Of a stretch of DNA of 64,000 bases, positions 1 through 64,000 are shown one piece after another; position 1 is the stretch's first letter; every line of letters starts with the position of its first letter. Below the pieces are notes generated by a model that saw only the letters and a program-made list of their open reading frames with translations, made no database searches and was not told the origin of the DNA. Both the position numbers and the translations under genes were made by a program. This stretch comes from Alphaproteobacteria bacterium (lineage in GTDB: Bacteria; Pseudomonadota; Alphaproteobacteria; Sphingomonadales; Emcibacteraceae): NCBI GenBank assembly GCA_030428615.1, contig JAUIDN010000010.1, forward strand, positions 1-64,000, given 5' to 3'.

Positions 1-189
1 TAGAGATTGCTTCGACCTTTTGCGGTCTGGTGGACGTATACCACCCGTGGGCGACAAAAGTCCATATATGGATGACGATGGTCTGTCGAAAAATCGGCCA
101 ATCTCCCAAAGACTATCGCCGCGTTGCTATCGATCCCAAAGTTCTTTTTTCTGCTCAGAGCTGTATTTTATTCTCGTTCTATATGCCAT
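1..189 (-). pseudogene. IS30-family transposase, 5' fragment with in-frame amber stop
   Basis: Read on the minus strand, an ATG at 189 with a good Shine-Dalgarno (AGAAGGAG, 8 nt upstream of the ATG) opens a frame starting MAYRTRIKYSSEQKKELWDR. An in-frame TAG follows at 127-129. The frame then continues to the window edge with QRGDSLWEIGRFFDR and TGGIRPPDRKRSK. This is the N-terminal helix-turn-helix region of IS30-family transposases, where the stop position is normally Trp, so a single TGG to TAG change explains it. The rest of the gene lies outside the window, so I cannot say whether the element is otherwise intact. As seen it is a nonsense-mutated copy unless amber is read through. Confidence 0.8.
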
Positions 190-325
190 ATCAATCACTC
201 CTTCTAATTCTATATTAGAATAAAGTGTTGCGTTGACCGATTGAAATGACCGTCGAAAGCAGTCATTAAATTGCAAGCTTTATTAATCTTAACAATTATC
301 CATTTTTTATTTAATTTGCGACTGA
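190..325. other. Non-coding flank of the IS30-like element
   Basis: AT-rich spacer between the transposase start and the Xer remnant. The segment at about 225-246 (GTGTTGCGTTGACCGATTGA and flanks) lies where the terminal inverted repeat of an IS30-type element should be. The matching repeat lies outside the window, so the element boundary cannot be proven. I see no other coding potential here. Confidence 0.3.
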
Positions 326-541
326 GAACACCCCTCAATCCAAACGTTTTACAAATCTTTTGCAGTGCACTCGCCCCGAACCAGCTTTGCGATGCTTTTG
401 CTGACGTCGGGCGGGGACCTTAGGACCATCCAGGAACTTCTGGGTCACGCAGACCTCAGCACCACCCAGCATTATACCGATGTGGATACGGCCTATTTAC
501 TGGATGTTTATAATAATGCCAATCCCTCTGCGAAAAAATGA
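326..541 (+). pseudogene. Xer-type tyrosine recombinase, C-terminal remnant
   Basis: The frame ending at TGA 539-541 encodes [19 protein letters not shown], then [20 protein letters not shown] and a tail ending NPSAKK. This is the catalytic C-terminus of XerC/XerD-type integrases: the H-x-x-R box, the LGH histidine and the nucleophilic Tyr in QHYTDVD are all recognisable. The frame is closed upstream by TGA at 323-325, and similarity fades before about 353, so the N-terminal domain and most of the catalytic domain are absent. The HSPRTSFAM stretch differs from the usual HxLRHSFAT, which fits decay. It is probably a relic of an integrase or of a duplicated xer gene broken near the IS30 copy. 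Confidence 0.75.
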
Positions 542-657
542 ATAAACCTTTTGATCAAAATTAGGTGGTCAAAAGCTTGATGTTTTACTGGAGTTATGAT
601 TAAGGTTTCACAAAATTTTTTAATTTTAGCAATAGTCTAATAAAACAGAGAGGCATC

Positions 658-1173
658 GTGAAAAAAGGAATGTTAATATTTTTCTGCGGAAAAATGGGCG
701 CGGGAAAATCTACTGAGTCAGTTGATATTGCCAAAAAAAAGAATGCTGTGCTGTTATCAGAAGATGAATGGCTTATGTCCCTTTACCCAAAAAAGATTTC
801 ATCCCTGGATAATTATATTGAATATTCTAACCAAATTAAACCTCCGATAAAAAAGCTGGTTCAGTCGATCTTGGTTGCGGGAGCAAATGTAGTCATGGAT
901 TTTCCAGCGAATACCATTTCCCAGAGAGATTGGTTCAGAAGTATTTTTTCAGAGGTAGAGGCATTTCATGAATTGGTATATATTGATCTGCCGGACGAGA
1001 TTTGCTTAACACAGATTGCGAAAAGACGTTCCCAACAACCCGAACGGGCAACAACGGATACCAAGGAAATGTTTGAAAAAGTCTCACAATATTTTGTTGA
1101 ACCCCGACCTGACGAAGGATTTAATATCATTAAAGTTGATCAAAGTTCGTCATACGATGCTAACGCTGAGTAA
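658..1173 (+). CDS. AAA_33-type P-loop ATP-binding protein (kinase-like)
   Basis: A small P-loop protein of 171 residues. The Walker A motif GKMGAGKST is at residues 11-19. A possible Walker B-like stretch (VVMDFPAN) lies near residue 80, and an Arg-rich lid-like segment (AKRRSQQPERAT) near 123. This architecture belongs to the AAA_33/zeta-toxin-like/chloramphenicol-phosphotransferase-like nucleotide kinases, whose substrates vary from nucleosides to antibiotics. The substrate cannot be told from sequence. I chose the GTG start at 658 because AGAGAGG lies 7-8 nt upstream; ATG 670 is the alternative. It sits alone next to mobile-element debris, so recent acquisition is possible. I see no antitoxin gene beside it, which argues against a zeta-type toxin. 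Confidence 0.75.
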   Translation: MKKGMLIFFCGKMGAGKSTESVDIAKKKNAVLLSEDEWLMSLYPKKISSLDNYIEYSNQIKPPIKKLVQSILVAGANVVMDFPANTISQRDWFRSIFSEVEAFHELVYIDLPDEICLTQIAKRRSQQPERATTDTKEMFEKVSQYFVEPRPDEGFNIIKVDQSSSYDANAE

Positions 1174-1259
1174 ATTTCAGGCATCGGCCCTGGAATTTGT
1201 ATAGCGCGCCTTATTGCCAGCCATTATCTTATAGAGAAAGATGGTAAGCGAAAGGCGCT

Positions 1260-2384
1260 TTAAAGCCGATCAACAACCGCTGCCAGCGCATCAAGACAGC
1301 TATAGCCCAGCTTCATGCTACGCTCCGGTGACCATCCGGTTTCGGGATAGGGCGTGTCCACCGTGTCTTTAAAGGGCATTTCAAGCGTCATGGAGACCGC
1401 ATCAAACCGATGGGCGATCTGATTGGTGCTCATGCCCAGGTTTCCTTTGCCGGGGGCGCTTTTGGCGTACCCTTTTTCATTTTGAAAATCCGGGTTTGCC
1501 TTTTCAAGTTCACGACCGAACATATAGGCCGTATCAAGGTTATATTGGTTAAGGTCCGGTATGCCCTCAAAGCAGGCAATGAAGTTATAAGGCAGTGCCT
1601 CATCACCATGAACATCAAGGCAAAAATCAAGCCCCTTTTCATCCATTTTTCCGCGCAGGTAAAATATTTCCGGACTAAGCAGCCGGTCCGGGTCATCCCA
1701 GTCACGGTTAAGGTTCTGCCCCTTGGCGTTACAGCGTAAATGCCCCCGGATACTGCCATCCGGATTAACGTTTGGCATAATATGAAAAACGCATTCATTT
1801 AACAGTTCACGGCTAAGCGCATCATCATTATCAAGCAACCTGCTCAAAAGCCCTTCAACAAGCCATTCCGCCATACTTTCACCGGGGTGCTGGCGGGCAA
1901 TAATCCATATTTTCTTCTTATCCTTATCATCTTCACCAATTGTCAGCAGGTCAAGGTCACGCCCGTCACAGGTTTCACCGATCACTTCAAGTCTGGCCCG
2001 CTCGTGGGTCGCCGCGCTTGAAACCAGTTCCTGATGGCGGTCGTAGCTGTATGGCGCGAAATACGCATAATAAACACTGTCCGTTTCCGGTACGTGCTGG
2101 ATCGTCAGCGTGCCATGCTTATAAACAGTGCTGACCCGAAACCAGTTTTCATGATCATAGGATGCAACCGCCTGATAATCTTCCCAACCCGCCGGATAAG
2201 CGGCACCATCGCAGCCTTCAATGTTAAGGGCGCAAAGTTGCCCCTTCGCACCGGTCAGGCGAAAATGAAACCATTGATAAAAATCCGAATTATTATCCTT
2301 GTTAATGGAAAGTCTTATGTTTGCGGGGACTTTTGCTTCGATTATATTGATATTGCCGCTGTCAAAGTTACTGCTGATTTTCAT
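1260..2384 (-). CDS. M14-family zinc carboxypeptidase (cytosolic carboxypeptidase type)
   Basis: This 374-residue protein has an N-terminal beta-rich domain (about 1-120, typical of the bacterial cytosolic carboxypeptidase group) followed by a peptidase M14 domain. Zinc ligands are visible as H166-x-x-E169 (RQHPGES) and H259 (DVHGDE). The substrate-binding NVNPDG and RCNAKGQNLNRDW segments are present, and E335 in TLEMPF is the expected catalytic Glu. There is no signal peptide, so it should act in the cytoplasm, removing C-terminal residues from peptides. AGAGAG upstream supports the start. It is divergent from two POT peptide importers, so trimming imported peptides is a reasonable inference; the natural substrate is unknown. 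Confidence 0.88.
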   Translation of the reverse strand: MKISSNFDSGNINIIEAKVPANIRLSINKDNNSDFYQWFHFRLTGAKGQLCALNIEGCDGAAYPAGWEDYQAVASYDHENWFRVSTVYKHGTLTIQHVPETDSVYYAYFAPYSYDRHQELVSSAATHERARLEVIGETCDGRDLDLLTIGEDDKDKKKIWIIARQHPGESMAEWLVEGLLSRLLDNDDALSRELLNECVFHIMPNVNPDGSIRGHLRCNAKGQNLNRDWDDPDRLLSPEIFYLRGKMDEKGLDFCLDVHGDEALPYNFIACFEGIPDLNQYNLDTAYMFGRELEKANPDFQNEKGYAKSAPGKGNLGMSTNQIAHRFDAVSMTLEMPFKDTVDTPYPETGWSPERSMKLGYSCLDALAAVVDRL

Positions 2385-2531
2385 TTTGGTCTCTCTTGTT
2401 TATCCTGCCGGCCAATATACAGTGGCCCATCAAAAAAACATATACCAAAAAACACAGGAGTGACATTTCAATTTTCTTCTGGCAAACTGAAAAAAATTAT
2501 TCACAAAATCAGGTGTTTGTAGGGAGAGAGT

Positions 2532-4079
2532 ATGTCAGAATTCACGGATGAAATGTATGCGGGGTCGCAGAAACGCAATTTTATGGGTCACCCCGTCGGA
2601 CTTTCAGTTCTATTCCTCACCGAAATGTGGGAGCGTTTTTCTTACTACGGTATGCGGACAATCCTTATCCTTTATCTGACGAAATACCATCTTTTTGGTG
2701 TCGAAAAAGCGAGCATGATTTACGGCGCCTACGCCGGTCTTGTTTATATGATGCCGATTATCGGCGGCTATATGGCAGACCGGTATCTTGGCAGCCGAAA
2801 GGCTGTGACCTATGGTGCTATCCTGCTGGTGCTTGGTCACGGCCTTATGGCGTTTCACGGGCCAGCCGCTTATATGAGCGGTGACATTGTCGTCCGTGAT
2901 GAGTTTTACATTAATATTTTCTTCCTGGCGCTTGCGCTTATTATTGGCGGCGTTGGCTTCTTAAAAGCCAATATTTCATCGGTAGTTGGTGCCCTTTATG
3001 GTCCGAACGACCCCCGCCGTGACGGTGGTTTTTCAATATTCTATATGGGCATTAACCTTGGATCGTTTGTTTCCATGCTACTCGTTGGTTATGTCGGCGA
3101 AGTGCACGGCTGGAATTACGGCTTCTCAATCGCCGGTATCGGGATGTTGTTTGGCTTGCTTATTTTCCTTTGGGGTCAAAGATTTCTTGGCGGCCGCGCA
3201 GAACCGCCCGCTCCGGAAGTGCTTAAAGAAAAATCCCCCATTGGGTTAAACAAGGAAAATACAATTTACCTGTTCGGTTTGGGTCTTGTCGGGGTTAACT
3301 GGATTATGATGCAATATGACCAAATGGTTATCCAGCTGGTCGGCGTATCCGGTATATTGATGATCGGGCTGGTTCTATTTTATGCCTTTACGAAATGTGA
3401 GAAGGTGGACCGCGATAGATTATTCGTTGCATTGTTCCTTATCGCCGTTCAATCCGTTTTCTGGGCGCTGTTTGAACAACAGGCCGCCAGCCTCACGCTT
3501 CTTGCGGACCAGCAATTTGATCTCAGCTTTTTCGGGATCGGAATATTGGCTTCTCAGGTGCAGATGATGAACGCGTTGTTTATCATCGTTTTCGCACCGG
3601 TTATGGCGTGGCTTTGGGTAGCACTTGCGAGACGAAAATGGGAACCGTCAACACCGGCTAAATTTGGATATTCACTTCTTTTGATCGGTGCAGGATACAT
3701 TGTTTTCGCATGGGGTATGGGGCTGGATGATAGCACATCGAAAAGTTTCATGTGGCTGGTCTTCATTTATTTTATGCTCACTCTGGCGGAGCTTTTCCTA
3801 AGCCCTGTGGGCCTTTCAATGGTCACAAAATTAAGTGTGCCGAAAATTGTCGGCATGATGATGGGCACATGGTTTTTGTTTACCGCTCTTGGGAATAATG
3901 TTGCCGGGTGGATCAGTTCATTAATGGGAAGCAACGAAGAAGGGGTGGCAAGCGGCACCCTTGATATGGCCGCAACAATGGATCTCTATACACTGATCGG
4001 ATTGGGTAGCGCGGGAGTGGGTATATTTATTCTGATCCTTACACCACTGCTGAAAAAAGGAATGCACGGGGTTCACTAA
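2532..4079 (+). CDS. POT/PTR-family proton-dependent oligopeptide transporter (copy 1)
   Basis: A 515-residue polytopic membrane protein of the proton-coupled oligopeptide transporter family (MFS fold), which imports di- and tripeptides with protons across the inner membrane. The family signature E31-M-W-E34-R35-F-S-Y-Y-G is at residues 31-40, and the second PTR2 signature (FYMGINLGSF) is near residue 173. The conserved FEQQAASLTLLADQQF segment sits in the C-terminal half. GGGAGAGAG precedes the ATG. It is followed 15 nt later by a close paralog, and the pair is probably co-transcribed, diverging from an M14 carboxypeptidase. The length is typical of bacterial DtpT/DtpA-like members. Confidence 0.92.
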   Translation: MSEFTDEMYAGSQKRNFMGHPVGLSVLFLTEMWERFSYYGMRTILILYLTKYHLFGVEKASMIYGAYAGLVYMMPIIGGYMADRYLGSRKAVTYGAILLVLGHGLMAFHGPAAYMSGDIVVRDEFYINIFFLALALIIGGVGFLKANISSVVGALYGPNDPRRDGGFSIFYMGINLGSFVSMLLVGYVGEVHGWNYGFSIAGIGMLFGLLIFLWGQRFLGGRAEPPAPEVLKEKSPIGLNKENTIYLFGLGLVGVNWIMMQYDQMVIQLVGVSGILMIGLVLFYAFTKCEKVDRDRLFVALFLIAVQSVFWALFEQQAASLTLLADQQFDLSFFGIGILASQVQMMNALFIIVFAPVMAWLWVALARRKWEPSTPAKFGYSLLLIGAGYIVFAWGMGLDDSTSKSFMWLVFIYFMLTLAELFLSPVGLSMVTKLSVPKIVGMMMGTWFLFTALGNNVAGWISSLMGSNEEGVASGTLDMAATMDLYTLIGLGSAGVGIFILILTPLLKKGMHGVH

Positions 4080-4094
4080 ACGTCAGGGATTAAT

Positions 4095-5642
4095 ATGTCA
4101 GAAACGACAGAAGATTTGTACCAAGGGTCACAAAAAAGAACATTTCTAGGCCATCCGGTCGGAATTTACATTTGTTTTCTTACAGAAATGTGGGAACGCT
4201 TTTCATATTATGGTATGCGGGCGCTGCTTATTCTTTATCTGACCAAATATCATCTTTTCGGCGCAGAACGGGCAAGCCTTATATATGGGGCATTCGTTGG
4301 GCTTGTTTATATGATGCCCATTTTCGGCGGATTTCTGTCCGATCGGTATTTGGGCAGCCGCAAGGCGGTCACATATGGGGCGATCCTTCTTGTGCTTGGT
4401 CATGGTCTGATGGCATTTCACGGTGAAGCGGCATACATCGTCGGCGATACGGTTGTCCGTGATGACGCGTCAATCAATATATTTTTCCTTGCGCTTGCAC
4501 TGATCATTACCGGTGTAGGGTTTTTAAAAGCGAATATTACAACGGTTGTTGGCGCTCTATATGGCCCCAAAGATCCTCGACGTGACAGTGGGTTTACCAT
4601 TTTTTATCTGGGTCTTAATCTCGGTGCTTTCATCTCCATGCTGCTTGTCGGCTATGTTGGGGAGACATACGGCTGGAACTACGGGTTTTCCATCGCCGGG
4701 ATCGGGATGTTCTTCGGCCTTCTGGTTTTTTTATGGGGACAGAAACTACTTGATGGTCATGCCGAGCCGAGAAAACCGGAACGCCTAAAAGAGCATTTTT
4801 TTATGGGAATTAACAAAGAACAAGCCATTTATATTGGCGGCATTGGCCTTGTCCTTGTTAGCTGGATGCTGATGCAATACCAACAGCTTGTCGGCGGATT
4901 ACTGGGTGCATCCGGATTCATTATGATCGCGGCGATACTGGTATATGGATTCCTCAAATGCACAAAAATAGAACGCGAAAGGCTTATGGTTGCATGCTTT
5001 CTGATCGTGTTCCAATCTGTCTTCTATGCATTATTTGAACAACAGGCCGCCAGCCTCACGCTACTGGCGGACCAACAATTCGACAAAACCATTTTCGGGA
5101 TAGAGCTAAAAGCATCACAGGTTCAGACAATGAATACAGCTTTCGTCTGTTTACTCGCACCCATTATGGCGTGGATTTGGATTTGGCTTTCAAAACGTAA
5201 AATTGAGCCATCAACACCCTCAAAATTTGGCCTGGCCATGATTATCATTGGCGCGGGATATATCATTTTTGCATGGGGTATGGGGCTTGATAACAGTACT
5301 TCGAAAAACTTTCTCTGGCTTGTGTTTATTTATTTCTCTCTGTCATGGGCCGAACTTTTCATCATTCCAGTTGGGCTTTCGATGATTACGAAAATGAGCG
5401 CTGCGAGAATTGTTGGTATGATGATGGGGACATGGTTCCTGTTTATGGCCGTTGGAAATTACATGGCCGGCTGGATCAGCTCGCTGTTGGGCGCGGGCGG
5501 CCACGGCGTGTCGGGTGCTCAGCTTGATATGGCGGCAACAATGGATGTTTATACGACAATCGGCATGTTCAGCATGGCAGCTGGCGCATTTATTTTTGTG
5601 ATGACACCTTTGCTTAAAAAAGGAATGCACGGCATAAAATAA
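4095..5642 (+). CDS. POT/PTR-family proton-dependent oligopeptide transporter (copy 2)
   Basis: This is a second 515-residue peptide transporter, clearly a tandem duplicate of the preceding gene: same length, same ExxERFSYYG motif at 31-40, same QQAASLTLLADQQF segment and same LLKKGMHG C-terminus. The central loops differ most (for example after WGQKLLDGH), which fits divergence in substrate range rather than a very recent duplication. The gap to copy 1 is only 15 nt, with AGGGATTA as a weak ribosome site. It converges on the nitroreductase gene with 4 nt between stops. A short CCGTT/AACGG hairpin at 5644-5657 overlaps that junction. Confidence 0.92.
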   Translation: MSETTEDLYQGSQKRTFLGHPVGIYICFLTEMWERFSYYGMRALLILYLTKYHLFGAERASLIYGAFVGLVYMMPIFGGFLSDRYLGSRKAVTYGAILLVLGHGLMAFHGEAAYIVGDTVVRDDASINIFFLALALIITGVGFLKANITTVVGALYGPKDPRRDSGFTIFYLGLNLGAFISMLLVGYVGETYGWNYGFSIAGIGMFFGLLVFLWGQKLLDGHAEPRKPERLKEHFFMGINKEQAIYIGGIGLVLVSWMLMQYQQLVGGLLGASGFIMIAAILVYGFLKCTKIERERLMVACFLIVFQSVFYALFEQQAASLTLLADQQFDKTIFGIELKASQVQTMNTAFVCLLAPIMAWIWIWLSKRKIEPSTPSKFGLAMIIIGAGYIIFAWGMGLDNSTSKNFLWLVFIYFSLSWAELFIIPVGLSMITKMSAARIVGMMMGTWFLFMAVGNYMAGWISSLLGAGGHGVSGAQLDMAATMDVYTTIGMFSMAAGAFIFVMTPLLKKGMHGIK

Positions 5643-5646
5643 TCCG

Positions 5647-6363
5647 TTAAAAAACGGTCATTATTTCCTTAAGCGGTTTTTTCCATTTGGCGTGGGCCGG
5701 TACCGTTGCATTTTCAGCAGGATGTCCTACGACCAGAATCATTTCCGGCTTTTCGCTCGCTGGTCGGTCACAAAGTTCATTAAGGAATTTCATCGGGTTA
5801 GGCGTGTGGGTCAGGGTGCTGAGCCCCGCATGATGAAGGGCTGTGATCAGAAAACCGGTGGCGATCCCCACAGATTCGTTCACATAATAATTTTTAAATT
5901 TACGACCATTCCTGTCCGTGCTCGTTCGCTGTGCAAATATAACAATCAGCCATGGCGCGACCGTCAGATGCGGTTTACTTTCATTCGTGCCGATGGGCTC
6001 AAGCGCATTTAACCATTCATCACTGGCACGCCCCGCATAGAATGTTTTTTCCTCTTCCTCCGCGGCTTCACGAATTTTCTGTTTATGGGCCGGGTCTTCA
6101 ATGACGGCGAAGTGCCACGGTTGGTGATTGGCACCACTCGGCGCAAGACCCGCCGCTTTTATGCAGTTTTCAATAACCTCGCGGGGCACCGCACGGGGTG
6201 AATATTCACGCACTGTATGGCGTGTTTTCATCATTTCGTAAAACTCTTCCGACCTTCTGATCATTTCTTCATCCGACAGCTCCCAACGGTGCGGAATCGG
6301 AAGTTCTACATAATCATTATCCAATGGAATTGATGAGGTATATTTGTTTTCATTTTCTGACAT
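5647..6363 (-). CDS. Nitroreductase-fold flavoprotein, iodotyrosine-deiodinase-like
   Basis: This 238-residue FMN-dependent nitroreductase-fold protein has the flavin-binding RHTVREYSPR (48-57) and APSGANHQPWHF (74-85) motifs. Unlike generic nitroreductases, it carries the active-site lid triad that binds the amino-acid zwitterion in iodotyrosine deiodinase: E105 and Y109 in EEEEKTFY, and K130 in TNESK. The spacing is +4 and +21, which matches human IYD E157/Y161/K182 as I recall it. The C-terminal ATVPxxxxKxxLKEIM also resembles IYD. I therefore infer a reductive dehalogenase or reductase acting on halotyrosines or a similar zwitterionic aromatic, rather than a broad nitroreductase. No signal peptide is seen. 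A GTTGCA/TGCAAC repeat lies upstream at 6426-6439. Confidence 0.85.
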   Translation of the reverse strand: MSENENKYTSSIPLDNDYVELPIPHRWELSDEEMIRRSEEFYEMMKTRHTVREYSPRAVPREVIENCIKAAGLAPSGANHQPWHFAVIEDPAHKQKIREAAEEEEKTFYAGRASDEWLNALEPIGTNESKPHLTVAPWLIVIFAQRTSTDRNGRKFKNYYVNESVGIATGFLITALHHAGLSTLTHTPNPMKFLNELCDRPASEKPEMILVVGHPAENATVPAHAKWKKPLKEIMTVF

Positions 6364-6425
6364 TTGGTGCCTTTTGACTATAATTTATGTGCATTCCTAC
6401 GATGACCACATAATGACAATAATTT

Positions 6426-6439
6426 GTTGCAGATGCAAC
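6426..6439. promoter_or_regulatory. Inverted repeat GTTGCA-GA-TGCAAC
   Basis: A perfect 6-bp inverted repeat with a 2-bp spacer, about 63-76 bp upstream of the nitroreductase start and touching the end of the ABC-F gene. The loop is too small for a terminator hairpin and there is no U tract, so an operator for the nitroreductase gene is the better guess. No regulator is identifiable. Confidence 0.3.
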
Positions 6440-8247
6440 TATTCCATTTCTTCCCGTAAAATTTCCAGCTCAAGCCATTCTTCCTCTTTCTTGGCAAGCT
6501 CGCGGGCTAATTTTTCAAGTTCCATTGTGCATTGGTTAAAAAGTTCCGGGTCCCTTGAATAAAGATCCTGTTCCGCGAGCTTTTCTTCCAGCATTTTTAA
6601 TTTCTGATTTATCTGCTCAATTTCCTTAGGCAGATTTTCCAGTGCATATTGATGTTTGTAACTTAGTTTATTCGCGGTTTTCTTTTCCGGTTTTTTCCGG
6701 GTCGCTTTCTTTTTAGTTGCTTTTGCGCCTATTGCAGGATTCGGGCTATCGGTTCGGTTTTGTCGTTGGCGCAGATAGTCACTGTAACCACCCGGATATT
6801 CACGCACATCAGCGTTTCCTTCCATAACAATGGTAGATGTGACCAACCGGTCGAGAAAATCCCGGTCATGGCTTACAAGAAGAAGCGTGCCATCATATTC
6901 ACTAAGAACATCCTGCAACAGGTCAAGCGTATCCATATCAAGGTCATTGGTTGGTTCGTCAAGTATCAGAAGGTTTGTCGGTTGCGCCAGTGTTTTGGCG
7001 AGGAGCAGGCGGTTCTTTTCCCCCCCGGAAAGGGAGCTGACGGGGCTATGGGCCTGTGATGCGTCAAACAGAAAATCTTTGAGATAGGAAATGATATGTT
7101 TTGGGTGCCCCCGCACCATAATATGATCACTTCCATCACTAAGCGTTTCCCAGACCGTGTCTGTTTCCCGTATCAGGCTTCTGTTCTGGTCAAGAAATGT
7201 TGGAACCAGATTTGTGCCAAGTTTTACGCTACCCTGATCTGGTCTTAGCTCGCCGGTCAGTATTTTTAATAATGTTGTCTTCCCCGCACCATTGGGGCCG
7301 ATAATACCAACACGATCTCCGCGCAGGATTTTTGTCGAAAAATTTTGTAAAATTACCTTGTTTTCATAAGACATGAACACCTTGATGGCTTCTATGACCT
7401 TTTTACCGGATGTTTTCCCGCTATCCGTATCAATCTTTGCGGTTCCTGTCACAGCGATTTGTTCAGCGCGCTTTTCCCGCAGTTCCCAAAGTTTCCTCAT
7501 CCGGCCCATATTGCGTTTTCGTCTTGCGGTAATCCCCTTGTGCGACCAGTCTGTTTCCTTCTCAATCAGCTTGTCCAGTTTTGCGCGCTCCGTTGCTTCC
7601 TGCTCCAGAATATTGCTCGACCATTCATCAAAATGGGAAAAGCCCCGATCAAGCCGTCTTACCTTACCGCGATCGAGCCAGAATGTTGTGTTGGTCAAAT
7701 TGTTCAAAAAAGTACGGTCATGACTAATCAACACCATCGCGCCGCGCCAGTTCCCTAATTTATCCTCAAGCCATTCTATGGTTGCAATATCAAGATGGTT
7801 TGTGGGCTCATCAAGCAGTAAGATATCTGTGTCACTGATAAGTGCCCGGGCAATGGCAGCGCGGCGGCGTTCTCCACCCGACATTTTTGATGGGTTTAAG
7901 TTGCTCTCAAGGCCGATTTCTTCGAGAATAATATCCACCTGAAAATGATCCTCTACAGAACTGTGAACAAGGCCTGATGCCACGTAATCGTGAGCCGTTG
8001 AATAATCTGATAAATCGGGATCCTGTTCAAGATAGGTTATATGGCAGCCCGGCTTGACAAATCGTTCACCGGCATCGGGTTCAATGGCTCCATGAATAAT
8101 TTTCAACAGGGTTGATTTTCCCGCCCCGTTCCTTCCAACAAGGGAAATACGGTCCCTTTCTCCAATGGTGATTTCTGCACCGTTAAAAAGCGGATTTGGG
8201 CCAAAGCGAAGCGCCATATCAGTTATCGTAAGTAAGGGCGGTGCCAT
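6439..8247 (-). CDS. uup: ABC-F family ATPase, Uup type
   Basis: A soluble protein with two ABC ATPase domains and no membrane segments (602 residues from this start). The first cassette has Walker A GRNGAGKST (38-46) and signature SGGERRRAAIARAL; the second has GPNGAGKTT and LSGGEKNRLLLAKTL. The linker between them and a Lys/Glu-rich coiled-coil C-terminal domain (about 515-602) identify the Uup branch of ABC-F proteins, which bind ribosomes or branched DNA and affect transposon excision and translation. I chose ATG 8247 (MAPPLLTITD, the usual family start, with GGAAA upstream); an in-frame ATG at 8289 would add 14 atypical residues. Confidence 0.88.
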   Translation of the reverse strand: MAPPLLTITDMALRFGPNPLFNGAEITIGERDRISLVGRNGAGKSTLLKIIHGAIEPDAGERFVKPGCHITYLEQDPDLSDYSTAHDYVASGLVHSSVEDHFQVDIILEEIGLESNLNPSKMSGGERRRAAIARALISDTDILLLDEPTNHLDIATIEWLEDKLGNWRGAMVLISHDRTFLNNLTNTTFWLDRGKVRRLDRGFSHFDEWSSNILEQEATERAKLDKLIEKETDWSHKGITARRKRNMGRMRKLWELREKRAEQIAVTGTAKIDTDSGKTSGKKVIEAIKVFMSYENKVILQNFSTKILRGDRVGIIGPNGAGKTTLLKILTGELRPDQGSVKLGTNLVPTFLDQNRSLIRETDTVWETLSDGSDHIMVRGHPKHIISYLKDFLFDASQAHSPVSSLSGGEKNRLLLAKTLAQPTNLLILDEPTNDLDMDTLDLLQDVLSEYDGTLLLVSHDRDFLDRLVTSTIVMEGNADVREYPGGYSDYLRQRQNRTDSPNPAIGAKATKKKATRKKPEKKTANKLSYKHQYALENLPKEIEQINQKLKMLEEKLAEQDLYSRDPELFNQCTMELEKLARELAKKEEEWLELEILREEME

Positions 8248-8363
8248 TAAGAAATTTTTCCATATTGTTATGAGACATGCCAATAACACAAATCCGGCAT
8301 GCTGTTAACAAGATGTTTTGAAATATGGTGTGTATATCAGGCTATGGGGCAACACAACGTGAT

Positions 8364-9818
8364 TTAATAGAACTTGGCTTTTTGTATATAAGTATCTGCT
8401 GTTTCGGGTGCTTTCTCATCATCACTGTTATGTACAATTGATACAGATGAATTTCCTGAAAATTGGACAACGTCTTTCGGTAGTGAAATAGTGGCAATGG
8501 TACCTTTATATTGGCCACGCTTCAGTTTGATTTTCCCACCGTGAAGTTCAACGAGTGCGCGGGCAACAGGAATGCCAAATCCTGCCCCCTGACCAACTTG
8601 TGTAGAAAGTCCATCAAGCTGACCATATGTGGTGAGAATTTTATCAAGGTCCTTTTTGGCGATACCACAGCCAGTATCTTTAATCTGAATGATATAATCA
8701 TTCTGGTCACCCTGAGTGGCATAAATGACAACCTTGCCGCCTTCCGGTGTAAATTTCACCGCATTAAAGGCCAGATTAATAAGGGCCTGCCTGATTTTCT
8801 TCACATCCAAATATAATAAAGGGATCGATTTATCGACATCATATGAGATATCAATGTCTTTGGCACGGGCCTTGTTTTCCACAATGTTATGAGTGGACTG
8901 AATAATATTAAGCATGGAAACGGGTTCCGGTTCCAATTTGGTTTGCCTTGTTTCAATAAGCGATAAATCAAGAATTTGATCCACGAGACCCAGCAACTTT
9001 TCGCCGGATCTGTTGATATCCAGAATATATTCTTCATATTGGGGGATGGCAATTTTACCAAATACCTTTTCATTAATGATTTGTGAATAACCAATAATGG
9101 CATTTAATGGTGTTCGAAGCTCGTGGCTCATACTTGCGAGAAACATGGATTTAGCATTGTTGGCGGCATGTTCGCTTTTTGCCAATTCCTCAAATCCGAC
9201 CCTCAAACACACCGTTTTCACCAACGACAGGTATGAATTCCGCATTGATATCAGCAGGTAAAATATAAATACCACCGTAATTAACGATACGTATATATAT
9301 TCTGTAAAGTCGGAGAATAATACATAAATCAATGGTGGTACTAAAGTTAACAGCGCGTAACTTGCTGCGGCGACTGGAATAGAAAATAGCATGGTTATTC
9401 CCCCTGCCGATGTTCCGATTACAAGCATAGACAAAAGCAAATGGCCTACACCGGATGTATTGTTGAAGGACGTTACGAAAAACAGTCCCCACGCTCCACC
9501 ACCAATGATCGCATTAGTAAGGGCCCTTATATGTAGTCTTTTTGGTGGGTTTTTGGGGCGTGCTTTGTTTCGGTGCCTATACCAGTTCTTGAGCAGCATA
9601 AAGGCCTGATATTGAAAACAGGCAAGCCACATGACCGATACCAAACCGTTCCCGCCACTCATATATAGATAAGAGACAATAATGATGGAGTTAATGGAAT
9701 AGATCGCGGCAGCGAGAGGCTCGCTACCATGCAGCAATTCCATTCGTTCAAAGTTTAATTCCCTTTCTTCCGCTTTGTTAAGGGGAGGGCTTAACCATAG
9801 TGATACCCATCTACGCAT
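8364..9818 (-). CDS. Membrane-bound sensor histidine kinase
   Basis: The N-terminal ~200 residues contain about six hydrophobic segments with short loops and no large periplasmic sensor domain. A HisKA domain follows (SMSHELRTPLNAIIGYSQ, phospho-acceptor His near residue 232), then a HATPase_c domain with N box (NLAFNAVKFTPEGG), DTGCGI and a G-rich ATP lid (GQGAGFGIPVARAL). The fusion resembles PleC/DivJ-like alphaproteobacterial kinases in the catalytic half. There is no receiver domain and no adjacent response-regulator gene, so it is an orphan kinase whose partner is elsewhere. I prefer ATG 9818; a TTG two codons upstream is also possible. The stimulus is unknown. Confidence 0.85.
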   Translation of the reverse strand: MRRWVSLWLSPPLNKAEERELNFERMELLHGSEPLAAAIYSINSIIIVSYLYMSGGNGLVSVMWLACFQYQAFMLLKNWYRHRNKARPKNPPKRLHIRALTNAIIGGGAWGLFFVTSFNNTSGVGHLLLSMLVIGTSAGGITMLFSIPVAAASYALLTLVPPLIYVLFSDFTEYIYVSLITVVFIFYLLISMRNSYLSLVKTVCLRVGFEELAKSEHAANNAKSMFLASMSHELRTPLNAIIGYSQIINEKVFGKIAIPQYEEYILDINRSGEKLLGLVDQILDLSLIETRQTKLEPEPVSMLNIIQSTHNIVENKARAKDIDISYDVDKSIPLLYLDVKKIRQALINLAFNAVKFTPEGGKVVIYATQGDQNDYIIQIKDTGCGIAKKDLDKILTTYGQLDGLSTQVGQGAGFGIPVARALVELHGGKIKLKRGQYKGTIATISLPKDVVQFSGNSSVSIVHNSDDEKAPETADTYIQKAKFY

Positions 9819-10025
9819 ACACAAAGTTCTCTGTATCTTCTGTTATTCAAAACTTAAAGGACACATTGATATATATAATATATATATTAATATTTATATA
9901 ATGAGATAGTGCGACGTTGCGAAGACCAATACACATGCCATAACATAAATGTGATAGTATGTTAGTGGAAACTGTAGAATTATTTTAATATGATTTCCAA
10001 AAGTTGAACGAAGCAGGAAATTAAG

Positions 10026-10976
10026 ATGTTAATCAGAAACAAAGATTCTTGGGAATTAAGCGAAAATGAGGTCACGTCTGAAAGTGATTACAAATCCCGC
10101 CGGGAATTTATCAAGGCGGCCGGAATTGTCAGCGTTGGCGCCACGGCCGGTTTGTTAAACCCGAGCTTAGCGATGGCAACCTTAAAAACCGCCACAGGAC
10201 CCTATAGTGGTGAAGATATCAGAGATGAATTGAATGATTATAATGCCATTACAAACTATAACAATTTTTATGAATTTGGCATCAACAAGGATGACCCCGC
10301 CAAATATTCCCATACACTGGTGGCAAAACCCTGGTCCGTCACCGTTGACGGTCACTGCGAAAATCCCGGCACCTATGGTATCGAAGATCTTATTGATTTC
10401 AACAAGTTGGAGGAACGTATTTACCGTATGCGCTGCGTAGAAGCATGGTCAATGGTCATTCCATGGAATGGCGTGCCACTGTCTGAAGTGATTAATAAGC
10501 TGAAACCGACAAACCGGGCAAAATATGTTTACTTTGAAACTCTCGTGGATGAGAAACAAATGCCTGGCCAAAGAAGAAATGTGATTAAATGGCCGTATAG
10601 AGAAGGCCTCAGGATGGATGAAGCCATGCACCCGCTTGCCATGATCGCGGTGGGGATATACGGCGAAGAACTTTTAAACCAGAATGGAGCCCCGCTAAGG
10701 TTGGTGGTGCCCTGGAAATACGGGTTTAAGGGTGTGAAGTCCATTGTGAAAATTTCATTCGTTGAAGACGAACCAAACACGAGCTGGATGAGGCTTGCCC
10801 CTCACGAATACGGGTTCTACGCAAATGTAAATCCCGAGGTTTCCCATCCCCGCTGGTCACAAGCGAAAGAACGCCGCATCGGTGATTTCAGCCGACGCCG
10901 CACGCTTATGTTCAATGGGTACGGTGAGCAGGTCGCCCATCTTTACAGCGGAATGGATTTAAGAAAAAATTTCTAA
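10026..10976 (+). CDS. msrP: Protein-methionine-sulfoxide reductase catalytic subunit MsrP
   Basis: A 316-residue periplasmic molybdopterin enzyme that repairs oxidised Met residues in envelope proteins. A twin-arginine export signal ([10 protein letters not shown], residues 24-33, cleavage near SLAMA) precedes a sulfite-oxidase-fold domain. C137 in [11 protein letters not shown] is the molybdenum ligand, and the C-terminal [19 protein letters not shown] is typical of the YedY family. AGGA lies 7 nt before the start. Its stop overlaps the msrQ start by one base (TAATG), so the two are translationally coupled and form the usual MsrPQ pair. Confidence 0.95.
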
Positions 10977-11614
10977 TGATAAACAACTTTCTGGCAAAAA
11001 CCGACTGGCGAAGGCCCGTCATTCACCTGATTTGCGCACTGCCTGCCATATGGCTTGGTCATCAGATGTGGCTGTGGTACAGTTTTGCGCCACACCAGCT
11101 TTCAGCAAACCCGATCGAATATATTACAGATTTTACCGGTGGCTGGACAGTAAGGTTCCTGCTGATCACTCTGACAATTACACCTCTGGCAAAATTGACC
11201 AAATGGCGGATGTTGAAATACCGCCGGGCTGTTGGTTTATACGCGTTCTTTTATGCGCTTCTGCATTTTCTTAATTATATGGTGCTTGATTATTTCTTTG
11301 ATTGGGAATTGATCATCGAAGACATTTTTAAGCGACCGGCAATTACGTTTGGTATGCTTGCCTTTACGATGCTTATCCCGCTGGCGGTGACATCTTTTAA
11401 ATTTATGATGAAAAAAATGGGCAAAAATTGGCAGAAGTTGCATCAGACGCTCTACACCCTAACAATATTCGCAATCATCCATAACTATATGATGGTAAAA
11501 GCAGATGTACTTATACCCCTTATCCATGCTATGATCCTTTCGGTTTTATTAGGGTATCGCGTCTACTTGAATTATAAAAAAAGAAAGATACGTTCTAAAA
11601 ATCAGATAGCATGA
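10976..11614 (+). CDS. msrQ: Heme-binding membrane subunit MsrQ
   Basis: A 212-residue integral membrane protein with about six transmembrane helices, in the ferric-reductase-like YedZ family. It passes electrons from the respiratory chain or flavin reductases to MsrP. Candidate heme-ligand histidines are in YALLHFLNY (near residue 93), WQKLHQTLY and FAIIHNYMMV. The start overlaps the msrP stop by one base, and its own stop overlaps the start of the yjbQ-like gene (ATGA), giving a compact three-gene operon. Confidence 0.93.
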   Translation: MINNFLAKTDWRRPVIHLICALPAIWLGHQMWLWYSFAPHQLSANPIEYITDFTGGWTVRFLLITLTITPLAKLTKWRMLKYRRAVGLYAFFYALLHFLNYMVLDYFFDWELIIEDIFKRPAITFGMLAFTMLIPLAVTSFKFMMKKMGKNWQKLHQTLYTLTIFAIIHNYMMVKADVLIPLIHAMILSVLLGYRVYLNYKKRKIRSKNQIA

Positions 11615-12030
11615 AACAATTCTCACATCAGATTACATTTCAAACAACCGGTTCCAGTCTTCTGGATGTAACAGGGCCTATTCGTGAATGGGTATTGAGG
11701 CAGGGACTGTCTGAAGGGTTACTGACAATTTTTATCCGTCATACGTCAGCCTCACTCACCATCCAGGAAAATGCGGATCCCGATGTGCTGTTTGATCTCA
11801 ATAATTTCTTTCGCCAGCTGGTTCCTGAAGACCGGCAGCTTTATCGGCACAATACCGAAGGTGCCGATGACATGCCTGCACACATTAAATCTGCCCTTAC
11901 CCAAACCCAGCTTAGTGTGCCGATCGAATCAAAAGACATGGTGCTCGGCACATGGCAAGGTATCTATATATTTGAACATCGCGCACACGCACACAAAAGA
12001 ACCATATCTCTTCATTTAATGGGCGAATAA
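11611..12030 (+). CDS. yjbQ: YjbQ/UPF0047 family protein (secondary thiamine-phosphate synthase-like)
   Basis: A 139-residue single-domain protein of the UPF0047 family. The conserved FIRHTSASLTIQENADPDV, the HNTEGADDMPAHIKSAL stretch and the final GTWQGIYIFEHRAHAHKRTI are all present. Family members show weak thiamine-phosphate synthase activity; their physiological role is unsettled. It overlaps msrQ by 4 nt (ATGA). Co-transcription with msrPQ looks certain, but a functional connection is not obvious. Confidence 0.9.
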   Translation: MKQFSHQITFQTTGSSLLDVTGPIREWVLRQGLSEGLLTIFIRHTSASLTIQENADPDVLFDLNNFFRQLVPEDRQLYRHNTEGADDMPAHIKSALTQTQLSVPIESKDMVLGTWQGIYIFEHRAHAHKRTISLHLMGE

Positions 12031-12087
12031 GACCTGTACAACCGGAAACCAACCTGTTTATAATCTGGCAAATTTAAGGAGCAGCTG

Positions 12088-13356
12088 ATGGAAAAATTAA
12101 TATCTGAAAACAAACTATTAGACACCCGTCGCGGGCTTTTGAAATCAGCTGGACTTGGTGCACTTGCTTTAATGGGTTTATCTAATTCCAACGCGATAGC
12201 ACAAGGCATTGATTTTAAAAATAGCAAAAGTGTGGATGACGACAGACTTTTTGCAGAAGTTCGCAATCAATTGATGCTGAAAAACAATCTCATCTACCTT
12301 AATACAGGAACGTTGGGTCCCGCACCAAAACATATTATTGGCAAAATTTCAGCTCTCCTCACCAGACTTGAATCTAATCCAGCCATAGAAAATTTTGGCC
12401 CCATGGGAGCCGAAATGAATAAGGTTCGCAGCAAGGTAGCGTCCTTCATGGGCGCTGATGAAGATGAAATCATCATGACCCGAAATACAACGGAGGGCAT
12501 AAACACGGTGTGTTCCAGTATCGATTGGGCGGCTGGTGATGAAATACTGACGACAAATCATGAACATGGTGGTGCCGAAACCGGACTTAACCATCTTGCA
12601 AACACAAAGGGGGCGGTAATAAAAAAAATTACCATGCCATACCCTGCAAAATCGAAAGATCAGTTGTTGAAACTGGTGTCTGATAATATTACCAATAAAA
12701 CAAAGATCCTTCTGCTTAGCCATGTCGAGACCGTAACCGGCCTTCGCTGGCCGATTAAAGAGGTAGCGGCAATGATTGAAGGGCGGGATATTCTCTTTAT
12801 CGTCGATGGTGCGCAGGCCCCGGGAATGCTGGATATCAATCTTCATGATCTGGGATGCGATGTATATGCGTGCAGTGGGCATAAATGGATTATGGGACCC
12901 AAGGAAACCGGCGTTTTATATTTACGAAAAAATATACAGGACCGCATCCATAGCGTTTTTCTTTCGGGTGGATACAATGTTTATTCCGCTTCGTCGGGAA
13001 CCCGCAATGCCCCCAATATTATTGCATTCGGCGATGTCTTGGATTGGCATACGTCAATCGGAACCAAGCGAATTGAGCAACGGTGCATGACACTAGCCGG
13101 TTATTGCCGCGAAAAATTATCCGATATTTCGGGTGTAAAAATTATTAGCCCGGATAATCCGGAATTATCGTCAGCAATTGTTAGTTTTAGTCTGGATGAA
13201 AGCATAGCAAACCGGGATGTATTCACGACAATGCGGGACGAAGGCATAACAATCAAAAGACTATCGCAATATAATGCAATTCGAATTTCAAACCACATGT
13301 TCACAACCAACGCAGATGTGGATCAAATGATCTCGCAACTCAAGGCGTTCTTATAA
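12088..13356 (+). CDS. Tat-exported class V aminotransferase-fold PLP enzyme
   Basis: This 422-residue protein has a twin-arginine signal (DTRRGLLKSAG, residues 12-22; Ala-Ile-Ala cleavage site near 38) followed by a complete class V aminotransferase fold. The PLP lysine is K266 in SGHKW, and D240 in VDGAQ should contact the pyridine nitrogen. It resembles the isopenicillin-N-epimerase-like/CsdA-like branch, whose members include epimerases, lyases and desulfurases. It lacks an evident active-site Cys loop of a cysteine desulfurase. Tat export would let a folded, PLP-loaded enzyme reach the periplasm. AAGGAG lies 8 nt before the ATG. The substrate is unknown. A second enzyme of this design lies at 32936-34195. 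Confidence 0.85.
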   Translation: MEKLISENKLLDTRRGLLKSAGLGALALMGLSNSNAIAQGIDFKNSKSVDDDRLFAEVRNQLMLKNNLIYLNTGTLGPAPKHIIGKISALLTRLESNPAIENFGPMGAEMNKVRSKVASFMGADEDEIIMTRNTTEGINTVCSSIDWAAGDEILTTNHEHGGAETGLNHLANTKGAVIKKITMPYPAKSKDQLLKLVSDNITNKTKILLLSHVETVTGLRWPIKEVAAMIEGRDILFIVDGAQAPGMLDINLHDLGCDVYACSGHKWIMGPKETGVLYLRKNIQDRIHSVFLSGGYNVYSASSGTRNAPNIIAFGDVLDWHTSIGTKRIEQRCMTLAGYCREKLSDISGVKIISPDNPELSSAIVSFSLDESIANRDVFTTMRDEGITIKRLSQYNAIRISNHMFTTNADVDQMISQLKAFL

Positions 13357-13389
13357 GCTCCGAAACAATTATTATTCCGGAGCTTATAA
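13351..13389. terminator. Bidirectional hairpin terminator
   Basis: A perfect 12-bp stem, TTATAAGCTCCG paired with CGGAGCTTATAA (13351-13362 and 13378-13389), encloses a 15-nt loop. It sits exactly between the converging ends of the PLP enzyme gene and the DUF481 gene and overlaps the former's stop codon. U/A-rich flanks are short, so termination could be moderate in each direction. Confidence 0.7.
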
Positions 13390-13394
13390 AAGAC

Positions 13395-14372
13395 TTAGAA
13401 ATCATATAAAACACCGATACGGGTAATCGTATCGGTTTTTTTACGGTCAATCGGTGCATCACGGTTATAAAGTACATCAAACGACAACTTGCCGCTAAGG
13501 GCACCACTCACTTTCAATGTTAAATCAGATTTATTTTCTATCACAACCTTGCTTCCAACGAATATTTTCGTTTCATTCTCAAAGTCAGTGCGCTCATTGA
13601 TATTCCACGTGAAAAGGCTGCTCGCATACCCTGTCACATCAGTCTGGTAATCCTCCATCGCTTCCGGTTTGGTGATCAGCACTGCCGGACCGGCTTCAAC
13701 ATTCCATTTAAATTGGTCATTATCAAATACCCTGATCCCATAGCCTGCATTCAATGTAAACCGTTTGTTAAATGCACCAAAACTATCGCTCTCGTAACTG
13801 GCAAAACCGGTGAGATAGGAAATATCATTAATGCTGTAATCGTTCTTAAACGCGACACCATAGCGGCGTTTGTTTGTAACAGAGTTACTGGTATTAATAT
13901 CAAAATATCCGGTCACGGTCTGCTGGAATGGGCCAGATTCCCGAACGAGCTTGGTTGCCGCACCAAAGGATTTCTGACTTGTATTCCCGGTTGAAAAGAG
14001 ACCATTAAGTTCAATTTGTTTATCCCAGCCCGGCAAAAAAGCCTGTGATAATTTCTCAGCACCATCGTCTGAAAATATTGTCCCCTCAACAGGTGACGGC
14101 GTGGCTTCTGCGGGCGCGGGTTCCGGTTCCGGCACTGGTGCTGGCTCTGGCATTATTTGTGCGGCAACTTCCCTTATTTCCGCTTCATCATCGGGGCTCG
14201 CTGCAATAAGAAGTTCCACAAGCGTTGCGAAATCCTTGCCGCCGTCTTTCTTTGAAGCAACCATAAGTAAATTAAATTGTTCGGGAGTTACTTCCGCGTT
14301 AGCAACGCTCGGAAGCAAAGGAAGGCAAAACAGCCCGCATGTCAGGGCCGTTCTACTAAACTTGGTTATCAT
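13395..14372 (-). CDS. DUF481-domain outer-membrane protein
   Basis: A 325-residue protein with a Sec signal peptide (1-26, cleavage after VANA), a helical region, a Pro/Glu/Ala-rich linker (about 74-95) and a C-terminal DUF481 beta-barrel-like domain (about 112-325). The barrel shows alternating aromatic strands and ends in F (GVLYDF), typical of BAM-inserted outer-membrane proteins. Function is unknown: DUF481/YdiY proteins are often salt- or stress-induced in gammaproteobacteria. It follows the YceI gene by 14 nt on the same strand, so the two are likely co-transcribed. Confidence 0.85.
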   Translation of the reverse strand: MITKFSRTALTCGLFCLPLLPSVANAEVTPEQFNLLMVASKKDGGKDFATLVELLIAASPDDEAEIREVAAQIMPEPAPVPEPEPAPAEATPSPVEGTIFSDDGAEKLSQAFLPGWDKQIELNGLFSTGNTSQKSFGAATKLVRESGPFQQTVTGYFDINTSNSVTNKRRYGVAFKNDYSINDISYLTGFASYESDSFGAFNKRFTLNAGYGIRVFDNDQFKWNVEAGPAVLITKPEAMEDYQTDVTGYASSLFTWNINERTDFENETKIFVGSKVVIENKSDLTLKVSGALSGKLSFDVLYNRDAPIDRKKTDTITRIGVLYDF

Positions 14373-14386
14373 CGTTTCGTCTTATC

Positions 14387-14980
14387 CTATTTCGTGAAAG
14401 TTAAATAAAATGACATGGGAACAACCGATGCGATGGTATCCAGACCCGCCAGATTGCGTAATTGTTCCAAGGCGTCGAGCAATTCATAATCATCAGCATC
14501 AATAAAAATAACACCGTGCGGTATCACCATGACTTTATTTTCCGCCAGCCGTGTTACGACAAGTGAGACATCATGCTCGACTTTCTCACCAACAAGTTCA
14601 AGTGCAATCGTGGCCTCAATAACGCGACTAGTACCAACGGCCTGATCATTATGTGCCTCAAGATTCATATCTCCTGTCAGTTTGGCAGAAGGATTATCGG
14701 CAACCTTAAAGACGATATCTTTCATGCGCTGGTCACGTAACTCAAGCTGCGTATCAACGGATGCCAGGTCAATGTCAATATTGACGTGTCCGTTATCGTC
14801 GATCGTACCGGATATGGTTTTAAACATATTGGTTTCGCCAATCATGTCATTTTTGATTGTACCGTACGAAAGATTTGAATTGCTTGCGTCCAAAATCCAC
14901 TCTGCATGTGCAGAGTTAGAAAATAAAGAAGCTGCGGCAATCATGGTAATCGTGCCGAGAATAAGTTTGATTTTGCTCAT
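14387..14980 (-). CDS. YceI-family periplasmic lipocalin-like protein
   Basis: A 197-residue protein with a signal peptide (MSKIKLILGTITMIAAASLFSNSAHA, cleaved before EWIL) and a YceI-type domain: WxLDxxxSxLxYxxIK, a conserved RDQRMKDIVF and a final SFYLTFTK. Family members form a lipocalin-like barrel that binds isoprenoid quinones or fatty amides in the periplasm. Several residues deviate from canonical YceI (for example no clear HSxVxFxxxH opening), so it is a divergent member. I chose ATG 14980, where the signal peptide begins properly; ATG 15016 would add 12 hydrophilic residues. Confidence 0.82.
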   Translation of the reverse strand: MSKIKLILGTITMIAAASLFSNSAHAEWILDASNSNLSYGTIKNDMIGETNMFKTISGTIDDNGHVNIDIDLASVDTQLELRDQRMKDIVFKVADNPSAKLTGDMNLEAHNDQAVGTSRVIEATIALELVGEKVEHDVSLVVTRLAENKVMVIPHGVIFIDADDYELLDALEQLRNLAGLDTIASVVPMSFYLTFTK

Positions 14981-15068
14981 TGTTGCACCCTGTTTTAGAA
15001 TTTTATTTAAGATCATTCCTTACAGAGTATATCTCACATGGCGCCAGATCATGCAAGATTTATTCACT

Positions 15069-17225
15069 TCAGTCCTGGTAAAAACGTTTACCTTCCGCTT
15101 TCATTTTCCGCAGGGAATCAGGAACTTTAAACATAAAGCCGTGCTTTTCATGAAGCTCGTCACATTCGCTTACGAACTTATCCACACCAATTGTGTCGAT
15201 CATACTGATCGGGCCACCGGTCCAAGGCGCAAACCCCCAGCCGAAAATAGCCCCGATGTCGGCATCTTCGGGTGATGTGACAACATTTTCCTCCATACAG
15301 CGTACAACCTCAAGGGCCTGTCTGTACATAAGTCTTTTTGTGACGTCTTCCGGCTTTGGCTGTTCTTCAGCTATTGGAAAATATTCTGCGATGCCGGGCC
15401 ACAAATATTTTGTGTCACCTTCCGGATATTCATAAAACCCTTTACGGGTTTTCTTGCCCATACGGCCCAGTTCATAAAGTTTTGCGATAACGGCATGACT
15501 GGCCTCAGCCGGAAATTTATCACCAAGGGCTTTTTTTGTGGCTTCGCTAATATGGTGGCTAAGATCAATGCCGACCTCATCATTCACAGCGAACGGCCCG
15601 ACGGCCATACCAGCATAAACACCACAATTTTCAATCAGGGCGGGGGAAATTCCTTCCGCAAGCATGTTGGATGCTTCAAGCGGGTAAGTCATAAAGCAGC
15701 GACTGGTATAAAAACCGCGGCTATCGTTTACGACAATTGGTGTTTTACGGATTTGGCGCGCAAAATCCAACGCTTTTGCCAATGCTTCATCATCCGTCTT
15801 TTTACCAAGAATAATTTCCACAAGGGGCATTTTTTCCACAGGCGAGAAAAAATGGATACCAATAAATTTGTCTTCCGCAGCATATGATTTGGCGAGCATC
15901 CTGATTGGCAAGGTGGATGTATTTGAGCCGTAAATGCATCCTTCGGGAATAACAGCTTCTGCCTTTTTCGTGACATCGGCTTTTACGTCCGGATCTTCCA
16001 ACACGGCTTCAATAATAAGATCACACCCTTCAAGATCGGCGTAATCTGTTGTTGGTTTGATCAGATTTAGTATTTCTTCACCTTTTTCAGGGGTAACCTT
16101 TTTTCTTTGTATGCCTTTTTCAATTATTGATTTTGAGTAATCTTTGCCTTTTTCCGCAAATTTCTGCTCCCTGTCCAACAATATGACTTCAATACCGGCC
16201 TTTGCTGAAACATAGGCTATTCCCGCTCCCATTAAACCAGCACCGAGCATACCAAGTTTTTTGGTTTTTGCTTCAGGCATATCTTTTGGGCGGCGAATGA
16301 GTTTGTCTGCCTTATTTTTATTTATGAACAAGGTGCGGATCATATTCGGCGCGACATCACCCATAAGTTGTTCGCAGAAATATCTGCTTTCAACATCAAT
16401 CGCCTGATCCATCGGTAACTGGTGTCCTTCATAAACAGCTGAAAGTATCGCCACTGTGGCCGGATAATTGTTTTTGGTCTGCTTTTGGGTCATCGCAGGA
16501 GCGCCCATAAAGGTTTGCACGATATTGGGGTCATATACACCCTGACCGCCCGGAATTTTAAATCGCTTCTGATCCCACGGCTGCTCTGCCTTGCCGCCGC
16601 TCAAAATCCACTCTTTCGCCTTCGCCACAATCTGATCAGCCGGTGCGACTTCGTGGATAACTCCGTTTGAAAGCGCCTGTTTTGGTGTCATGTTTTTGCC
16701 CTGAAGCAGAAATGGCAGTGCAAGCTGAATACCCATCAGGCGCGGCAACCGCTGCGTTCCACCCGCGCCCGGAATAAGCCCGATCTGAACTTCCGGTAGT
16801 CCAAGCTTTATTTTCTCATTGTCAGCAGCCACGCGGTAATGACATGCCAATGACAATTCAAGTCCGCCGCCAAGCGTAAGCCCGTTGATGGCAACAGCAA
16901 TCGGCTTGCCACAGGTTTCCATTTCGCGAAACAACTTATTGAGTGAGAAGGAGGATTTAAATATGTCTTCCGGACTTTTATTATCACGCCCGGCCAGATC
17001 ACCAAGAACCATATTCAGATCAGCGCCGGCAAGAAATGCATTGTCCTTGCCGGATGTGATTACTGCGCCTTTAATATTATCCTCTTTGGAAATTTTACTT
17101 ATGTGGGCTTCCAGCTCACTCATAAAATCCTTATTTATGACGTTCATGGATTGCCCTTCCACGTCAATGGTCAAAAGGGCAATTCCATCATTATCGAGAT
17201 CAAATTTTATTGCTTTATTAGTCAT
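15069..17225 (-). CDS. Bifunctional enoyl-CoA hydratase / 3-hydroxyacyl-CoA dehydrogenase (FadJ/FadB-like)
   Basis: This 718-residue beta-oxidation enzyme has an N-terminal crotonase domain (AGADLN near 66-71, GGGLELSLACHYRVA for the oxyanion hole, GLIPGAGGTQRLPRL) and a C-terminal NAD-binding hydroxyacyl-CoA dehydrogenase (GLMGAGIAY in the Rossmann loop, IGIHFFSPVEKMPLVEI with the catalytic His, then NDSRGFYTSRC). It hydrates trans-2-enoyl-CoA and oxidises the resulting L-3-hydroxyacyl-CoA. It is the last gene of a three-gene operon with the thiolase (11-nt gap) and the acyl-CoA dehydrogenase upstream. GGGAGAAG precedes the ATG. Confidence 0.93.
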   Translation of the reverse strand: MTNKAIKFDLDNDGIALLTIDVEGQSMNVINKDFMSELEAHISKISKEDNIKGAVITSGKDNAFLAGADLNMVLGDLAGRDNKSPEDIFKSSFSLNKLFREMETCGKPIAVAINGLTLGGGLELSLACHYRVAADNEKIKLGLPEVQIGLIPGAGGTQRLPRLMGIQLALPFLLQGKNMTPKQALSNGVIHEVAPADQIVAKAKEWILSGGKAEQPWDQKRFKIPGGQGVYDPNIVQTFMGAPAMTQKQTKNNYPATVAILSAVYEGHQLPMDQAIDVESRYFCEQLMGDVAPNMIRTLFINKNKADKLIRRPKDMPEAKTKKLGMLGAGLMGAGIAYVSAKAGIEVILLDREQKFAEKGKDYSKSIIEKGIQRKKVTPEKGEEILNLIKPTTDYADLEGCDLIIEAVLEDPDVKADVTKKAEAVIPEGCIYGSNTSTLPIRMLAKSYAAEDKFIGIHFFSPVEKMPLVEIILGKKTDDEALAKALDFARQIRKTPIVVNDSRGFYTSRCFMTYPLEASNMLAEGISPALIENCGVYAGMAVGPFAVNDEVGIDLSHHISEATKKALGDKFPAEASHAVIAKLYELGRMGKKTRKGFYEYPEGDTKYLWPGIAEYFPIAEEQPKPEDVTKRLMYRQALEVVRCMEENVVTSPEDADIGAIFGWGFAPWTGGPISMIDTIGVDKFVSECDELHEKHGFMFKVPDSLRKMKAEGKRFYQD

Positions 17226-17236
17226 GATCTTCTCCC

Positions 17237-18442
17237 TTATACCCGCTCAATTATTGCGGCTGTTGCCATACCACCGGCAACACACAATGTTGCTAACGCG
17301 TATTTCTTTTTTGTTCTTTCGAGCTCGTCAAGCGCTGTTCCCAGTAGCATGTTTCCAGTCGCGCCAAGCGGATGACCCATCGCAATGGCACCACCATTAA
17401 CATTGACTTCATCCGTTCCCAAATCCATTTCCTGACAGAACCTCAGCACCACCGACGCGAATGCCTCATTAACTTCCCAGACATCAATGTCATTTTTTGA
17501 AAGCCCCGCTCGTTTTAGTGCTTTTTTTGCTGCTTTCCCCGGTCCCGTGAGCATGATACTGGGATCAGTCCCAATATCCGCAAAACTTACAATACGCGCC
17601 CGTGGTTTTAGATTAAATTTCTTTCCGGTTTCTTCCGTTCCAATAAGAATAGCCGCGGCACCATCAACAATCCCGCTTGAATTGCCAGCGTGATGTACAT
17701 GGTTGACCCTTTCGATTTCCGGATATTTCTGCATTATGACGGCATCAAAACCCAATTCACCCATATCATTAAAGGAACTTTTTAAAGCCGCCAGATCATC
17801 AACCGTTGTATCCGGTCTCATATGCTCATCATGTTCCAGCATTACTCTGCCGATATTATCTTTAATGGGGATAATGGAATTCTTGAAATGGCCTTTATCC
17901 CACGCTTTTTTCGCCCTCTGCTGACTGAATACTGAATATTCGTCGCAATCTTCACGGCTGAAACCGTATTTCGTCGCAATCATGTCTGCACTGATCCCCT
18001 GCAGAACTGTTCCTATTTTATTGGTAACCTGCGGATCAAGAAGCCACGCGCCGCCATCAAATCCCATCTGAACGCGCGACATGCTTTCGACACCGCTTCC
18101 TATCATCAAATCCGCCTGACCGGCCATAACACGTGCTGCCGCGTAATTCACTGCAACAAGACCGGAAGCACAGAAACGATTCACATGCATTCCGGGCACC
18201 TCATCTGAGTAATCGGCCATAATAGCGGCAAAACGGCCAATATCACCGCCCTGTTCGCCCACGCCCGTAACACAACCGGTAATGACGTCATCCACCGCTT
18301 TGACATCAAAATCATTTCTTGTTCTAAGTGCAACAAATATTTGACTTAAAAGGAAGATCGGCGTGATCGTATGCAAGCTGCCGTCTTTTTTTCCGCGTCC
18401 CCGCGGGCTTCTGACATGATCAAAAATATAAGCTTCGGTCAT
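17237..18442 (-). CDS. Acetyl-CoA C-acyltransferase (beta-oxidation thiolase)
   Basis: A thiolase of 401 residues. The acyl-accepting Cys is C91 in NRFCASGLVAV. The catalytic His is in GGAIAMGHPLGATG, and the second Cys in the C-terminal TLCVAGGMA. The MTEAYIFDHVRSPRGRGKKDGSLH opening is common to alphaproteobacterial FadA/FadI-like thiolases. It cleaves 3-ketoacyl-CoA to acetyl-CoA and a shortened acyl-CoA. Two adjacent ATGs exist; I chose the second (18442) because AAGGA is then 6 nt away. The 9-nt gap from the acyl-CoA dehydrogenase indicates one transcript. Confidence 0.93.
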   Translation of the reverse strand: MTEAYIFDHVRSPRGRGKKDGSLHTITPIFLLSQIFVALRTRNDFDVKAVDDVITGCVTGVGEQGGDIGRFAAIMADYSDEVPGMHVNRFCASGLVAVNYAAARVMAGQADLMIGSGVESMSRVQMGFDGGAWLLDPQVTNKIGTVLQGISADMIATKYGFSREDCDEYSVFSQQRAKKAWDKGHFKNSIIPIKDNIGRVMLEHDEHMRPDTTVDDLAALKSSFNDMGELGFDAVIMQKYPEIERVNHVHHAGNSSGIVDGAAAILIGTEETGKKFNLKPRARIVSFADIGTDPSIMLTGPGKAAKKALKRAGLSKNDIDVWEVNEAFASVVLRFCQEMDLGTDEVNVNGGAIAMGHPLGATGNMLLGTALDELERTKKKYALATLCVAGGMATAAIIERV

Positions 18443-18451
18443 CATTATTCC

Positions 18452-20242
18452 TTAAAAAGAGTTGGCATCAATTGACATCACGTCGTTCGCACCCGCTTCG
18501 ATCTTTATCCGCAAAGCGGCGGTATCGGGCAAAATATGGGTATAGAAAAAATCGGCGGTTCTGATTTTATTTTCAAGAAAATTTTTATCGCCCGCACCCT
18601 CTTTAATCATTACTTTCGCTTTGAAAGCCATTTTCGCCCAGAAAAATCCCATTGTAACCAGCGCCATCAAATTTAGATAATAATGCGCTGTTGCGCCAGC
18701 ATGGTCCGGATTGTCCATTGCATTTTGCATCAGCCACATAGTCGCCGCCTGTTGTCTTTTCAGCGCCTTGTCAAGCATCGCTACATAATGTTCCATGTCA
18801 GGATTATCTTTGTGCTCATCTGCGAATTCCTGCACCATATTGAAGAAATCCCGGATTACTTCACCATTTTTTCGCGGTAACTTCCGGCCGACAAGATCCA
18901 TTGCCTGAATCCCGTTAGTGCCTTCATATATCGGAGCGATACGCGCATCCCTTAAGAACTGCTCCATACCCCATTCACAAATATAACCGTGGCCGCCAAA
19001 ACATTGCATTGCCCGGCTCGCGGCTTCAACGCCCTGATCCGTTAAATATGATTTTAAAACCGGTGTCATCAGCGCAAGTATATCATTAGCAGCCGTTTTT
19101 TTATCCTCATTTTCCTCACCGATGGATAAATCAATCTGGATTGCCGACCAAAGCGCCATCGCACGCGCCCCTTCAATAAATGCACGGTTAGTCATCAGCA
19201 TCCGTCTCACATCAGGATGAACGATAATCGGGTCCGCTGCACCGTCAGGATTTTTAACCCCTGTCAGGGAGCGCCCCTGCAGTCGTTCACGTGTGTAATC
19301 AGCCGCATTTTGCTGCGCGACTTCCGCTATCGCGAGACCCTGAACCGCAACGCCAACACGGGCTTCGTTCATCATCGTAAACATCGCCCGCATGCCTTTA
19401 TTTTCAGGGCCTAAAAGAAAACCTTTCGCGGCATCATAATTAAGCAGGCATGTAGCATTTGAATGAATGCCCATTTTTTCTTCGAGCGACCCGCAAGTCA
19501 CGCCGTTGCGATCCGCGAGCGTTCCATCTTCATTTATATTAATCTTGGGAACAATAAACAGGCTGATACCTTCTGTTCCTTCCGGTGCGCCCTCGATACG
19601 GGCAAGAACAAGGTGAATGATATTTTCCGTCAGATCATGATCACCGGCAGATATAAAAATTTTTGTTCCCGTAATGCTGTAGGAGCCATCATCATTCGGC
19701 ACCGCTTTTGTGCGCAGCAATCCTAAATCTGTTCCGCAGTGAGGTTCCGTCAAATTCATGGTACCTGACCATTCACCGGAAACCATTTTTGGAAGATAGG
19801 TTGATTTCTGTTCATCCGTTCCCCAGGTGTGGATTGTCTCATATGCCCCTTTGGTAAGACCGGGATACATTGCAAGCCCCCAGTTGGATGATACCATCAT
19901 TTCATTCAGCGCAAGACCTATAGACATAGGCAGTCCCTGACCGCCATATTCCGGATTTCCCGTCAGGCTCTGCCAACCGCCCTCAACAAATTGATCATAC
20001 GCCTCTTTAAACCCTTTTGGTGTTGTGACTACCCCGTTTTGAAGTATGCACCCTTCTTCCCCTCCGCTTTGATTGATTGGCTGAAAAATATTTTCCGTAA
20101 GCTTTGCCGCTTCTTCAAGTACGGCGTCAATCAGGTCCGGAGACGCTTCCTTATAAGACTGCATATGATTATATTGTTGTAGATCAAAAACATCATGCAT
20201 CAGAAATTTATAATCAGTGACAGGTGCATTATAGGTAGGCAT
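18452..20242 (-). CDS. Acyl-CoA dehydrogenase, long form (FadE/DmdC-like)
   Basis: A 596-residue FAD-dependent acyl-CoA dehydrogenase with the extra C-terminal domain of the long alphaproteobacterial type. Visible are the flavin-binding NLTEPHCGTDLGLLRTKA region, the ITGTKIFISAGDHD segment, the conserved CFGGHGYICEWGMEQFLRDARI motif, and YEGTNGIQAMDLVGRK with the catalytic Glu. It catalyses the first beta-oxidation step. Members of this subfamily are sometimes labelled 3-methylmercaptopropionyl-CoA dehydrogenase (DmdC); sequence alone does not separate the two, but linkage to thiolase and FadJ-like genes favours fatty acids. It is the first gene of the operon. Confidence 0.9.
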   Translation of the reverse strand: MPTYNAPVTDYKFLMHDVFDLQQYNHMQSYKEASPDLIDAVLEEAAKLTENIFQPINQSGGEEGCILQNGVVTTPKGFKEAYDQFVEGGWQSLTGNPEYGGQGLPMSIGLALNEMMVSSNWGLAMYPGLTKGAYETIHTWGTDEQKSTYLPKMVSGEWSGTMNLTEPHCGTDLGLLRTKAVPNDDGSYSITGTKIFISAGDHDLTENIIHLVLARIEGAPEGTEGISLFIVPKININEDGTLADRNGVTCGSLEEKMGIHSNATCLLNYDAAKGFLLGPENKGMRAMFTMMNEARVGVAVQGLAIAEVAQQNAADYTRERLQGRSLTGVKNPDGAADPIIVHPDVRRMLMTNRAFIEGARAMALWSAIQIDLSIGEENEDKKTAANDILALMTPVLKSYLTDQGVEAASRAMQCFGGHGYICEWGMEQFLRDARIAPIYEGTNGIQAMDLVGRKLPRKNGEVIRDFFNMVQEFADEHKDNPDMEHYVAMLDKALKRQQAATMWLMQNAMDNPDHAGATAHYYLNLMALVTMGFFWAKMAFKAKVMIKEGAGDKNFLENKIRTADFFYTHILPDTAALRIKIEAGANDVMSIDANSF

Positions 20243-20616
20243 CCGGTGTTCCTTGTATTGATATTATTCTGGGTTGGCAGGCTGGCCTAATCAAATAACT
20301 TATCATCAACCCTTGCCCCAAGTTATAAATAAATATTACCACTATTATATCAATAGTCACGCAGGAATTTTTTGCATTTCCGCCCAAAATGCAGACAAGC
20401 AGAAAACCCCTGTAAACATATCTTAATCAATCAATGTTATTTTGGCAGAAATAAACGTTAAATGTGACATTTTAATGAATGGATTGTTCACTTGCAGGAA
20501 GGCCTGTTTGGGGCTATATAAAGCCAAAGATTGATTCTTTTTTTGCCGGTTCTGCCAAACGGGCCCTCAGAAAAGTGACACCATAATTTTAAATAGAAAA
20601 TAAAACAGTAAAACAT
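20243..20616. other. Divergent intergenic region with a TGCATTT/AAATGCA palindrome
   Basis: A 374-bp AT-rich gap that must hold the promoters of the beta-oxidation operon (leftward) and of the TauE gene (rightward). The clearest element is an inverted repeat TGCATTT-N7-AAATGCA at 20373-20393, about 130-150 bp upstream of the acyl-CoA dehydrogenase start, a plausible operator for a fatty-acid-responsive repressor. I see no open frame, RNA fold or insertion sequence here. Confidence 0.4.
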
Positions 20617-21543
20617 ATGCAGATTTACCTGCCCATTGCCGAACTTTCAATGAACATTTTTGTTCTGTTTGCCATGGGGGGTGGTGTGGGATTTTTATCT
20701 GGCATGTTCGGTGTTGGCGGCGGTTTTCTGATGACACCGCTACTTATTTTCTCAGGCGTTCCCCCAGCCATCGCTGTTGCCACAGAAGCAAACCAGATTA
20801 CCGCAGCATCTGTATCCGGGGCTGTTGCGCATTGGCGTCGCGGCGGTGTTGATTTTAAAATGGGGATGGTTCTCATTGGTGGCGGTATTGTCGGAACATA
20901 TTTTGGCGCCATGATTTTTACTTATCTGCGCTCTATCGGCCAGGTGGATCTTATGATTTCCATTGCTTATGTCGTTTTCCTTGGAAGCATTGGCGGACTG
21001 ATGTTTGTGGAAAGCATCCGCAGTATATTGAGGGCGCGGCGCGGCGAAGTCCAAAAGGTTGTACGTCGGCAGCGAACATGGATTGATGCACTGCCCTTTA
21101 AAATGCGCTTTAGAAAATCGAAAATGTACATCAGCGTGATTATGCCGCTGGCAATAGGCGCTTTGGTTGGTGTCCTTGCCGCCATTATGGGTGTCGGTGG
21201 CGGGTTCATTATGGTACCGGCAATGATCTATCTGTTGCACATGCCGACTAGTGTTGTGATTGGGACATCTCTTTTTCAAATTACGTTTGTAACGGCGGCC
21301 GCAACATACCTACATTCCATTAACACACAAACTGTTGATGTGGTGCTCGCGGTTATTCTTCTGACCGCTGCAGTTATTGGCGCACAAATTGGCGCGGTCG
21401 TGGGCGCAAAATTGAAAGGCGAACAGCTTCGGATATTGCTTGCCGGCATGGTTATTGTTGTCTGTGCAAAGATGGCTTTTGATCTTGTTGTTGAACCGCA
21501 AGAGCTTTTCAGTGTCACAGCAATTGCTGTGGGGGGGCATTGA
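20617..21543 (+). CDS. TauE/SafE-family sulfite/organosulfonate exporter
   Basis: A 308-residue membrane protein with two TauE/SafE repeats of about four helices each. The repeat signatures are GVGFLSGMFGVGGGFLMTPLL in the first half and GVLAAIMGVGGGFIMVPAM in the second. Family members export sulfite, sulfoacetate or other small anions. The MQIYLPIAE opening is the usual start in alphaproteobacterial members, which supports 20617 despite a weak ribosome site. It is directly followed by a TIGR02186 protein, a pairing seen repeatedly in this class. Confidence 0.9.
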   Translation: MQIYLPIAELSMNIFVLFAMGGGVGFLSGMFGVGGGFLMTPLLIFSGVPPAIAVATEANQITAASVSGAVAHWRRGGVDFKMGMVLIGGGIVGTYFGAMIFTYLRSIGQVDLMISIAYVVFLGSIGGLMFVESIRSILRARRGEVQKVVRRQRTWIDALPFKMRFRKSKMYISVIMPLAIGALVGVLAAIMGVGGGFIMVPAMIYLLHMPTSVVIGTSLFQITFVTAAATYLHSINTQTVDVVLAVILLTAAVIGAQIGAVVGAKLKGEQLRILLAGMVIVVCAKMAFDLVVEPQELFSVTAIAVGGH

Positions 21544-21545
21544 TC

Positions 21546-22328
21546 ATGAAGTCTCTAAAAATTATTATTTTCGTTTTTTCTAGCTATCTATGTGCAATCG
21601 TTGCGCAAGCGGAAACCCTGGTAACTGATCTGTCCCAACACGTAATTGAAATAACATCCCAATTTTCCGGTAGTGAGCTGCTTCTTTTTGGAGCAATTGA
21701 ACGACACGCCAATGAAAGCATCCAAACGGATGAAATCGCGGTGCAGGGTTTGGATTATGATATTATTGTTGTTGTCCAAAGCAATCCAACCGATCTTGTT
21801 ATCCGCAAGAAAGAGAAAATGGCCGGTATCTGGGTCAATAATGAAGGCCAGATTATTCGGAACATTCCCGGTTATTATGTATTAGGGTCCACCCGTTCGC
21901 TTGATGAATTTTTATCGCGCGAAAAACAGCAGGAACTGGGTCTGGGTCTTCAAAATCTGACTTTCACCAATGATGATGGTGAGGAACTACCAGCTTATAA
22001 AGAAGCCCTGATCAGAAATATGGTTGAAAGAGGACTTTATCTAGAAAGCAGTGGAAACGTCACGGTTAAAAACGAAATATTATTCCGCGCCAATCTTGCT
22101 TTTCCATCCAACATGCCGGTAGGCGACTATAAAGCAGATGTCTATCTCGTAAGGGACGGAAATATTATTGTTAATCATAGTACAGATTTGTTGGTTGATA
22201 AGCGGGGTTTTGAGCGGGTCATTTATAATTTCGCCCACGAGTATCCGCCATTTTACGGTATTATGGCGGTGATCGTTGCGATTGCAGCGGGTCTTTTCAG
22301 CGGTTTCGTGGCGCGTAAAGTATCGTAA
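21546..22328 (+). CDS. TIGR02186 family membrane-anchored periplasmic protein
   Basis: The protein (260 residues from this start) has a signal peptide (cleavage after AQA, near residue 23), a periplasmic beta-rich domain and one C-terminal transmembrane helix (FYGIMAVIVAIAAGLFSGFVARK). These are the hallmarks of the alphaproteobacterial TIGR02186/Alph_Pro_TM family, which almost always sits next to a TauE/SafE permease. The function is unknown; it may assist the permease or sense its substrate. I chose ATG 21546 with GGGGGG about 9 nt upstream; a TTG at 21540 overlapping the TauE stop is the alternative. Confidence 0.88.
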   Translation: MKSLKIIIFVFSSYLCAIVAQAETLVTDLSQHVIEITSQFSGSELLLFGAIERHANESIQTDEIAVQGLDYDIIVVVQSNPTDLVIRKKEKMAGIWVNNEGQIIRNIPGYYVLGSTRSLDEFLSREKQQELGLGLQNLTFTNDDGEELPAYKEALIRNMVERGLYLESSGNVTVKNEILFRANLAFPSNMPVGDYKADVYLVRDGNIIVNHSTDLLVDKRGFERVIYNFAHEYPPFYGIMAVIVAIAAGLFSGFVARKVS

Positions 22329-22339
22329 TCATTACTATT

Positions 22340-22633
22340 TTAATGAGGAAGAAAGCCACCATCTCCGTTGAGCTGTTGAAGATAGGAAGAAATTTTTTTC
22401 CAGATCAAAGCTGACTGTGCTTCATATTCATCTCTAAAACGTCGTTCAATCTGCAAAGAATAGTCAAGGGCGCTTTCCCCAAACTGATTAATAAGATCAT
22501 GTGCTGCTACCTCAATAAATGGATCAGGATCAATACCAAGCGCAATCATCTCAAGGAAAATGTGCCCTTCAAGCGGTGGTTGTGACCGCGAAGGTGCGAG
22601 GTCAATGTTAGGGGTAATATCACGATTATTCAT
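22340..22633 (-). CDS. Small protein of unknown function under a sigma-54-type promoter
   Basis: I do not recognise this 97-residue protein with certainty. It has a disordered polar N-terminus (1-20), then a predicted helical region: IEVAAHDLINQFGESALDYS, followed by RRFRDEYEAQSALIWKKISSYLQ. That second part has the pattern of small alphaproteobacterial helical proteins (A-xx-LI-xx-G-xx-A ... W-xx-I) of undefined role. No signal peptide, metal motif or helix-turn-helix is visible. AGGAG lies 7 nt before the ATG, and a full-consensus sigma-54 promoter lies immediately upstream (22661-22677), so expression is probably tied to an enhancer-binding regulator. It converges on the TIGR02186 gene. 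Confidence 0.75.
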   Translation of the reverse strand: MNNRDITPNIDLAPSRSQPPLEGHIFLEMIALGIDPDPFIEVAAHDLINQFGESALDYSLQIERRFRDEYEAQSALIWKKISSYLQQLNGDGGFLPH

Positions 22634-22660
22634 TTGGGAGCTCCTGTTTCAATATAAAAA

Positions 22661-22677
22661 AGCAAAAATCGTGCCAA
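22661..22677 (-). promoter_or_regulatory. sigma-54 (-24/-12) promoter for the 97-residue gene
   Basis: On the minus strand the sequence reads TTGGCACGATTTTTGCT, which matches the sigma-54 consensus TGGCACG-N4-TTGCW at every defined position with GG-N10-GC spacing. The predicted start of transcription is near 22650, leaving a ~17-nt leader that contains the AGGAG ribosome site. No activator site is obvious upstream. Confidence 0.75.
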
Positions 22678-22839
22678 TATTAACCGATTGAAACATAAGA
22701 TCTTTTTGTGAAGGTGTCCCAGTAAACGGCACTAAATACCGTCTAATTTTCTGCCGATCATAAAAAAATGCCTACTAATCTACTTGCAAATTTTCATGAT
22801 CCTGAGAATATAGGGCAAATAGAATAACTTGAGGTAGTA

Positions 22840-24624
22840 ATGGACAACAGACTTAGGGCATTGAGACAACAGTTAAGGGAGCAGAACATACAGGCTTTTC
22901 TTATTCCCCATACTGACGAACACCAGAGCGAATATACGCCTTCTTACGCGGAGCGTCTTGCGTGGTTAACGGGTTTTGATGGCTCCGCCGGGTTTTCATG
23001 CGTTACATTGAATGCTGCGTCAATATTTGTTGACGGTCGCTATACGCTTCAGGTCAGAAATCAGGTTGACACCAAACTATTTTCAACGTTGAAGTTACAT
23101 GAAGATCTTGTCGAGGATTGGTTGTTTGATAACCTGAACGAAGGCGATATCGTCGGATATGACCCGTGGCTTCACAGCAACTCCTGGCTTAAAAAAGCCC
23201 GTGAAAAACTGTCCCCAAGAAATATAACGTTAAAAGCGTTAAAAAGTAATCTTATTGATGAAGTTTGGCTGGATAGACCATCCCCTTCCAAGGAACCGGC
23301 ATTTGTCCATCGCTATCGATATTCCGGCGAAAAATCATCCCACAAAAGAAAACGTATTGCCGCTGAAATTAAATCGAAAGGCGCGAATGCGCTTATCATT
23401 ACTTCGCTTGATAGCATAGCCTGGCTCCTCAATATTCGCGGCAACGACGTCTCATCAACACCCCTTGTTCTCAGCTTCGTTATCTTGTTTGAAACCGGGA
23501 AAGCAGAATTGTTTATTGATCCCGATAAATTAACAGATGAAGTAAAAAAACATTTGGGCAATCAGGTAGATTGTTTTTCAAAAGATGAATTTCTGTCCCA
23601 TGTCGAAGCACTTGGTGAAGGGGGTTTAACAGTTCTATTGGACCCGAAACGAGCAAACGCGGCGATTTTTGAGAAGCTTGAAAAATCGAAAGCAAAAATT
23701 GTCGAAGCAGACGATCCTTGTCAACTGGATAAAGCCTGTAAGAACGATATTGAGCTGGACGGGGCAAGAAAAGCGCATGTAAGGGATGCAGTCGCGTTAT
23801 GTAAGTTTTTATGTTGGCTTGATGAACAGGCGCCCAAAGGAAAAATCGACGAGCTTGATGCTGTCAAAGAGCTTTATGATTTCCGTAACGAGGTTTCGTT
23901 ATTCCAGGGAACCAGTTTTGATACGATCAGCAGCGCTGGCCCGAATGGCGCTATCGTCCACTACCGTGTTACCGAAAAAACATCCCGTCGCCTTGAAAAA
24001 GGGATGATTTATCTGGTTGATTCCGGCGGACAATATCTGGACGGAACAACCGATGTCACGAGAACTATCGCGATCGGACCTGCGACAGAAGAACAAAAAG
24101 ACCATTTTACAAGAGTTCTGAAGGGACATATTGCACTCGCGCAGGCACGTTTTCCAGTTGGTCGATCAGGCGCACACCTGGACACCCTGGCACGTAAAGC
24201 CCTTTGGGATATCGGGCTGGATTATGATCACGGGACTGGACACGGTGTAGGCAGCTTTCTCGGTGTACATGAAGGACCGCAAAGCATATCACCCCTCAGC
24301 TTTAAAGTGCCGTTAAAGCCGGGAATGATCCTGTCAAACGAACCTGGATATTACAAAGCCGGGGAATACGGAATACGTATTGAGAATCTGGTGATCGTCA
24401 AATCCAGTGAATATGAAGAAGAAGAAAAACCCATGTTGACATTTGAGACGATTACGCTCGTCCCGATTGATACGCGGCTCATTAATGCGCATATGATGTC
24501 CGCTGCTGAGATAACTTGGCTAAACATTTATCACGCGAAAGTCCGCGAAAAAATAGCGCCGCTGCTGGAAGGCAAAGAAAAAGAATGGCTTATACGTGCA
24601 ACAGAATCAATCATGTCTCTCTAA
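22840..24624 (+). CDS. Xaa-Pro aminopeptidase (M24B), three-domain type
   Basis: A 594-residue aminopeptidase P of the long type: two creatinase-like N-terminal domains (about 1-305) and a pita-bread M24 domain. Metal ligands are visible as the two Asp in YLVDSGGQYLDGTTDVTRT, His in DHGTGHGVGSFLGVHEGP, and Glu residues in SNEPGYYKAGEYGIRIENL. It releases N-terminal residues preceding proline from cytoplasmic peptides. GAGGTA precedes the ATG. It leads a run with mmsA (17-nt gap) and the HIBCH-like gene, so all three may be one transcript although the first is peptide rather than valine metabolism. Confidence 0.93.
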   Translation: MDNRLRALRQQLREQNIQAFLIPHTDEHQSEYTPSYAERLAWLTGFDGSAGFSCVTLNAASIFVDGRYTLQVRNQVDTKLFSTLKLHEDLVEDWLFDNLNEGDIVGYDPWLHSNSWLKKAREKLSPRNITLKALKSNLIDEVWLDRPSPSKEPAFVHRYRYSGEKSSHKRKRIAAEIKSKGANALIITSLDSIAWLLNIRGNDVSSTPLVLSFVILFETGKAELFIDPDKLTDEVKKHLGNQVDCFSKDEFLSHVEALGEGGLTVLLDPKRANAAIFEKLEKSKAKIVEADDPCQLDKACKNDIELDGARKAHVRDAVALCKFLCWLDEQAPKGKIDELDAVKELYDFRNEVSLFQGTSFDTISSAGPNGAIVHYRVTEKTSRRLEKGMIYLVDSGGQYLDGTTDVTRTIAIGPATEEQKDHFTRVLKGHIALAQARFPVGRSGAHLDTLARKALWDIGLDYDHGTGHGVGSFLGVHEGPQSISPLSFKVPLKPGMILSNEPGYYKAGEYGIRIENLVIVKSSEYEEEEKPMLTFETITLVPIDTRLINAHMMSAAEITWLNIYHAKVREKIAPLLEGKEKEWLIRATESIMSL

Positions 24625-24641
24625 TAATTTCGGAAAAATAA

Positions 24642-26135
24642 ATGAATATTTATAATCATTATATCGGCGGCAAATATGTGGAAGGCACCAGCGGGCGTTT
24701 CGGTAACGTGTTTAACCCATCAACCGGCGAGAAGACATCACAGGTGCCCTTTGCCAGCGCCGCCGAAGTGGATCAGGCCGTTTCAGTAGCCCAAGCCGCT
24801 TTTCCCGAATGGGCGGCAACATCTGTCCTAAAGCGCGCCCGAATTATGGCCCGGTTTACCCAACTTCTTTATGATTATCAAAAGCAACTTGCAACGCTTG
24901 TTTCTAATGAACACGGGAAAGTTATCGAAGATGCGATGGGTTCTGTATTGCGCGGCATTGAAGTTGCCGAATTCGCGTCCGGCGTTCCCCATTTGCAAAA
25001 AGGTGAATATTCCGACAATGTTGCAAGCGGCGTCGACATTTATTCAATGCGAAAACCACTGGGTGTCGTTGCGGGTATAACCCCGTTTAATTTTCCAGCA
25101 ATGATCCCGCTCTGGATGGCGGGAATGGCAATTGTCACCGGCAATACCGTCATATTAAAACCATCGGAAAAAACGCCGGGATGCGCGTTCAGGATTGCAG
25201 AGCTGTTTTTGGAAGCAGGTGGACCACCCGGTGTTTTAAATGTGATTGGTGGTGATAAGGAAGCCGTCAATGCGCTTATTGAAAACCCGCTTGTGAAAGC
25301 GGTTAGTTTTGTCGGCTCCACTGCGATTGCCAAATCGGTATACGAAAAGTCAGCAGCCAACGGAAAAAGATGCCAGGCAATGGGTGGGGCCAAGAACCAT
25401 ATGATCGTCATGCCCGACGCGGATATTAACGCCGCCGCCGATGGTATCATGGGGGCTGCATACGGTTCTGCTGGGGAAAGGTGCATGGCGATTTCCGTTG
25501 CCGTATGCGTCGGCGACGAAACCGCAGATAAACTGATTGCCAATTTAAAACCGCGCGTTGAAAATTTGAAAATTGGGCCTTCAATGAAAGAAGGGCTTGA
25601 AATGGGACCCTTGGTGACCAAAGAACATCGGGAACGGGTGACAGGATATCTCCAGCTTGCGAAGGAAGAGGGCGCAACCCTTGTGGTCGATGGTCGAGAT
25701 TTTGTGCTTGACGGATACGAGGATGGCTATTTTCTGGGCGGATCAATTATTGACAGGGTTACGCCGCAGATGAAATCCTATCAGGATGAGATTTTCGGCC
25801 CAACCCTTCAAATCATGCGGGTCGGTCGTTTCGAAGATGCCATGGATTTCGCCAATGACCACCCTTATGGCAACGGCGCTTCAATTTTTACTCAAAACGG
25901 GTCGGTGGCACGGACATTCGCTGATACTGTTGAAATCGGTATGGTGGGCATAAATGTGCCCATCCCCGTCCCGCTGGCATTTTACAGTTTTGGCGGATGG
26001 AAAAACTCTGCTTTTGGTGACCACAACCAATATGGTATGGAAGGACTGCGTTTTTACACAAAAGTTAAAACGGTTACATCCAGATGGTCTAAGGATGCCA
26101 TTGGACCTGATTTTATGATGCCGGTGCTGAAATAG
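24642..26135 (+). CDS. mmsA: CoA-acylating methylmalonate-semialdehyde dehydrogenase
   Basis: A 497-residue aldehyde dehydrogenase of the MmsA subfamily. NAD-binding residues lie in GITPFNFPAMIPLWM, and the catalytic Cys is in YGSAGERCMAIS. Where most aldehyde dehydrogenases have ELGGK, it carries MGGAKNH, as MmsA enzymes do. It converts methylmalonate semialdehyde to propionyl-CoA, using CoA rather than water, in valine and myo-inositol breakdown. The neighbouring HIBCH-like gene, 9 nt downstream, points to the valine pathway. Confidence 0.95.
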   Translation: MNIYNHYIGGKYVEGTSGRFGNVFNPSTGEKTSQVPFASAAEVDQAVSVAQAAFPEWAATSVLKRARIMARFTQLLYDYQKQLATLVSNEHGKVIEDAMGSVLRGIEVAEFASGVPHLQKGEYSDNVASGVDIYSMRKPLGVVAGITPFNFPAMIPLWMAGMAIVTGNTVILKPSEKTPGCAFRIAELFLEAGGPPGVLNVIGGDKEAVNALIENPLVKAVSFVGSTAIAKSVYEKSAANGKRCQAMGGAKNHMIVMPDADINAAADGIMGAAYGSAGERCMAISVAVCVGDETADKLIANLKPRVENLKIGPSMKEGLEMGPLVTKEHRERVTGYLQLAKEEGATLVVDGRDFVLDGYEDGYFLGGSIIDRVTPQMKSYQDEIFGPTLQIMRVGRFEDAMDFANDHPYGNGASIFTQNGSVARTFADTVEIGMVGINVPIPVPLAFYSFGGWKNSAFGDHNQYGMEGLRFYTKVKTVTSRWSKDAIGPDFMMPVLK

Positions 26136-26144
26136 GATTTTTTT

Positions 26145-27194
26145 ATGAGTAACGACGTTGAATTTATGCAAAGTTCCGGTCTCGGGATCATAACGTTAAA
26201 CAGGCCGGGCGCATTAAACGCGTTATCCACTGACATGTGCCGCGCCATTGACGAAAAACTCGCCGCATGGGACGTGGACAAGGGAATAAAAGCCGTTGTT
26301 ATCAGGGGGGGAGGCGGTAAGGCATTTTGTGCCGGTGGGGATGTCAGGGCCATCGTCGAACAGGGGCACGAAAATAATACCAAAGCGCAGGAATTTTTTG
26401 CAACCGAGTATAAGATGAACGCGCGGATTTTTCATTTTTCAAAACCGTTTATCGCCCTGCTTGATGGCATAACAATGGGGGGCGGTGTAGGTGTGTCCAT
26501 TCATGGTTCCCATCGCATTGTCACGGAAAATACGTTATTTGCCATGCCGGAAGCGGCGATCGGTCTAATACCGGATGTGGGAGGCAGTTATTTTCTGCCG
26601 CGCTTTCCCGGTGCTACCGGATTATATTTAGGACTGACGGGAGCGCGGTTGAAAGGCGCAGATACCCTTTATGTCGGCATTGGCACCGCTTATATGCAAT
26701 CAGACAAGCTGGCTGAATTTATCCATTCGCTTGAGGAAAATGATATATCGTCCGATGATGATGTGGACGCAATCGTCGCGCAATTTGCTGATGATCCGGG
26801 AAGCGCACCGCTTGATGAATTCCGGGATCTGATTGACGCCGTCTTTAGCGAAAAAACAGTAGAAGATATTTTCGATCATCTGAGCATCATTGACCATGAC
26901 TGGGCCAGACAGACGCTGGCGGTGCTTAAAAAAATGTCCCCGATAAGTCTTAAAGTGATTATAGAACAGCTTGAACGCGGCAGGAGCCTTGAATTTGATG
27001 ATTGTATGATTATGGAATACCGCATCGTATCGGCAATTTCATCATATGACAGTGACTTTTATGAAGGGGTCAGAGCCGTGTTGATCGACAAAGACCATAA
27101 CCCGAACTGGATACCACCAACGCTAGGTGAAGTAACCCATGAAATGGTTATGACCCATTTTGACGTTCCCGCCAGCGGTGATCTCCTACTTTAA
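26145..27194 (+). CDS. 3-hydroxyisobutyryl-CoA hydrolase-like crotonase
   Basis: A 349-residue crotonase-fold protein longer than simple hydratases, with the HIBCH pattern: GGGGKAFCAGGDVRAIVEQG, the FFATEYKMNARIFHFSKPFIALLDG segment, GITMGGGVGVSIHGSHRIVTE and the EAAIGLIPDVGGSYFLPR motif. It hydrolyses 3-hydroxyisobutyryl-CoA to 3-hydroxyisobutyrate, the step before 3-hydroxyisobutyrate dehydrogenase and MmsA in valine catabolism. The adjacent mmsA gene supports this over a plain enoyl-CoA hydratase. The dehydrogenase mmsB is not in the window. Confidence 0.9.
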   Translation: MSNDVEFMQSSGLGIITLNRPGALNALSTDMCRAIDEKLAAWDVDKGIKAVVIRGGGGKAFCAGGDVRAIVEQGHENNTKAQEFFATEYKMNARIFHFSKPFIALLDGITMGGGVGVSIHGSHRIVTENTLFAMPEAAIGLIPDVGGSYFLPRFPGATGLYLGLTGARLKGADTLYVGIGTAYMQSDKLAEFIHSLEENDISSDDDVDAIVAQFADDPGSAPLDEFRDLIDAVFSEKTVEDIFDHLSIIDHDWARQTLAVLKKMSPISLKVIIEQLERGRSLEFDDCMIMEYRIVSAISSYDSDFYEGVRAVLIDKDHNPNWIPPTLGEVTHEMVMTHFDVPASGDLLL

Positions 27195-27297
27195 CTTGAT
27201 GACATGCGAAACTGTCAATGAGCCTTTGACCAAAGTTCTTTTGTGCCTTACAGTCCTGAATAATAATTATAATTAGTTAATGAGGCGCAATTTAAGC

Positions 27298-28863
27298 ATG
27301 ACGTTTTTTAAAAACTTTACCGGAGCCCTCATTATTGGGGTTTGTCTCCTGACTTTGGCATCGTGCGATGATCAAAATGCACCGACCGATGAAAAAGACC
27401 TTCCGTCAATATGGATTATCAAAAATGCGACTATTTATGATGGCCTGGGGAATGCCCCTATAAACGCTGATATGCGTATCGAAAACGGCATCATAACAGG
27501 AATTGGTATTTTTGATGCCCAGCCAGGCGAAAAAATATGGCCGGCAGAAGGGCTGGCCCTTTCTCCTGGATTTATTGATCCCCATAGTCATCACGATACA
27601 AAACTGATGCAGCAACCAGCTCCCAAAAGTGCCCTTGGCCAGGGAATTACGACAATTGTCAGTGGTCTGGACGGCGGGGCATCGACATTTGGTGAACCGT
27701 TTTTATCCATAGAACATAATTTCTCGGTATTTGAGGAAAACCCTGCTGCCATAAACCTCGCTTATTTCGCACCACATGATACATACCGTGAAATCGTTAT
27801 GGGAGATAGTTTCAAACGTGCGGCAACACAGGAAGAAATAAGCGAAATGGAGCAGATGCTGCGACGCGACCTGGAATCGGGTGCCTTGGGTCTTTCAACA
27901 GGCCTGGAATATGAACCTTCATTATATTCAGAAACAGAAGAAGTAATCGCACTTGCAAAAGTGGCCGCAGAATATGGCGGGAAATACACAAGCCATATCA
28001 GAAGCGAAGACGTTAAAGTGACCGAAGCCATAGAAGAAGTGCTTTCAATTGCCCGCGAAGCGAATATCCCGGCGAATATCAGTCATATCAAGCTCGCTAT
28101 GTATGATTTGCATGGAAAGGCGCCAGAAGTTTTGGAAAAACTTGATGCCGCACGTAAAGAAGGCCTTGATATTACAGCAGATGTCTACCCCTATAACGGA
28201 TGGAAAGCACCAATGGCAATTTTAATGCCCGCGCGCGATTACACCGACCGTGCTGCCGCCGAATATGCTTTAAATTCAATTGCGGCGCCGTCAACCATTA
28301 CGATTTCAGATTATGACGGGGAACCTTCCTATATCGGTAAAACATTGGCGGAACTGGCGACTGAGAAAAATATCGATCCCGTAGACCTTATGATGCAGCT
28401 TTTACAACGCGCAGAAAAAGACAATTTAAAAGAACGTGTAATTGGTCGGAATATCGGCGAAGAAGACATTCAGACCTTTATGAAATGGCCCTATACGGCT
28501 ATTACCACGGATGGTGGTATTGATGATAGTCACCCAAGAGGGCAAGGCGCTTTCTCCCGTGTTCTGGCCAGTTATGTGAGAGATAAAAATGTTATCTCAC
28601 TTAGCGAAGCAATCAGGAAAATGACCAGCCTTCCGGCCCATAATCTTGGTATCGTTGATCGTGGTATTCTCAGGGAAGGCTTCGTTGCTGATCTGGTACT
28701 GTTTAACCCGGATACCATTCAAGACAACGCGACGTTTGAAAATTCGCTGCAATACTCCACGGGAATTGCCGCGATTTGGGTAAATGGGGAACTTGTTTGG
28801 GATAAAGGAAATATTACCGATGCCCGCCCCGGACAAATAATCCGCCGACATAATTCACAATAA
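27298..28863 (+). CDS. Lipoprotein N-acyl-D-amino-acid deacylase-like amidohydrolase
   Basis: A 521-residue amidohydrolase of the D-aminoacylase family carrying a lipoprotein signal: hydrophobic stretch, lipobox LASC with C23, then an acidic linker. It should be anchored in the periplasm. Metal-site motifs are DPHSHHD (H96, H98), SHIRSE, ISHIKLA and the TTDGG Asp. The family's usual NCG cysteine ligand is replaced: the matching segment reads GITTIVSGLDGG, with D125. Deacylation of N-acyl-D-amino acids or D-containing dipeptides is inferred from family. I prefer ATG 27298 (GAGG about 11-12 nt upstream) over 27280, which has no ribosome site. A secreted racemase gene follows 35 nt later. Confidence 0.85.
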   Translation: MTFFKNFTGALIIGVCLLTLASCDDQNAPTDEKDLPSIWIIKNATIYDGLGNAPINADMRIENGIITGIGIFDAQPGEKIWPAEGLALSPGFIDPHSHHDTKLMQQPAPKSALGQGITTIVSGLDGGASTFGEPFLSIEHNFSVFEENPAAINLAYFAPHDTYREIVMGDSFKRAATQEEISEMEQMLRRDLESGALGLSTGLEYEPSLYSETEEVIALAKVAAEYGGKYTSHIRSEDVKVTEAIEEVLSIAREANIPANISHIKLAMYDLHGKAPEVLEKLDAARKEGLDITADVYPYNGWKAPMAILMPARDYTDRAAAEYALNSIAAPSTITISDYDGEPSYIGKTLAELATEKNIDPVDLMMQLLQRAEKDNLKERVIGRNIGEEDIQTFMKWPYTAITTDGGIDDSHPRGQGAFSRVLASYVRDKNVISLSEAIRKMTSLPAHNLGIVDRGILREGFVADLVLFNPDTIQDNATFENSLQYSTGIAAIWVNGELVWDKGNITDARPGQIIRRHNSQ

Positions 28864-28898
28864 GATTAATTACTGAACTTTATAAAGGTCCCCTACGG

Positions 28899-30224
28899 AT
28901 GAAGCCTCATTTTAGCAAGCTACGTCGTTTTTTAATTATATTTATGGTTCAGTTGATTGCACTGGGGGCCTTAAATAATCATGCATATTCCCAAGTCAGC
29001 AACGATGTGGAAAAATACCCACAACCCCTGTTAAGCCATATTGAAGATTGGAATAAAAAACAAGCTGATAAAAACAAAAGACCTTCCACGTATGTTGAAA
29101 TAAATCAGCGTGCCTTTTATGACAATATACGTCTCGTCAGATCACAGACTTTGAATGAAGCAACGAAACTGATGGTCGTTATAAAATCCGATGCCTACGG
29201 ACATAGTTTAGAGATGCTCGGAACGGTGGCTGAAATTGCCGGCGCGGATTATTTTGGTATCACAGAAAACAGCTCGCTTAAAATTATGAAAAAAATGGGA
29301 ATAAGTAAGCCGATCGTGCGCCTCAGATTAGCGAGCAATGATGAGATTACAGAAGCGCACGCCAACGAAGATATGTACGGCAACGTTGAAGAAATGGTCG
29401 GCAACTTCCGGATGGCGAAATTTATTTCACAGCTGGCAAAGAAACAGAACCGGAAAATTAAAATTCACCTGAATTTAAATACCGGCGGCATGTCCAGAAA
29501 CGGTTTTGATATGGACGTACCGGAGATAAGGGATCAGCTGCTTTCATTATTAAAACTGGAGAATATAGAGCTTGTAGGCATAATGACGCATTTCCCCAAT
29601 GCAGACGCCGAAGACATTGAAGAAACACGTATGGCACTGAAAAATTTCAGGGAACAGGCAAACTGGATCATTGAAAATGGTCACTTGGACCGACGGGATA
29701 TTCTCCTGCATGTTGCCAACACCTCAGCGACATTACGATTGCCCGAAACCCATTTGGATATGGTGCGGGTTGGGTCTCTGGTCTTTGGTGAAAAATTGGA
29801 GGACGAGGCGCCGGAGGCTCTCCAACAGTTGATGTCAGTTTATTCGAAAGTCGGACAAATTAACTTCTATCCCAAGGGAAGCTCCGTAGGATATGGCAGC
29901 AACTACACATTGCTGCGGGACAGTTATCTGGCGAACATCCCAATCGGGAAGGTGAATGGAATCCCCCGCGATTTGGTGGAAGTATTAATCGGTGGACACA
30001 GATACCCAATGGTGGGCAGCATGTCGATGAATACTACAATGATCGACATAACAGATGGAGCGGAAAATATAAAACCCGGCGATGAGGTTGTTATTTTTGG
30101 CACCCAGGGTCAGGATGAAATCAGAGTAGAGGAGCACTGGCGGTCCACCATATCCGATATTCACAGCTTTATCGGTCTGCTAAACCACGATGTGAGGTAT
30201 GCCAGCCCTTTATCCAATGAATAA
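28899..30224 (+). CDS. Secreted alanine/broad-spectrum amino-acid racemase (Bsr-like)
   Basis: A 441-residue PLP-dependent fold-III racemase with an N-terminal signal sequence (hydrophobic 11-27, likely cleavage around 31), so it should work in the periplasm rather than supplying cytoplasmic D-Ala. The PLP lysine is K96 in VVIKSDAYGH, and the opposite catalytic Tyr is Y332 in VGYGSNY. Segments such as LNTGGMSRNGFD, GIMTHFPN, LHVANTSATLRLPETHLDMVR and SMNTTMIDIT resemble the Vibrio broad-spectrum racemase Bsr more than housekeeping Alr. Racemisation of several L-amino acids is therefore plausible. It follows the D-aminoacylase gene on the same strand; together they suggest extracytoplasmic D-amino-acid metabolism. 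Confidence 0.87.
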   Translation: MKPHFSKLRRFLIIFMVQLIALGALNNHAYSQVSNDVEKYPQPLLSHIEDWNKKQADKNKRPSTYVEINQRAFYDNIRLVRSQTLNEATKLMVVIKSDAYGHSLEMLGTVAEIAGADYFGITENSSLKIMKKMGISKPIVRLRLASNDEITEAHANEDMYGNVEEMVGNFRMAKFISQLAKKQNRKIKIHLNLNTGGMSRNGFDMDVPEIRDQLLSLLKLENIELVGIMTHFPNADAEDIEETRMALKNFREQANWIIENGHLDRRDILLHVANTSATLRLPETHLDMVRVGSLVFGEKLEDEAPEALQQLMSVYSKVGQINFYPKGSSVGYGSNYTLLRDSYLANIPIGKVNGIPRDLVEVLIGGHRYPMVGSMSMNTTMIDITDGAENIKPGDEVVIFGTQGQDEIRVEEHWRSTISDIHSFIGLLNHDVRYASPLSNE

Positions 30225-30276
30225 TTAAGTAACACTGGCATGTTTACCGCTTTCAGCAGACCATCTATCACTCGTA

Positions 30277-32748
30277 TCATTCGTAACGTAGCGCTTTTAT
30301 AGGGTTTGTTTTAGCCACACGGATACTATTACCGGCAACGGTTCCCCACGCCACCAGAAGTGAACAAACTCCGGCTGCAATGCAAAAACCAATAATAACA
30401 AAACCTTCAATCCGGTAAACGAAATTTTCGAGCCACATTGTCATAATCAGATAGGAAAGTGGCCATGCGATAATATTTGAAATTAGTACAGGTTTACTGA
30501 ACTGCCAAACCAATAATTTGACAATATCGGTAACAGTGGCACCCATAACTTTGCGAATGCCGATCTCTTTCGTTCGTCGCTGGGCCGTAAAGCTTGCAAG
30601 GCCATAAAGCCCCAGACTAGCGATCAGTATCGCCAGAATTGAAAACGCTGCAAACATTGTTGCCTGCCCTGCCTCCGCCTCGTATAGCGCTGCAACGACA
30701 TCTTCTACAAAATCATAACTGAATGGTACTGTCGCCACTTCTTGCTGCCAAATCGATTGTACCTGATCAACAAGGGTCATCGGGTTCCCGTTATATCGGA
30801 TGGAAATTGCCCTGATTAATTCTGATTCCATTGGATAGATAACCGGGCCCATCGTTTTCTTCAGACTGTCAAAATGAATATTGGGTGTAACACCAATTAT
30901 ACTGTATTCTGCCTCTACGACATTATCCCTGCTTCCAATATTCCTATAGAGCATTTTACCAATTGCATCTTCCGGACTATTAAACCCAAAACGTCTTACG
31001 GCGGCCTCATTAATTATAATTGAACTGGCGTAGCCTCTACCGGCTTTAATATCTTCATATGTGGCACTAACATCATTATGTTCCAAATCATATTCCCGCC
31101 CGGCAAGAAGCTTTATGTCATACGTCTTAAAATAATCATATCCAACGCCTCTACTGGTAAGAACGGGGGCGTCATCCATTGACATATCATCGCTGCGTAA
31201 TTTTGCACTGTTGGAATTTTTATAACCCGGTGCCGTTCTGGAATATGTAGCATATTCAACGCCGGGAATGCGGCGAATTTCATTCAGCAACGCAGGAAGC
31301 TTATTTGTTGCCGCGTCACGGTATACGTTATTAATCACCAACAGGTTGTGTTTGTTATATCCAAGATCAAGATTAACCGCATACATCATCTGGCCATAGA
31401 CCACGGCTGTGGAGACGAACAATATAATCGATATCGAGAACTGAATGACGACCAGCATGGCTCTTAGTCTAACTGACTTGCTGGATTCTGACGATTTATT
31501 CGCTTTCAGAATTTCAGCGGGCCGGAAACTTGATAATATGAAAGCGGGATAAATACCGCCTATAATTCCAACACATACAGCGAGGGCCGCTATCAAAAGG
31601 ATGTCCGAGGAGAGGTAATCGATTGCAAGATCTTTGCCGAGGATGTCATTATATGTCGGCAGAATTATCTCAACAATGGTGAGCGCTATCAATAGTCCAA
31701 ACAGAGTTAGAAGGATAGATTCGCCGATAAATTGCGTTATCAAATTTTTCCTTGAAGCACCCATAACTTTACGTAACGATACCTCTTTTGCTCGCTGACT
31801 TGCTCTTGCGGTGCTGAGGTTCATGAAATTGATGCTGGCAATGACCAGAATAAGGACAGCGATAACAGAAAACGTGACAACGCCAGTCATGCTTCCACGG
31901 GGACGCCAATCCCCGATCCCTTCCGCCTTCAAGTGTAAATCCCCAATATTCATGGCTTTAAATTTTATGTTATCCGACGGATTGTTATCCGTTGTTTTTG
32001 GAAAGTTTCGGTCAATAAAAGCGGGCAACTGATTATTAATATCCCGAATATCCGTGCCTTCCTTCACACTGAAGTAAAGTTGAAAATTCACTGAATTCCA
32101 ACTTTCAAACAGATAGTCACGACCTGACCAATCCTCTTCAATAATGGGAATAGCCGCGTTTAATTGAATTTGGCTGTTTTCGGGTAAATCCTGTATGACA
32201 GCAGCGACCCTATAATCTCTTTCATAGATATCAAAATCCAGTGTCAGAATTTGATTAATGGGATTCGTTTCTCCGAAATACTTGCGCGCCAGTGTTTCAT
32301 TTAAAACAAGACTGCTGCTATCATTCAGGGCGGCTTCCACATCACCGTAAATCGTATTTATATCAAAAATCTTGAAAAATTCAGGATCAATGAGAGCGAC
32401 GGTTTCCTCAAAATAGGTTCCGTCCATTATAAAAGCTGACTCCGTTCTTGTGAGGCGTGCGGCATGTTCAATCGCCGGAAAATCTCGTTTTAACGGCTGG
32501 TAAGTCTTACCGGAAGTCAGCACCCATTGATTAGGGTCCCGGCCCGGAAACTGATAGGTCGCATGCAGTCGGTATATTCGTTCCGATTTAGACCAGAATT
32601 TATCGTAGGAAATTTCATCTCGAACAAAAAGCGCGATCATCAAACAGGCCGCTAATCCGATAGACAAGCCAATGATATTAATGGCACTAAACAGTTTGTG
32701 ATTTAACATATTTCTCAAACCCGTCATAAAATAATTTGAAATCAGCAT
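30277..32748 (-). CDS. MacB/FtsX-type ABC transporter permease (two FtsX domains)
   Basis: An 823-residue (from this start) permease with a first transmembrane helix (FSAINIIGLSIGLAACLMIALFV), a periplasmic MacB-like core domain, an FtsX domain (three helices, preceded by SQRAKEVSLRKVMGASRKNL), then a second helix/core/FtsX unit (RRTKEIGIRKVMGATVTDI). Such fused double permeases take part in export or mechanotransmission and need a LolD/MacB-type ATPase, which is not in this window. ATG 32748 is chosen because GGAG sits 8 nt upstream; the frame runs 33 codons further up without a start of comparable quality. A sigma-54 promoter with two palindromes lies upstream. Confidence 0.88.
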   Translation of the reverse strand: MLISNYFMTGLRNMLNHKLFSAINIIGLSIGLAACLMIALFVRDEISYDKFWSKSERIYRLHATYQFPGRDPNQWVLTSGKTYQPLKRDFPAIEHAARLTRTESAFIMDGTYFEETVALIDPEFFKIFDINTIYGDVEAALNDSSSLVLNETLARKYFGETNPINQILTLDFDIYERDYRVAAVIQDLPENSQIQLNAAIPIIEEDWSGRDYLFESWNSVNFQLYFSVKEGTDIRDINNQLPAFIDRNFPKTTDNNPSDNIKFKAMNIGDLHLKAEGIGDWRPRGSMTGVVTFSVIAVLILVIASINFMNLSTARASQRAKEVSLRKVMGASRKNLITQFIGESILLTLFGLLIALTIVEIILPTYNDILGKDLAIDYLSSDILLIAALAVCVGIIGGIYPAFILSSFRPAEILKANKSSESSKSVRLRAMLVVIQFSISIILFVSTAVVYGQMMYAVNLDLGYNKHNLLVINNVYRDAATNKLPALLNEIRRIPGVEYATYSRTAPGYKNSNSAKLRSDDMSMDDAPVLTSRGVGYDYFKTYDIKLLAGREYDLEHNDVSATYEDIKAGRGYASSIIINEAAVRRFGFNSPEDAIGKMLYRNIGSRDNVVEAEYSIIGVTPNIHFDSLKKTMGPVIYPMESELIRAISIRYNGNPMTLVDQVQSIWQQEVATVPFSYDFVEDVVAALYEAEAGQATMFAAFSILAILIASLGLYGLASFTAQRRTKEIGIRKVMGATVTDIVKLLVWQFSKPVLISNIIAWPLSYLIMTMWLENFVYRIEGFVIIGFCIAAGVCSLLVAWGTVAGNSIRVAKTNPIKALRYE

Positions 32749-32829
32749 AATAAAATCTCCTAAATTTATGTTGTCGCAGATCTTTAAAAAAGGAATAAAA
32801 CAACATCCTTTTTTGCAATACTGTTGATA

Positions 32830-32847
32830 CTGCAATAAATATGCCAA
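32830..32847 (-). promoter_or_regulatory. sigma-54 promoter for the MacB/FtsX-type permease
   Basis: The minus strand reads TTGGCATATTTATTGCAG: TGGCA and TTGCA with the exact GG-N10-GC spacing of sigma-54 promoters (two deviations from TGGCACG in the -24 element). Transcription would begin near 32820, giving a ~72-nt leader before ATG 32748. The paired palindromes at 32886-32925 sit where an enhancer-binding protein would be expected. Confidence 0.6.
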
Positions 32848-32885
32848 ACTATTTTATATGTAATATCAAATGGTTAGGATTCATA

Positions 32886-32925
32886 TGTTCGATAATGAAC
32901 ACATAAAAATGTTCACTATCGAACA
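32886..32925. promoter_or_regulatory. Paired palindromic sites TGTTC-N6-GAACA
   Basis: Two 16-bp dyads, TGTTCGATAATGAACA (32886-32901) and TGTTCACTATCGAACA (32910-32925), have centres 24 bp apart, and the pair is also mutually inverted-complementary with a single mismatch. They lie about 66-105 bp upstream of the predicted sigma-54 transcription start. They could act as upstream activating sites for a dimeric regulator, or together fold as a 16-bp hairpin behind the class V PLP enzyme gene. The absence of a U tract argues against a simple terminator. Confidence 0.6.
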
Positions 32926-32935
32926 ATTTAATTCC

Positions 32936-34195
32936 TCACGACGTGATTTCGTTGAGCGCATCTGATAAGGCGGCAACGTCATTATGTGAACTGTAAAGTC
33001 CGGGTGTCACCCGAATATAGGAACCTTTATTCAGACCCGTTTTCGCTGCCGTGAATATTTTATATTTGTCAAACAAGAGCTGCATGAGTTCCTTATTTTC
33101 CGCCTGACTGGTTTTACCTTTAATCCGAAATGAAGTGATCCCAGCATACATTCGTTCATCCTGGGGGGTTAAGACTTCAATTTTATCATTATTGATTACC
33201 CCGTTCACCCAGGCATTGCGCAAATAGCGAAGTCGGCGGCCAATATTTTTTATGCCTATGCTTTCATGAAAATCAAGGGCCGCGTTAACGGTTAAAACCG
33301 CCGCGAAATTCATTGTACCCGTATGAACGCGGGTATTGATATCGGTATTTTGCGTTGAATCGCCATGAAAAATATCAATATCTTTGATTCTGTCTTTACT
33401 GATATACATCATCCCGACCCCAAGCGGCGCACCGATCCATTTATGTAGATTAAACCCGACAAAATCCGCCCCCAAGTCATTAAAATCAAAATCGAACTGG
33501 CCGAAAGAATGGGCGGCGTCCAAAATGACATCTACACCCCTTTCCTTCGCCATGGCGACTATTTCTTTTACCGGGGCAATAACCCCGGAGCGGTTACTGA
33601 CATGCGTAAGCAATAATAATTTGCATTTTGGATTATCGTTAAGCGCTTTTTGATAAGCTTCTAATATGTTCTGGTAGGTGCCTGGTTCTGGAATATTAAT
33701 TTTAACAACATCTACATCACGATAAGTTTTAAGAAACCTCATTTCTGATTGCATACTGTCATAATCAACATCCGCGTATATAACGCTGTCACCCGCCTTC
33801 AGCTTATTATACCCCATAATCAGGTTTTGCAATGCTTCGGTTGCGTTTCTTGTGAGCGCCAGTTCGTCATTGCCAACATTAAGTTTACCTGCAAGACGAT
33901 TGATGATTTTATTATAGTCACCGTAATATAATTCTCTCGCGTAATAGGAACTGTTCTGGTTCACATACTGGTTATTTTTCATGAATTCTCTCATGACCGG
34001 CTTGGACATAATTCCATAATATCCGGCTTCCAGATTTATATACTGGTCCGTCACATCATATTGGTCAGTAATCCCCTGCCAGAATTGCTGATCATCCACC
34101 GCTTTCATTTCTTGCGCTCGCGTTAGGGTTGGCAGGTTTGCTATACCATATGTCGCCGCTGCTACACTCAGCCCTAAGAAATTTCGTCTATCCAT
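32936..34195 (-). CDS. Tat-exported class V aminotransferase-fold PLP enzyme (second copy)
   Basis: A 419-residue class V PLP enzyme with a short twin-arginine signal (DRRNFLGLSVAAATYG, residues 2-17; cleavage near TRAQ, 25-28). K252 in NLHKW is the PLP lysine, and D226 in VILDAAHSFGQ binds the ring nitrogen. HVSNRSGVIAPVKEI is typical of the isopenicillin-N-epimerase-like group. It is only distantly like the Tat-exported PLP enzyme at 12088-13356, so the two are not a recent duplication, yet share the unusual plan of a folded PLP enzyme sent to the periplasm. The substrate is unknown. Confidence 0.85.
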   Translation of the reverse strand: MDRRNFLGLSVAAATYGIANLPTLTRAQEMKAVDDQQFWQGITDQYDVTDQYINLEAGYYGIMSKPVMREFMKNNQYVNQNSSYYARELYYGDYNKIINRLAGKLNVGNDELALTRNATEALQNLIMGYNKLKAGDSVIYADVDYDSMQSEMRFLKTYRDVDVVKINIPEPGTYQNILEAYQKALNDNPKCKLLLLTHVSNRSGVIAPVKEIVAMAKERGVDVILDAAHSFGQFDFDFNDLGADFVGFNLHKWIGAPLGVGMMYISKDRIKDIDIFHGDSTQNTDINTRVHTGTMNFAAVLTVNAALDFHESIGIKNIGRRLRYLRNAWVNGVINNDKIEVLTPQDERMYAGITSFRIKGKTSQAENKELMQLLFDKYKIFTAAKTGLNKGSYIRVTPGLYSSHNDVAALSDALNEITS

Positions 34196-34334
34196 GATCA
34201 GTTATGCTTTCCAAATTGGTGTTAAAAAATAAATCTCGTGCACAGCTTGATATGAATCTTCTCTTTGTGCAACAGATATTATCTGGCTTTTATATATAGT
34301 TTGTGTTTAAGAGAAAAGCCGACGATTAGGATTT

Positions 34335-35099
34335 TTATAATGAAAAATAGGTCAAACTTGATCTGATAATTAGAACGATGGCTGAAATACCCGAAATACT
34401 CAGCATAATAATTCTCATTAGTCGTTGATTTAACTTAGGGACAAGCCAACTGGACACTTTAAAGCCTGCGAACAGAACCGGAATAAATACGACGGCGATA
34501 TATAGCTGTTCTGCAGAAAACCCCCCAAAATAAAAAAGCACTATTAATGAAAACAGGCACCCGATGAGGAAAAAAGTCGCCAAAGTCGGACGGACAACCG
34601 TCGACTGCCCATGTTGAAAAACCAGCGCCATGGGAGGGGCACCGACGGACGTCAAGGTACCCATGAACCCGGAAGAAAAACTGGCGATCAGGACAGCAAC
34701 CGTTGTCGGCATAACCCTTAACTTCGTCGATGTCAGTAACACAGCAACGAGCACCAAAATACCGAAAATAATGCCATATAAAGCTAGCGGAATGAGCGAA
34801 AAGGCCATCGCCGCAAGAATAGTCCCCGGGATACGTCCCCCAAGCAATACACCAAGTGTTTTATATTCAATATTTTTTCTGTCCCTGACCACCACAAATA
34901 AAGAAATAATCATGGCCAGCATTAAAATAGGGCCGGGCACAAACAGAGGATCAATTAACAAAAGTGCTGGCGCCGATACCATACCAAAACCAAGCCCTGT
35001 TGAGCCCTGCATGATCGCACCCGCAAAAACGGCTACAATGCTGCAAAGAAACAAAACAGGCCCCAGATCCTGGAGAAATCCGATTACAAAATTGACCAT
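34335..35099 (-). CDS. TauE/SafE-family permease
   Basis: A 254-residue membrane protein of about eight helices with the TauE/SafE repeat pattern (GAIMQGSTGLGFGMVSAPALLLIDP in the first half, SSGFMGTLTSVGAPPMALVFQH in the second). It belongs to the shorter single-gene type, distinct from the TauE at 20617 which is paired with a TIGR02186 gene. An anion or sulfite export role is inferred from family only. It stands alone, upstream of and co-directional with the PLP enzyme gene, with 139 bp between them. Confidence 0.87.
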   Translation of the reverse strand: MVNFVIGFLQDLGPVLFLCSIVAVFAGAIMQGSTGLGFGMVSAPALLLIDPLFVPGPILMLAMIISLFVVVRDRKNIEYKTLGVLLGGRIPGTILAAMAFSLIPLALYGIIFGILVLVAVLLTSTKLRVMPTTVAVLIASFSSGFMGTLTSVGAPPMALVFQHGQSTVVRPTLATFFLIGCLFSLIVLFYFGGFSAEQLYIAVVFIPVLFAGFKVSSWLVPKLNQRLMRIIMLSISGISAIVLIIRSSLTYFSL

Positions 35100-35208
35100 C
35101 TATTCGTTTCCTGCTTAATAGGCAAAATTCAATTGAGGCGGGTGATGAGTTTGTTTATGAGGACGGGCAGGAAATTTGTCAATAAGGTCTTGACCGATTT
35201 AGCGTCAT

Positions 35209-35231
35209 AAAAAAAAGCGGCTCAAAGCCGC
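35209..35231 (-). terminator. Rho-independent terminator of the TCA-cycle cluster
   Basis: On the minus strand GCGGCT-TTG-AGCCGC is followed by a run of at least seven T residues, immediately downstream of the lpd stop. This is a strong intrinsic terminator closing the mdh-sucCDAB-lpd cluster. Confidence 0.9.
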
Positions 35232-35259
35232 CTTTTTCAATATTCTGTTTTAATTGGGA

Positions 35260-36666
35260 TCACATGTGGATCGGTGATCCACCCGCAGCCATTGCCGCTT
35301 CCTTAACCGCTTCCGGTTCGGTGGGATGCGCGTGACAGGTATAAGCAATATCTTCAGCGGTTAACCCCTTTTCAATCGCAAGGGTGACTTCCGCAATCAT
35401 ATTACCCGCATCAGCACCAATAATGTGCGCGCCAACGACTTTATCCGTATCCTGGGATGACAGAATTTTTACAAACCCGTCCGTCTGGCTGTTTGCTTTA
35501 GCGCGGCTGTTTGCGGTAAAGGGGAATTTGCCAACATTGTACGCAATGCCTTCTTCCTTAAGCTGCTCTTCTGTTTTACCGACACTCGCCACTTCCGGCA
35601 TGGTATAAATCACGCCCGGGATCGCATCATAATTTACATGTCCTGCATATCCGGCGATAATTTCCGCCACCGCAATACCTTCGTCTTCGGCTTTGTGGGC
35701 AAGCATCGCGCCGCGCACCACGTCGCCGATAGCGTAAATGCCCGACACGTTGGTTTCAAAATGATCATTAATATCCACCTGTCCGCGGTCGGTCATTTTA
35801 ACACCTGCTTCGTCCAGGCCAAGGCCATCTGTGTACGGGCGACGACCAACAGACACCAGAACGGCATCAGCCTTAACCGTTTCAGCATCACCACCCGCAG
35901 CGGGCTCAATCGTTACAGTTGCACCGGTTTTTGTGGTTTTAACGGCGGTTACCTTTGATTTTAATTTAAACTTAAATCCTTGTTTTTTAAGAATTCTTGC
36001 GAAAGTTTTTGAAACTTCACCGTCCATTTCCGGTGTGATCCGGTCCATGAATTCGACGACCGTGACTTCTGCGCCAAGACGCTTCCAAACGGAGCCCAGC
36101 TCAAGCCCGATGACACCGCCGCCAATCACGACCAAATGTTTCGGTACTTTCGGAAGGCTTAAGGCACCAGTTGAAGAAACAACCATTTTTTCATCAATTT
36201 TAATACCGGGTAGGTTCGCAACATCGGACCCCGTGGCGATGACAATATTTTTTGCGTTAATTGATTGGACGCCGCCATCATTCAGCTCAACATCAACTTT
36301 GCCCTGACCGGCGACTTTGCCACGGCCTTTTACATAATCGACCTTGTTTTTCTTAAACAGAAACTCAATGCCATTTGTAAGATCCGTAACAACACCATCC
36401 TTATGGTTCATCATTTTTTTCAAATCGACGGAGACCTTACCGGTTTTAATCCCGTATTTTTCCAAGCCGCCATTTGCTTCATCAAAAAGTTCGGACGCAT
36501 GAAGAAGGGCTTTGGACGGGATACATCCGACATTAAGGCATGTACCACCAAGGCTGCCACGCATTTCAACGCAGGCGACTTTAAGACCCAGTTGTGCTGC
36601 GCGTATCGCTGCGACATAGCCGCCAGGTCCACCACCGATTATAACAACATCATAATTATCACTCAT
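35260..36666 (-). CDS. lpd: Dihydrolipoyl dehydrogenase (E3)
   Basis: A 468-residue FAD enzyme that reoxidises the lipoyl groups of 2-oxoglutarate (and possibly pyruvate) dehydrogenase with NAD. The FAD loop [10 protein letters not shown] is at 11-20. The redox-active disulfide is C43/C48 in [13 protein letters not shown], the NAD loop is [15 protein letters not shown], and the C-terminal dimer-interface His-Glu pair is in CHAHPTEPE. It follows sucB by 23 nt and ends the cluster. Confidence 0.96.
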
Positions 36667-36689
36667 TTCGAATTTCCACTTCTTATATA

Positions 36690-37931
36690 TTAAAGATCAA
36701 GGACAAGGCGCTGTGGATCTTCGAGGTTTTCTTTTACCCGCACAAGGAACGTAACCGCCCCCTTGCCATCAACAATACGGTGATCATAACTGAGCGAAAG
36801 ATACATCATCGGCCGGATGACAATTTCATCATCTACAACAACCGGGCGTTTTTGAATTGTATGCATACCCAATATGCCGGATTGCGGCGCATTAAGAATT
36901 GGTGATGACAGAAGCGACCCAAACACACCACCATTTGAAATGGTGAAGGTACCACCCATCATGTCATCCATTGCAAGCTTCCCGTCACGGGCCAACCCGC
37001 CAAGCCGGCTGATTTCTTTCTCAATATCAGCGAAGCTCAGGTTTTCGCAGTTACGTACCACCGGCACAACAAGACCCGCAGGCGTACTCGCCGCAACGCC
37101 GATGTTATAATAATTTTTATACACGATACTGTCATCGCGGATTTCCGCATTCACTTCTGGAATTTCTTTTAGGGCCGCTGTACAGGCTTTAGCGAAAAAA
37201 GACATAAAGCCAAGACGACAACCATGTTTCTTTTCAAACGTTTCCTTGTACTGAGCACGAAGCCCCATAACCGCTGACATATCCACTTCATTATAAGTTG
37301 TCAGCATTGCCGCCGTATTTTGCGCGTCTTTAAGACGTTTTGCAATTGTGCGACGAAGACGTGTCATTGGCACTATTTCTTCCTGCGGCGCTGCCATAAC
37401 GGTCGCAGCCGGTACCGCCGACCCTGGCTCAGCAGCGGATGAAGATGCGCCACCCGATAAATGTGCCAGAACGTCTGCTTTCGTGATTGTGCCGGCAGCA
37501 CCCGTACCCGTTACACTGGCCAGATCAACACCTTTTTCTTCAGCGAGCTTCGCGGCAGCCGGTCTTACATTTGAGCCGGCACCTGACCCTTTATTTGATG
37601 GCGCTGACTCTGGCGATGCTTTGGCAGGGGCAGCCTCCGCGGGTTTTTCCGCAGGTTCTGGTGCCGATGGCGCTTCTGATGCTTTACCGTGCGCAGTTTC
37701 ATCAATTTTACCGAGCAGGGCACCAACTTCAACGTTATCCCCTTCTTCTGCTGTAATTTCCGCTAAGGCACCAGACGCGGATGCCGTCACTTCAAGTGCA
37801 ACCTTATCGGTTTCAAGTTCGCAAATCACTTCGTCAACTGCCACCGCGTCTCCGACGGCTTTGTACCATTTTCCAACTGTGGCTTCAGATACTGATTCAC
37901 CGAGTACCGGTACATGGATTTCGACGGTCAT
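36690..37931 (-). CDS. sucB: 2-oxoglutarate dehydrogenase E2, dihydrolipoyl succinyltransferase
   Basis: This 413-residue E2 subunit has an N-terminal lipoyl domain (lipoylated K43 in [11 protein letters not shown]), an Ala/Pro/Glu-rich linker (about 80-118), a peripheral subunit-binding domain ([21 protein letters not shown], about 122-158) and a catalytic acyltransferase domain ending with [16 protein letters not shown], which holds the active-site His and Asp. It transfers succinyl from E1 to CoA. It has one lipoyl domain, as usual for the 2-oxoglutarate complex. The gap to sucA is 32 nt. Confidence 0.96.
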
Positions 37932-37963
37932 ATGACCTTCTCCTTATTATTATTTTTTAAGTC

Positions 37964-40897
37964 TTATCTTTTTTCAATCGTTAATGCCTGATCAACAAGC
38001 GCGGCCTGTTCCGCTTTATGTCTTTCCATAAGCCCTGTCGCTGGCGATGCTGCCGCTTTTCGTCCGGCATAAATTGGCCGCTTGGCCTTACCGCCTGCTG
38101 CCACCATTGCTTCTTCGATATATGGATCAATATAGCTCCAGGAGCCCATATTTTTTGGTTCTTCCTGACACCAGACAACCTTTTCAAGGTTTTTGAAACG
38201 CTTTAATTCATTGGTCAGTGCTTCTGATGGGAATGGGTAAAGCTGTTCAATCCGCATGATATAAGTATCTTTTTGTTCGCGCGCATCGCGTTCTGCCATA
38301 ACATCATAATAAACCTTACCCGAACATAAAATGAGTCTCTTAATACCGGAAGGTTTGTTAATCTTGATTGTTTTGTGTGGATCGCTTTCCGCGTCATCCC
38401 AAAGAATACGGTGAAATTCAGATTTTTCACCCATATCCTGAATTTTTGACGTTGCCAGCTTGTGCCGCAATAGCGATTTTGGTGTCATGATAATCAATGG
38501 CTTACGGAATTTACGTTTCATCTGACGGCGAAGAACATGGAAATAATTCGCCGGGGTCGTACAATTTACAATCTGCATATTATCTTCCCCGCAAAGCTGT
38601 AGGAATCGTTCGAGACGTGCTGAGGAATGCTCCGGCCCCTGTCCTTCATAACCATGTGGAAGACATACAACAAGGCCGCTGAAACGCAGCCATTTTGATT
38701 CTGCGCTGGAAATGAACTGGTCAAATATCATTTGTGCACCGTTGGCAAAATCACCAAATTGTGCTTCCCAGATCACAAGGGCATTTGGTTCCGCCATGGT
38801 ATACCCATATTCAAAACCAAGAACCGCTTCCTCCGAAAGTGCACTATCAATCACTTCATAGGTAGCATGTGCGTCAGGCCCTTCACCAACATGCGCAAGC
38901 GGGGCATAACGTTCTTCGGTATCCTGATCGATAAATACACTATGACGCTGCGAAAATGTACCGCGTTGACTGTCCTGACCGGAGAGACGTACTCGATGGC
39001 CTTCACGAATAAGCGTTCCGAATGCAAGCGCTTCCGCGGTTGCCCAGTCAAAATTTTCACCGGTTTCAAACATGCGTGCTTTCGCATCAAGGGTACGTTG
39101 CAAAGTCCGGTGTATCTTAAAATCATCGGGTACGGTCGTCAGTACTCTTCCTATTTCTCTAAGCTGATCAACCGCTATACCAGTGTTGCTGCCGCGACGG
39201 ATGTCTGCATCGGGACGCTCAAGACCGGCCCAACTTCCGGCAAACCAGTCTGCTTTTTCCGGTTTATAATTTTTAGCGGCTTCAAATTCCACATCAAGAT
39301 AGGTGTGAAAATCCTTTACCATTTTCTCAGTATCTTCCTTGGTCAGCAGCCCTTCGCGGGCCAGCCTGTCCGCATAAATCTCGCGGGTGGACGGATGATT
39401 TTTAATCCGCTGATACATAAGGGGCTGTGTAAAGGAGGGTTCATCGCCTTCATTATGGCCAAATCTGCGGTAACAGAACATATCAACAACAATATCGGAT
39501 TTGAATTTCTGGCGATATTCTGTCGCGAGCTTCATCGCAAAAACAACCGCTTCCGGGTCATCCCCGTTCACATGAAACACCGGTGCCTGCACAGCTTTCG
39601 CCATATCAGAAGGGTATGGTGACGACCGCGAATAGTGCGGTGATGTCGTAAAACCGATCTGGTTATTCACAACAACATGTATCGTGCCACCTGTGCTGTA
39701 TCCTCTTAGTTCACTGAGTGCAAACCCTTCCGCGACAATGCCCTGTCCGGCAAACGCGGCGTCGCCATGCATAAGCAGGGTTAGAACACTTGTGCCACTC
39801 GTATCGTCGCGCTGGGTCAATTTCGCCCTTGTTTTACCAAGAGCAACGGGGTTCACCGCTTCCAGATGTGATGGGTTGGCCGTCAGTGACAAATGAACTT
39901 TGTTGCCATCAAACTCACGGTCAGATGAAGCCCCCAAATGGTATTTTACATCACCTGAACCTTCAATTTCATCGGGTGTGGAGGAGCCACCATGAAATTC
40001 ATGAAAAATCGCCTGAAATGGCTTGCTCATCACATTGGTAAGAACATTAAGTCTTCCGCGGTGAGGCATACCAAGAACGATTTCCTTAACACCATTTTGA
40101 CCACCGGTCTTGATAATCGCCTCCAAGGCAGGGATCAATGTTTCCGCACCGTCCAGACCAAAGCGTTTTGTCCCAACATATTTTTTAGCCAGGTATCCTT
40201 CAAACCCTTCTGCTTCGGTCAGTTTTTGCAGAATGGCTTTCTTACCTTCATTGGTAAACTGAATTTCCTTATCCCGTCCTTCTATACGCTCCAAAATCCA
40301 GCTTTTTTCTTCAGCACTGTTAATGTGCATAAATTCAACACCAAATGTAGAGCAATAGGTTCTATTCAATATCTCAAGAACTTCACGTACCGTGGCTTTC
40401 TCCAGCCCCAGCACGTTATCAAGGAAAATTTCGCGATCAAGATCGCCTTCGCCAAAGCCGTATGTTTCCGGATCAAGTTCCGAATGATAAGGTTTTTCAG
40501 TAAGCCCTAATGGATCAAGGTTTGCGTGCAGATGTCCCCGCACACGGTATGTTCGGATCATCATCAGGCACCGGATGGAATCCAGCGTCGCTTTTCTGAT
40601 GTCTTCTTCGCTCGCTGTTCCTTTTTCTTTCTTGACGGCGACTTCGAAACCCGGGTTAAGCGCAGCGATAAGATCATCACCACTGCCGTCATAAGGCCAG
40701 TCAGGACGCTTCCAGGATGCACCCGGCTTATCAATACCCGCCCCCATCAGGATACGTGCATCTTCCGCGAGTTCCTCAAAATATGCCCGCCAAGAAGGAT
40801 CAACTGATGACGGGTCGCGGGAATATCTTGCAAATAATTCCTCTACAAACGCGCCGCTGGCGCCATTAAAAAGATTGTCTTCGCTGTCTATACTCAT
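37964..40897 (-). CDS. sucA: 2-oxoglutarate dehydrogenase E1
   Basis: A 977-residue thiamine-diphosphate enzyme that decarboxylates 2-oxoglutarate. The N-terminal SGASGAFVEELFARYSRDPSSVDPSWRAYF segment is the family's E2-binding tail. The ThDP fold includes HGDAAFAGQGIVAE and NNQIGFTTSP, and the C-terminal transketolase-like part includes FGDFANGAQMIFDQF and LPHGYEGQGPEHSSARLERFLQ. Length and order match alphaproteobacterial SucA. The start at 40897 (MSIDSEDNLFNGAS) fits the family; the 68-nt gap to sucD has no strong terminator. Confidence 0.97.
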   Translation of the reverse strand: MSIDSEDNLFNGASGAFVEELFARYSRDPSSVDPSWRAYFEELAEDARILMGAGIDKPGASWKRPDWPYDGSGDDLIAALNPGFEVAVKKEKGTASEEDIRKATLDSIRCLMMIRTYRVRGHLHANLDPLGLTEKPYHSELDPETYGFGEGDLDREIFLDNVLGLEKATVREVLEILNRTYCSTFGVEFMHINSAEEKSWILERIEGRDKEIQFTNEGKKAILQKLTEAEGFEGYLAKKYVGTKRFGLDGAETLIPALEAIIKTGGQNGVKEIVLGMPHRGRLNVLTNVMSKPFQAIFHEFHGGSSTPDEIEGSGDVKYHLGASSDREFDGNKVHLSLTANPSHLEAVNPVALGKTRAKLTQRDDTSGTSVLTLLMHGDAAFAGQGIVAEGFALSELRGYSTGGTIHVVVNNQIGFTTSPHYSRSSPYPSDMAKAVQAPVFHVNGDDPEAVVFAMKLATEYRQKFKSDIVVDMFCYRRFGHNEGDEPSFTQPLMYQRIKNHPSTREIYADRLAREGLLTKEDTEKMVKDFHTYLDVEFEAAKNYKPEKADWFAGSWAGLERPDADIRRGSNTGIAVDQLREIGRVLTTVPDDFKIHRTLQRTLDAKARMFETGENFDWATAEALAFGTLIREGHRVRLSGQDSQRGTFSQRHSVFIDQDTEERYAPLAHVGEGPDAHATYEVIDSALSEEAVLGFEYGYTMAEPNALVIWEAQFGDFANGAQMIFDQFISSAESKWLRFSGLVVCLPHGYEGQGPEHSSARLERFLQLCGEDNMQIVNCTTPANYFHVLRRQMKRKFRKPLIIMTPKSLLRHKLATSKIQDMGEKSEFHRILWDDAESDPHKTIKINKPSGIKRLILCSGKVYYDVMAERDAREQKDTYIMRIEQLYPFPSEALTNELKRFKNLEKVVWCQEEPKNMGSWSYIDPYIEEAMVAAGGKAKRPIYAGRKAAASPATGLMERHKAEQAALVDQALTIEKR

Positions 40898-40965
40898 ATC
40901 ATTCGAGCCTGTTTTTTTATCTGAACGGTGCTAAGCGTTTATAATCACAAAGGATTTAAAAACGC

Positions 40966-41841
40966 TTAACCCTTCAGAACATCCATTAGTGTAGTTCCCA
41001 ATTCTGATGGGGATTCAGAAATAACGATACCCGCGCTTTTCATCGCTTCTATCTTATCTTCAGCACCACCTTTGCCGCCGGAAACGATAGCCCCAGCGTG
41101 ACCCATTGTCCGCCCGGGCGGGGCGGTACGTCCTGCGATAAAACCAACAACCGGCTTCTTGATCTTATGCGACTTAAGAAAATCAGCGGCTTCTTCCTCG
41201 GCGGAGCCACCAATTTCACCGATCATGATAATGGATTGGGTTTCGTCATCATTCAGAAAACCATCCAGAACATCGATAAAGTTGGTTCCGTTTACCGGAT
41301 CCCCGCCGATCCCGACACAGGTTGTCTGGCCAAGACCAACAACCGTTGTCTGGTGAACTGCTTCATATGTGAGAGTGCCTGAACGGGAGACAACACCGAC
41401 TGTGCCTTTTTTATGAATATGGCCCGGCATGATCCCAATCTTACATTCGCCCGGCGTAATAACACCCGGACAGTTTGGCCCGACAAGACGTGAGCCTGAG
41501 CCCTGCAAGGCACGTTTTACTTTGACCATATCCAGAACCGGAATGCCTTCTGTAATGCAGACAATAAGCTCTACTTTTGCGTCGATTGCTTCAAGAATTG
41601 CATCAGCGGCAAAGGGCGGGGGCACATAAATTACGGATGCATTTGCTTCCGTTTTATTCACCGCTTCATCAACAGTATTAAAAACCGGTAATCCAAGATG
41701 GTCTGTACCGCCCTTACCGGGGGTTACACCACCAACCATTTTCGTTCCATATGCAATTGCCTGCTCTGAATGGAACGTACCCTGAGCGCCAGTGAAACCC
41801 TGACAAATTACTTTTGTGTTTGCGTTTACAAATATAGACAT
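40966..41841 (-). CDS. sucD: Succinyl-CoA synthetase alpha subunit
   Basis: A 291-residue subunit that binds CoA and carries the phosphohistidine intermediate. The CoA-binding [15 protein letters not shown] (15-29) and the active-site His H248 in [19 protein letters not shown] are present. It works with SucC to convert succinyl-CoA to succinate with nucleoside triphosphate formation. Its start overlaps the last base of the sucC stop, so the two subunits are translationally coupled. Confidence 0.97.
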
Positions 41842-43010
41842 TAGCTCGCCTCCTCCACAGCTTTGACAATTTTAACTGCAGCATCGCCAAGATCAGACGC
41901 AGATATAATATTCAGACCACTGTTATCCATGATCTCTTTCCCTTTTTCCACATTGGTCCCTTCAAGGCGCACAACGAGCGGCACATTCAATGATAATTCC
42001 TTCGCTGCGGCGACAACTCCCTCAGCAATCACATCACAGCGCATAATACCGCCGAATATATTGACCAGTATTCCTTCCACCGCGGGATCACTTAGAATAA
42101 TTTTAAACGCTTCGGTTACCCGCTCACGTGTTGCCCCGCCGCCAACATCAAGAAAGTTCGCAGGGCTTCCGCCTTTAAGTTTGATAATATCCATAGTCGC
42201 CATCGCCAAACCGGCACCATTGACCATACAGCCTATGCTACCGTCCAGCTTAATGTAACTTAGCTCATGTTTAGCGGCTTCAAGTTCCATCGGATCCTCT
42301 TCGGTTGGATCACGAAGTTCCTGAACATCCTTATGACGGAACAGTGAATTTCCATCGAAGCCCATTTTCGCATCTAGGACAATTACCTCATCGTCTTCGG
42401 TAACAACCAGTGGGTTGATCTCAAGCAATGAAGCGTCTTTTTCAATGAATGTCTTATAAAGAGAGCCGATTACCTTTGCGACGCCGCCTGCAGCCTTGCC
42501 GCTTAAGCCCATACCAAAGGCAACCTTGCGGCAATGAAAACCGGAAAGGCCGGATGCCGGATCAATCGTAACAGTAACAATTTTCTCTGGTGTTTCTTCA
42601 GCGACCTGTTCAATATCCATACCACCTTCGGATGATGCAATGATGGCAACGCGGCTGCTTGCCCGATCAACCAGAAGACTGACATAAAGCTCATTTGCAA
42701 TGGCACAGCCATCCTCTATATAAACCTGGTTAACCTTCTTGCCTGCCGGACCTGTCTGGTGCGTCACTAGGTTCATGCCGATAATCTCAGACGCAACCTT
42801 TCTAACTTCTTCAAGTGATTTGACAACTTTAACACCACCGCCTTTACCGCGACCACCGGCGTGAATTTGTGCTTTTACGACCCACACCGGACCACCGAGA
42901 TCCTTGGCCACTTGTTCTGCTTCATCGGCGGTATACGCGATACCACCATCCAGCACTGGAGCACCGTACTGTTTAAGCAGTTCCTTTGCCTGGTATTCAT
43001 GAATATTCAT
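41841..43010 (-). CDS. sucC: Succinyl-CoA synthetase beta subunit (ADP-forming)
   Basis: A 389-residue ATP-grasp subunit. The nucleotide site includes [17 protein letters not shown], and the C-terminal ligase domain holds [19 protein letters not shown] and [16 protein letters not shown]. The opening [16 protein letters not shown] is nearly invariant in the family. The 97-bp gap after mdh could hold a secondary promoter; otherwise it belongs to the same transcript as sucD. Confidence 0.97.
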
Positions 43011-43107
43011 AGGTTCTTACCTTTTTCTCTTTTTTAAGATCATTATTTTTATTCACCGTTGTAATCGATAAGGATTAAAGAATTCCTTACCAAAAATTAA
43101 TTATGAT

Positions 43108-44076
<969 letters not shown>

Positions 44077-44117
44077 TCATCTACTCCTTGAAAAAAGAGG
44101 GAGCGAAAGAATTCGAA

Positions 44118-44136
44118 TTGATCAATGACTGATCAA
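44118..44136. promoter_or_regulatory. Inverted repeat TTGATCA-N5-TGATCAA before mdh
   Basis: A perfect 7-bp inverted repeat with a 5-bp spacer lies 45-63 bp upstream of the mdh start, within the only sizeable gap (44074-44293) before the TCA cluster. Its position fits an operator or activator site controlling the cluster. The half-site spacing does not fit the FNR/CRP pattern, so the cognate regulator is unknown. Confidence 0.45.
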
Positions 44137-44293
44137 ACTATTGAGAACTTCCCCATCCCGAAATTAAAAATTCATTGTCTAAGGATGTAGCGCGAAATAG
44201 CCGTTTTAGCAACCGCCTACCTGCAATATTCGTACATGCAGCCACTCACGTATTAACCATAATTATCTTATAATTTTAAAATTGTTGCAAAAA

Positions 44294-45457
44294 TTATACG
44301 GCATGACCCTTGGCCAGATACTCCTTTGATTGCATTTCAATTAAACGGGAAACCGTTCTTTGAAATTCAAAATGGCCGTGGCCTTCCGCATATAACGCCT
44401 CAGGGGGGACTTCCGCACAACATAAAAATTTAACATTATTTTCGTAGAGAGCGTCAATAAAGGTAACAAATCTCTTGGCTTCATTGCGCTTTTCAGGACC
44501 AAGTTTCGGAATACCCACCATAATGATTGTATGATATTTCCATGCAAGCGCCAAATAATCAGCGGCCCCCAATGCGGCGCCACAGATTTTTTTAAAACTC
44601 ACAACCGCTACACCACGAGATGCAACCGGTACTTTTAATATTCTGCCTTGAATTGTTAATTCTTCGGGACCAACCTCACTCCTGTCATTGACCGTGTGGT
44701 CAGTTAAGCGCCAAAATGCATCGGAAAGAGCATCCGTTGCTTTGTCTCCAAGTGGATAATGATAAACTTCTACGCCTTTCATTCGTTCGAGTCGATAGTC
44801 AGTGGGGCCATCAAGCGCCTCGACATCCATTTTTTCCTTGATGAGTTCAATGGTTGGTAAAAACAAGCCTCTGTTCAAACCGTCTTTATAAAGATCGTCC
44901 GGAATCCTGTTTGACGTAAGCACCAACATCACACCCTTATCAAAAAGAGCACCAAACAACCTGCCAAGAATCATCGCATCCGTAACATCCGTTACCTGAA
45001 ATTCATCGAAACAGAGAAGTTTGCAGTTTGAAGAAATTTGAGCCGCTAGCGGCGAAATAGGATCATCCTCTGACGTACCCAATTTTTTTTGCCTGTCTTC
45101 CTTGCTCATATAACGCCAGTCATGCATTTCCCTATGCAACTCAAGCATAAATGCGTGAAAATGCACTCTTCGTTTATTTTTAATTGGCACAAGATTATAA
45201 AACAAATCCATCAGCATGGATTTTCCGCGGCCCACATCGCCATATATATAAATTCCCTTTGATGTTTTCTGCCTATTGCGTGATCGAAAAAGACTTTGTA
45301 AAAAACCACCCTGATTTCGGAGGTCCGTTTCGATTAGCTCTGCATATAAAATTTGCAATTTATCAACGATATGTGATTGAATAACATCTTCTTTAAGTTC
45401 CCCGCGACTTACCATTTCTCGGTAACGACTTACTGGATCGGCTGAAGTTTCACTCAT
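44294..45457 (-). CDS. zapE: Cell-division ATPase ZapE (AFG1-like)
   Basis: A 387-residue AFG1/ZapE-family ATPase. Walker A is GDVGRGKSMLMDLFY, Walker B is LLCFDEFQVTDV, and the arginine-containing sensor region follows (VLTSNRIPDDLYKDGLNR). In bacteria it associates with FtsZ and the division apparatus; the mitochondrial relative is LACE1/Afg1. Location directly upstream of mdh on the same strand is a common alphaproteobacterial arrangement. It diverges from the small-paralog genes. Confidence 0.94.
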   Translation of the reverse strand: MSETSADPVSRYREMVSRGELKEDVIQSHIVDKLQILYAELIETDLRNQGGFLQSLFRSRNRQKTSKGIYIYGDVGRGKSMLMDLFYNLVPIKNKRRVHFHAFMLELHREMHDWRYMSKEDRQKKLGTSEDDPISPLAAQISSNCKLLCFDEFQVTDVTDAMILGRLFGALFDKGVMLVLTSNRIPDDLYKDGLNRGLFLPTIELIKEKMDVEALDGPTDYRLERMKGVEVYHYPLGDKATDALSDAFWRLTDHTVNDRSEVGPEELTIQGRILKVPVASRGVAVVSFKKICGAALGAADYLALAWKYHTIIMVGIPKLGPEKRNEAKRFVTFIDALYENNVKFLCCAEVPPEALYAEGHGHFEFQRTVSRLIEMQSKEYLAKGHAV

Positions 45458-45510
45458 TATAATCGCTCTAAAAAAAGAGACCCCTCGTTATACTTTTAAT
45501 AACTTATATG

Positions 45511-45539
45511 GTTTATGGATTTAAATATTATCCATAAAC
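45511..45539. promoter_or_regulatory. 10-bp inverted repeat before the small-paralog genes
   Basis: GTTTATGGAT and ATCCATAAAC (45511-45520, 45530-45539) form a perfect 10-bp stem with a 9-nt loop, ending 20 nt before the first small-paralog start and lying between it and the divergent zapE gene. It may be an operator, or a leader hairpin close to the AAGGGA ribosome site. Confidence 0.4.
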
Positions 45540-45559
45540 GACTTTAAAAGGGATAAAAA

Positions 45560-45772
45560 ATGAAAAAAACTTTTGAAATATCCGTTTATAACACCGAGGT
45601 GCGCGACGCTGTTCAAAACAAGCGCAATCACCCGAGTTTTGAAGCTACGTGGGCGGATACTCATCTTATCCTTATTCAGGCATATACCGCTGACGAAGCA
45701 TTGGCCATTTGTCGGCGCAAGCACCCTGAAAAAATGGGTTTTGTTTTAGGTGACGTTACAGAAGCACTTTAA
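45560..45772 (+). CDS. Small unknown protein, paralog family member 1
   Basis: A 70-residue acidic/basic mixed protein, unrecognised. It shares a clear pattern with the next two genes: [YF]N-x-EVR near residues 10-15, a His-Pro-type turn, a WAD/WAE box, a hydrophobic strand (LILIQA here), an alanine-rich helix (ADEALAICRRK) and HPEKMGF-V. The alternation suggests a compact alpha/beta domain without membrane segment or signal peptide. AAGGGA precedes the ATG. It is the shortest copy, with little beyond the common core. Confidence 0.8.
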   Translation: MKKTFEISVYNTEVRDAVQNKRNHPSFEATWADTHLILIQAYTADEALAICRRKHPEKMGFVLGDVTEAL

Positions 45773-45815
45773 GGCACCGGCATAGAATAAAAATTTATAA
45801 GTAGACTATCTTGTT

Positions 45816-46088
45816 ATGAGCACAGACGTAATTGCAGAACACAGAAATACCAATATATATGAAGTCGTCATGTATAATACTGAGGTACGCAAATATGTTG
45901 AATTTGACGAAAAGCACCCAAGGTATGATGATGGCTGGGCTGATTCACGATATATCGAATTGCCTGCCCTCAATATCAGAAGCGTGATAAAGAAAATCCG
46001 CGCCAGATATCCCCGGAAACGCGGTTTTAAAATCACCGCAATTACCCAAATTCCGGAATTTACTTACGATAAAAGAGAAAAATTTTAA
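45816..46088 (+). CDS. Small unknown protein, paralog family member 2
   Basis: A 90-residue member of the three-gene paralog set, with a longer N-terminus (about 14 residues) and a C-terminal basic tail (TYDKREKF). The core aligns with copy 1 and 3: YNTEVRKYV, KHPRYDDGWADSRYIEL, then an Ile/Arg-rich helix (IRSVIKKIRARYPRKRGF). It is markedly more basic than copy 3, so the copies have diverged in surface charge. No strong Shine-Dalgarno is visible, and the gap to copy 1 is 43 nt. Function unknown. Confidence 0.78.
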   Translation: MSTDVIAEHRNTNIYEVVMYNTEVRKYVEFDEKHPRYDDGWADSRYIELPALNIRSVIKKIRARYPRKRGFKITAITQIPEFTYDKREKF

Positions 46089-46204
46089 AATTCTACTTTT
46101 CAATGTTTTTACTAAAATTTTAGACTTTCTTTTACAGTTTTAACATCTTTCCAGAATAGCATATGGCCATATTTAACGATTCATTAGAATTAATAGAGTA
46201 AGAG

Positions 46205-46210
46205 TATAAT
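46205..46210 (+). promoter_or_regulatory. Possible -10 element before small paralog 3
   Basis: A perfect TATAAT lies 19 nt before the start of the third paralog within a 141-bp AT-rich gap. The matching -35 element is weak, so this is only a candidate for a separate promoter. Confidence 0.3.
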
Positions 46211-46229
46211 AGTAAAGCGAGAGTATAAA

Positions 46230-46454
46230 ATGTCAGATGATCTACATATTTTTGAATTTTCCATATTTAACAAGGAAGTAAGAGACCTTGTGCAAATGGG
46301 TGATTCCCATAATCAGCTTGACGATAGCTGGGCTGAACAACGTTACATTCAAATTGAAGCCCCAACCGAAGACGCCGCTATGGCTGAAGCACGGCGCCGC
46401 TTTCCGGAGAAAAAGGGGTTTGTCTTCACAAGCGTCATAAGATTTCTGGATTAA
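46230..46454 (+). CDS. Small unknown protein, paralog family member 3
   Basis: A 74-residue acidic member of the paralog set, with FNKEVRDLVQMG, LDDSWAEQRYIQIEAPTEDAAMAEARRRFPEKKGFVFTSV. It is probably closest to the ancestral form, since the D-x-WA-[DE]-xRYI box and PEKKGFV match each of the other copies in part. Its stop codon overlaps the convergent L,D-transpeptidase gene by 4 nt. No domain is recognised and no function can be assigned. Confidence 0.8.
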   Translation: MSDDLHIFEFSIFNKEVRDLVQMGDSHNQLDDSWAEQRYIQIEAPTEDAAMAEARRRFPEKKGFVFTSVIRFLD

Positions 46455-46984
46455 TTCATAACAATCTCAAGGGACGTTTCCGGGGTAAGTTCTGGCAGAA
46501 TTTCGAGCAGGTCTTCTTTATTAAGGGATACACATCCTTCCGTACCCTTATAGTTCTCGTCGTCTAGGTCTTTGGCAACATGCATAAATATAGCGCTTCC
46601 TTTTCCAGGTTCCACTGGTGCATCATTATATCCCAGAACAACCAGAACATCATAAAGGTCATCCTCACGCCAAAGCGCTTCCGCGCTCGCGTGATAGGGC
46701 AGCATAACCGATTTGTTATATGCCGGGTCTTTCGGGTCGTCACACCAACCGTCTTCTTTAAGAAGCGCCATAAGCGGAACTTTGCTGTATATGGGTTTTC
46801 TTAACTTGTCGTAGCGGTAATAAACACTTCGCAGGTTAAATCGCCCTACAGGACTTTTGTTATCTCCTTCCTGCTTATCGCTGGCAATGCCGCCTTTGCC
46901 TAACGCACAAGGGTACTTCTTGCTGCCAAGCTTTAATATGCCGCGGGAAGGGTTTTCGGAGATCGGTGTGACAAGAAGTTCCAT
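46451..46984 (-). CDS. L,D-transpeptidase-fold (YkuD) protein
   Basis: A 177-residue protein that is essentially one YkuD domain. The active-site signature is visible as the His in IFMHVAKD and the nucleophilic Cys in GTEGCVSL, and the Lys/Tyr-rich middle (YYRYDKLRKPIYSKVP, YHASAEALWREDD) is typical of the YkuD-like group of short proteins. L,D-transpeptidases form 3-3 peptidoglycan cross-links or attach proteins to the wall. No signal peptide is visible, which is odd for that role. It starts 17 nt after pspC on the same strand, with AGGTAAGG upstream, so it may belong to the psp operon. Confidence 0.85.
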   Translation of the reverse strand: MELLVTPISENPSRGILKLGSKKYPCALGKGGIASDKQEGDNKSPVGRFNLRSVYYRYDKLRKPIYSKVPLMALLKEDGWCDDPKDPAYNKSVMLPYHASAEALWREDDLYDVLVVLGYNDAPVEPGKGSAIFMHVAKDLDDENYKGTEGCVSLNKEDLLEILPELTPETSLEIVMN

Positions 46985-47001
46985 AATCGCCTTACCTCTT
47001 T

Positions 47002-47397
47002 TTACTTATCCAGGTCGTTTATTTCACGATGAAGGTTATATTGCGGTGAAGTCACATGCGCTTCTGCCGCGCGCAAACGCCGCTCAATGTCGCGAAATTT
47101 ATATCTTATATCGCGAACCGTGTTTGAAGGTTCCGTTCTAACGGATTTCCAGAATTCGCTTTCTTTCGGATTCTCATACAAATCTTTCGGTTTGGGGTCG
47201 AGAAATAGAGCAAGTAGGATATAACCAATGATAACAAAGGGAACACCGATAAGGCAAAAGATAACCGCTGCGATACGTATTACCATCGGATCAATTCCAA
47301 AATAATCCCCGATCCCGGCACACACCCCTGAAATTTTAGCGTTCTTTTTATCAAGATAGAGCTTCTTATAGCTCGGAGTTTTATGGTCTCTATACAT
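47002..47397 (-). CDS. pspC: Phage shock protein C
   Basis: A 131-residue inner-membrane protein with the PspC domain near the N-terminus (DKKNAKISGVCAGIGDYFGIDPMVIRI), a transmembrane segment (IAAVIFCLIGVPFVIIGYILLALFL) and a long cytoplasmic/coiled C-terminus (about 75-131). PspB and PspC sense membrane stress and sequester PspA away from PspF. Its start overlaps the pspB stop by one base. Confidence 0.92.
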   Translation of the reverse strand: MYRDHKTPSYKKLYLDKKNAKISGVCAGIGDYFGIDPMVIRIAAVIFCLIGVPFVIIGYILLALFLDPKPKDLYENPKESEFWKSVRTEPSNTVRDIRYKFRDIERRLRAAEAHVTSPQYNLHREINDLDK

Positions 47398-47612
47398 TAT
47401 TTTTTCCTCCAGTCCGGAGATTCCACGTCAAGAATTCTTTCTATATTGTTTAGCCGGGCGTCAATGCGTTCAGCACTTTCCCACAGCTCCCCCAAAATAT
47501 TTTCATCTTCGTTTGAAATGGTTTTTGTCGACTTCCAGCGGGTTGAATAATGAAGAAATATCCAAAGCGGTGCGACGATCACCATAAATAATATTGCTAC
47601 TGTTTCTGCCAT
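47397..47612 (-). CDS. pspB: Phage shock protein B
   Basis: A 71-residue protein with an N-terminal transmembrane helix (AETVAILFMVIVAPLWIFLHYSTRW) and a short charged helix containing SAERIDARLNNIERILD, typical of PspB. It acts with PspC as membrane sensor of the phage-shock system. It lies 45 nt after pspA and overlaps pspC by one base. Confidence 0.9.
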   Translation of the reverse strand: MAETVAILFMVIVAPLWIFLHYSTRWKSTKTISNEDENILGELWESAERIDARLNNIERILDVESPDWRKK

Positions 47613-47657
47613 TTTTTATCCTTTCGATATCCTGATCGCTTCAGAATACACCGATTA

Positions 47658-48341
47658 TTATTTTTTTGCAGCTTTGGTTTCTTTTTTCGCGAGCTTGTCT
47701 TTTAGTTCAGCCAGCTCTTCCGCTACTTGCTCATTCGCTTCAAGATCAACAAATTCATCATGAAGTGTTTTTTCACGGCCAAGTTCAGAGGCTTCAACGC
47801 GACTTTCTGTTTCTTCAACCCGTTTTTCCATCAGCGTAAACCGGTTCATTATGTTTTCGATGCGATTATCATAAAGCTTGGACCTCACACGCAACTGTGA
47901 ACTCGCGGAATTTTGTCGTTCAATGAGCGACTTTTGTTTTTGTTTGGCTTCTTTAATTTTTGCCTCAAGCGATACAATATCCGCTTCATATTTTGAAAGC
48001 GCTTCCTCTAAAGGAGCACGGTCCTGCTCCAGCTCCAGAGCGATGTCCACCAACTTTGCTTTTTCGATAAGTGCTGCATTTGCCAAATCCTCTCTATTTT
48101 TTCTTAATGCCAATTCCGCTTTCGCATACCAGTCATCCTGAACTTTCTGCAGGCGACCTATATGCCGGTCAATTTCCTTACGGTCCGCAATGACGCGGGC
48201 CGCAGATGATCTTACTTCCACAAGTGTGTCTTCCATTTCCTGAATCATCATCCGGATCATTTTGTCCGGATCTTCTGCCTTATCAAGAATATGGGTGATG
48301 TTTGAATTAATGATGTCTGTCAGGCGAGTAAAAATACCCAT
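47658..48341 (-). CDS. pspA: Phage shock protein A
   Basis: A 227-residue, almost entirely helical coiled-coil protein of the PspA/IM30 (ESCRT-III-like) family. The amphipathic N-terminal helix (GIFTRLTDIINSNITHILDKAEDPDKMI) that binds stressed membranes is followed by the MIQEMEDTLVEVRSSAARVIADRK region. PspA inhibits PspF in unstressed cells and stabilises damaged membranes. It is the first gene behind a sigma-54 promoter at 48394-48411. A basic C-terminus (KKETKAAKK) extends beyond the usual end. Confidence 0.95.
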   Translation of the reverse strand: MGIFTRLTDIINSNITHILDKAEDPDKMIRMMIQEMEDTLVEVRSSAARVIADRKEIDRHIGRLQKVQDDWYAKAELALRKNREDLANAALIEKAKLVDIALELEQDRAPLEEALSKYEADIVSLEAKIKEAKQKQKSLIERQNSASSQLRVRSKLYDNRIENIMNRFTLMEKRVEETESRVEASELGREKTLHDEFVDLEANEQVAEELAELKDKLAKKETKAAKK

Positions 48342-48393
48342 TTTATTGTCTCCAAGAATTTATCTGCCCCTACCTGGGCCTTCGACAATAGAA

Positions 48394-48411
48394 ATGCACA
48401 GAGCGTGCCAA
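48394..48411 (-). promoter_or_regulatory. sigma-54 promoter of the psp operon
   Basis: The minus strand reads TTGGCACGCTCTGTGCAT, a perfect -24 element (TTGGCACG) with GG-N10-GC spacing and one mismatch at -12 (GTGCA for TTGCA). It lies 53-70 bp before the pspA start, with the divergent pspF gene upstream; PspF activator sites are expected between 48412 and 48545. Confidence 0.85.
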
Positions 48412-48545
48412 TTCTTATTTTTTCACTTAATCATTTGTAATGTAAGAATTTTTTCAGGTTTTCTCTTGATTTGCTCAACGCAACTCTAGTAATATAATAT
48501 CTTATTATTTAGCTATTTTTATTATAATATGATAATTATTGACAA

Positions 48546-49556
48546 ATGATACAGGAACAGCAAATAATCCTCGGTGAAAGTCCGACTTTTCTGGAAATTA
48601 TTGAACAAACCAGCCGTGCAGCAAGTCACGACAGGGCCGTTCTTGTGATCGGTGAACGCGGTACCGGCAAGGAACTGATCGCCTCGCGACTTCACTTTCT
48701 ATCACCCCGTTGGGAGCAGAAATTTGTACAGGTTAACTGCGCGGCGCTTCCGGATACGCTTCTTGAATCCGAATTGTTTGGCCACGAAGCCGGGTCATTC
48801 ACCGGCGCCGCCGGGAAACGCGTCGGCCGTTTTGAAGAAGCGGACAATGGCACATTATTTCTTGATGAGATCGCCACAACATCACTCGCGGCACAGGAAA
48901 AAATACTCCGCGTCACCGAATATGGTACATTTCAGAGAGTCGGCAGCAATAAAACACTGAACACTGATGTCAGGATTATCGGTGCAGCCAACATTGATCT
49001 TCCGTCTGCCGCAGAGCGGGGAGAATTCCGGCATGACCTGCTGGATCGCCTCGCGCTTGATGTGATTACGCTTCCGCCACTTCGCGCCCGAAAGGAAGAC
49101 ATACTTTTGCTCGCCTTTCATTTTGGCCGAAAAGTTGCCCATGAGCTGGACTGGACAAGTTTCCCAGGTTTTTCAAAAACAATGACGGATACAATGATGG
49201 AATATGATTGGCCGGGCAATATTCGGGAACTGAAAAATGTCGTCGAACGCGCCGTTTATTATGCGGAACACGAACACGGCCCCATTGATCACGTTATTTT
49301 GGATCCGTTTAAGTCTCCGTACCGCCCCAATAGGCCCGCGACAGTAGAGCCCGGTGTTGAAAACTCAAAAAAACCTGTTATAGAAAAAGTATCCGTTGGC
49401 CAAACTGACTTTCAAAGCAGCGTCGATAAATACGAAAAAGATTTGCTGCGGGACGCATTAAAAACAAAAAAATTTAATCAAAAGAAAGCTGCGGAATATA
49501 TAAATCTCAGCTATCATCAGTTCCGGCATCTGTTGAAGAAACATAACCTAAGGTAA
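48546..49556 (+). CDS. pspF: Phage shock operon transcriptional activator PspF
   Basis: A 336-residue sigma-54 enhancer-binding protein lacking a receiver or GAF domain, as PspF does. Walker A is GERGTGKE (36-43), Walker B GTLFLDE (102-108), and the C-terminal Fis-type helix-turn-helix ends with FNQKKAAEYINLSYHQFRHLLKKH. The sigma-54-contacting loop reads GSFTGA (83-88) instead of GAFTGA, a single Ala-to-Ser change that could alter activation strength. It is divergent from pspABC, the classical layout, and is regulated by direct PspA binding. The phosphofructokinase gene follows within 20 bp. Confidence 0.94.
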   Translation: MIQEQQIILGESPTFLEIIEQTSRAASHDRAVLVIGERGTGKELIASRLHFLSPRWEQKFVQVNCAALPDTLLESELFGHEAGSFTGAAGKRVGRFEEADNGTLFLDEIATTSLAAQEKILRVTEYGTFQRVGSNKTLNTDVRIIGAANIDLPSAAERGEFRHDLLDRLALDVITLPPLRARKEDILLLAFHFGRKVAHELDWTSFPGFSKTMTDTMMEYDWPGNIRELKNVVERAVYYAEHEHGPIDHVILDPFKSPYRPNRPATVEPGVENSKKPVIEKVSVGQTDFQSSVDKYEKDLLRDALKTKKFNQKKAAEYINLSYHQFRHLLKKHNLR

Positions 49557-49574
49557 TCTGGGATGGAGAACAAA

Positions 49575-50735
49575 ATGAAAATTGGTGTTTTAACCAGCGG
49601 CGGTGACGTTCCCGGGCTAAATGCCTGCATAAAAGCCATCGTTGACCATGCCGGAAAAAATAACTGGGATGTTATCGGTATAAAGAGAGGATGGCAGGGG
49701 CTGCTCAACTATAACCCGGACGGCACAAAGGAAGAAAATGCCCCACTCACAATGAAACTGGTTTCCAAAAAAATGCGTGGGCTCGAAAATACGGGCGGCA
49801 CATTTTTACACACTTCGCGTTTTAACCCGGTACAAATCGATGAAAGATTTATACCGGATTTTCTAAAAGGAAAAGTACCGGATTCCACATTCAAGCCCGG
49901 GACTTTTGACTGCACCAAACATATTATGCGCGTTCTTGATGACTTAAATATAGACGTTCTGATACCAATTGGTGGAGATGGATCGCTCAGGTTCGCGGCG
50001 CACCTGACAAAACAGAATTTCCCTGTCATCAGCATACCGAAAACAATGGATAACGATGTCAACGGAACCGATTATTGTATCGGATTCAGCACCTGCGTTA
50101 CACGATGTGTTGACAGTATTAACAAGATAAGAACCACCGCAGCAAGTCACGAACGGATTGCCATCATCGAACTTTTCGGCCGCCACAGCGGTGAACCGGC
50201 CCTGCTATCCGGCCACATCGCATCCGCCAGCCGCGTGTTAATTCCCGAAGTACCCATTGATCTGGACCATTTCAGCGATTTAATCATTTCGGACAAAAAT
50301 GCAAATCTCGAAAATTATGCGGTCGCTGTTGTCGCGGAAGGTGTCACCATTAAGGGGGGTAAAAATATCTATCAGGAAAAACAGGACCAGTACGGCAATA
50401 AAAAACTGGGTGGTATCGGCAGGGTTATCTATGACGAACTAAAGAGCAACCACAACGTCAGTGTGTTGACGCAGCCATTGGCTTACCTGCTCAGAAGCGG
50501 CGAGCCGGATGCGCTTGATAAACTTGTTGCAACATCGTTTGGCACATTGGCGATCCAGCTGATTGAAAAGAAAACGTTCGGAAAGCTGACGGCAATTGTT
50601 GATGGAAATTATACCATTAGCGATAATGATTGCGTCCTGACTGAACAGGAAAATCTTATTGTCGATAATGTCTATGATGTTAAAAACTATCGCCCCGATA
50701 TTAAAAACATCCTTGGCAGGCCAATGTATTTATGA
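49575..50735 (+). CDS. pfkA: 6-phosphofructokinase (Gly/Lys active-site type)
   Basis: A phosphofructokinase of about 386 residues. Nucleotide and substrate motifs are GVLTSGGDVPGLNA (4-17), GGDGS (133-137), PKTMDNDVNGTDYCIGFST and ELFGRHSGEPALLSG. The determinant residue after GGD is Gly (ATP-type) but the next motif has Lys (PKT, K156), as in PPi-dependent enzymes; the combination occurs in the actinobacterial ATP-PFK branch, so the phosphoryl donor is uncertain. ATG 49575 is preferred because GGAG lies 6 nt upstream (49563 is the alternative). It directly follows pspF, so the two may share a transcript. Confidence 0.9.
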   Translation: MKIGVLTSGGDVPGLNACIKAIVDHAGKNNWDVIGIKRGWQGLLNYNPDGTKEENAPLTMKLVSKKMRGLENTGGTFLHTSRFNPVQIDERFIPDFLKGKVPDSTFKPGTFDCTKHIMRVLDDLNIDVLIPIGGDGSLRFAAHLTKQNFPVISIPKTMDNDVNGTDYCIGFSTCVTRCVDSINKIRTTAASHERIAIIELFGRHSGEPALLSGHIASASRVLIPEVPIDLDHFSDLIISDKNANLENYAVAVVAEGVTIKGGKNIYQEKQDQYGNKKLGGIGRVIYDELKSNHNVSVLTQPLAYLLRSGEPDALDKLVATSFGTLAIQLIEKKTFGKLTAIVDGNYTISDNDCVLTEQENLIVDNVYDVKNYRPDIKNILGRPMYL

Positions 50736-50800
50736 GGGCCGTTAGAACTTCGACAATTTTTCGTCATCCTAAATATCTTCGATAGTCTGATCTTGAAAAT

Positions 50801-50875
50801 TGGAGCGGGCGAAGAGATTCGAACTCTCGACATTCACGTTGGCAACGTGACGCTCTACCACTGAGCTACGCCCGC
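50801..50875 (-). tRNA. tRNA-Gly (anticodon GCC)
   Basis: On the minus strand a full cloverleaf can be written. The acceptor stem is GCGGGCG/CGCCCGC, the D arm GCTCAGTGGTAGAGC, the anticodon stem CACGT/ACGTG with loop TTGCCAA giving anticodon GCC, and the T arm GAGAGTTCGAATCTC. It has a discriminator U and an encoded CCA end (75 nt). Confidence 0.96.
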
Positions 50876-51035
50876 ATATCCAGGATGCGAATACAACGAA
50901 ACCGTTGTCTGTGCCGGGATAATACGCAACAATTTATGAATTGCAAGCCCTTACTTAAAAAAAATTTCATTGGCCAGACAGCCCACAATCGGTATATTTC
51001 CTTTCACAACATTCTTTTAAATTCATGGAGTTACC

Positions 51036-51539
51036 ATGCCTGCAACAGAAACTGAATTACTATGTTTGCTCGATGATCTAGACATAAAAACCACAACATT
51101 TCGCCATGACCCGCTCTTTACAGTGGAAGATTCGCAAAATTTGCGTGGTGAAATACCCGGCGGACACTGTAAAAGCTTGTTTTTGAAAGATAAAAAGAAC
51201 AACTTCATTTTGATTGTCATGTCGGAAGACCGCCGGCTGGATATGAAGGCACTTTTTAAATCAGGAAAACTGGATGTCGGGAGATTAAGTTTCGTAAGCG
51301 CCGAAAGAATGATAGAAATGCTCGGCATAAAACCCGGCTCCGTGACCCCCTTTTCGCTTATTAATGTTGACCATCCCGAATTGACGGTTGTGCTCGATAA
51401 AGGCATGTTGGAAAATGAGTACCTCAACTATCATCCCCTGCATAACGAAGCAACGACAACAATTCACAGGGAAGACTTGATAAAATTTATCAAGCATTTT
51501 GGTTTTAATCCCATTATCATAGATTTTGAACAATTATAA
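51036..51539 (+). CDS. Prolyl-tRNA editing protein (PrdX/ProXp-ala type)
   Basis: A 167-residue free-standing editing domain of the YbaK/INS family. FRHDPLFTVEDSQNLRGEIPGGHCKSLFLKDKKNNFILIVM carries the conserved Lys, and GIKPGSVTPFSLINV is the family's GxxPGxVxPFGL motif. These proteins hydrolyse mischarged Ala-tRNA(Pro), compensating for a prolyl-tRNA synthetase that lacks an internal editing domain, as in most alphaproteobacteria. GGAGTT precedes the ATG. It begins a four-gene run with ybbN (12-nt gap), a LON-domain gene and trm112. Confidence 0.9.
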   Translation: MPATETELLCLLDDLDIKTTTFRHDPLFTVEDSQNLRGEIPGGHCKSLFLKDKKNNFILIVMSEDRRLDMKALFKSGKLDVGRLSFVSAERMIEMLGIKPGSVTPFSLINVDHPELTVVLDKGMLENEYLNYHPLHNEATTTIHREDLIKFIKHFGFNPIIIDFEQL

Positions 51540-51551
51540 AAGAGTACGAAA

Positions 51552-52445
51552 ATGCAAGACCAGGAAATCCCAAGCCCAAGCTCCCGCAATATTATTGACG
51601 TCGATATGTCCAATTTCGTATCGGAAGTAATCGAAGGATCAACAGACAAGGCGGTTATAGTCGATTTTTGGGCTCCGTGGTGCGAACCCTGCAAAACCCT
51701 TGGACCAATACTTGAAAAAGTTGTCAACGAAGCAAATGGCGCGGTGATCATGGCGAAAGTCAATATCGACGAAGTGCAGGAAATAGCCGCGCAAATGCAG
51801 ATTAGATCCGTACCAACGGTGGTTGCGTTCGTGGATGGCCGGCCGGTTGATGCTTTCGCCGGCGTAAAAAGTGAAAGCGAGGTCAGAGATTTTATAAGCA
51901 AAGTGGCCCCCGATATGGGCCCATCGGAGATTGATGAAATTATCGCCTTTGCTGAAAACGCCTATACGCAGGACCAGTTTGATCAGGCCGCCGTTGCATA
52001 TTCACAAGCCTTGCAGATTGACCAGTCCAGCACTTCTGCATTGGCGGGACTAGCCAATTCCCTGATTAAGCTGGGTGATGTTGAAAATGCGGAGCAGGTT
52101 TTATCGGGTGCCGAAAATAAAAATGACCCCCACATTGCGGCCGCGATGGCCAACCTGGATATGGTAAAGCAGCTTGGGGATATTGGTGATCTGGAATCAT
52201 TAAAAATGTCCGTTGATCAGGACCCAAAGAATTTTCAGGCGCGATTTGACCTCGCACTCGCGCTCTGGGCAAAAGGCAACCGGGATGAAGCCGCGGACCA
52301 GCTTCTTTATATTATTGCGGCAGATAAGGAATGGCAGGACGATGGCGCCAGAAAGCAGCTTGTCAAATTCTTCGATATTGCCGGGCCAATGGATCCGTTT
52401 ACTGTTTCCGCGCGTAGAAAGCTATCAAGCCTGCTATTTTCGTAG
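51552..52445 (+). CDS. ybbN: Thioredoxin-fold co-chaperone YbbN (CnoX-like)
   Basis: A 297-residue protein with an N-terminal thioredoxin domain and a C-terminal TPR-like region (about 138-290: AVAYSQALQIDQSSTSALAGLAN, then FDLALALWAKGNRDEAADQLL). The active-site motif is C44-E-P-C47 (WAPWCEPCK), so unlike E. coli YbbN (SxxC) both cysteines are present and redox activity is likely. It may protect proteins under oxidative stress and hand them to GroEL/DnaK. It is 6 nt upstream of the LON-domain gene. Confidence 0.92.
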   Translation: MQDQEIPSPSSRNIIDVDMSNFVSEVIEGSTDKAVIVDFWAPWCEPCKTLGPILEKVVNEANGAVIMAKVNIDEVQEIAAQMQIRSVPTVVAFVDGRPVDAFAGVKSESEVRDFISKVAPDMGPSEIDEIIAFAENAYTQDQFDQAAVAYSQALQIDQSSTSALAGLANSLIKLGDVENAEQVLSGAENKNDPHIAAAMANLDMVKQLGDIGDLESLKMSVDQDPKNFQARFDLALALWAKGNRDEAADQLLYIIAADKEWQDDGARKQLVKFFDIAGPMDPFTVSARRKLSSLLFS

Positions 52446-52451
52446 AATATA

Positions 52452-53135
52452 ATGACTAATAATGATCTGCCGACAACCATACCTATTTTTCCATTGACGG
52501 GCGCCATATTGCTGCCAAAGGGTCTTTTGCCCTTAAATATATTCGAACCCCGTTATAAGGAAATGATCGACGTGGCACATAAAAATCACAATGTCATTGG
52601 TATGATTCAACCAAGAGGCTGCGAAATTAGCGCGGGTAAAGAAGATAATGACATGTTTGGCACAGCTCCTCGTGGTCGTGAAATCTATGATGTCGGCTGC
52701 GCCGGTTTGATTAGTGAAATCAAGAAAACAAATGAAGATCAGTATTTCATCATCCTAAAAGGTATTAAACGTTTTAACGTCATCAAAGAATTACCCCGGA
52801 GACATGAATTCAGGGAAGTTGAAGTCTGCTTCGACCTATTCGCGGCGGACGGCTCCGACGCACTGACAGGTGATGGCTTGCTGAAGGAAAAGTTTTTTAA
52901 AACCCTAGCCGCTTATTTGAAGCATCTTAAAATGAAAATCGACATCACATCGTTTAAAAGCATTGACGACGAGGAACTGATTAACTCAATGGCCATGATT
53001 TGTCCATTTGATGCAGCAGAAAAACAGATGCTGGTCGAAATTCCTTCCGTGAATAAACGCGCTGAACTTATGATGAAAATCATGGATTTCAATCTTGTTA
53101 AACATAATGTATCATTGGAAAATAATATTCACTAA
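52452..53135 (+). CDS. LON substrate-binding domain protein
   Basis: A 227-residue protein consisting of a Lon N-terminal-like (PUA-like) domain: TIPIFPLTGAILLPKGLLPLNIFEPRYKEMI is the family signature, and IGMIQPR and YDVGCAGLISEIKK follow. There is no ATPase or protease domain. Such stand-alone proteins are common in proteobacteria; the role is unproven but presumed to be substrate or ligand binding. It is in a tight run with ybbN and trm112. Confidence 0.92.
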   Translation: MTNNDLPTTIPIFPLTGAILLPKGLLPLNIFEPRYKEMIDVAHKNHNVIGMIQPRGCEISAGKEDNDMFGTAPRGREIYDVGCAGLISEIKKTNEDQYFIILKGIKRFNVIKELPRRHEFREVEVCFDLFAADGSDALTGDGLLKEKFFKTLAAYLKHLKMKIDITSFKSIDDEELINSMAMICPFDAAEKQMLVEIPSVNKRAELMMKIMDFNLVKHNVSLENNIH

Positions 53136-53144
53136 GGCATGGTA

Positions 53145-53351
53145 ATGACCGACGACACCGAAGAAAAAATAAATTATGGTAAGATTGATCCGCGACTTCT
53201 GGATATTCTGGCCTGCCCTCTTACCAAAAGTAGTCTTATTTATGATGAAAAGGCGCAGGAACTGATCAGCAAGAAAGCCAAACTGGCCTTCCCGATCCGT
53301 GATGGTATTCCTATTATGCTGATTGACGAAGCGCGGGAACTCGAAGAATAA
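53145..53351 (+). CDS. Trm112 family protein
   Basis: A 68-residue protein with the Trm112/YcaR pattern: [53 protein letters not shown]. Only one of the zinc-binding Cys positions remains (ACPL), as is usual in bacterial forms. Partners are unknown, though eukaryotic Trm112 activates methyltransferases. I prefer ATG 53145, where AAGG is 7 nt away, over ATG 53139. Confidence 0.9.
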
Positions 53352-53377
53352 TTATCCTTTAATTCTTAAGCTGCCAC

Positions 53378-54604
53378 TTACAGTGACTTACCCCTTAATA
53401 GCTTGGGCAATTTACCCACAGTACCCCGCGCATGGCGCATAAAAAACTTTTTGACTGCTGGCAATTCTTCTACCGCCGCAAGTCCGGCGCGCCGGGCAAA
53501 CGTCACAACCCCATTGTCATTTGAAAATAGCCGGGTCAATCCGTCCATTCCAAGTGCCAGAATATTATTATCTGTCCTGCGCCAGTGCACATAACGTTCA
53601 AGAACAAGTTCGGAACCTATATCCTCTCCTAAACGATGGCCTTCGACCAACACCTCACTGAGCGCGGCAATATCACGTAATCCCAGATTAAATCCCTGTC
53701 CCGCGATCGGGTGAATACCATGAACCGCATCACCGATAAGACAAAACCGTTCTGCCGTGTAGGCGTCCGCCAATTGCATACTTAATGGGTACGACCAACG
53801 CTGCCCCAGTGATTTTACCTCACCGAGAAAGTCACCGAATTTTTTCGACAGTTCCGCATCAAACGACCTTTCCGACAATGACATTATCGTCTTTGCCCGT
53901 TTCGGCCGTTCACACCAGACGATTGACGACCTTTTATTTTTAAGCGGTAATATGGCGAACGGTCCACTGGGGTAAAATTTTTCATGTGCAATTCCCTGAT
54001 GATCAAGTTCATGCTGCACGGTTGTGACGATTGCCGTCTGATTATAATCCCAATTACGAATTTTGATATCGTTCTGCTGTCGTAATGTTGATCCACGACC
54101 CTCCGCACCAACAAGCAACGATGCTTCAATTTTCGCACCCCCTTCTAGGGTAACAGATATATGGCCGGGAAAGTTTTCGGTCGATGCAATACGCTCCGGC
54201 GATAGCAGCGTAATATTCTTATGCTCCGTCACAGCATCATAAAGCCCCGCACGTATATGGCGCACTTCAACCATTTGACCGAGCGGACCGTCTCCCAATT
54301 CTTTTTGGTCAAAATGAAGAAACACCGGGCTATTGCCGTCGGTAACATGTATTTCATTAATGGGCTGCGCTTCCGCACCTATCTTATCCCACAAACCAAG
54401 TGTCCGCAGCATTACGTAAGGCGCGTAGGAAATCGCGTAGGAGCGCCCGTCAAATTTATCATTTAGTGATTTTTTCACATCAAGCGCATCAACAATAACA
54501 ACCTTCAACCCGTGTGTCGCCAGCGAAAAGGCAAGCGTCATTCCAACGACCCCTGCGCCGGAAATTAAGATGTCTGCTTTTGATATCACTTTAGCTTTCG
54601 CCAT
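53378..54604 (-). CDS. UbiH/COQ6-family FAD-dependent ubiquinone hydroxylase
   Basis: A 408-residue flavin monooxygenase of the UbiH/UbiF/VisC/COQ6 family. Motifs are [17 protein letters not shown] (FAD dinucleotide site), GRSYAIS and [12 protein letters not shown] (the DG-type motif in modified form) and [27 protein letters not shown]. It introduces a hydroxyl on the ubiquinone ring; the exact carbon (C1, C5 or C6) cannot be read from sequence because alphaproteobacterial members have varied regiospecificity. It converges on trm112. Confidence 0.92.
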
Positions 54605-54805
54605 GTGCAGGACTCCATTATTTCACACCATTATACGTCCGATAAGAGAGCATGCAATTAGATTTAAAAGATAATCATATTCTCTTTTGCTTAATTATTA
54701 TTCATTTCTGTTTCTTTTTAATCACGTGCTCAAAATATAGGCATTTATTTTTCTGGGAATATGGCCAGAATAAAAATAATCCTGTCATTTCAATCGGTTA
54801 GTAAG

Positions 54806-54822
54806 TTGGCACAATTCTTGAG
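54806..54822 (+). promoter_or_regulatory. sigma-54-like promoter of amt
   Basis: The sequence TTGGCACAATTCTTGAG has a perfect -24 half (TTGGCAC) and a -12 half of TTGAG instead of TTGCW, at the correct spacing, about 47-63 bp upstream of the amt GTG. Ammonium transporters are commonly NtrC/sigma-54 controlled, which supports the call, but the C-to-A change at the usually invariant GC is a weakness. Confidence 0.5.
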
Positions 54823-54868
54823 TTATTGAGTGAATAAATTTTGAGGTTTTTGATAATAAGGGATAGTT

Positions 54869-56101
54869 GTGGTGGACACGTTAAAAACAGGCACCGATGT
54901 ATTTTTCATATTAATTGGCGCAATTCTAGTTTTCGCAATGCATGCGGGTTTTGCTTTTTTGGAAGTGGGAAGCGTTCGCAAGAAAAATCAGGTCAATGCG
55001 CTCGTTAAAATTATCGTGGATTTTGCCATTTCCACAATTGTCTATTTCTTTGTCGGGTACTACATCGCTTATGGTATTAATTTCCTCGGAAGCGCCGCCA
55101 ATATAAGTGGCATGACCGAGAGTTCCTTATTTGCGCCAGCAGGTTATGATCTGGTCAAGTTCTTTTTTCTGATGACGTTCGCCGCCGCCATACCGGCCAT
55201 TATTTCCGGTGGAATTGCGGAGCGAAGCCGGTTTGTGCCGCAACTGATTGCCACTGCGTTCATTGTCGGCCTAATCTATCCGCTATATGAGGGAATGATT
55301 TGGGGCAGCCTTTTCAATTTTCAGGATTTGATGACGGATATATTCGGCCATCCTTTTCATGATTTCGCCGGCTCTATTGTTGTACATGCTATGGGGGGAT
55401 GGCTCGCTCTAGGTGCGGTCATTTTGCTCGGCGCACGGATCGGTAGATACAGAAAAGATGGCACACCCCTTGGTATTCCACCGTCAAACATTCCCTTTCT
55501 CGCATTAGGGTCCTGGATTTTATGCATCGGATGGTTCGGGTTTAATGTCATGAGCGCACAATCAGCATCTTCAGCAAGCGGGCTCGTCGCACTCAATAGC
55601 CTAATGGCGATGGTCGGGGGAATACTGACCGCCCTTATGGTCGGTCACAAAGACCCGGGGTTCGTGCACAATGGTGCATTGGCCGGATTAGTTGCGGTAT
55701 GTGCCGGATCAGATATCATGCATCCTCTAGGCGCCCTGACCGTCGGCGGGGTAGCCGGGGTGATCTTTGTTAAGACATTCACCCTTTGCAGTAACAAATG
55801 GCGCATTGATGATGTTCTTGGTGTCTGGCCTTTACATGGGCTTTGCGGAGTATGGGGTGGCGTCGCAGCCGGAATATTTGGCCAGGAATTATTTTGGGGG
55901 TTAGGTGGGGTCAGCCTACCCGCTCAAATTGTCGGATCACTTGTTGGAATCGCGATAGCCGCAATTTCGGGATTTATCATTTTCGGGTTTTTGAAAAAAA
56001 CAATTGGTATTCGCCTTACACCTGAGAATGAATATATAGGTGCCGATCTGGCTATTCATAAAATCAGTGCCACACCGGAGGAAGATTTCGGTCGACGGTA
56101 A
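54869..56101 (+). CDS. amt: Ammonium transporter Amt
   Basis: A 410-residue member of the Amt/Mep/Rh family with about eleven helices. The pore His residues are in VVHAMGGW and WPLHGLCGVWGG, and the family DFAGSIVVHAMGG motif is complete. It conducts ammonium or ammonia across the inner membrane. The start is one of two consecutive GTG codons, with AAGGGA upstream. There is no adjacent glnK, unlike in many proteobacteria. A TGACGT/ACGTCA hairpin follows the stop. A sigma-54-like promoter precedes it, suggesting nitrogen control. Confidence 0.94.
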   Translation: MVDTLKTGTDVFFILIGAILVFAMHAGFAFLEVGSVRKKNQVNALVKIIVDFAISTIVYFFVGYYIAYGINFLGSAANISGMTESSLFAPAGYDLVKFFFLMTFAAAIPAIISGGIAERSRFVPQLIATAFIVGLIYPLYEGMIWGSLFNFQDLMTDIFGHPFHDFAGSIVVHAMGGWLALGAVILLGARIGRYRKDGTPLGIPPSNIPFLALGSWILCIGWFGFNVMSAQSASSASGLVALNSLMAMVGGILTALMVGHKDPGFVHNGALAGLVAVCAGSDIMHPLGALTVGGVAGVIFVKTFTLCSNKWRIDDVLGVWPLHGLCGVWGGVAAGIFGQELFWGLGGVSLPAQIVGSLVGIAIAAISGFIIFGFLKKTIGIRLTPENEYIGADLAIHKISATPEEDFGRR

Positions 56102-56108
56102 ACCATTT

Positions 56109-56124
56109 TGACGTCACGACGTCA
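56109..56124. terminator. Short palindrome TGACGT-CACG-ACGTCA after amt
   Basis: A 6-bp stem with 4-nt loop begins 8 nt after the amt stop and is followed by TCATTTTG, a poor U tract. It may be a weak terminator or a protein site upstream of ftsK. Confidence 0.35.
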
Positions 56125-56252
56125 TCATTTTGTAAATAAAGTGATATTTTCGTATATTTACAACCAATATAGCCATATATTTGCCTTGTTCTATGACATA
56201 ATGATAATGTATTTTAAGTAATCGGGTTGTTCGCAGAAAATAGGGAAGATCA

Positions 56253-58664
56253 TTGGCTGGCAGACGCAGTACGATAAAAAAAACAGCGACAAAATCCCTG
56301 TTACCGGCATCGGTGACAGCATTTTTGAGCAAATTGATGGTTCGCACTTGGGGCAGCGCTCTCATCGTTTTGTTTGTTGCCGCTGTCTCGGCATTTATTT
56401 CATATGACATAAATGACCCCAGCTGGAACAATGCCGTCACTGGCGAAGCCAACAATCTGCTTGGGCTTGCGGGATCATACGGTTCTGACGTCCTGCTGCA
56501 AAGTTTGGGCCTTGGGGCCTATATCCTTGTGCTACCGCTACTAACATGGGGGTGGCGGATTATATCCCTGAAAGGATTGCCTTATATATTTATGCATTTG
56601 CTGATGCTGCCTTTTTTGGTTCTGACAGCAACTCTGGCCCTTTCTACTTTACCTGTTTTTGAAAGTTGGCTTCTTGAAAATGTTGGCTTGGGTGGTTTTT
56701 TAGGGCAAATGCTGCTTGGCTACGTCCAAAGTCTGTTTGCGCTGGCAGGGATCGACTTTTACGGCTCAATCGTTGGAGTAGTATTTGGAGCGCTTAGCGT
56801 CATTTGTTTCTATTACACCGCTGGTCTGGAAAAGGACGAATGGCGATGGATCGTCGGAGGTATAAAATGGACCCTGGCAGTCATTCTCAATAAATTGATT
56901 GCCCTGATTTTATTCTTTAAAAATCTTTTCGCGCGCACCGACAAAGGCGACTATGCAGGCGAAGTGGATGTTCGAAAAAATAAACCTTCTGCCCGGCAGG
57001 AACCACAAATGAGAAGCCCGGCGCAAAAGACAAAAAGAGAAATTCCGATCATTGATCCGGAAAAGAAGAGCGTCAAAACCAGCCGCCGAGAAACCATTGA
57101 ACGACAGCCGATGCTTGATATTATAAATGATGGCGAGTTTGCGCTGCCATCCTTAAGTTTGTTATCAGCCCCTAAACCACTAAGTGAGCAGGACAGATTA
57201 ACACATGATGCGTTAGAGCAAAATGCCCGCATGCTTGAAGCCGTTCTTGATGATTTTGGTGTTAAAGGTGAAATTACCAAAGTGCGTCCAGGCCCTGTGG
57301 TCACGCTTTATGAACTTGAACCTGCGCCGGGAACAAAATCTTCCCGGGTCATTAATTTGGCAGATGACATTGCCCGCTCAATGAGCGCGACATCTGCGCG
57401 TGTCGCGGTCGTTTCAGGAAAAAACGCCATTGGTATTGAACTTCCCAACAGCAAACGTGAAATCGTAGCGCTACGCGAGATATTATCGTCAAGCGTTTAT
57501 GAGGACAGCAAGGCAAAATTGCCGATGGCACTTGGAAAAGACATTGGCGGGGACCCTATCGTCGTCGATATAGCATCCATGCCACATTTACTCGTGGCGG
57601 GAACAACCGGGTCTGGTAAATCCGTTGCAATCAATGTCATGATCTTGTCGCTTTTATATAAATTGACACCGGCGGAATGTCGACTGATCATGGTTGATCC
57701 CAAAATGCTTGAGCTTTCCGTTTATGATGACATTCCCCATTTGCTGACACCCGTGGTCACCGATCCGAAAAAAGCAGTTGTTGCCTTGAAATGGGCCGTC
57801 CGCGAAATGGAACATCGTTACCAGAACATGGCCAAACTGCAGGTCAGGAATATAACTGCCTACAATAAACGCCTCGAAGAAGCCCGCCAGAAGGGTGAGA
57901 ATATTATCCGAAAAGTGCAAACAGGGTTTGATCCCGATACCGGAAAACCTATTTACGAAGAAGAAAACCTTGATCTTACCCCACTGCCGATGATCGTGGT
58001 AATTGTAGACGAAATGGCCGATCTCATGTTGGTGGCAGGAAAGGATATTGAACAACTTATTCAACGTCTTGCGCAAATGGCGCGGGCCGCGGGCATTCAC
58101 CTGATTATGGCAACGCAAAGGCCATCTGTAGATGTTATTACCGGCACAATTAAAGCAAACTTCCCGACCCGTGTTGCTTTTCAGGTGACATCGAAAATCG
58201 ATAGCCGCACCATATTGGGAGAGCAGGGAGCGGAGCAGCTCCTTGGCATGGGGGACATGCTCCACATGGCTGGAGGTGGACGCATAACGCGTGTACATGG
58301 GCCATTTGTCAGTGATACGGAAGTGGAGCGGGTGGTAAAAGCGCTCAAAAAACAGGGCAAGCCGGACTATCTGACGAATATTGTCGACGAACCGGACGAA
58401 GGGTTTGATTCTCAGTTTTTACAAAATACCAATATGACCCCGAACGCCGGAAGCCCGAGCGGCGATGAACTTTATGATCGGGCGGTTGCCATCGTCGCCC
58501 GTGATCAAAAAGCGTCCACAAGCTATATTCAGCGCCAGCTTCAGATTGGCTATAACCGCGCAGCAAATATCATCGACAAGATGGAAAGAGAGGGCGTTGT
58601 CAGCAGTGCAAATCATGTTGGTAAACGCGAGGTTCTTGTTCAGGATCATTCCGAAGACTATTAA
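56253..58664 (+). CDS. ftsK: DNA translocase FtsK
   Basis: An 803-residue FtsK/SpoIIIE protein. The N-terminal ~190 residues contain four membrane helices, followed by a short Lys/Arg/Pro linker (about 205-295). The beta domain has Walker A GTTGSGKSVAINVM, and the translocase motor includes VIVDEMADLMLVAGKDIEQLIQRLAQMARAAGIHLIMATQRPSVDVITG. The C-terminal gamma winged helix (YDRAVAIVARDQKASTSYIQRQLQIGYNRAANIIDKME) binds KOPS. It aligns chromosome termini during division and activates Xer recombination. The TTG start follows GGAAG. Confidence 0.95.
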   Translation: MAGRRSTIKKTATKSLLPASVTAFLSKLMVRTWGSALIVLFVAAVSAFISYDINDPSWNNAVTGEANNLLGLAGSYGSDVLLQSLGLGAYILVLPLLTWGWRIISLKGLPYIFMHLLMLPFLVLTATLALSTLPVFESWLLENVGLGGFLGQMLLGYVQSLFALAGIDFYGSIVGVVFGALSVICFYYTAGLEKDEWRWIVGGIKWTLAVILNKLIALILFFKNLFARTDKGDYAGEVDVRKNKPSARQEPQMRSPAQKTKREIPIIDPEKKSVKTSRRETIERQPMLDIINDGEFALPSLSLLSAPKPLSEQDRLTHDALEQNARMLEAVLDDFGVKGEITKVRPGPVVTLYELEPAPGTKSSRVINLADDIARSMSATSARVAVVSGKNAIGIELPNSKREIVALREILSSSVYEDSKAKLPMALGKDIGGDPIVVDIASMPHLLVAGTTGSGKSVAINVMILSLLYKLTPAECRLIMVDPKMLELSVYDDIPHLLTPVVTDPKKAVVALKWAVREMEHRYQNMAKLQVRNITAYNKRLEEARQKGENIIRKVQTGFDPDTGKPIYEEENLDLTPLPMIVVIVDEMADLMLVAGKDIEQLIQRLAQMARAAGIHLIMATQRPSVDVITGTIKANFPTRVAFQVTSKIDSRTILGEQGAEQLLGMGDMLHMAGGGRITRVHGPFVSDTEVERVVKALKKQGKPDYLTNIVDEPDEGFDSQFLQNTNMTPNAGSPSGDELYDRAVAIVARDQKASTSYIQRQLQIGYNRAANIIDKMEREGVVSSANHVGKREVLVQDHSEDY

Positions 58665-58763
58665 GTCCGACCAGCAATAAAGATAATTTTAATTTTTATT
58701 GTCTAATTTCTACCTTAATGTACAAATAGAATAATTTTCAAATATAACAAAACTGGCAGAGAA

Positions 58764-59483
58764 ATGATTAAGATATCTATATATGCAGCATGTCTCGCTT
58801 TGGCGCTAAGCCAGTCTGCCTATTCGTTTCAGGAAAAAACTGAAATCCCTGAACCCCCTGAGGAAAAGGCACAAGAACAAAAAGCACAAATGGTTAATTT
58901 CAACGTGCCTCCTGCCATTATTACGGGGGAAGACAGAGAACAAATCCTTTCCAAGGTTGAAGACAATTTAAACCGTATCAGATCCCTGAAAGCGACTTTT
59001 ATCCAGCGGGGTCCGGAGGGAAATGTCGATGAAGGGACAATATTTCTCGAAAGGCCGGGAAAAATCCGCTTTGAATATGACAATGACAATCCGATACTGG
59101 TCGTCAGCAACGGTGATATGCTTTCCTTTATTGATTATGAAATCAAACAGGTCAGCCGCTGGCCAATTGATAAAACCCCTCTTAATGTGCTGGTTGATGA
59201 TCATATTGATTTAAAAGATCAGGATATAGAAATACCTGAAATGCTGCGCTTCGCGGGGCTTATTAAAATGTCTGTTATTCAGCCTGACCAGAAGGATCAG
59301 GGATATATCACGTTGATATTTGAGGAATCAACTATGGAGCTGAAGTCGTGGGAAGTTGTTGATGTGCAGGGATACACAACGCGGATCGCTTTATTGAATC
59401 CCGAATATAATGTTTCTGTCGATGAAAAGCAGTTTACATTTGATGATCCGCGTCCGCAGCGAAACCGGGGACCAAGACGCTAA
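58764..59483 (+). CDS. lolA: Outer-membrane lipoprotein carrier LolA
   Basis: A 239-residue periplasmic protein with a signal peptide (MIKISIYAACLALALSQSAYS, then F) and a LolA-type incomplete barrel: KATFIQRGPEGNVDEGTIFLERPGKIRFEYDNDNPILVVSNGDML is a near-textbook LolA stretch. It carries lipoproteins from LolCDE to the outer membrane. The Pro/Glu-rich segment after the signal (EIPEPPEEKAQEQKAQ) is a small extension. Its location 99 bp after ftsK is the common alphaproteobacterial order. Confidence 0.93.
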   Translation: MIKISIYAACLALALSQSAYSFQEKTEIPEPPEEKAQEQKAQMVNFNVPPAIITGEDREQILSKVEDNLNRIRSLKATFIQRGPEGNVDEGTIFLERPGKIRFEYDNDNPILVVSNGDMLSFIDYEIKQVSRWPIDKTPLNVLVDDHIDLKDQDIEIPEMLRFAGLIKMSVIQPDQKDQGYITLIFEESTMELKSWEVVDVQGYTTRIALLNPEYNVSVDEKQFTFDDPRPQRNRGPRR

Positions 59484-59588
59484 TTTGAAACATTTTATTT
59501 AATAATTTAAATATATTTATTCCCCCTCTTGAAAAAAATATTTTGATCCTTATCTGAAAGATACAGACTAGGATGATATAGTAACTCA

Positions 59589-59707
59589 ACCCTTCCTCCG
59601 AGACATATTATCCTGGTTTTTGGATCAAGAGGTTTTTTCCTTTTTCCCCTCCCTCTTGTTCCATTAAACTGAAGCACTACCCGACCGGTCTTCCGGTCGG
59701 GTTTTTT
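59589..59707 (+). ncRNA. Candidate trans-acting small RNA with C-rich (anti-Shine-Dalgarno) loops
   Basis: Between lolA and the next gene there is a -10-like TATAGT (59577-59582) with a weak -35 CTGAAA 17 nt upstream. From about 59589 the transcript would contain CCTTCCTCC, a small ATCC/GGAT hairpin, a 7-bp stem CAAGAGG/CCTCTTG (59626-59632, 59652-59658) whose loop is U- and C-rich (TTCCTTTTTCCCCTC), and then a strong Rho-independent terminator. C-rich loops able to pair with Shine-Dalgarno sequences characterise alphaproteobacterial sRNAs such as the alpha-r14/15 group. Ends are predicted, not measured. Confidence 0.55.
59680..59707 (+). terminator. Rho-independent terminator after lolA/sRNA
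   Basis: The 9-bp stem CCCGACCGG/CCGGTCGGG with a TCTT loop is followed by TTTTTT: the strongest intrinsic terminator in the right half of the window. It ends transcripts 172 bp or more downstream of lolA, more naturally explained by a separate RNA than by lolA alone. Confidence 0.92.
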
Positions 59708-59769
59708 ATTGTGAATTAGTCTTGTAGAGAGGCCCTTTACAGATTAACGTGCGCCTACGAGGAATTTTA

Positions 59770-60369
59770 ATGACCGTAAACAACAATGAAGAAGAGTTCG
59801 AAGATTTTGATGTGGGTGAAGAATACCCGACCCTGATGCTGGTCGCGCGTTTTGCCGACCTGATAAAACAAACCAGGTGGTTTCATCACATTGGCGAAGG
59901 AATTGGTCCCGAAACTGTCAAAATCTCGCGTGAATATCTTGACCTTCTTGGTTTTCCCGAAGGGTATCCGGCAGAAGTCCATGATTGGCAGGACGCCATT
60001 TCCTGTCTTGAGACAAATGATTGGAACAGCCCCGCATGGGAAGCAGAGGAACAGCTCGCCGCTTCACTAACAAACAGCGCACTAGAATTTATCGAAGAAG
60101 ATATACTGGAAATATCACTTACCAATATAACCGGAAAAGCATCGGAGTTTATTACGAATGCAGTCGAAAGTGCGTCGATTCGTTGGGGTATTGATGATGA
60201 GGAACTGCTGCGTGCCGCCATTGGTCAAGCGGTTCAAGCCTGCTATCAGGCAGCACTCGTTATCGCCGCAGGAGAAGAAGAAACCCATCCATTTGCATTA
60301 AAGTTTCGCCTTTATGAAAGTGGTCACTGGCCGTTAGGTGTCGCCGGAAACACACTGAATATATTTTAA
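59770..60369 (+). CDS. Conserved-looking hypothetical protein
   Basis: A 199-residue acidic protein I do not recognise. It begins with a Glu/Asp-rich stretch (NNNEEEFEDFDVGEEYPTLML), then a predicted mixed helical domain with few cysteines, and has no signal peptide or membrane helix. WYHD-like motifs are absent, and no catalytic signature is visible. GAGGA lies 7 nt before ATG 59770; a GTG at 59749 would only extend it by seven residues. It is 18 bp upstream of xth and co-directional, so they may be one transcript. Function unknown. Confidence 0.8.
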   Translation: MTVNNNEEEFEDFDVGEEYPTLMLVARFADLIKQTRWFHHIGEGIGPETVKISREYLDLLGFPEGYPAEVHDWQDAISCLETNDWNSPAWEAEEQLAASLTNSALEFIEEDILEISLTNITGKASEFITNAVESASIRWGIDDEELLRAAIGQAVQACYQAALVIAAGEEETHPFALKFRLYESGHWPLGVAGNTLNIF

Positions 60370-60387
60370 AACACTTAAGGTATCCAT

Positions 60388-61185
60388 ATGACTAAAATCC
60401 GCCTCATCACTTGGAATATAAACAGCGTCCGCGCACGCCTCCATATTGTGGATAAGCTTTTGGCTGAATATAATCCGGATATCTTATGTTTACAGGAAAC
60501 CAAGGTTCAGGATCATATGTTTCCGACCGATGTGTTTAACCAACATGGTCTGGAGCACCATGCGATCGCCGGACAAAAAAGCTATCACGGTGTCGCGACA
60601 CTCAGCAAAATACCAATTATAAGACAAGACCGGATCAACTGGTGCGAAATGGGGGACGCACGCCATGTCGAAACTGAATTTGACAATGGAATTAAGCTGC
60701 ATAATTTTTACGTACCTGCCGGTGGCGATGTACCCGATGTTGCGTTAAACGAAAAATTCGCCCATAAAATGGATTTTCTTTCTGAAATGACCAATTGGGG
60801 ACACGAACTCCCAACGAATGACAAACATATCATGGTTGGAGATCTGAATATTGCACCATTTGAAAATGATGTCTGGTCTCATAAACAGCTTCTCAATGTC
60901 GTCAGCCACACTCCCGGTGAATGCGAAGCTCTGAATTCGGTACAGGAAGCCAATGACTGGTTTGACGTTATGCGTCATTTTGTACCGGAGCCGGAACGAC
61001 TTTATAGCTGGTGGTCATACCGCGCACGTGACTGGCGTGCTTCCGACAAAGGCCGGCGCCTTGATCATATCTGGTGTAGTCAGAATTTGAAGAAAACCAT
61101 GAAATCGATGAAGGTGCTCGAAGATGCACGTGGTTGGGAAAAACCATCGGACCACGCCCCCGTGATGGTTGATATGGAACTTTAG
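60388..61185 (+). CDS. xth: Exodeoxyribonuclease III
   Basis: A 265-residue endonuclease/exonuclease/phosphatase-fold enzyme. Conserved residues are the Asn in TWNINSVRARL, the metal-binding Glu in CLQETKVQD, Asp and Asn in VGDLNIAPFENDVW, and the catalytic Asp-His in SDHAPVMVDMEL. It cleaves at abasic sites and degrades 3' ends in base-excision repair. The size is typical of the XthA family. It converges on the SDR gene with 1 nt between stops. Confidence 0.95.
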   Translation: MTKIRLITWNINSVRARLHIVDKLLAEYNPDILCLQETKVQDHMFPTDVFNQHGLEHHAIAGQKSYHGVATLSKIPIIRQDRINWCEMGDARHVETEFDNGIKLHNFYVPAGGDVPDVALNEKFAHKMDFLSEMTNWGHELPTNDKHIMVGDLNIAPFENDVWSHKQLLNVVSHTPGECEALNSVQEANDWFDVMRHFVPEPERLYSWWSYRARDWRASDKGRRLDHIWCSQNLKKTMKSMKVLEDARGWEKPSDHAPVMVDMEL

Positions 61186-61186
61186 G

Positions 61187-61948
61187 CTAATTTTTCTTAT
61201 CCAATATACCCTGAGCGACTTCAACAACATCTTTGGTAAAATTCATCATCTTTTGACCGCCATCAACCGGCAGAACGGCACCATTGATCGATTTTGTTTC
61301 AATCAGGTGCAATACACTTCGGGCTATATCTTCGACATTTAACGGGGAGCCTACAAAATTGAGGTGGCTGGCAAGTTCAAAATTTAGCTCCGATTGGGTT
61401 TCACTGATTAGAGTAAGTCCCGGCGCAACGCCGTTAACACGTACTTTGGGACATAACGCCTGCGCCATCATCTCTGTCGCGCCGTAAAGACCGAATTTAC
61501 TGAGCGTATAAGTAAAAAAATCCGCATTGAGCGCGAAGACCTTGCTGTCGAGAATATTAACGACACTTCCCCGATCATTCGGGCCCAACAGGCCGGACAA
61601 CCCCCGCGCAAGTTGCATGGGTCCGCGAAGGTTTACATTCATATGGTCCGCAAAACTTTTTTCATCAAAATCAACGGCACCGTCCAAGGAAAACAGTGAG
61701 GCATTGTTGATCACATGTTTTAATGGTGTACCGCTTTGTGCAATCCCGGAAAGCATCCGTTCAACGTCATGATAATTTCCAAGATCACATTGCACGATCT
61801 CGCCATCCAAATGAGACAATGTCTCAATCGCTTCGGCTTCACTATCATGATGATGGAGAAATATGTAATATCCGGCCTGACCCAGCGTCAACGCGATTGA
61901 GCGTCCAATTCGCTTGTTTCCCGCCGTTATCAGAACACCTTCATTCAT
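61187..61948 (-). CDS. SDR-family oxidoreductase, pteridine-reductase-like (FolM/PTR1 type)
   Basis: A 253-residue short-chain dehydrogenase. The cofactor loop ITAGNKRIGRSIA and the following basic/His patch (FLHHHDSEAEA) are the FolM/PTR1 pattern, indicating NADPH. NNAS and the catalytic YTLSK (Y and K) are present, and Ser of the triad is replaced by Asp in LDSKV (NILDSKVFA), as in several pteridine reductases. The gene lies 9 nt after a PTPS/QueD-like gene, so reduction of dihydropterins to tetrahydro forms (biopterin- or monapterin-like) is the best inference. Generic SDR activity is not excluded. Confidence 0.85.
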   Translation of the reverse strand: MNEGVLITAGNKRIGRSIALTLGQAGYYIFLHHHDSEAEAIETLSHLDGEIVQCDLGNYHDVERMLSGIAQSGTPLKHVINNASLFSLDGAVDFDEKSFADHMNVNLRGPMQLARGLSGLLGPNDRGSVVNILDSKVFALNADFFTYTLSKFGLYGATEMMAQALCPKVRVNGVAPGLTLISETQSELNFELASHLNFVGSPLNVEDIARSVLHLIETKSINGAVLPVDGGQKMMNFTKDVVEVAQGILDKKN

Positions 61949-61957
61949 TGCAACTCT

Positions 61958-62494
61958 CTAAAGATCATTAATCGACATATCCGCACGTTGCCACCATGGT
62001 ATCTGCGGCCCGTCATATTGCACGGTTGAAATCGCTTTTTCCGGATCACCATGAAATATAACGGTGTTGGTTGGCGTTTCTTCGATCTCTATTTTAATAC
62101 ATTTCATTTCAAGCCCGTCATGCTTCAAAAACGCATTGATCTTGGAATAAAAGCACGCCGCCAATACTTCCGTTGTCGGGTCACCCGGTGTAATCAAAAG
62201 ATGCTGCAAATTACCCGGTTCATTTTCCTTGAAATAATCAAGAAGTGGATCAACAGCCGTCATCTGCATGCTGTGATCAACTGCGTTATCGATCCAGTTA
62301 TGCCAGGTTTTCTTTAATGTTTCAAATTTGCTGGTCATGTTTGAAACACCGTCAAGGTCGTCTGCTCCCTGACTGACCAGATAAACTTTCACAAATTCAT
62401 TATGGCCATGCGGCACAAAACATTTGCCGTTTTTCAGATTAAACAGCCGATGGCTCATTGAATATCTTCGTGTAAAACAAATCTCAAACATCAT
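61958..62494 (-). CDS. 6-pyruvoyl-tetrahydropterin synthase/QueD-family protein
   Basis: A 178-residue PTPS/QueD-fold protein. Zinc ligands are the His in SMSHRL and the pair in PHGHNE. The catalytic Cys is in GKCFVPHGH (C-x3-HGH, as in QueD and the bacterial 6-carboxytetrahydropterin synthases), and the substrate-binding Glu is in EETPTN. It acts on dihydroneopterin triphosphate. It lies beside a FolM/PTR1-like SDR, but no queC, queE or other queuosine gene is in the window, so a pterin route is as likely as queuosine. The length is about 40 residues more than minimal QueD. Confidence 0.85.
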   Translation of the reverse strand: MMFEICFTRRYSMSHRLFNLKNGKCFVPHGHNEFVKVYLVSQGADDLDGVSNMTSKFETLKKTWHNWIDNAVDHSMQMTAVDPLLDYFKENEPGNLQHLLITPGDPTTEVLAACFYSKINAFLKHDGLEMKCIKIEIEETPTNTVIFHGDPEKAISTVQYDGPQIPWWQRADMSINDL

Positions 62495-62527
62495 GCTGCG
62501 CTTGATATAGGAGGATTAGGCAAGAGT

Positions 62528-63220
62528 CTAGCTATTTCCCATGCTATAACCACCGGATTCAGTGATAATTATTTTTGCCTTTGTCGGGTCACTTTCTATT
62601 TTCTGGCGTAACCGGTAAATATGTGTTTCAAGTGTGTGGGTCGTTACATTGGGATTATATCCCCATACCTCATTCAACAACTTCTCGCGTGATACGGTCG
62701 CACCATCCGCCCGCTTGAGAAATTTGAGAATGGCTGTTTCCTTTTCCGTGAGCCTGATTTTTTCATCCGTCTCGTTGTCGGTAAGAATTTTTTCCCCCGG
62801 CTTGAAAGTATAATGTCCGATCGGATAGCTGGCATCCTCGCTAATAAGATGCTGGCGAAGGTGCGCCCGAATGCGCGCAAGCAATATGCCAAATTTAAAC
62901 GGCTTCGTCACATAATCATTGGCCCCGGCATCAAGCCCAAGGATCGTATCCGCTTCGGATGCATTTGCGGTAAGCATAACCACCGGCGTGCTGACCCCGG
63001 TTTTTCGCATCATGCGGCAAACTTCTCGGCCATCAATATCAGGCAAACCAACATCAAGAATTATTAAATCAAAATTCTGTCCCTTGACGGCTTCCAGTCC
63101 CGCTTTACCGGTGTCGCATTGACTGGTTCTAAATTCTTCATGGAAAGAAAGTTGAAGCGCGAGATTCTCACGAAGATCATCATCGTCATCAACAAGCAAT
63201 ATATTATATGTATGCGTCAT
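62528..63220 (-). CDS. OmpR-family response regulator
   Basis: A 230-residue two-domain regulator. The receiver has the acidic pocket DDDDD (11-15), phospho-acceptor D56 (LIILDVGLPDIDG), T84 and K106 (NDYVTKPF). The C-terminal winged helix (about 130-230) carries LTEKETAILKFLKRADGATVSREKLLNEVWGYNPNVTTHTLETHIYRLRQKIE. Its DNA site and kinase are unknown: no kinase gene adjoins it, and the orphan kinase at 8364 is not obviously its partner. It diverges from ribA. Confidence 0.92.
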   Translation of the reverse strand: MTHTYNILLVDDDDDLRENLALQLSFHEEFRTSQCDTGKAGLEAVKGQNFDLIILDVGLPDIDGREVCRMMRKTGVSTPVVMLTANASEADTILGLDAGANDYVTKPFKFGILLARIRAHLRQHLISEDASYPIGHYTFKPGEKILTDNETDEKIRLTEKETAILKFLKRADGATVSREKLLNEVWGYNPNVTTHTLETHIYRLRQKIESDPTKAKIIITESGGYSMGNS

Positions 63221-63306
63221 GCTGCTTTCTCTGTTAATATCCTTAACTTCCTATTATATAAGTCGTATAACCATATTCCAAATAAATAAAGGGCTTTGAC
63301 CTCTCG

Positions 63307-64000
63307 ATGGATAACAATGTTGTGATCAATCAAAAGCTTATCTCGGTAGAGCGCGCGGCTGCTGACCTGCGGCGCGGGGGAAGTGTGCTTGTTGCCGGTG
63401 ATGATCAGGTGATCCTTGTGACATCCGCAGAACTCATAACCGATGAAAAACTGGAAAAATTATCCCGTGTTTCCAAAGAGGAACCCCTGGTCGGATTAAC
63501 CTATAACCGGGCCAATGTATTAAAAATCTCCCCACGTTCCGGTGATGTCGCACTGGTAAAAATTAAAGATTATATGGATAGTGGCGTTATTTCATCAATG
63601 GCGGACCCGGCGGATGATCTTCTAAGGCCGATGCAGGGGCCTTTTCAAGTTGCGCCCAAGGCCCCAAGTGACGTTCATAGCGCCGGAATCAGGCTTTGTA
63701 AGATCGCGAAGCTGTTACCCGCTGCTGTTTTTTCCGGCCCGGTTAAGGATGCAAAAAAATGGGCCATTGAAAACAACACATTGTGTATCAACGCAGCAGA
63801 CATTACCGATTATGCGCTAAATGATGCATTGGCGCTGAACATCATAACCTCAGCAAAGGTGCCGCTTGAGGACGCGGAAAATGCAACCATGGTTGCTTTT
63901 CGCCCTAGCGACGGCGGAACAGAACACTTTGCCATTATTATCGGTGATCCGCCGCGCGATAAACCAGTGCTCACCCGTATTCATTCCGAATGTTTTACTG
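63307..64000 (+). CDS. ribA: GTP cyclohydrolase II, 5' part (cut by the window edge)
   Basis: An open frame from ATG 63307 runs off the right edge (231 codons seen). The N-terminal ~200 residues resemble a RibB (DHBP synthase)-like domain but lack its metal/active-site DDEDREN-type motif (here GDDQVILVTSAEL), so the domain is degenerate. The frame ends with KPVLTRIHSECFT, the very start of the GTP cyclohydrolase II domain (normally followed by GD-x-F-x-S). Alphaproteobacterial RibA proteins often have this arrangement. It makes the first riboflavin precursor from GTP. The Shine-Dalgarno is weak. Confidence 0.85.
   Translation, partial: MDNNVVINQKLISVERAAADLRRGGSVLVAGDDQVILVTSAELITDEKLEKLSRVSKEEPLVGLTYNRANVLKISPRSGDVALVKIKDYMDSGVISSMADPADDLLRPMQGPFQVAPKAPSDVHSAGIRLCKIAKLLPAAVFSGPVKDAKKWAIENNTLCINAADITDYALNDALALNIITSAKVPLEDAENATMVAFRPSDGGTEHFAIIIGDPPRDKPVLTRIHSECFT

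Follow-up and report, generated by a model that had tools for sequence, protein, structure and literature searches.

The question raised by this locus, which lies between zapE and the psp operon of an Emcibacteraceae genome (assembly GCA_030428615.1, contig JAUIDN010000010.1), is what three small tandem proteins are and what they might do. The window analysed here is the whole stretch of 64,000 nucleotides at positions 1 to 64,000 of that contig. All three open reading frames lie on the plus strand: paralogue A (45560..45772) encodes 70 residues and is near-neutral, paralogue B (45816..46088) encodes 90 residues with a basic domain and a C-terminal tail, and paralogue C (46230..46454) encodes 74 residues and is acidic. 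An earlier note on this DNA had described proteins of these lengths with a common core, and the frames are present at these positions and can be aligned, with 17 invariant columns. When C was searched against the whole genome at E values up to 1, A (E 9.4e-13, 45%) and B (E 6.9e-12, 34%) were recovered and no matches beyond C itself, A and B were found; these matches are far beyond chance, and the three proteins are related. Elsewhere in the window, at 2532-5642, two adjacent genes for 515-residue membrane transporters also look, by eye, like tandem paralogues.

The common element is a domain of about 70 residues with the signature N-x-x-V-R...H...W-A...P-x-x-x-G-F. It had been called unrecognised, and this description held in the libraries searched, since the best E values of A, B and C were 0.19 in Pfam, 0.042 in NCBIfam and 0.016 in PHROGs, none of them convincing. 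No characterised family emerged when the 47 members of a wider alignment were compared one by one with Pfam (the best 25 of 27 families being examined) and NCBIfam; the matches were scattered and none was better than E 0.001. Among these, DUF1381 (E 0.0012, 3 of 47 members), EndoU (E 0.0013, 4 of 47) and gltX of NCBIfam (E 0.0015, 1 of 47) were rejected. Two families of likewise small proteins showed marginal profile similarity, each to 2 of the 47 members: the DpnD/PcfM-like family (PF14207; best E 0.016), which matched none of A, B and C at E values up to 10, and the Icd-like phage proteins (NF033153; best E 0.042), at a score of 13.9 bits against a cut-off of 25. Sequence searches of solved structures returned best E values of 0.48 with C and 0.15 with the 47-row profile, and the best PADLOC match of six proteins (E 0.0098) lay within coiled coil. 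No relatives were found in phages with C as the only query, in viral contigs with A1 and L126, or in plasmids with L126 or L096, and one weak plasmid relative was obtained with L110. In the literature, no paper was recognised as treating the domain family.

The family extends beyond this genome. With a profile of A, B and C, members were detected in 28 of the 32 genomes of the window's family, and with wider profiles in 41 of 196 genomes at the level of the order and 33 of 385 sampled genomes at the level of the class; a draw across the phylum gave 6 positive genomes of 398, all of them Alphaproteobacteria, and the window's genome is included in the counts at all four levels. A scan of public genomes with a three-row alignment, reduced to two narrow peptide patterns, yielded 15 confirmed loci, the titles of which name Emcibacteraceae, Kordiimonadaceae, Rhodospirillaceae, Rhodospirillales, Alphaproteobacteria or Proteobacteria. 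Within these searches, for which genomes were sampled up to the level of the phylum, the domain family was found only in alphaproteobacteria. Two very long frames (L159, 1472 residues; L083, 397 residues) were dismissed, by eye, as read-through upstream of a normal start, and one open frame at a contig end (L027, 1501-2039), in which a family member and a GTPase-like stretch are fused, was set aside as a probable assembly chimera.

A second question is how the array arose and whether its members are maintained. In a tree of 120 domains over 74 columns, in which many deep forks are unresolved, A falls in a clade of 16 members across the window's family (support 99/88) and is the only orthogroup with members from outside the genus, and the clades of B (10 members, support 99/99) and C (6 members, support 100/98) are restricted to the genus. 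Because A, B and C occupy separate supported clades, each common to sister genomes, the array is not a recent amplification; the tandem, diverged paralogues of the earlier note stand, whereas an amplification recent in this genome does not. Of the 13 genomes of the genus searched, ten carry a complete array, one has only A, at the edge of a contig, and no member was detected in the other two, which are 99% and 53% complete. Both A and B are present in all ten complete arrays, separated by 43 nt or less in each, and with frames called from their first start codon the two overlap in three arrays, by 1 nt in two of these and by 32 nt in the third; C is present in six and was not found in the other four. 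The spacing of the genes is the basis on which an A-B-C operon may be proposed.

The median pN/pS among orthologues was 0.25 for A (10 sequences; maximum 0.50), 0.18 for B (10 sequences; maximum 0.28) and 0.35 for C (6 sequences; maximum 0.45), values that are rough because pS is near saturation (mean 0.77-0.81); mean pN was lowest in B and highest in C. Judged from these sequence comparisons, A, B and C appear to be three old orthogroups under purifying selection. The strong difference in charge that had been claimed for the three proteins was borne out and is kept across orthologues: the net charge of the domain is +2 to +5 in 10 of 10 B proteins, 0 to -4 in 10 of 10 A proteins and -1 to -6 in 6 of 6 C proteins. 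Over whole frames there were two exceptions, a B of -1 (L036) and an A of +4 (L037), and in the latter the true start may lie downstream of the first start codon.

Structure prediction of the monomer, which had been suggested as a check, gave a confident compact fold. The AlphaFold2 model of C, built from a 75-row alignment (pLDDT 93.2, pTM 0.75), consists of a strand (residues 6-14), a helix (15-22), a short helix (32-35), a strand (38-44), a helix (47-57) and a strand (64-72), and the signature residues N14, V17, R18, H27 and W34 fall within the stretch that runs from the end of strand 1 to the short helix ahead of strand 2. In the 105 rows without a membrane anchor, N is conserved in 99%, V in 99%, R in 90%, H in 95%, W in 100%, P in 95% and G in 100%; in the 15 full-domain rows of the membrane-anchored relatives described below, the corresponding values are 100, 100, 40, 100, 100, 100 and 87%. 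The near-invariance of N, H and W in both groups would be expected of a ligand-binding or enzymatic microprotein that uses an N-R-H-W site, yet the arginine is kept in only 40% of the anchored rows, the domain is very small, and no convincing enzyme family was matched in the libraries searched, so that we give this explanation a low probability.

Comparison of the model with known folds bears on another explanation, namely that the proteins are regulators that bind RNA or RNA polymerase, as eL20 binds rRNA and T7 Gp2 binds the beta' jaw of the polymerase. In two Foldseek libraries, no match had an E value below 0.001. The top solved structures included ribosomal chains taken as eL20, T7 Gp2 and, first by E value but superposing poorly, phycobilisome chains, and the second library returned many tiny phage proteins at a probability near 1, one of which is named RNA polymerase inhibitor. 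In VIA, the best matches were ribosomal large-subunit chains (Z 6.5-7.2, rmsd 2.6-3.9 over 57-62 residues), which we take to be eL20/L18a; by the tool's own note, a Z under 8 may reflect a common arrangement only and 7.2 is ordinary background, and the absence of a fold from its list carries no evidential weight. The ribosomal protein eL20, which occurs in archaea and eukaryotes, has domains of about 65 residues. Its identity to the family model was 6-15%, its Z lies inside the stated background, its Pfam profile did not match A, B or C at E values up to 10 with the HMMER filters on, and a ribosomal part would fit poorly with membrane-anchored members.

The chain taken as T7 Gp2 from its entry title and length (4lk0_M) reached a Foldseek probability of 0.97, a TM score of 0.78 by target and an rmsd of 2.3, but its E value was 0.51. 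Gp2 is likewise a small alpha/beta protein of comparable size; judged from secondary structure, the domain family differs in an extra helix and a loop, with the signature residues, between strands 1 and 2. Two invariant arginines of Gp2, R56 and R58 in the strand-3 interface, contact the beta' jaw (PMC3778932), and a conserved counterpart of this pair is missing from strand 3 of the family (residues 64-72), where no arginine exceeds 60% in the 105 rows and the commonest residue at position 71 is E (61%). We therefore regard a regulator of this kind as unlikely. From the secondary structure of the model, we infer that a small sheet-plus-helix core is probably shared with the eL20 and Gp2 chains and that the segment linking strands 1 and 2, which carries the signature residues, is longer in the family. 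The proteins represent a new domain family with a small fold that appears to be a common one.

The setting of the array was also considered. The identities of zapE, pspC, pspB, pspA and pspF were confirmed by profile. The gene zapE (44294..45457, minus strand), which encodes an AFG1-like ATPase from outside the family, is the divergent neighbour of A, and a YkuD-type L,D-transpeptidase-like gene (46451..46984, minus strand) is convergent with the array and separates it from pspC, its last four bases (46451-46454) overlapping the end of C. In two loci that lack C (L036 and L038), the YkuD gene is overlapped by the end of B instead. The earlier note had placed the array between zapE and psp, and the two sides of this setting differ in range. 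Of the 28 positive genomes in the window's family, 22 have a copy adjacent to zapE, as do 4 of 5 loci in a second family of the order, whereas the psp side was seen only in the genus and at one distant locus.

Beyond zapE, loci with long flanks carry mdh and suc genes, except L133, where the contig ends, and L038, which reaches mdh only; sdhA is present in 5 of the 8 long-flank zapE loci outside the genus, and in the second family sdh lies on the far side in three loci and mdh beyond zapE in three. Four genomes of another order carry the gene downstream of sucC-sucD; mdh was also seen in three of them, and in the fourth the distance is about 3.9 kb. Two members beside sucD (L101, 7682-8005; L105, 7705-8040) appear, by eye, to be extended at the N terminus in a similar way, by about 35 residues. 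This recurrent neighbourhood might suggest an accessory or assembly factor for a cluster of TCA and respiratory genes (sdh, zapE, mdh, suc), possibly acting with ZapE, the mitochondrial relatives of which (Afg1) interact with the insertase Oxa1 (PMC7314023). Against it, in the window's own family six of the 28 genomes with members carry only another subfamily, away from zapE, and an ancestral gene order alone would look alike without functional coupling. Members also occur at quite other loci: in two further families of the window's order, the gene follows recX at 4 of 5 loci (L141, L144, L145, L150); three of these RecX assignments have profile support, at NCBIfam scores below the curated cut-offs, and the fourth was made by eye; two Rhodospirillales loci have, by eye, gyrA/coaD-like neighbours, and others adjoin unrelated genes. 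We regard such a factor as rather improbable.

On the psp side, the transpeptidase gene followed by pspCBA and pspF adjoins all ten complete arrays of the genus, and a psp operon also lies near the distant locus L116. These observations, together with the existence of membrane-anchored relatives, could point to a component of the Psp envelope-stress response. On the other hand, BLAST with the window proteins detected no psp genes near the eight long-flank zapE loci of other genera or near the remaining distant loci, so the psp linkage is essentially genus-level and not conserved across lineages. The array is directed toward psp yet meets the transpeptidase gene end to end, and a survey of Psp partners, in the part accessible to us, names no such protein (PMC11237479). 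In addition, when 10 anchored-type proteins were searched at E values up to 0.1, PspB (PF06667) was not among the Pfam families listed, which for one of these proteins were the best 25 of 30. We consider membership in the Psp response very unlikely. Overall, no single gene context explains the domain family, and because the context differs between lineages (zapE, sucD, recX and others), no single partner is indicated.

The divergent intergenic region between zapE and A contains a block, GTTAT-N7-ATAAC followed by TTATATGG (45487..45511), which is a candidate shared promoter or operator and may serve zapE, the array or both. When ten loci of the genus were aligned, nine had an exact right arm, six an exact left arm and five the exact full pattern, and part of this conservation may be compositional because the region is AT-rich; in the genome there is one exact match, and one more with two mismatches equals the single match of a backward control. 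Immediately after this better-kept block, a perfect 10-bp inverted repeat with a 9-bp spacer (GTTTATGGAT/ATCCATAAAC, 45511-45539) ends 20 bases before the start of A; as an operator it was rejected, being kept in none of nine sister loci, although the L037 stretch ends short there. Promoter-like sites at the array were not above shuffles, terminator-like sites were not found there, and Rfam returned nothing over 44800-47400.

Third, a membrane-anchored form of the domain was observed in several other alphaproteobacterial families. In 27 of the 139 family ORFs, a strongly hydrophobic segment lies 69-104 residues ahead of the domain, and the spacer between this transmembrane helix and the domain is, by eye, mostly coiled coil. 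Lysine and arginine are more numerous after the hydrophobic segment than before it in 25 of the 27 and equal in two, a pattern from which the domain is predicted to be cytoplasmic. Fifteen of the anchored ORFs contain the full domain and 12 match its second (C-terminal) half only, weakly, each of the latter adjoining another anchored protein of the same kind. The model of one full-domain anchored protein, based on six sequences (pLDDT 82, pTM 0.38), shows one long helix and then the strand and helix order of the soluble form. In Indioceanicola profundi (Azospirillaceae), an overlapping anchored pair with profile E values of 1.2e-11 and 3.1e-5 is annotated as "hypothetical protein" in both cases. 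Among solved structures, the anchored profile matched mostly coiled coils; a further match, to yibL (2lf0), had an E value of 0.0005 over residues 36-113, mostly coiled coil. A match of one anchored protein to F0 subunit B (3.9e-5), far under the cut-off and in coiled coil, was discarded.

Tandem sets recur in the family. At least two members were present at 28 of 105 loci, on one strand in all 28, and a single member at 77, counts that are not unbiased frequencies because loci were chosen by search rank and that include some repeats of one region; nine of the 28 (L110-L114, L116, L160, L161, L166) include one or more members that match only half of the domain. One such locus (L160, 5040-7475) has four genes for transmembrane coiled-coil proteins, including two with matches to the second half of the domain. 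At L160, L161 and L166, all of one genus, such runs adjoin ribosomal genes (rpsI by profile in L161, the others by eye).

Herein, we propose that A, B and C belong to an unnamed alphaproteobacterial domain family, the members of which are most likely small partner-binding adaptors, a function that we put forward tentatively. An adaptor fits best because the domain is tiny and without an enzyme signature, occurs in tandem sets, differs in charge between paralogues and has a stalked membrane form; the conservation of the family, the fold model and the recurrence of tandems on one strand also favour it. First, the conserved N-V-R-H-W face would bind an element common to all members. Second, the variable charged surface might set the choice of partner; the specialised partners suggested in the earlier note would be in keeping with the difference in charge. 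Third, the members would act as hetero-oligomers or as alternative subunits, A with B at least; partnering between neighbours would not be required everywhere, since 77 of the 105 loci have a single member. Here the adaptor would be cytosolic, and in other lineages it would act at the inner membrane. Among the points against this proposal, besides the varied gene context and the loci with one member, are the 12 anchored ORFs, of 27, in which a weak match covers the second half of the domain only, and the possibility that polar residues of such near-invariance belong to a catalytic or ligand site instead. A broader and more doubtful version is that the family is a scaffold domain, in which one fold is deployed both as diffusing, charge-complementary sets such as A, B and C and as membrane-anchored coiled-coil sets, with hetero-oligomers that would organise a process common to many alphaproteobacteria.

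Whichever role applies, the domain is conserved, has a confident fold model and occurs in many alphaproteobacterial families, yet it is without a clear match in curated libraries. The soluble and anchored forms and the repeated tandem sets provide a concrete, testable handle on its function, and if a role emerged, a sizeable set of hypothetical proteins would be annotated at once.
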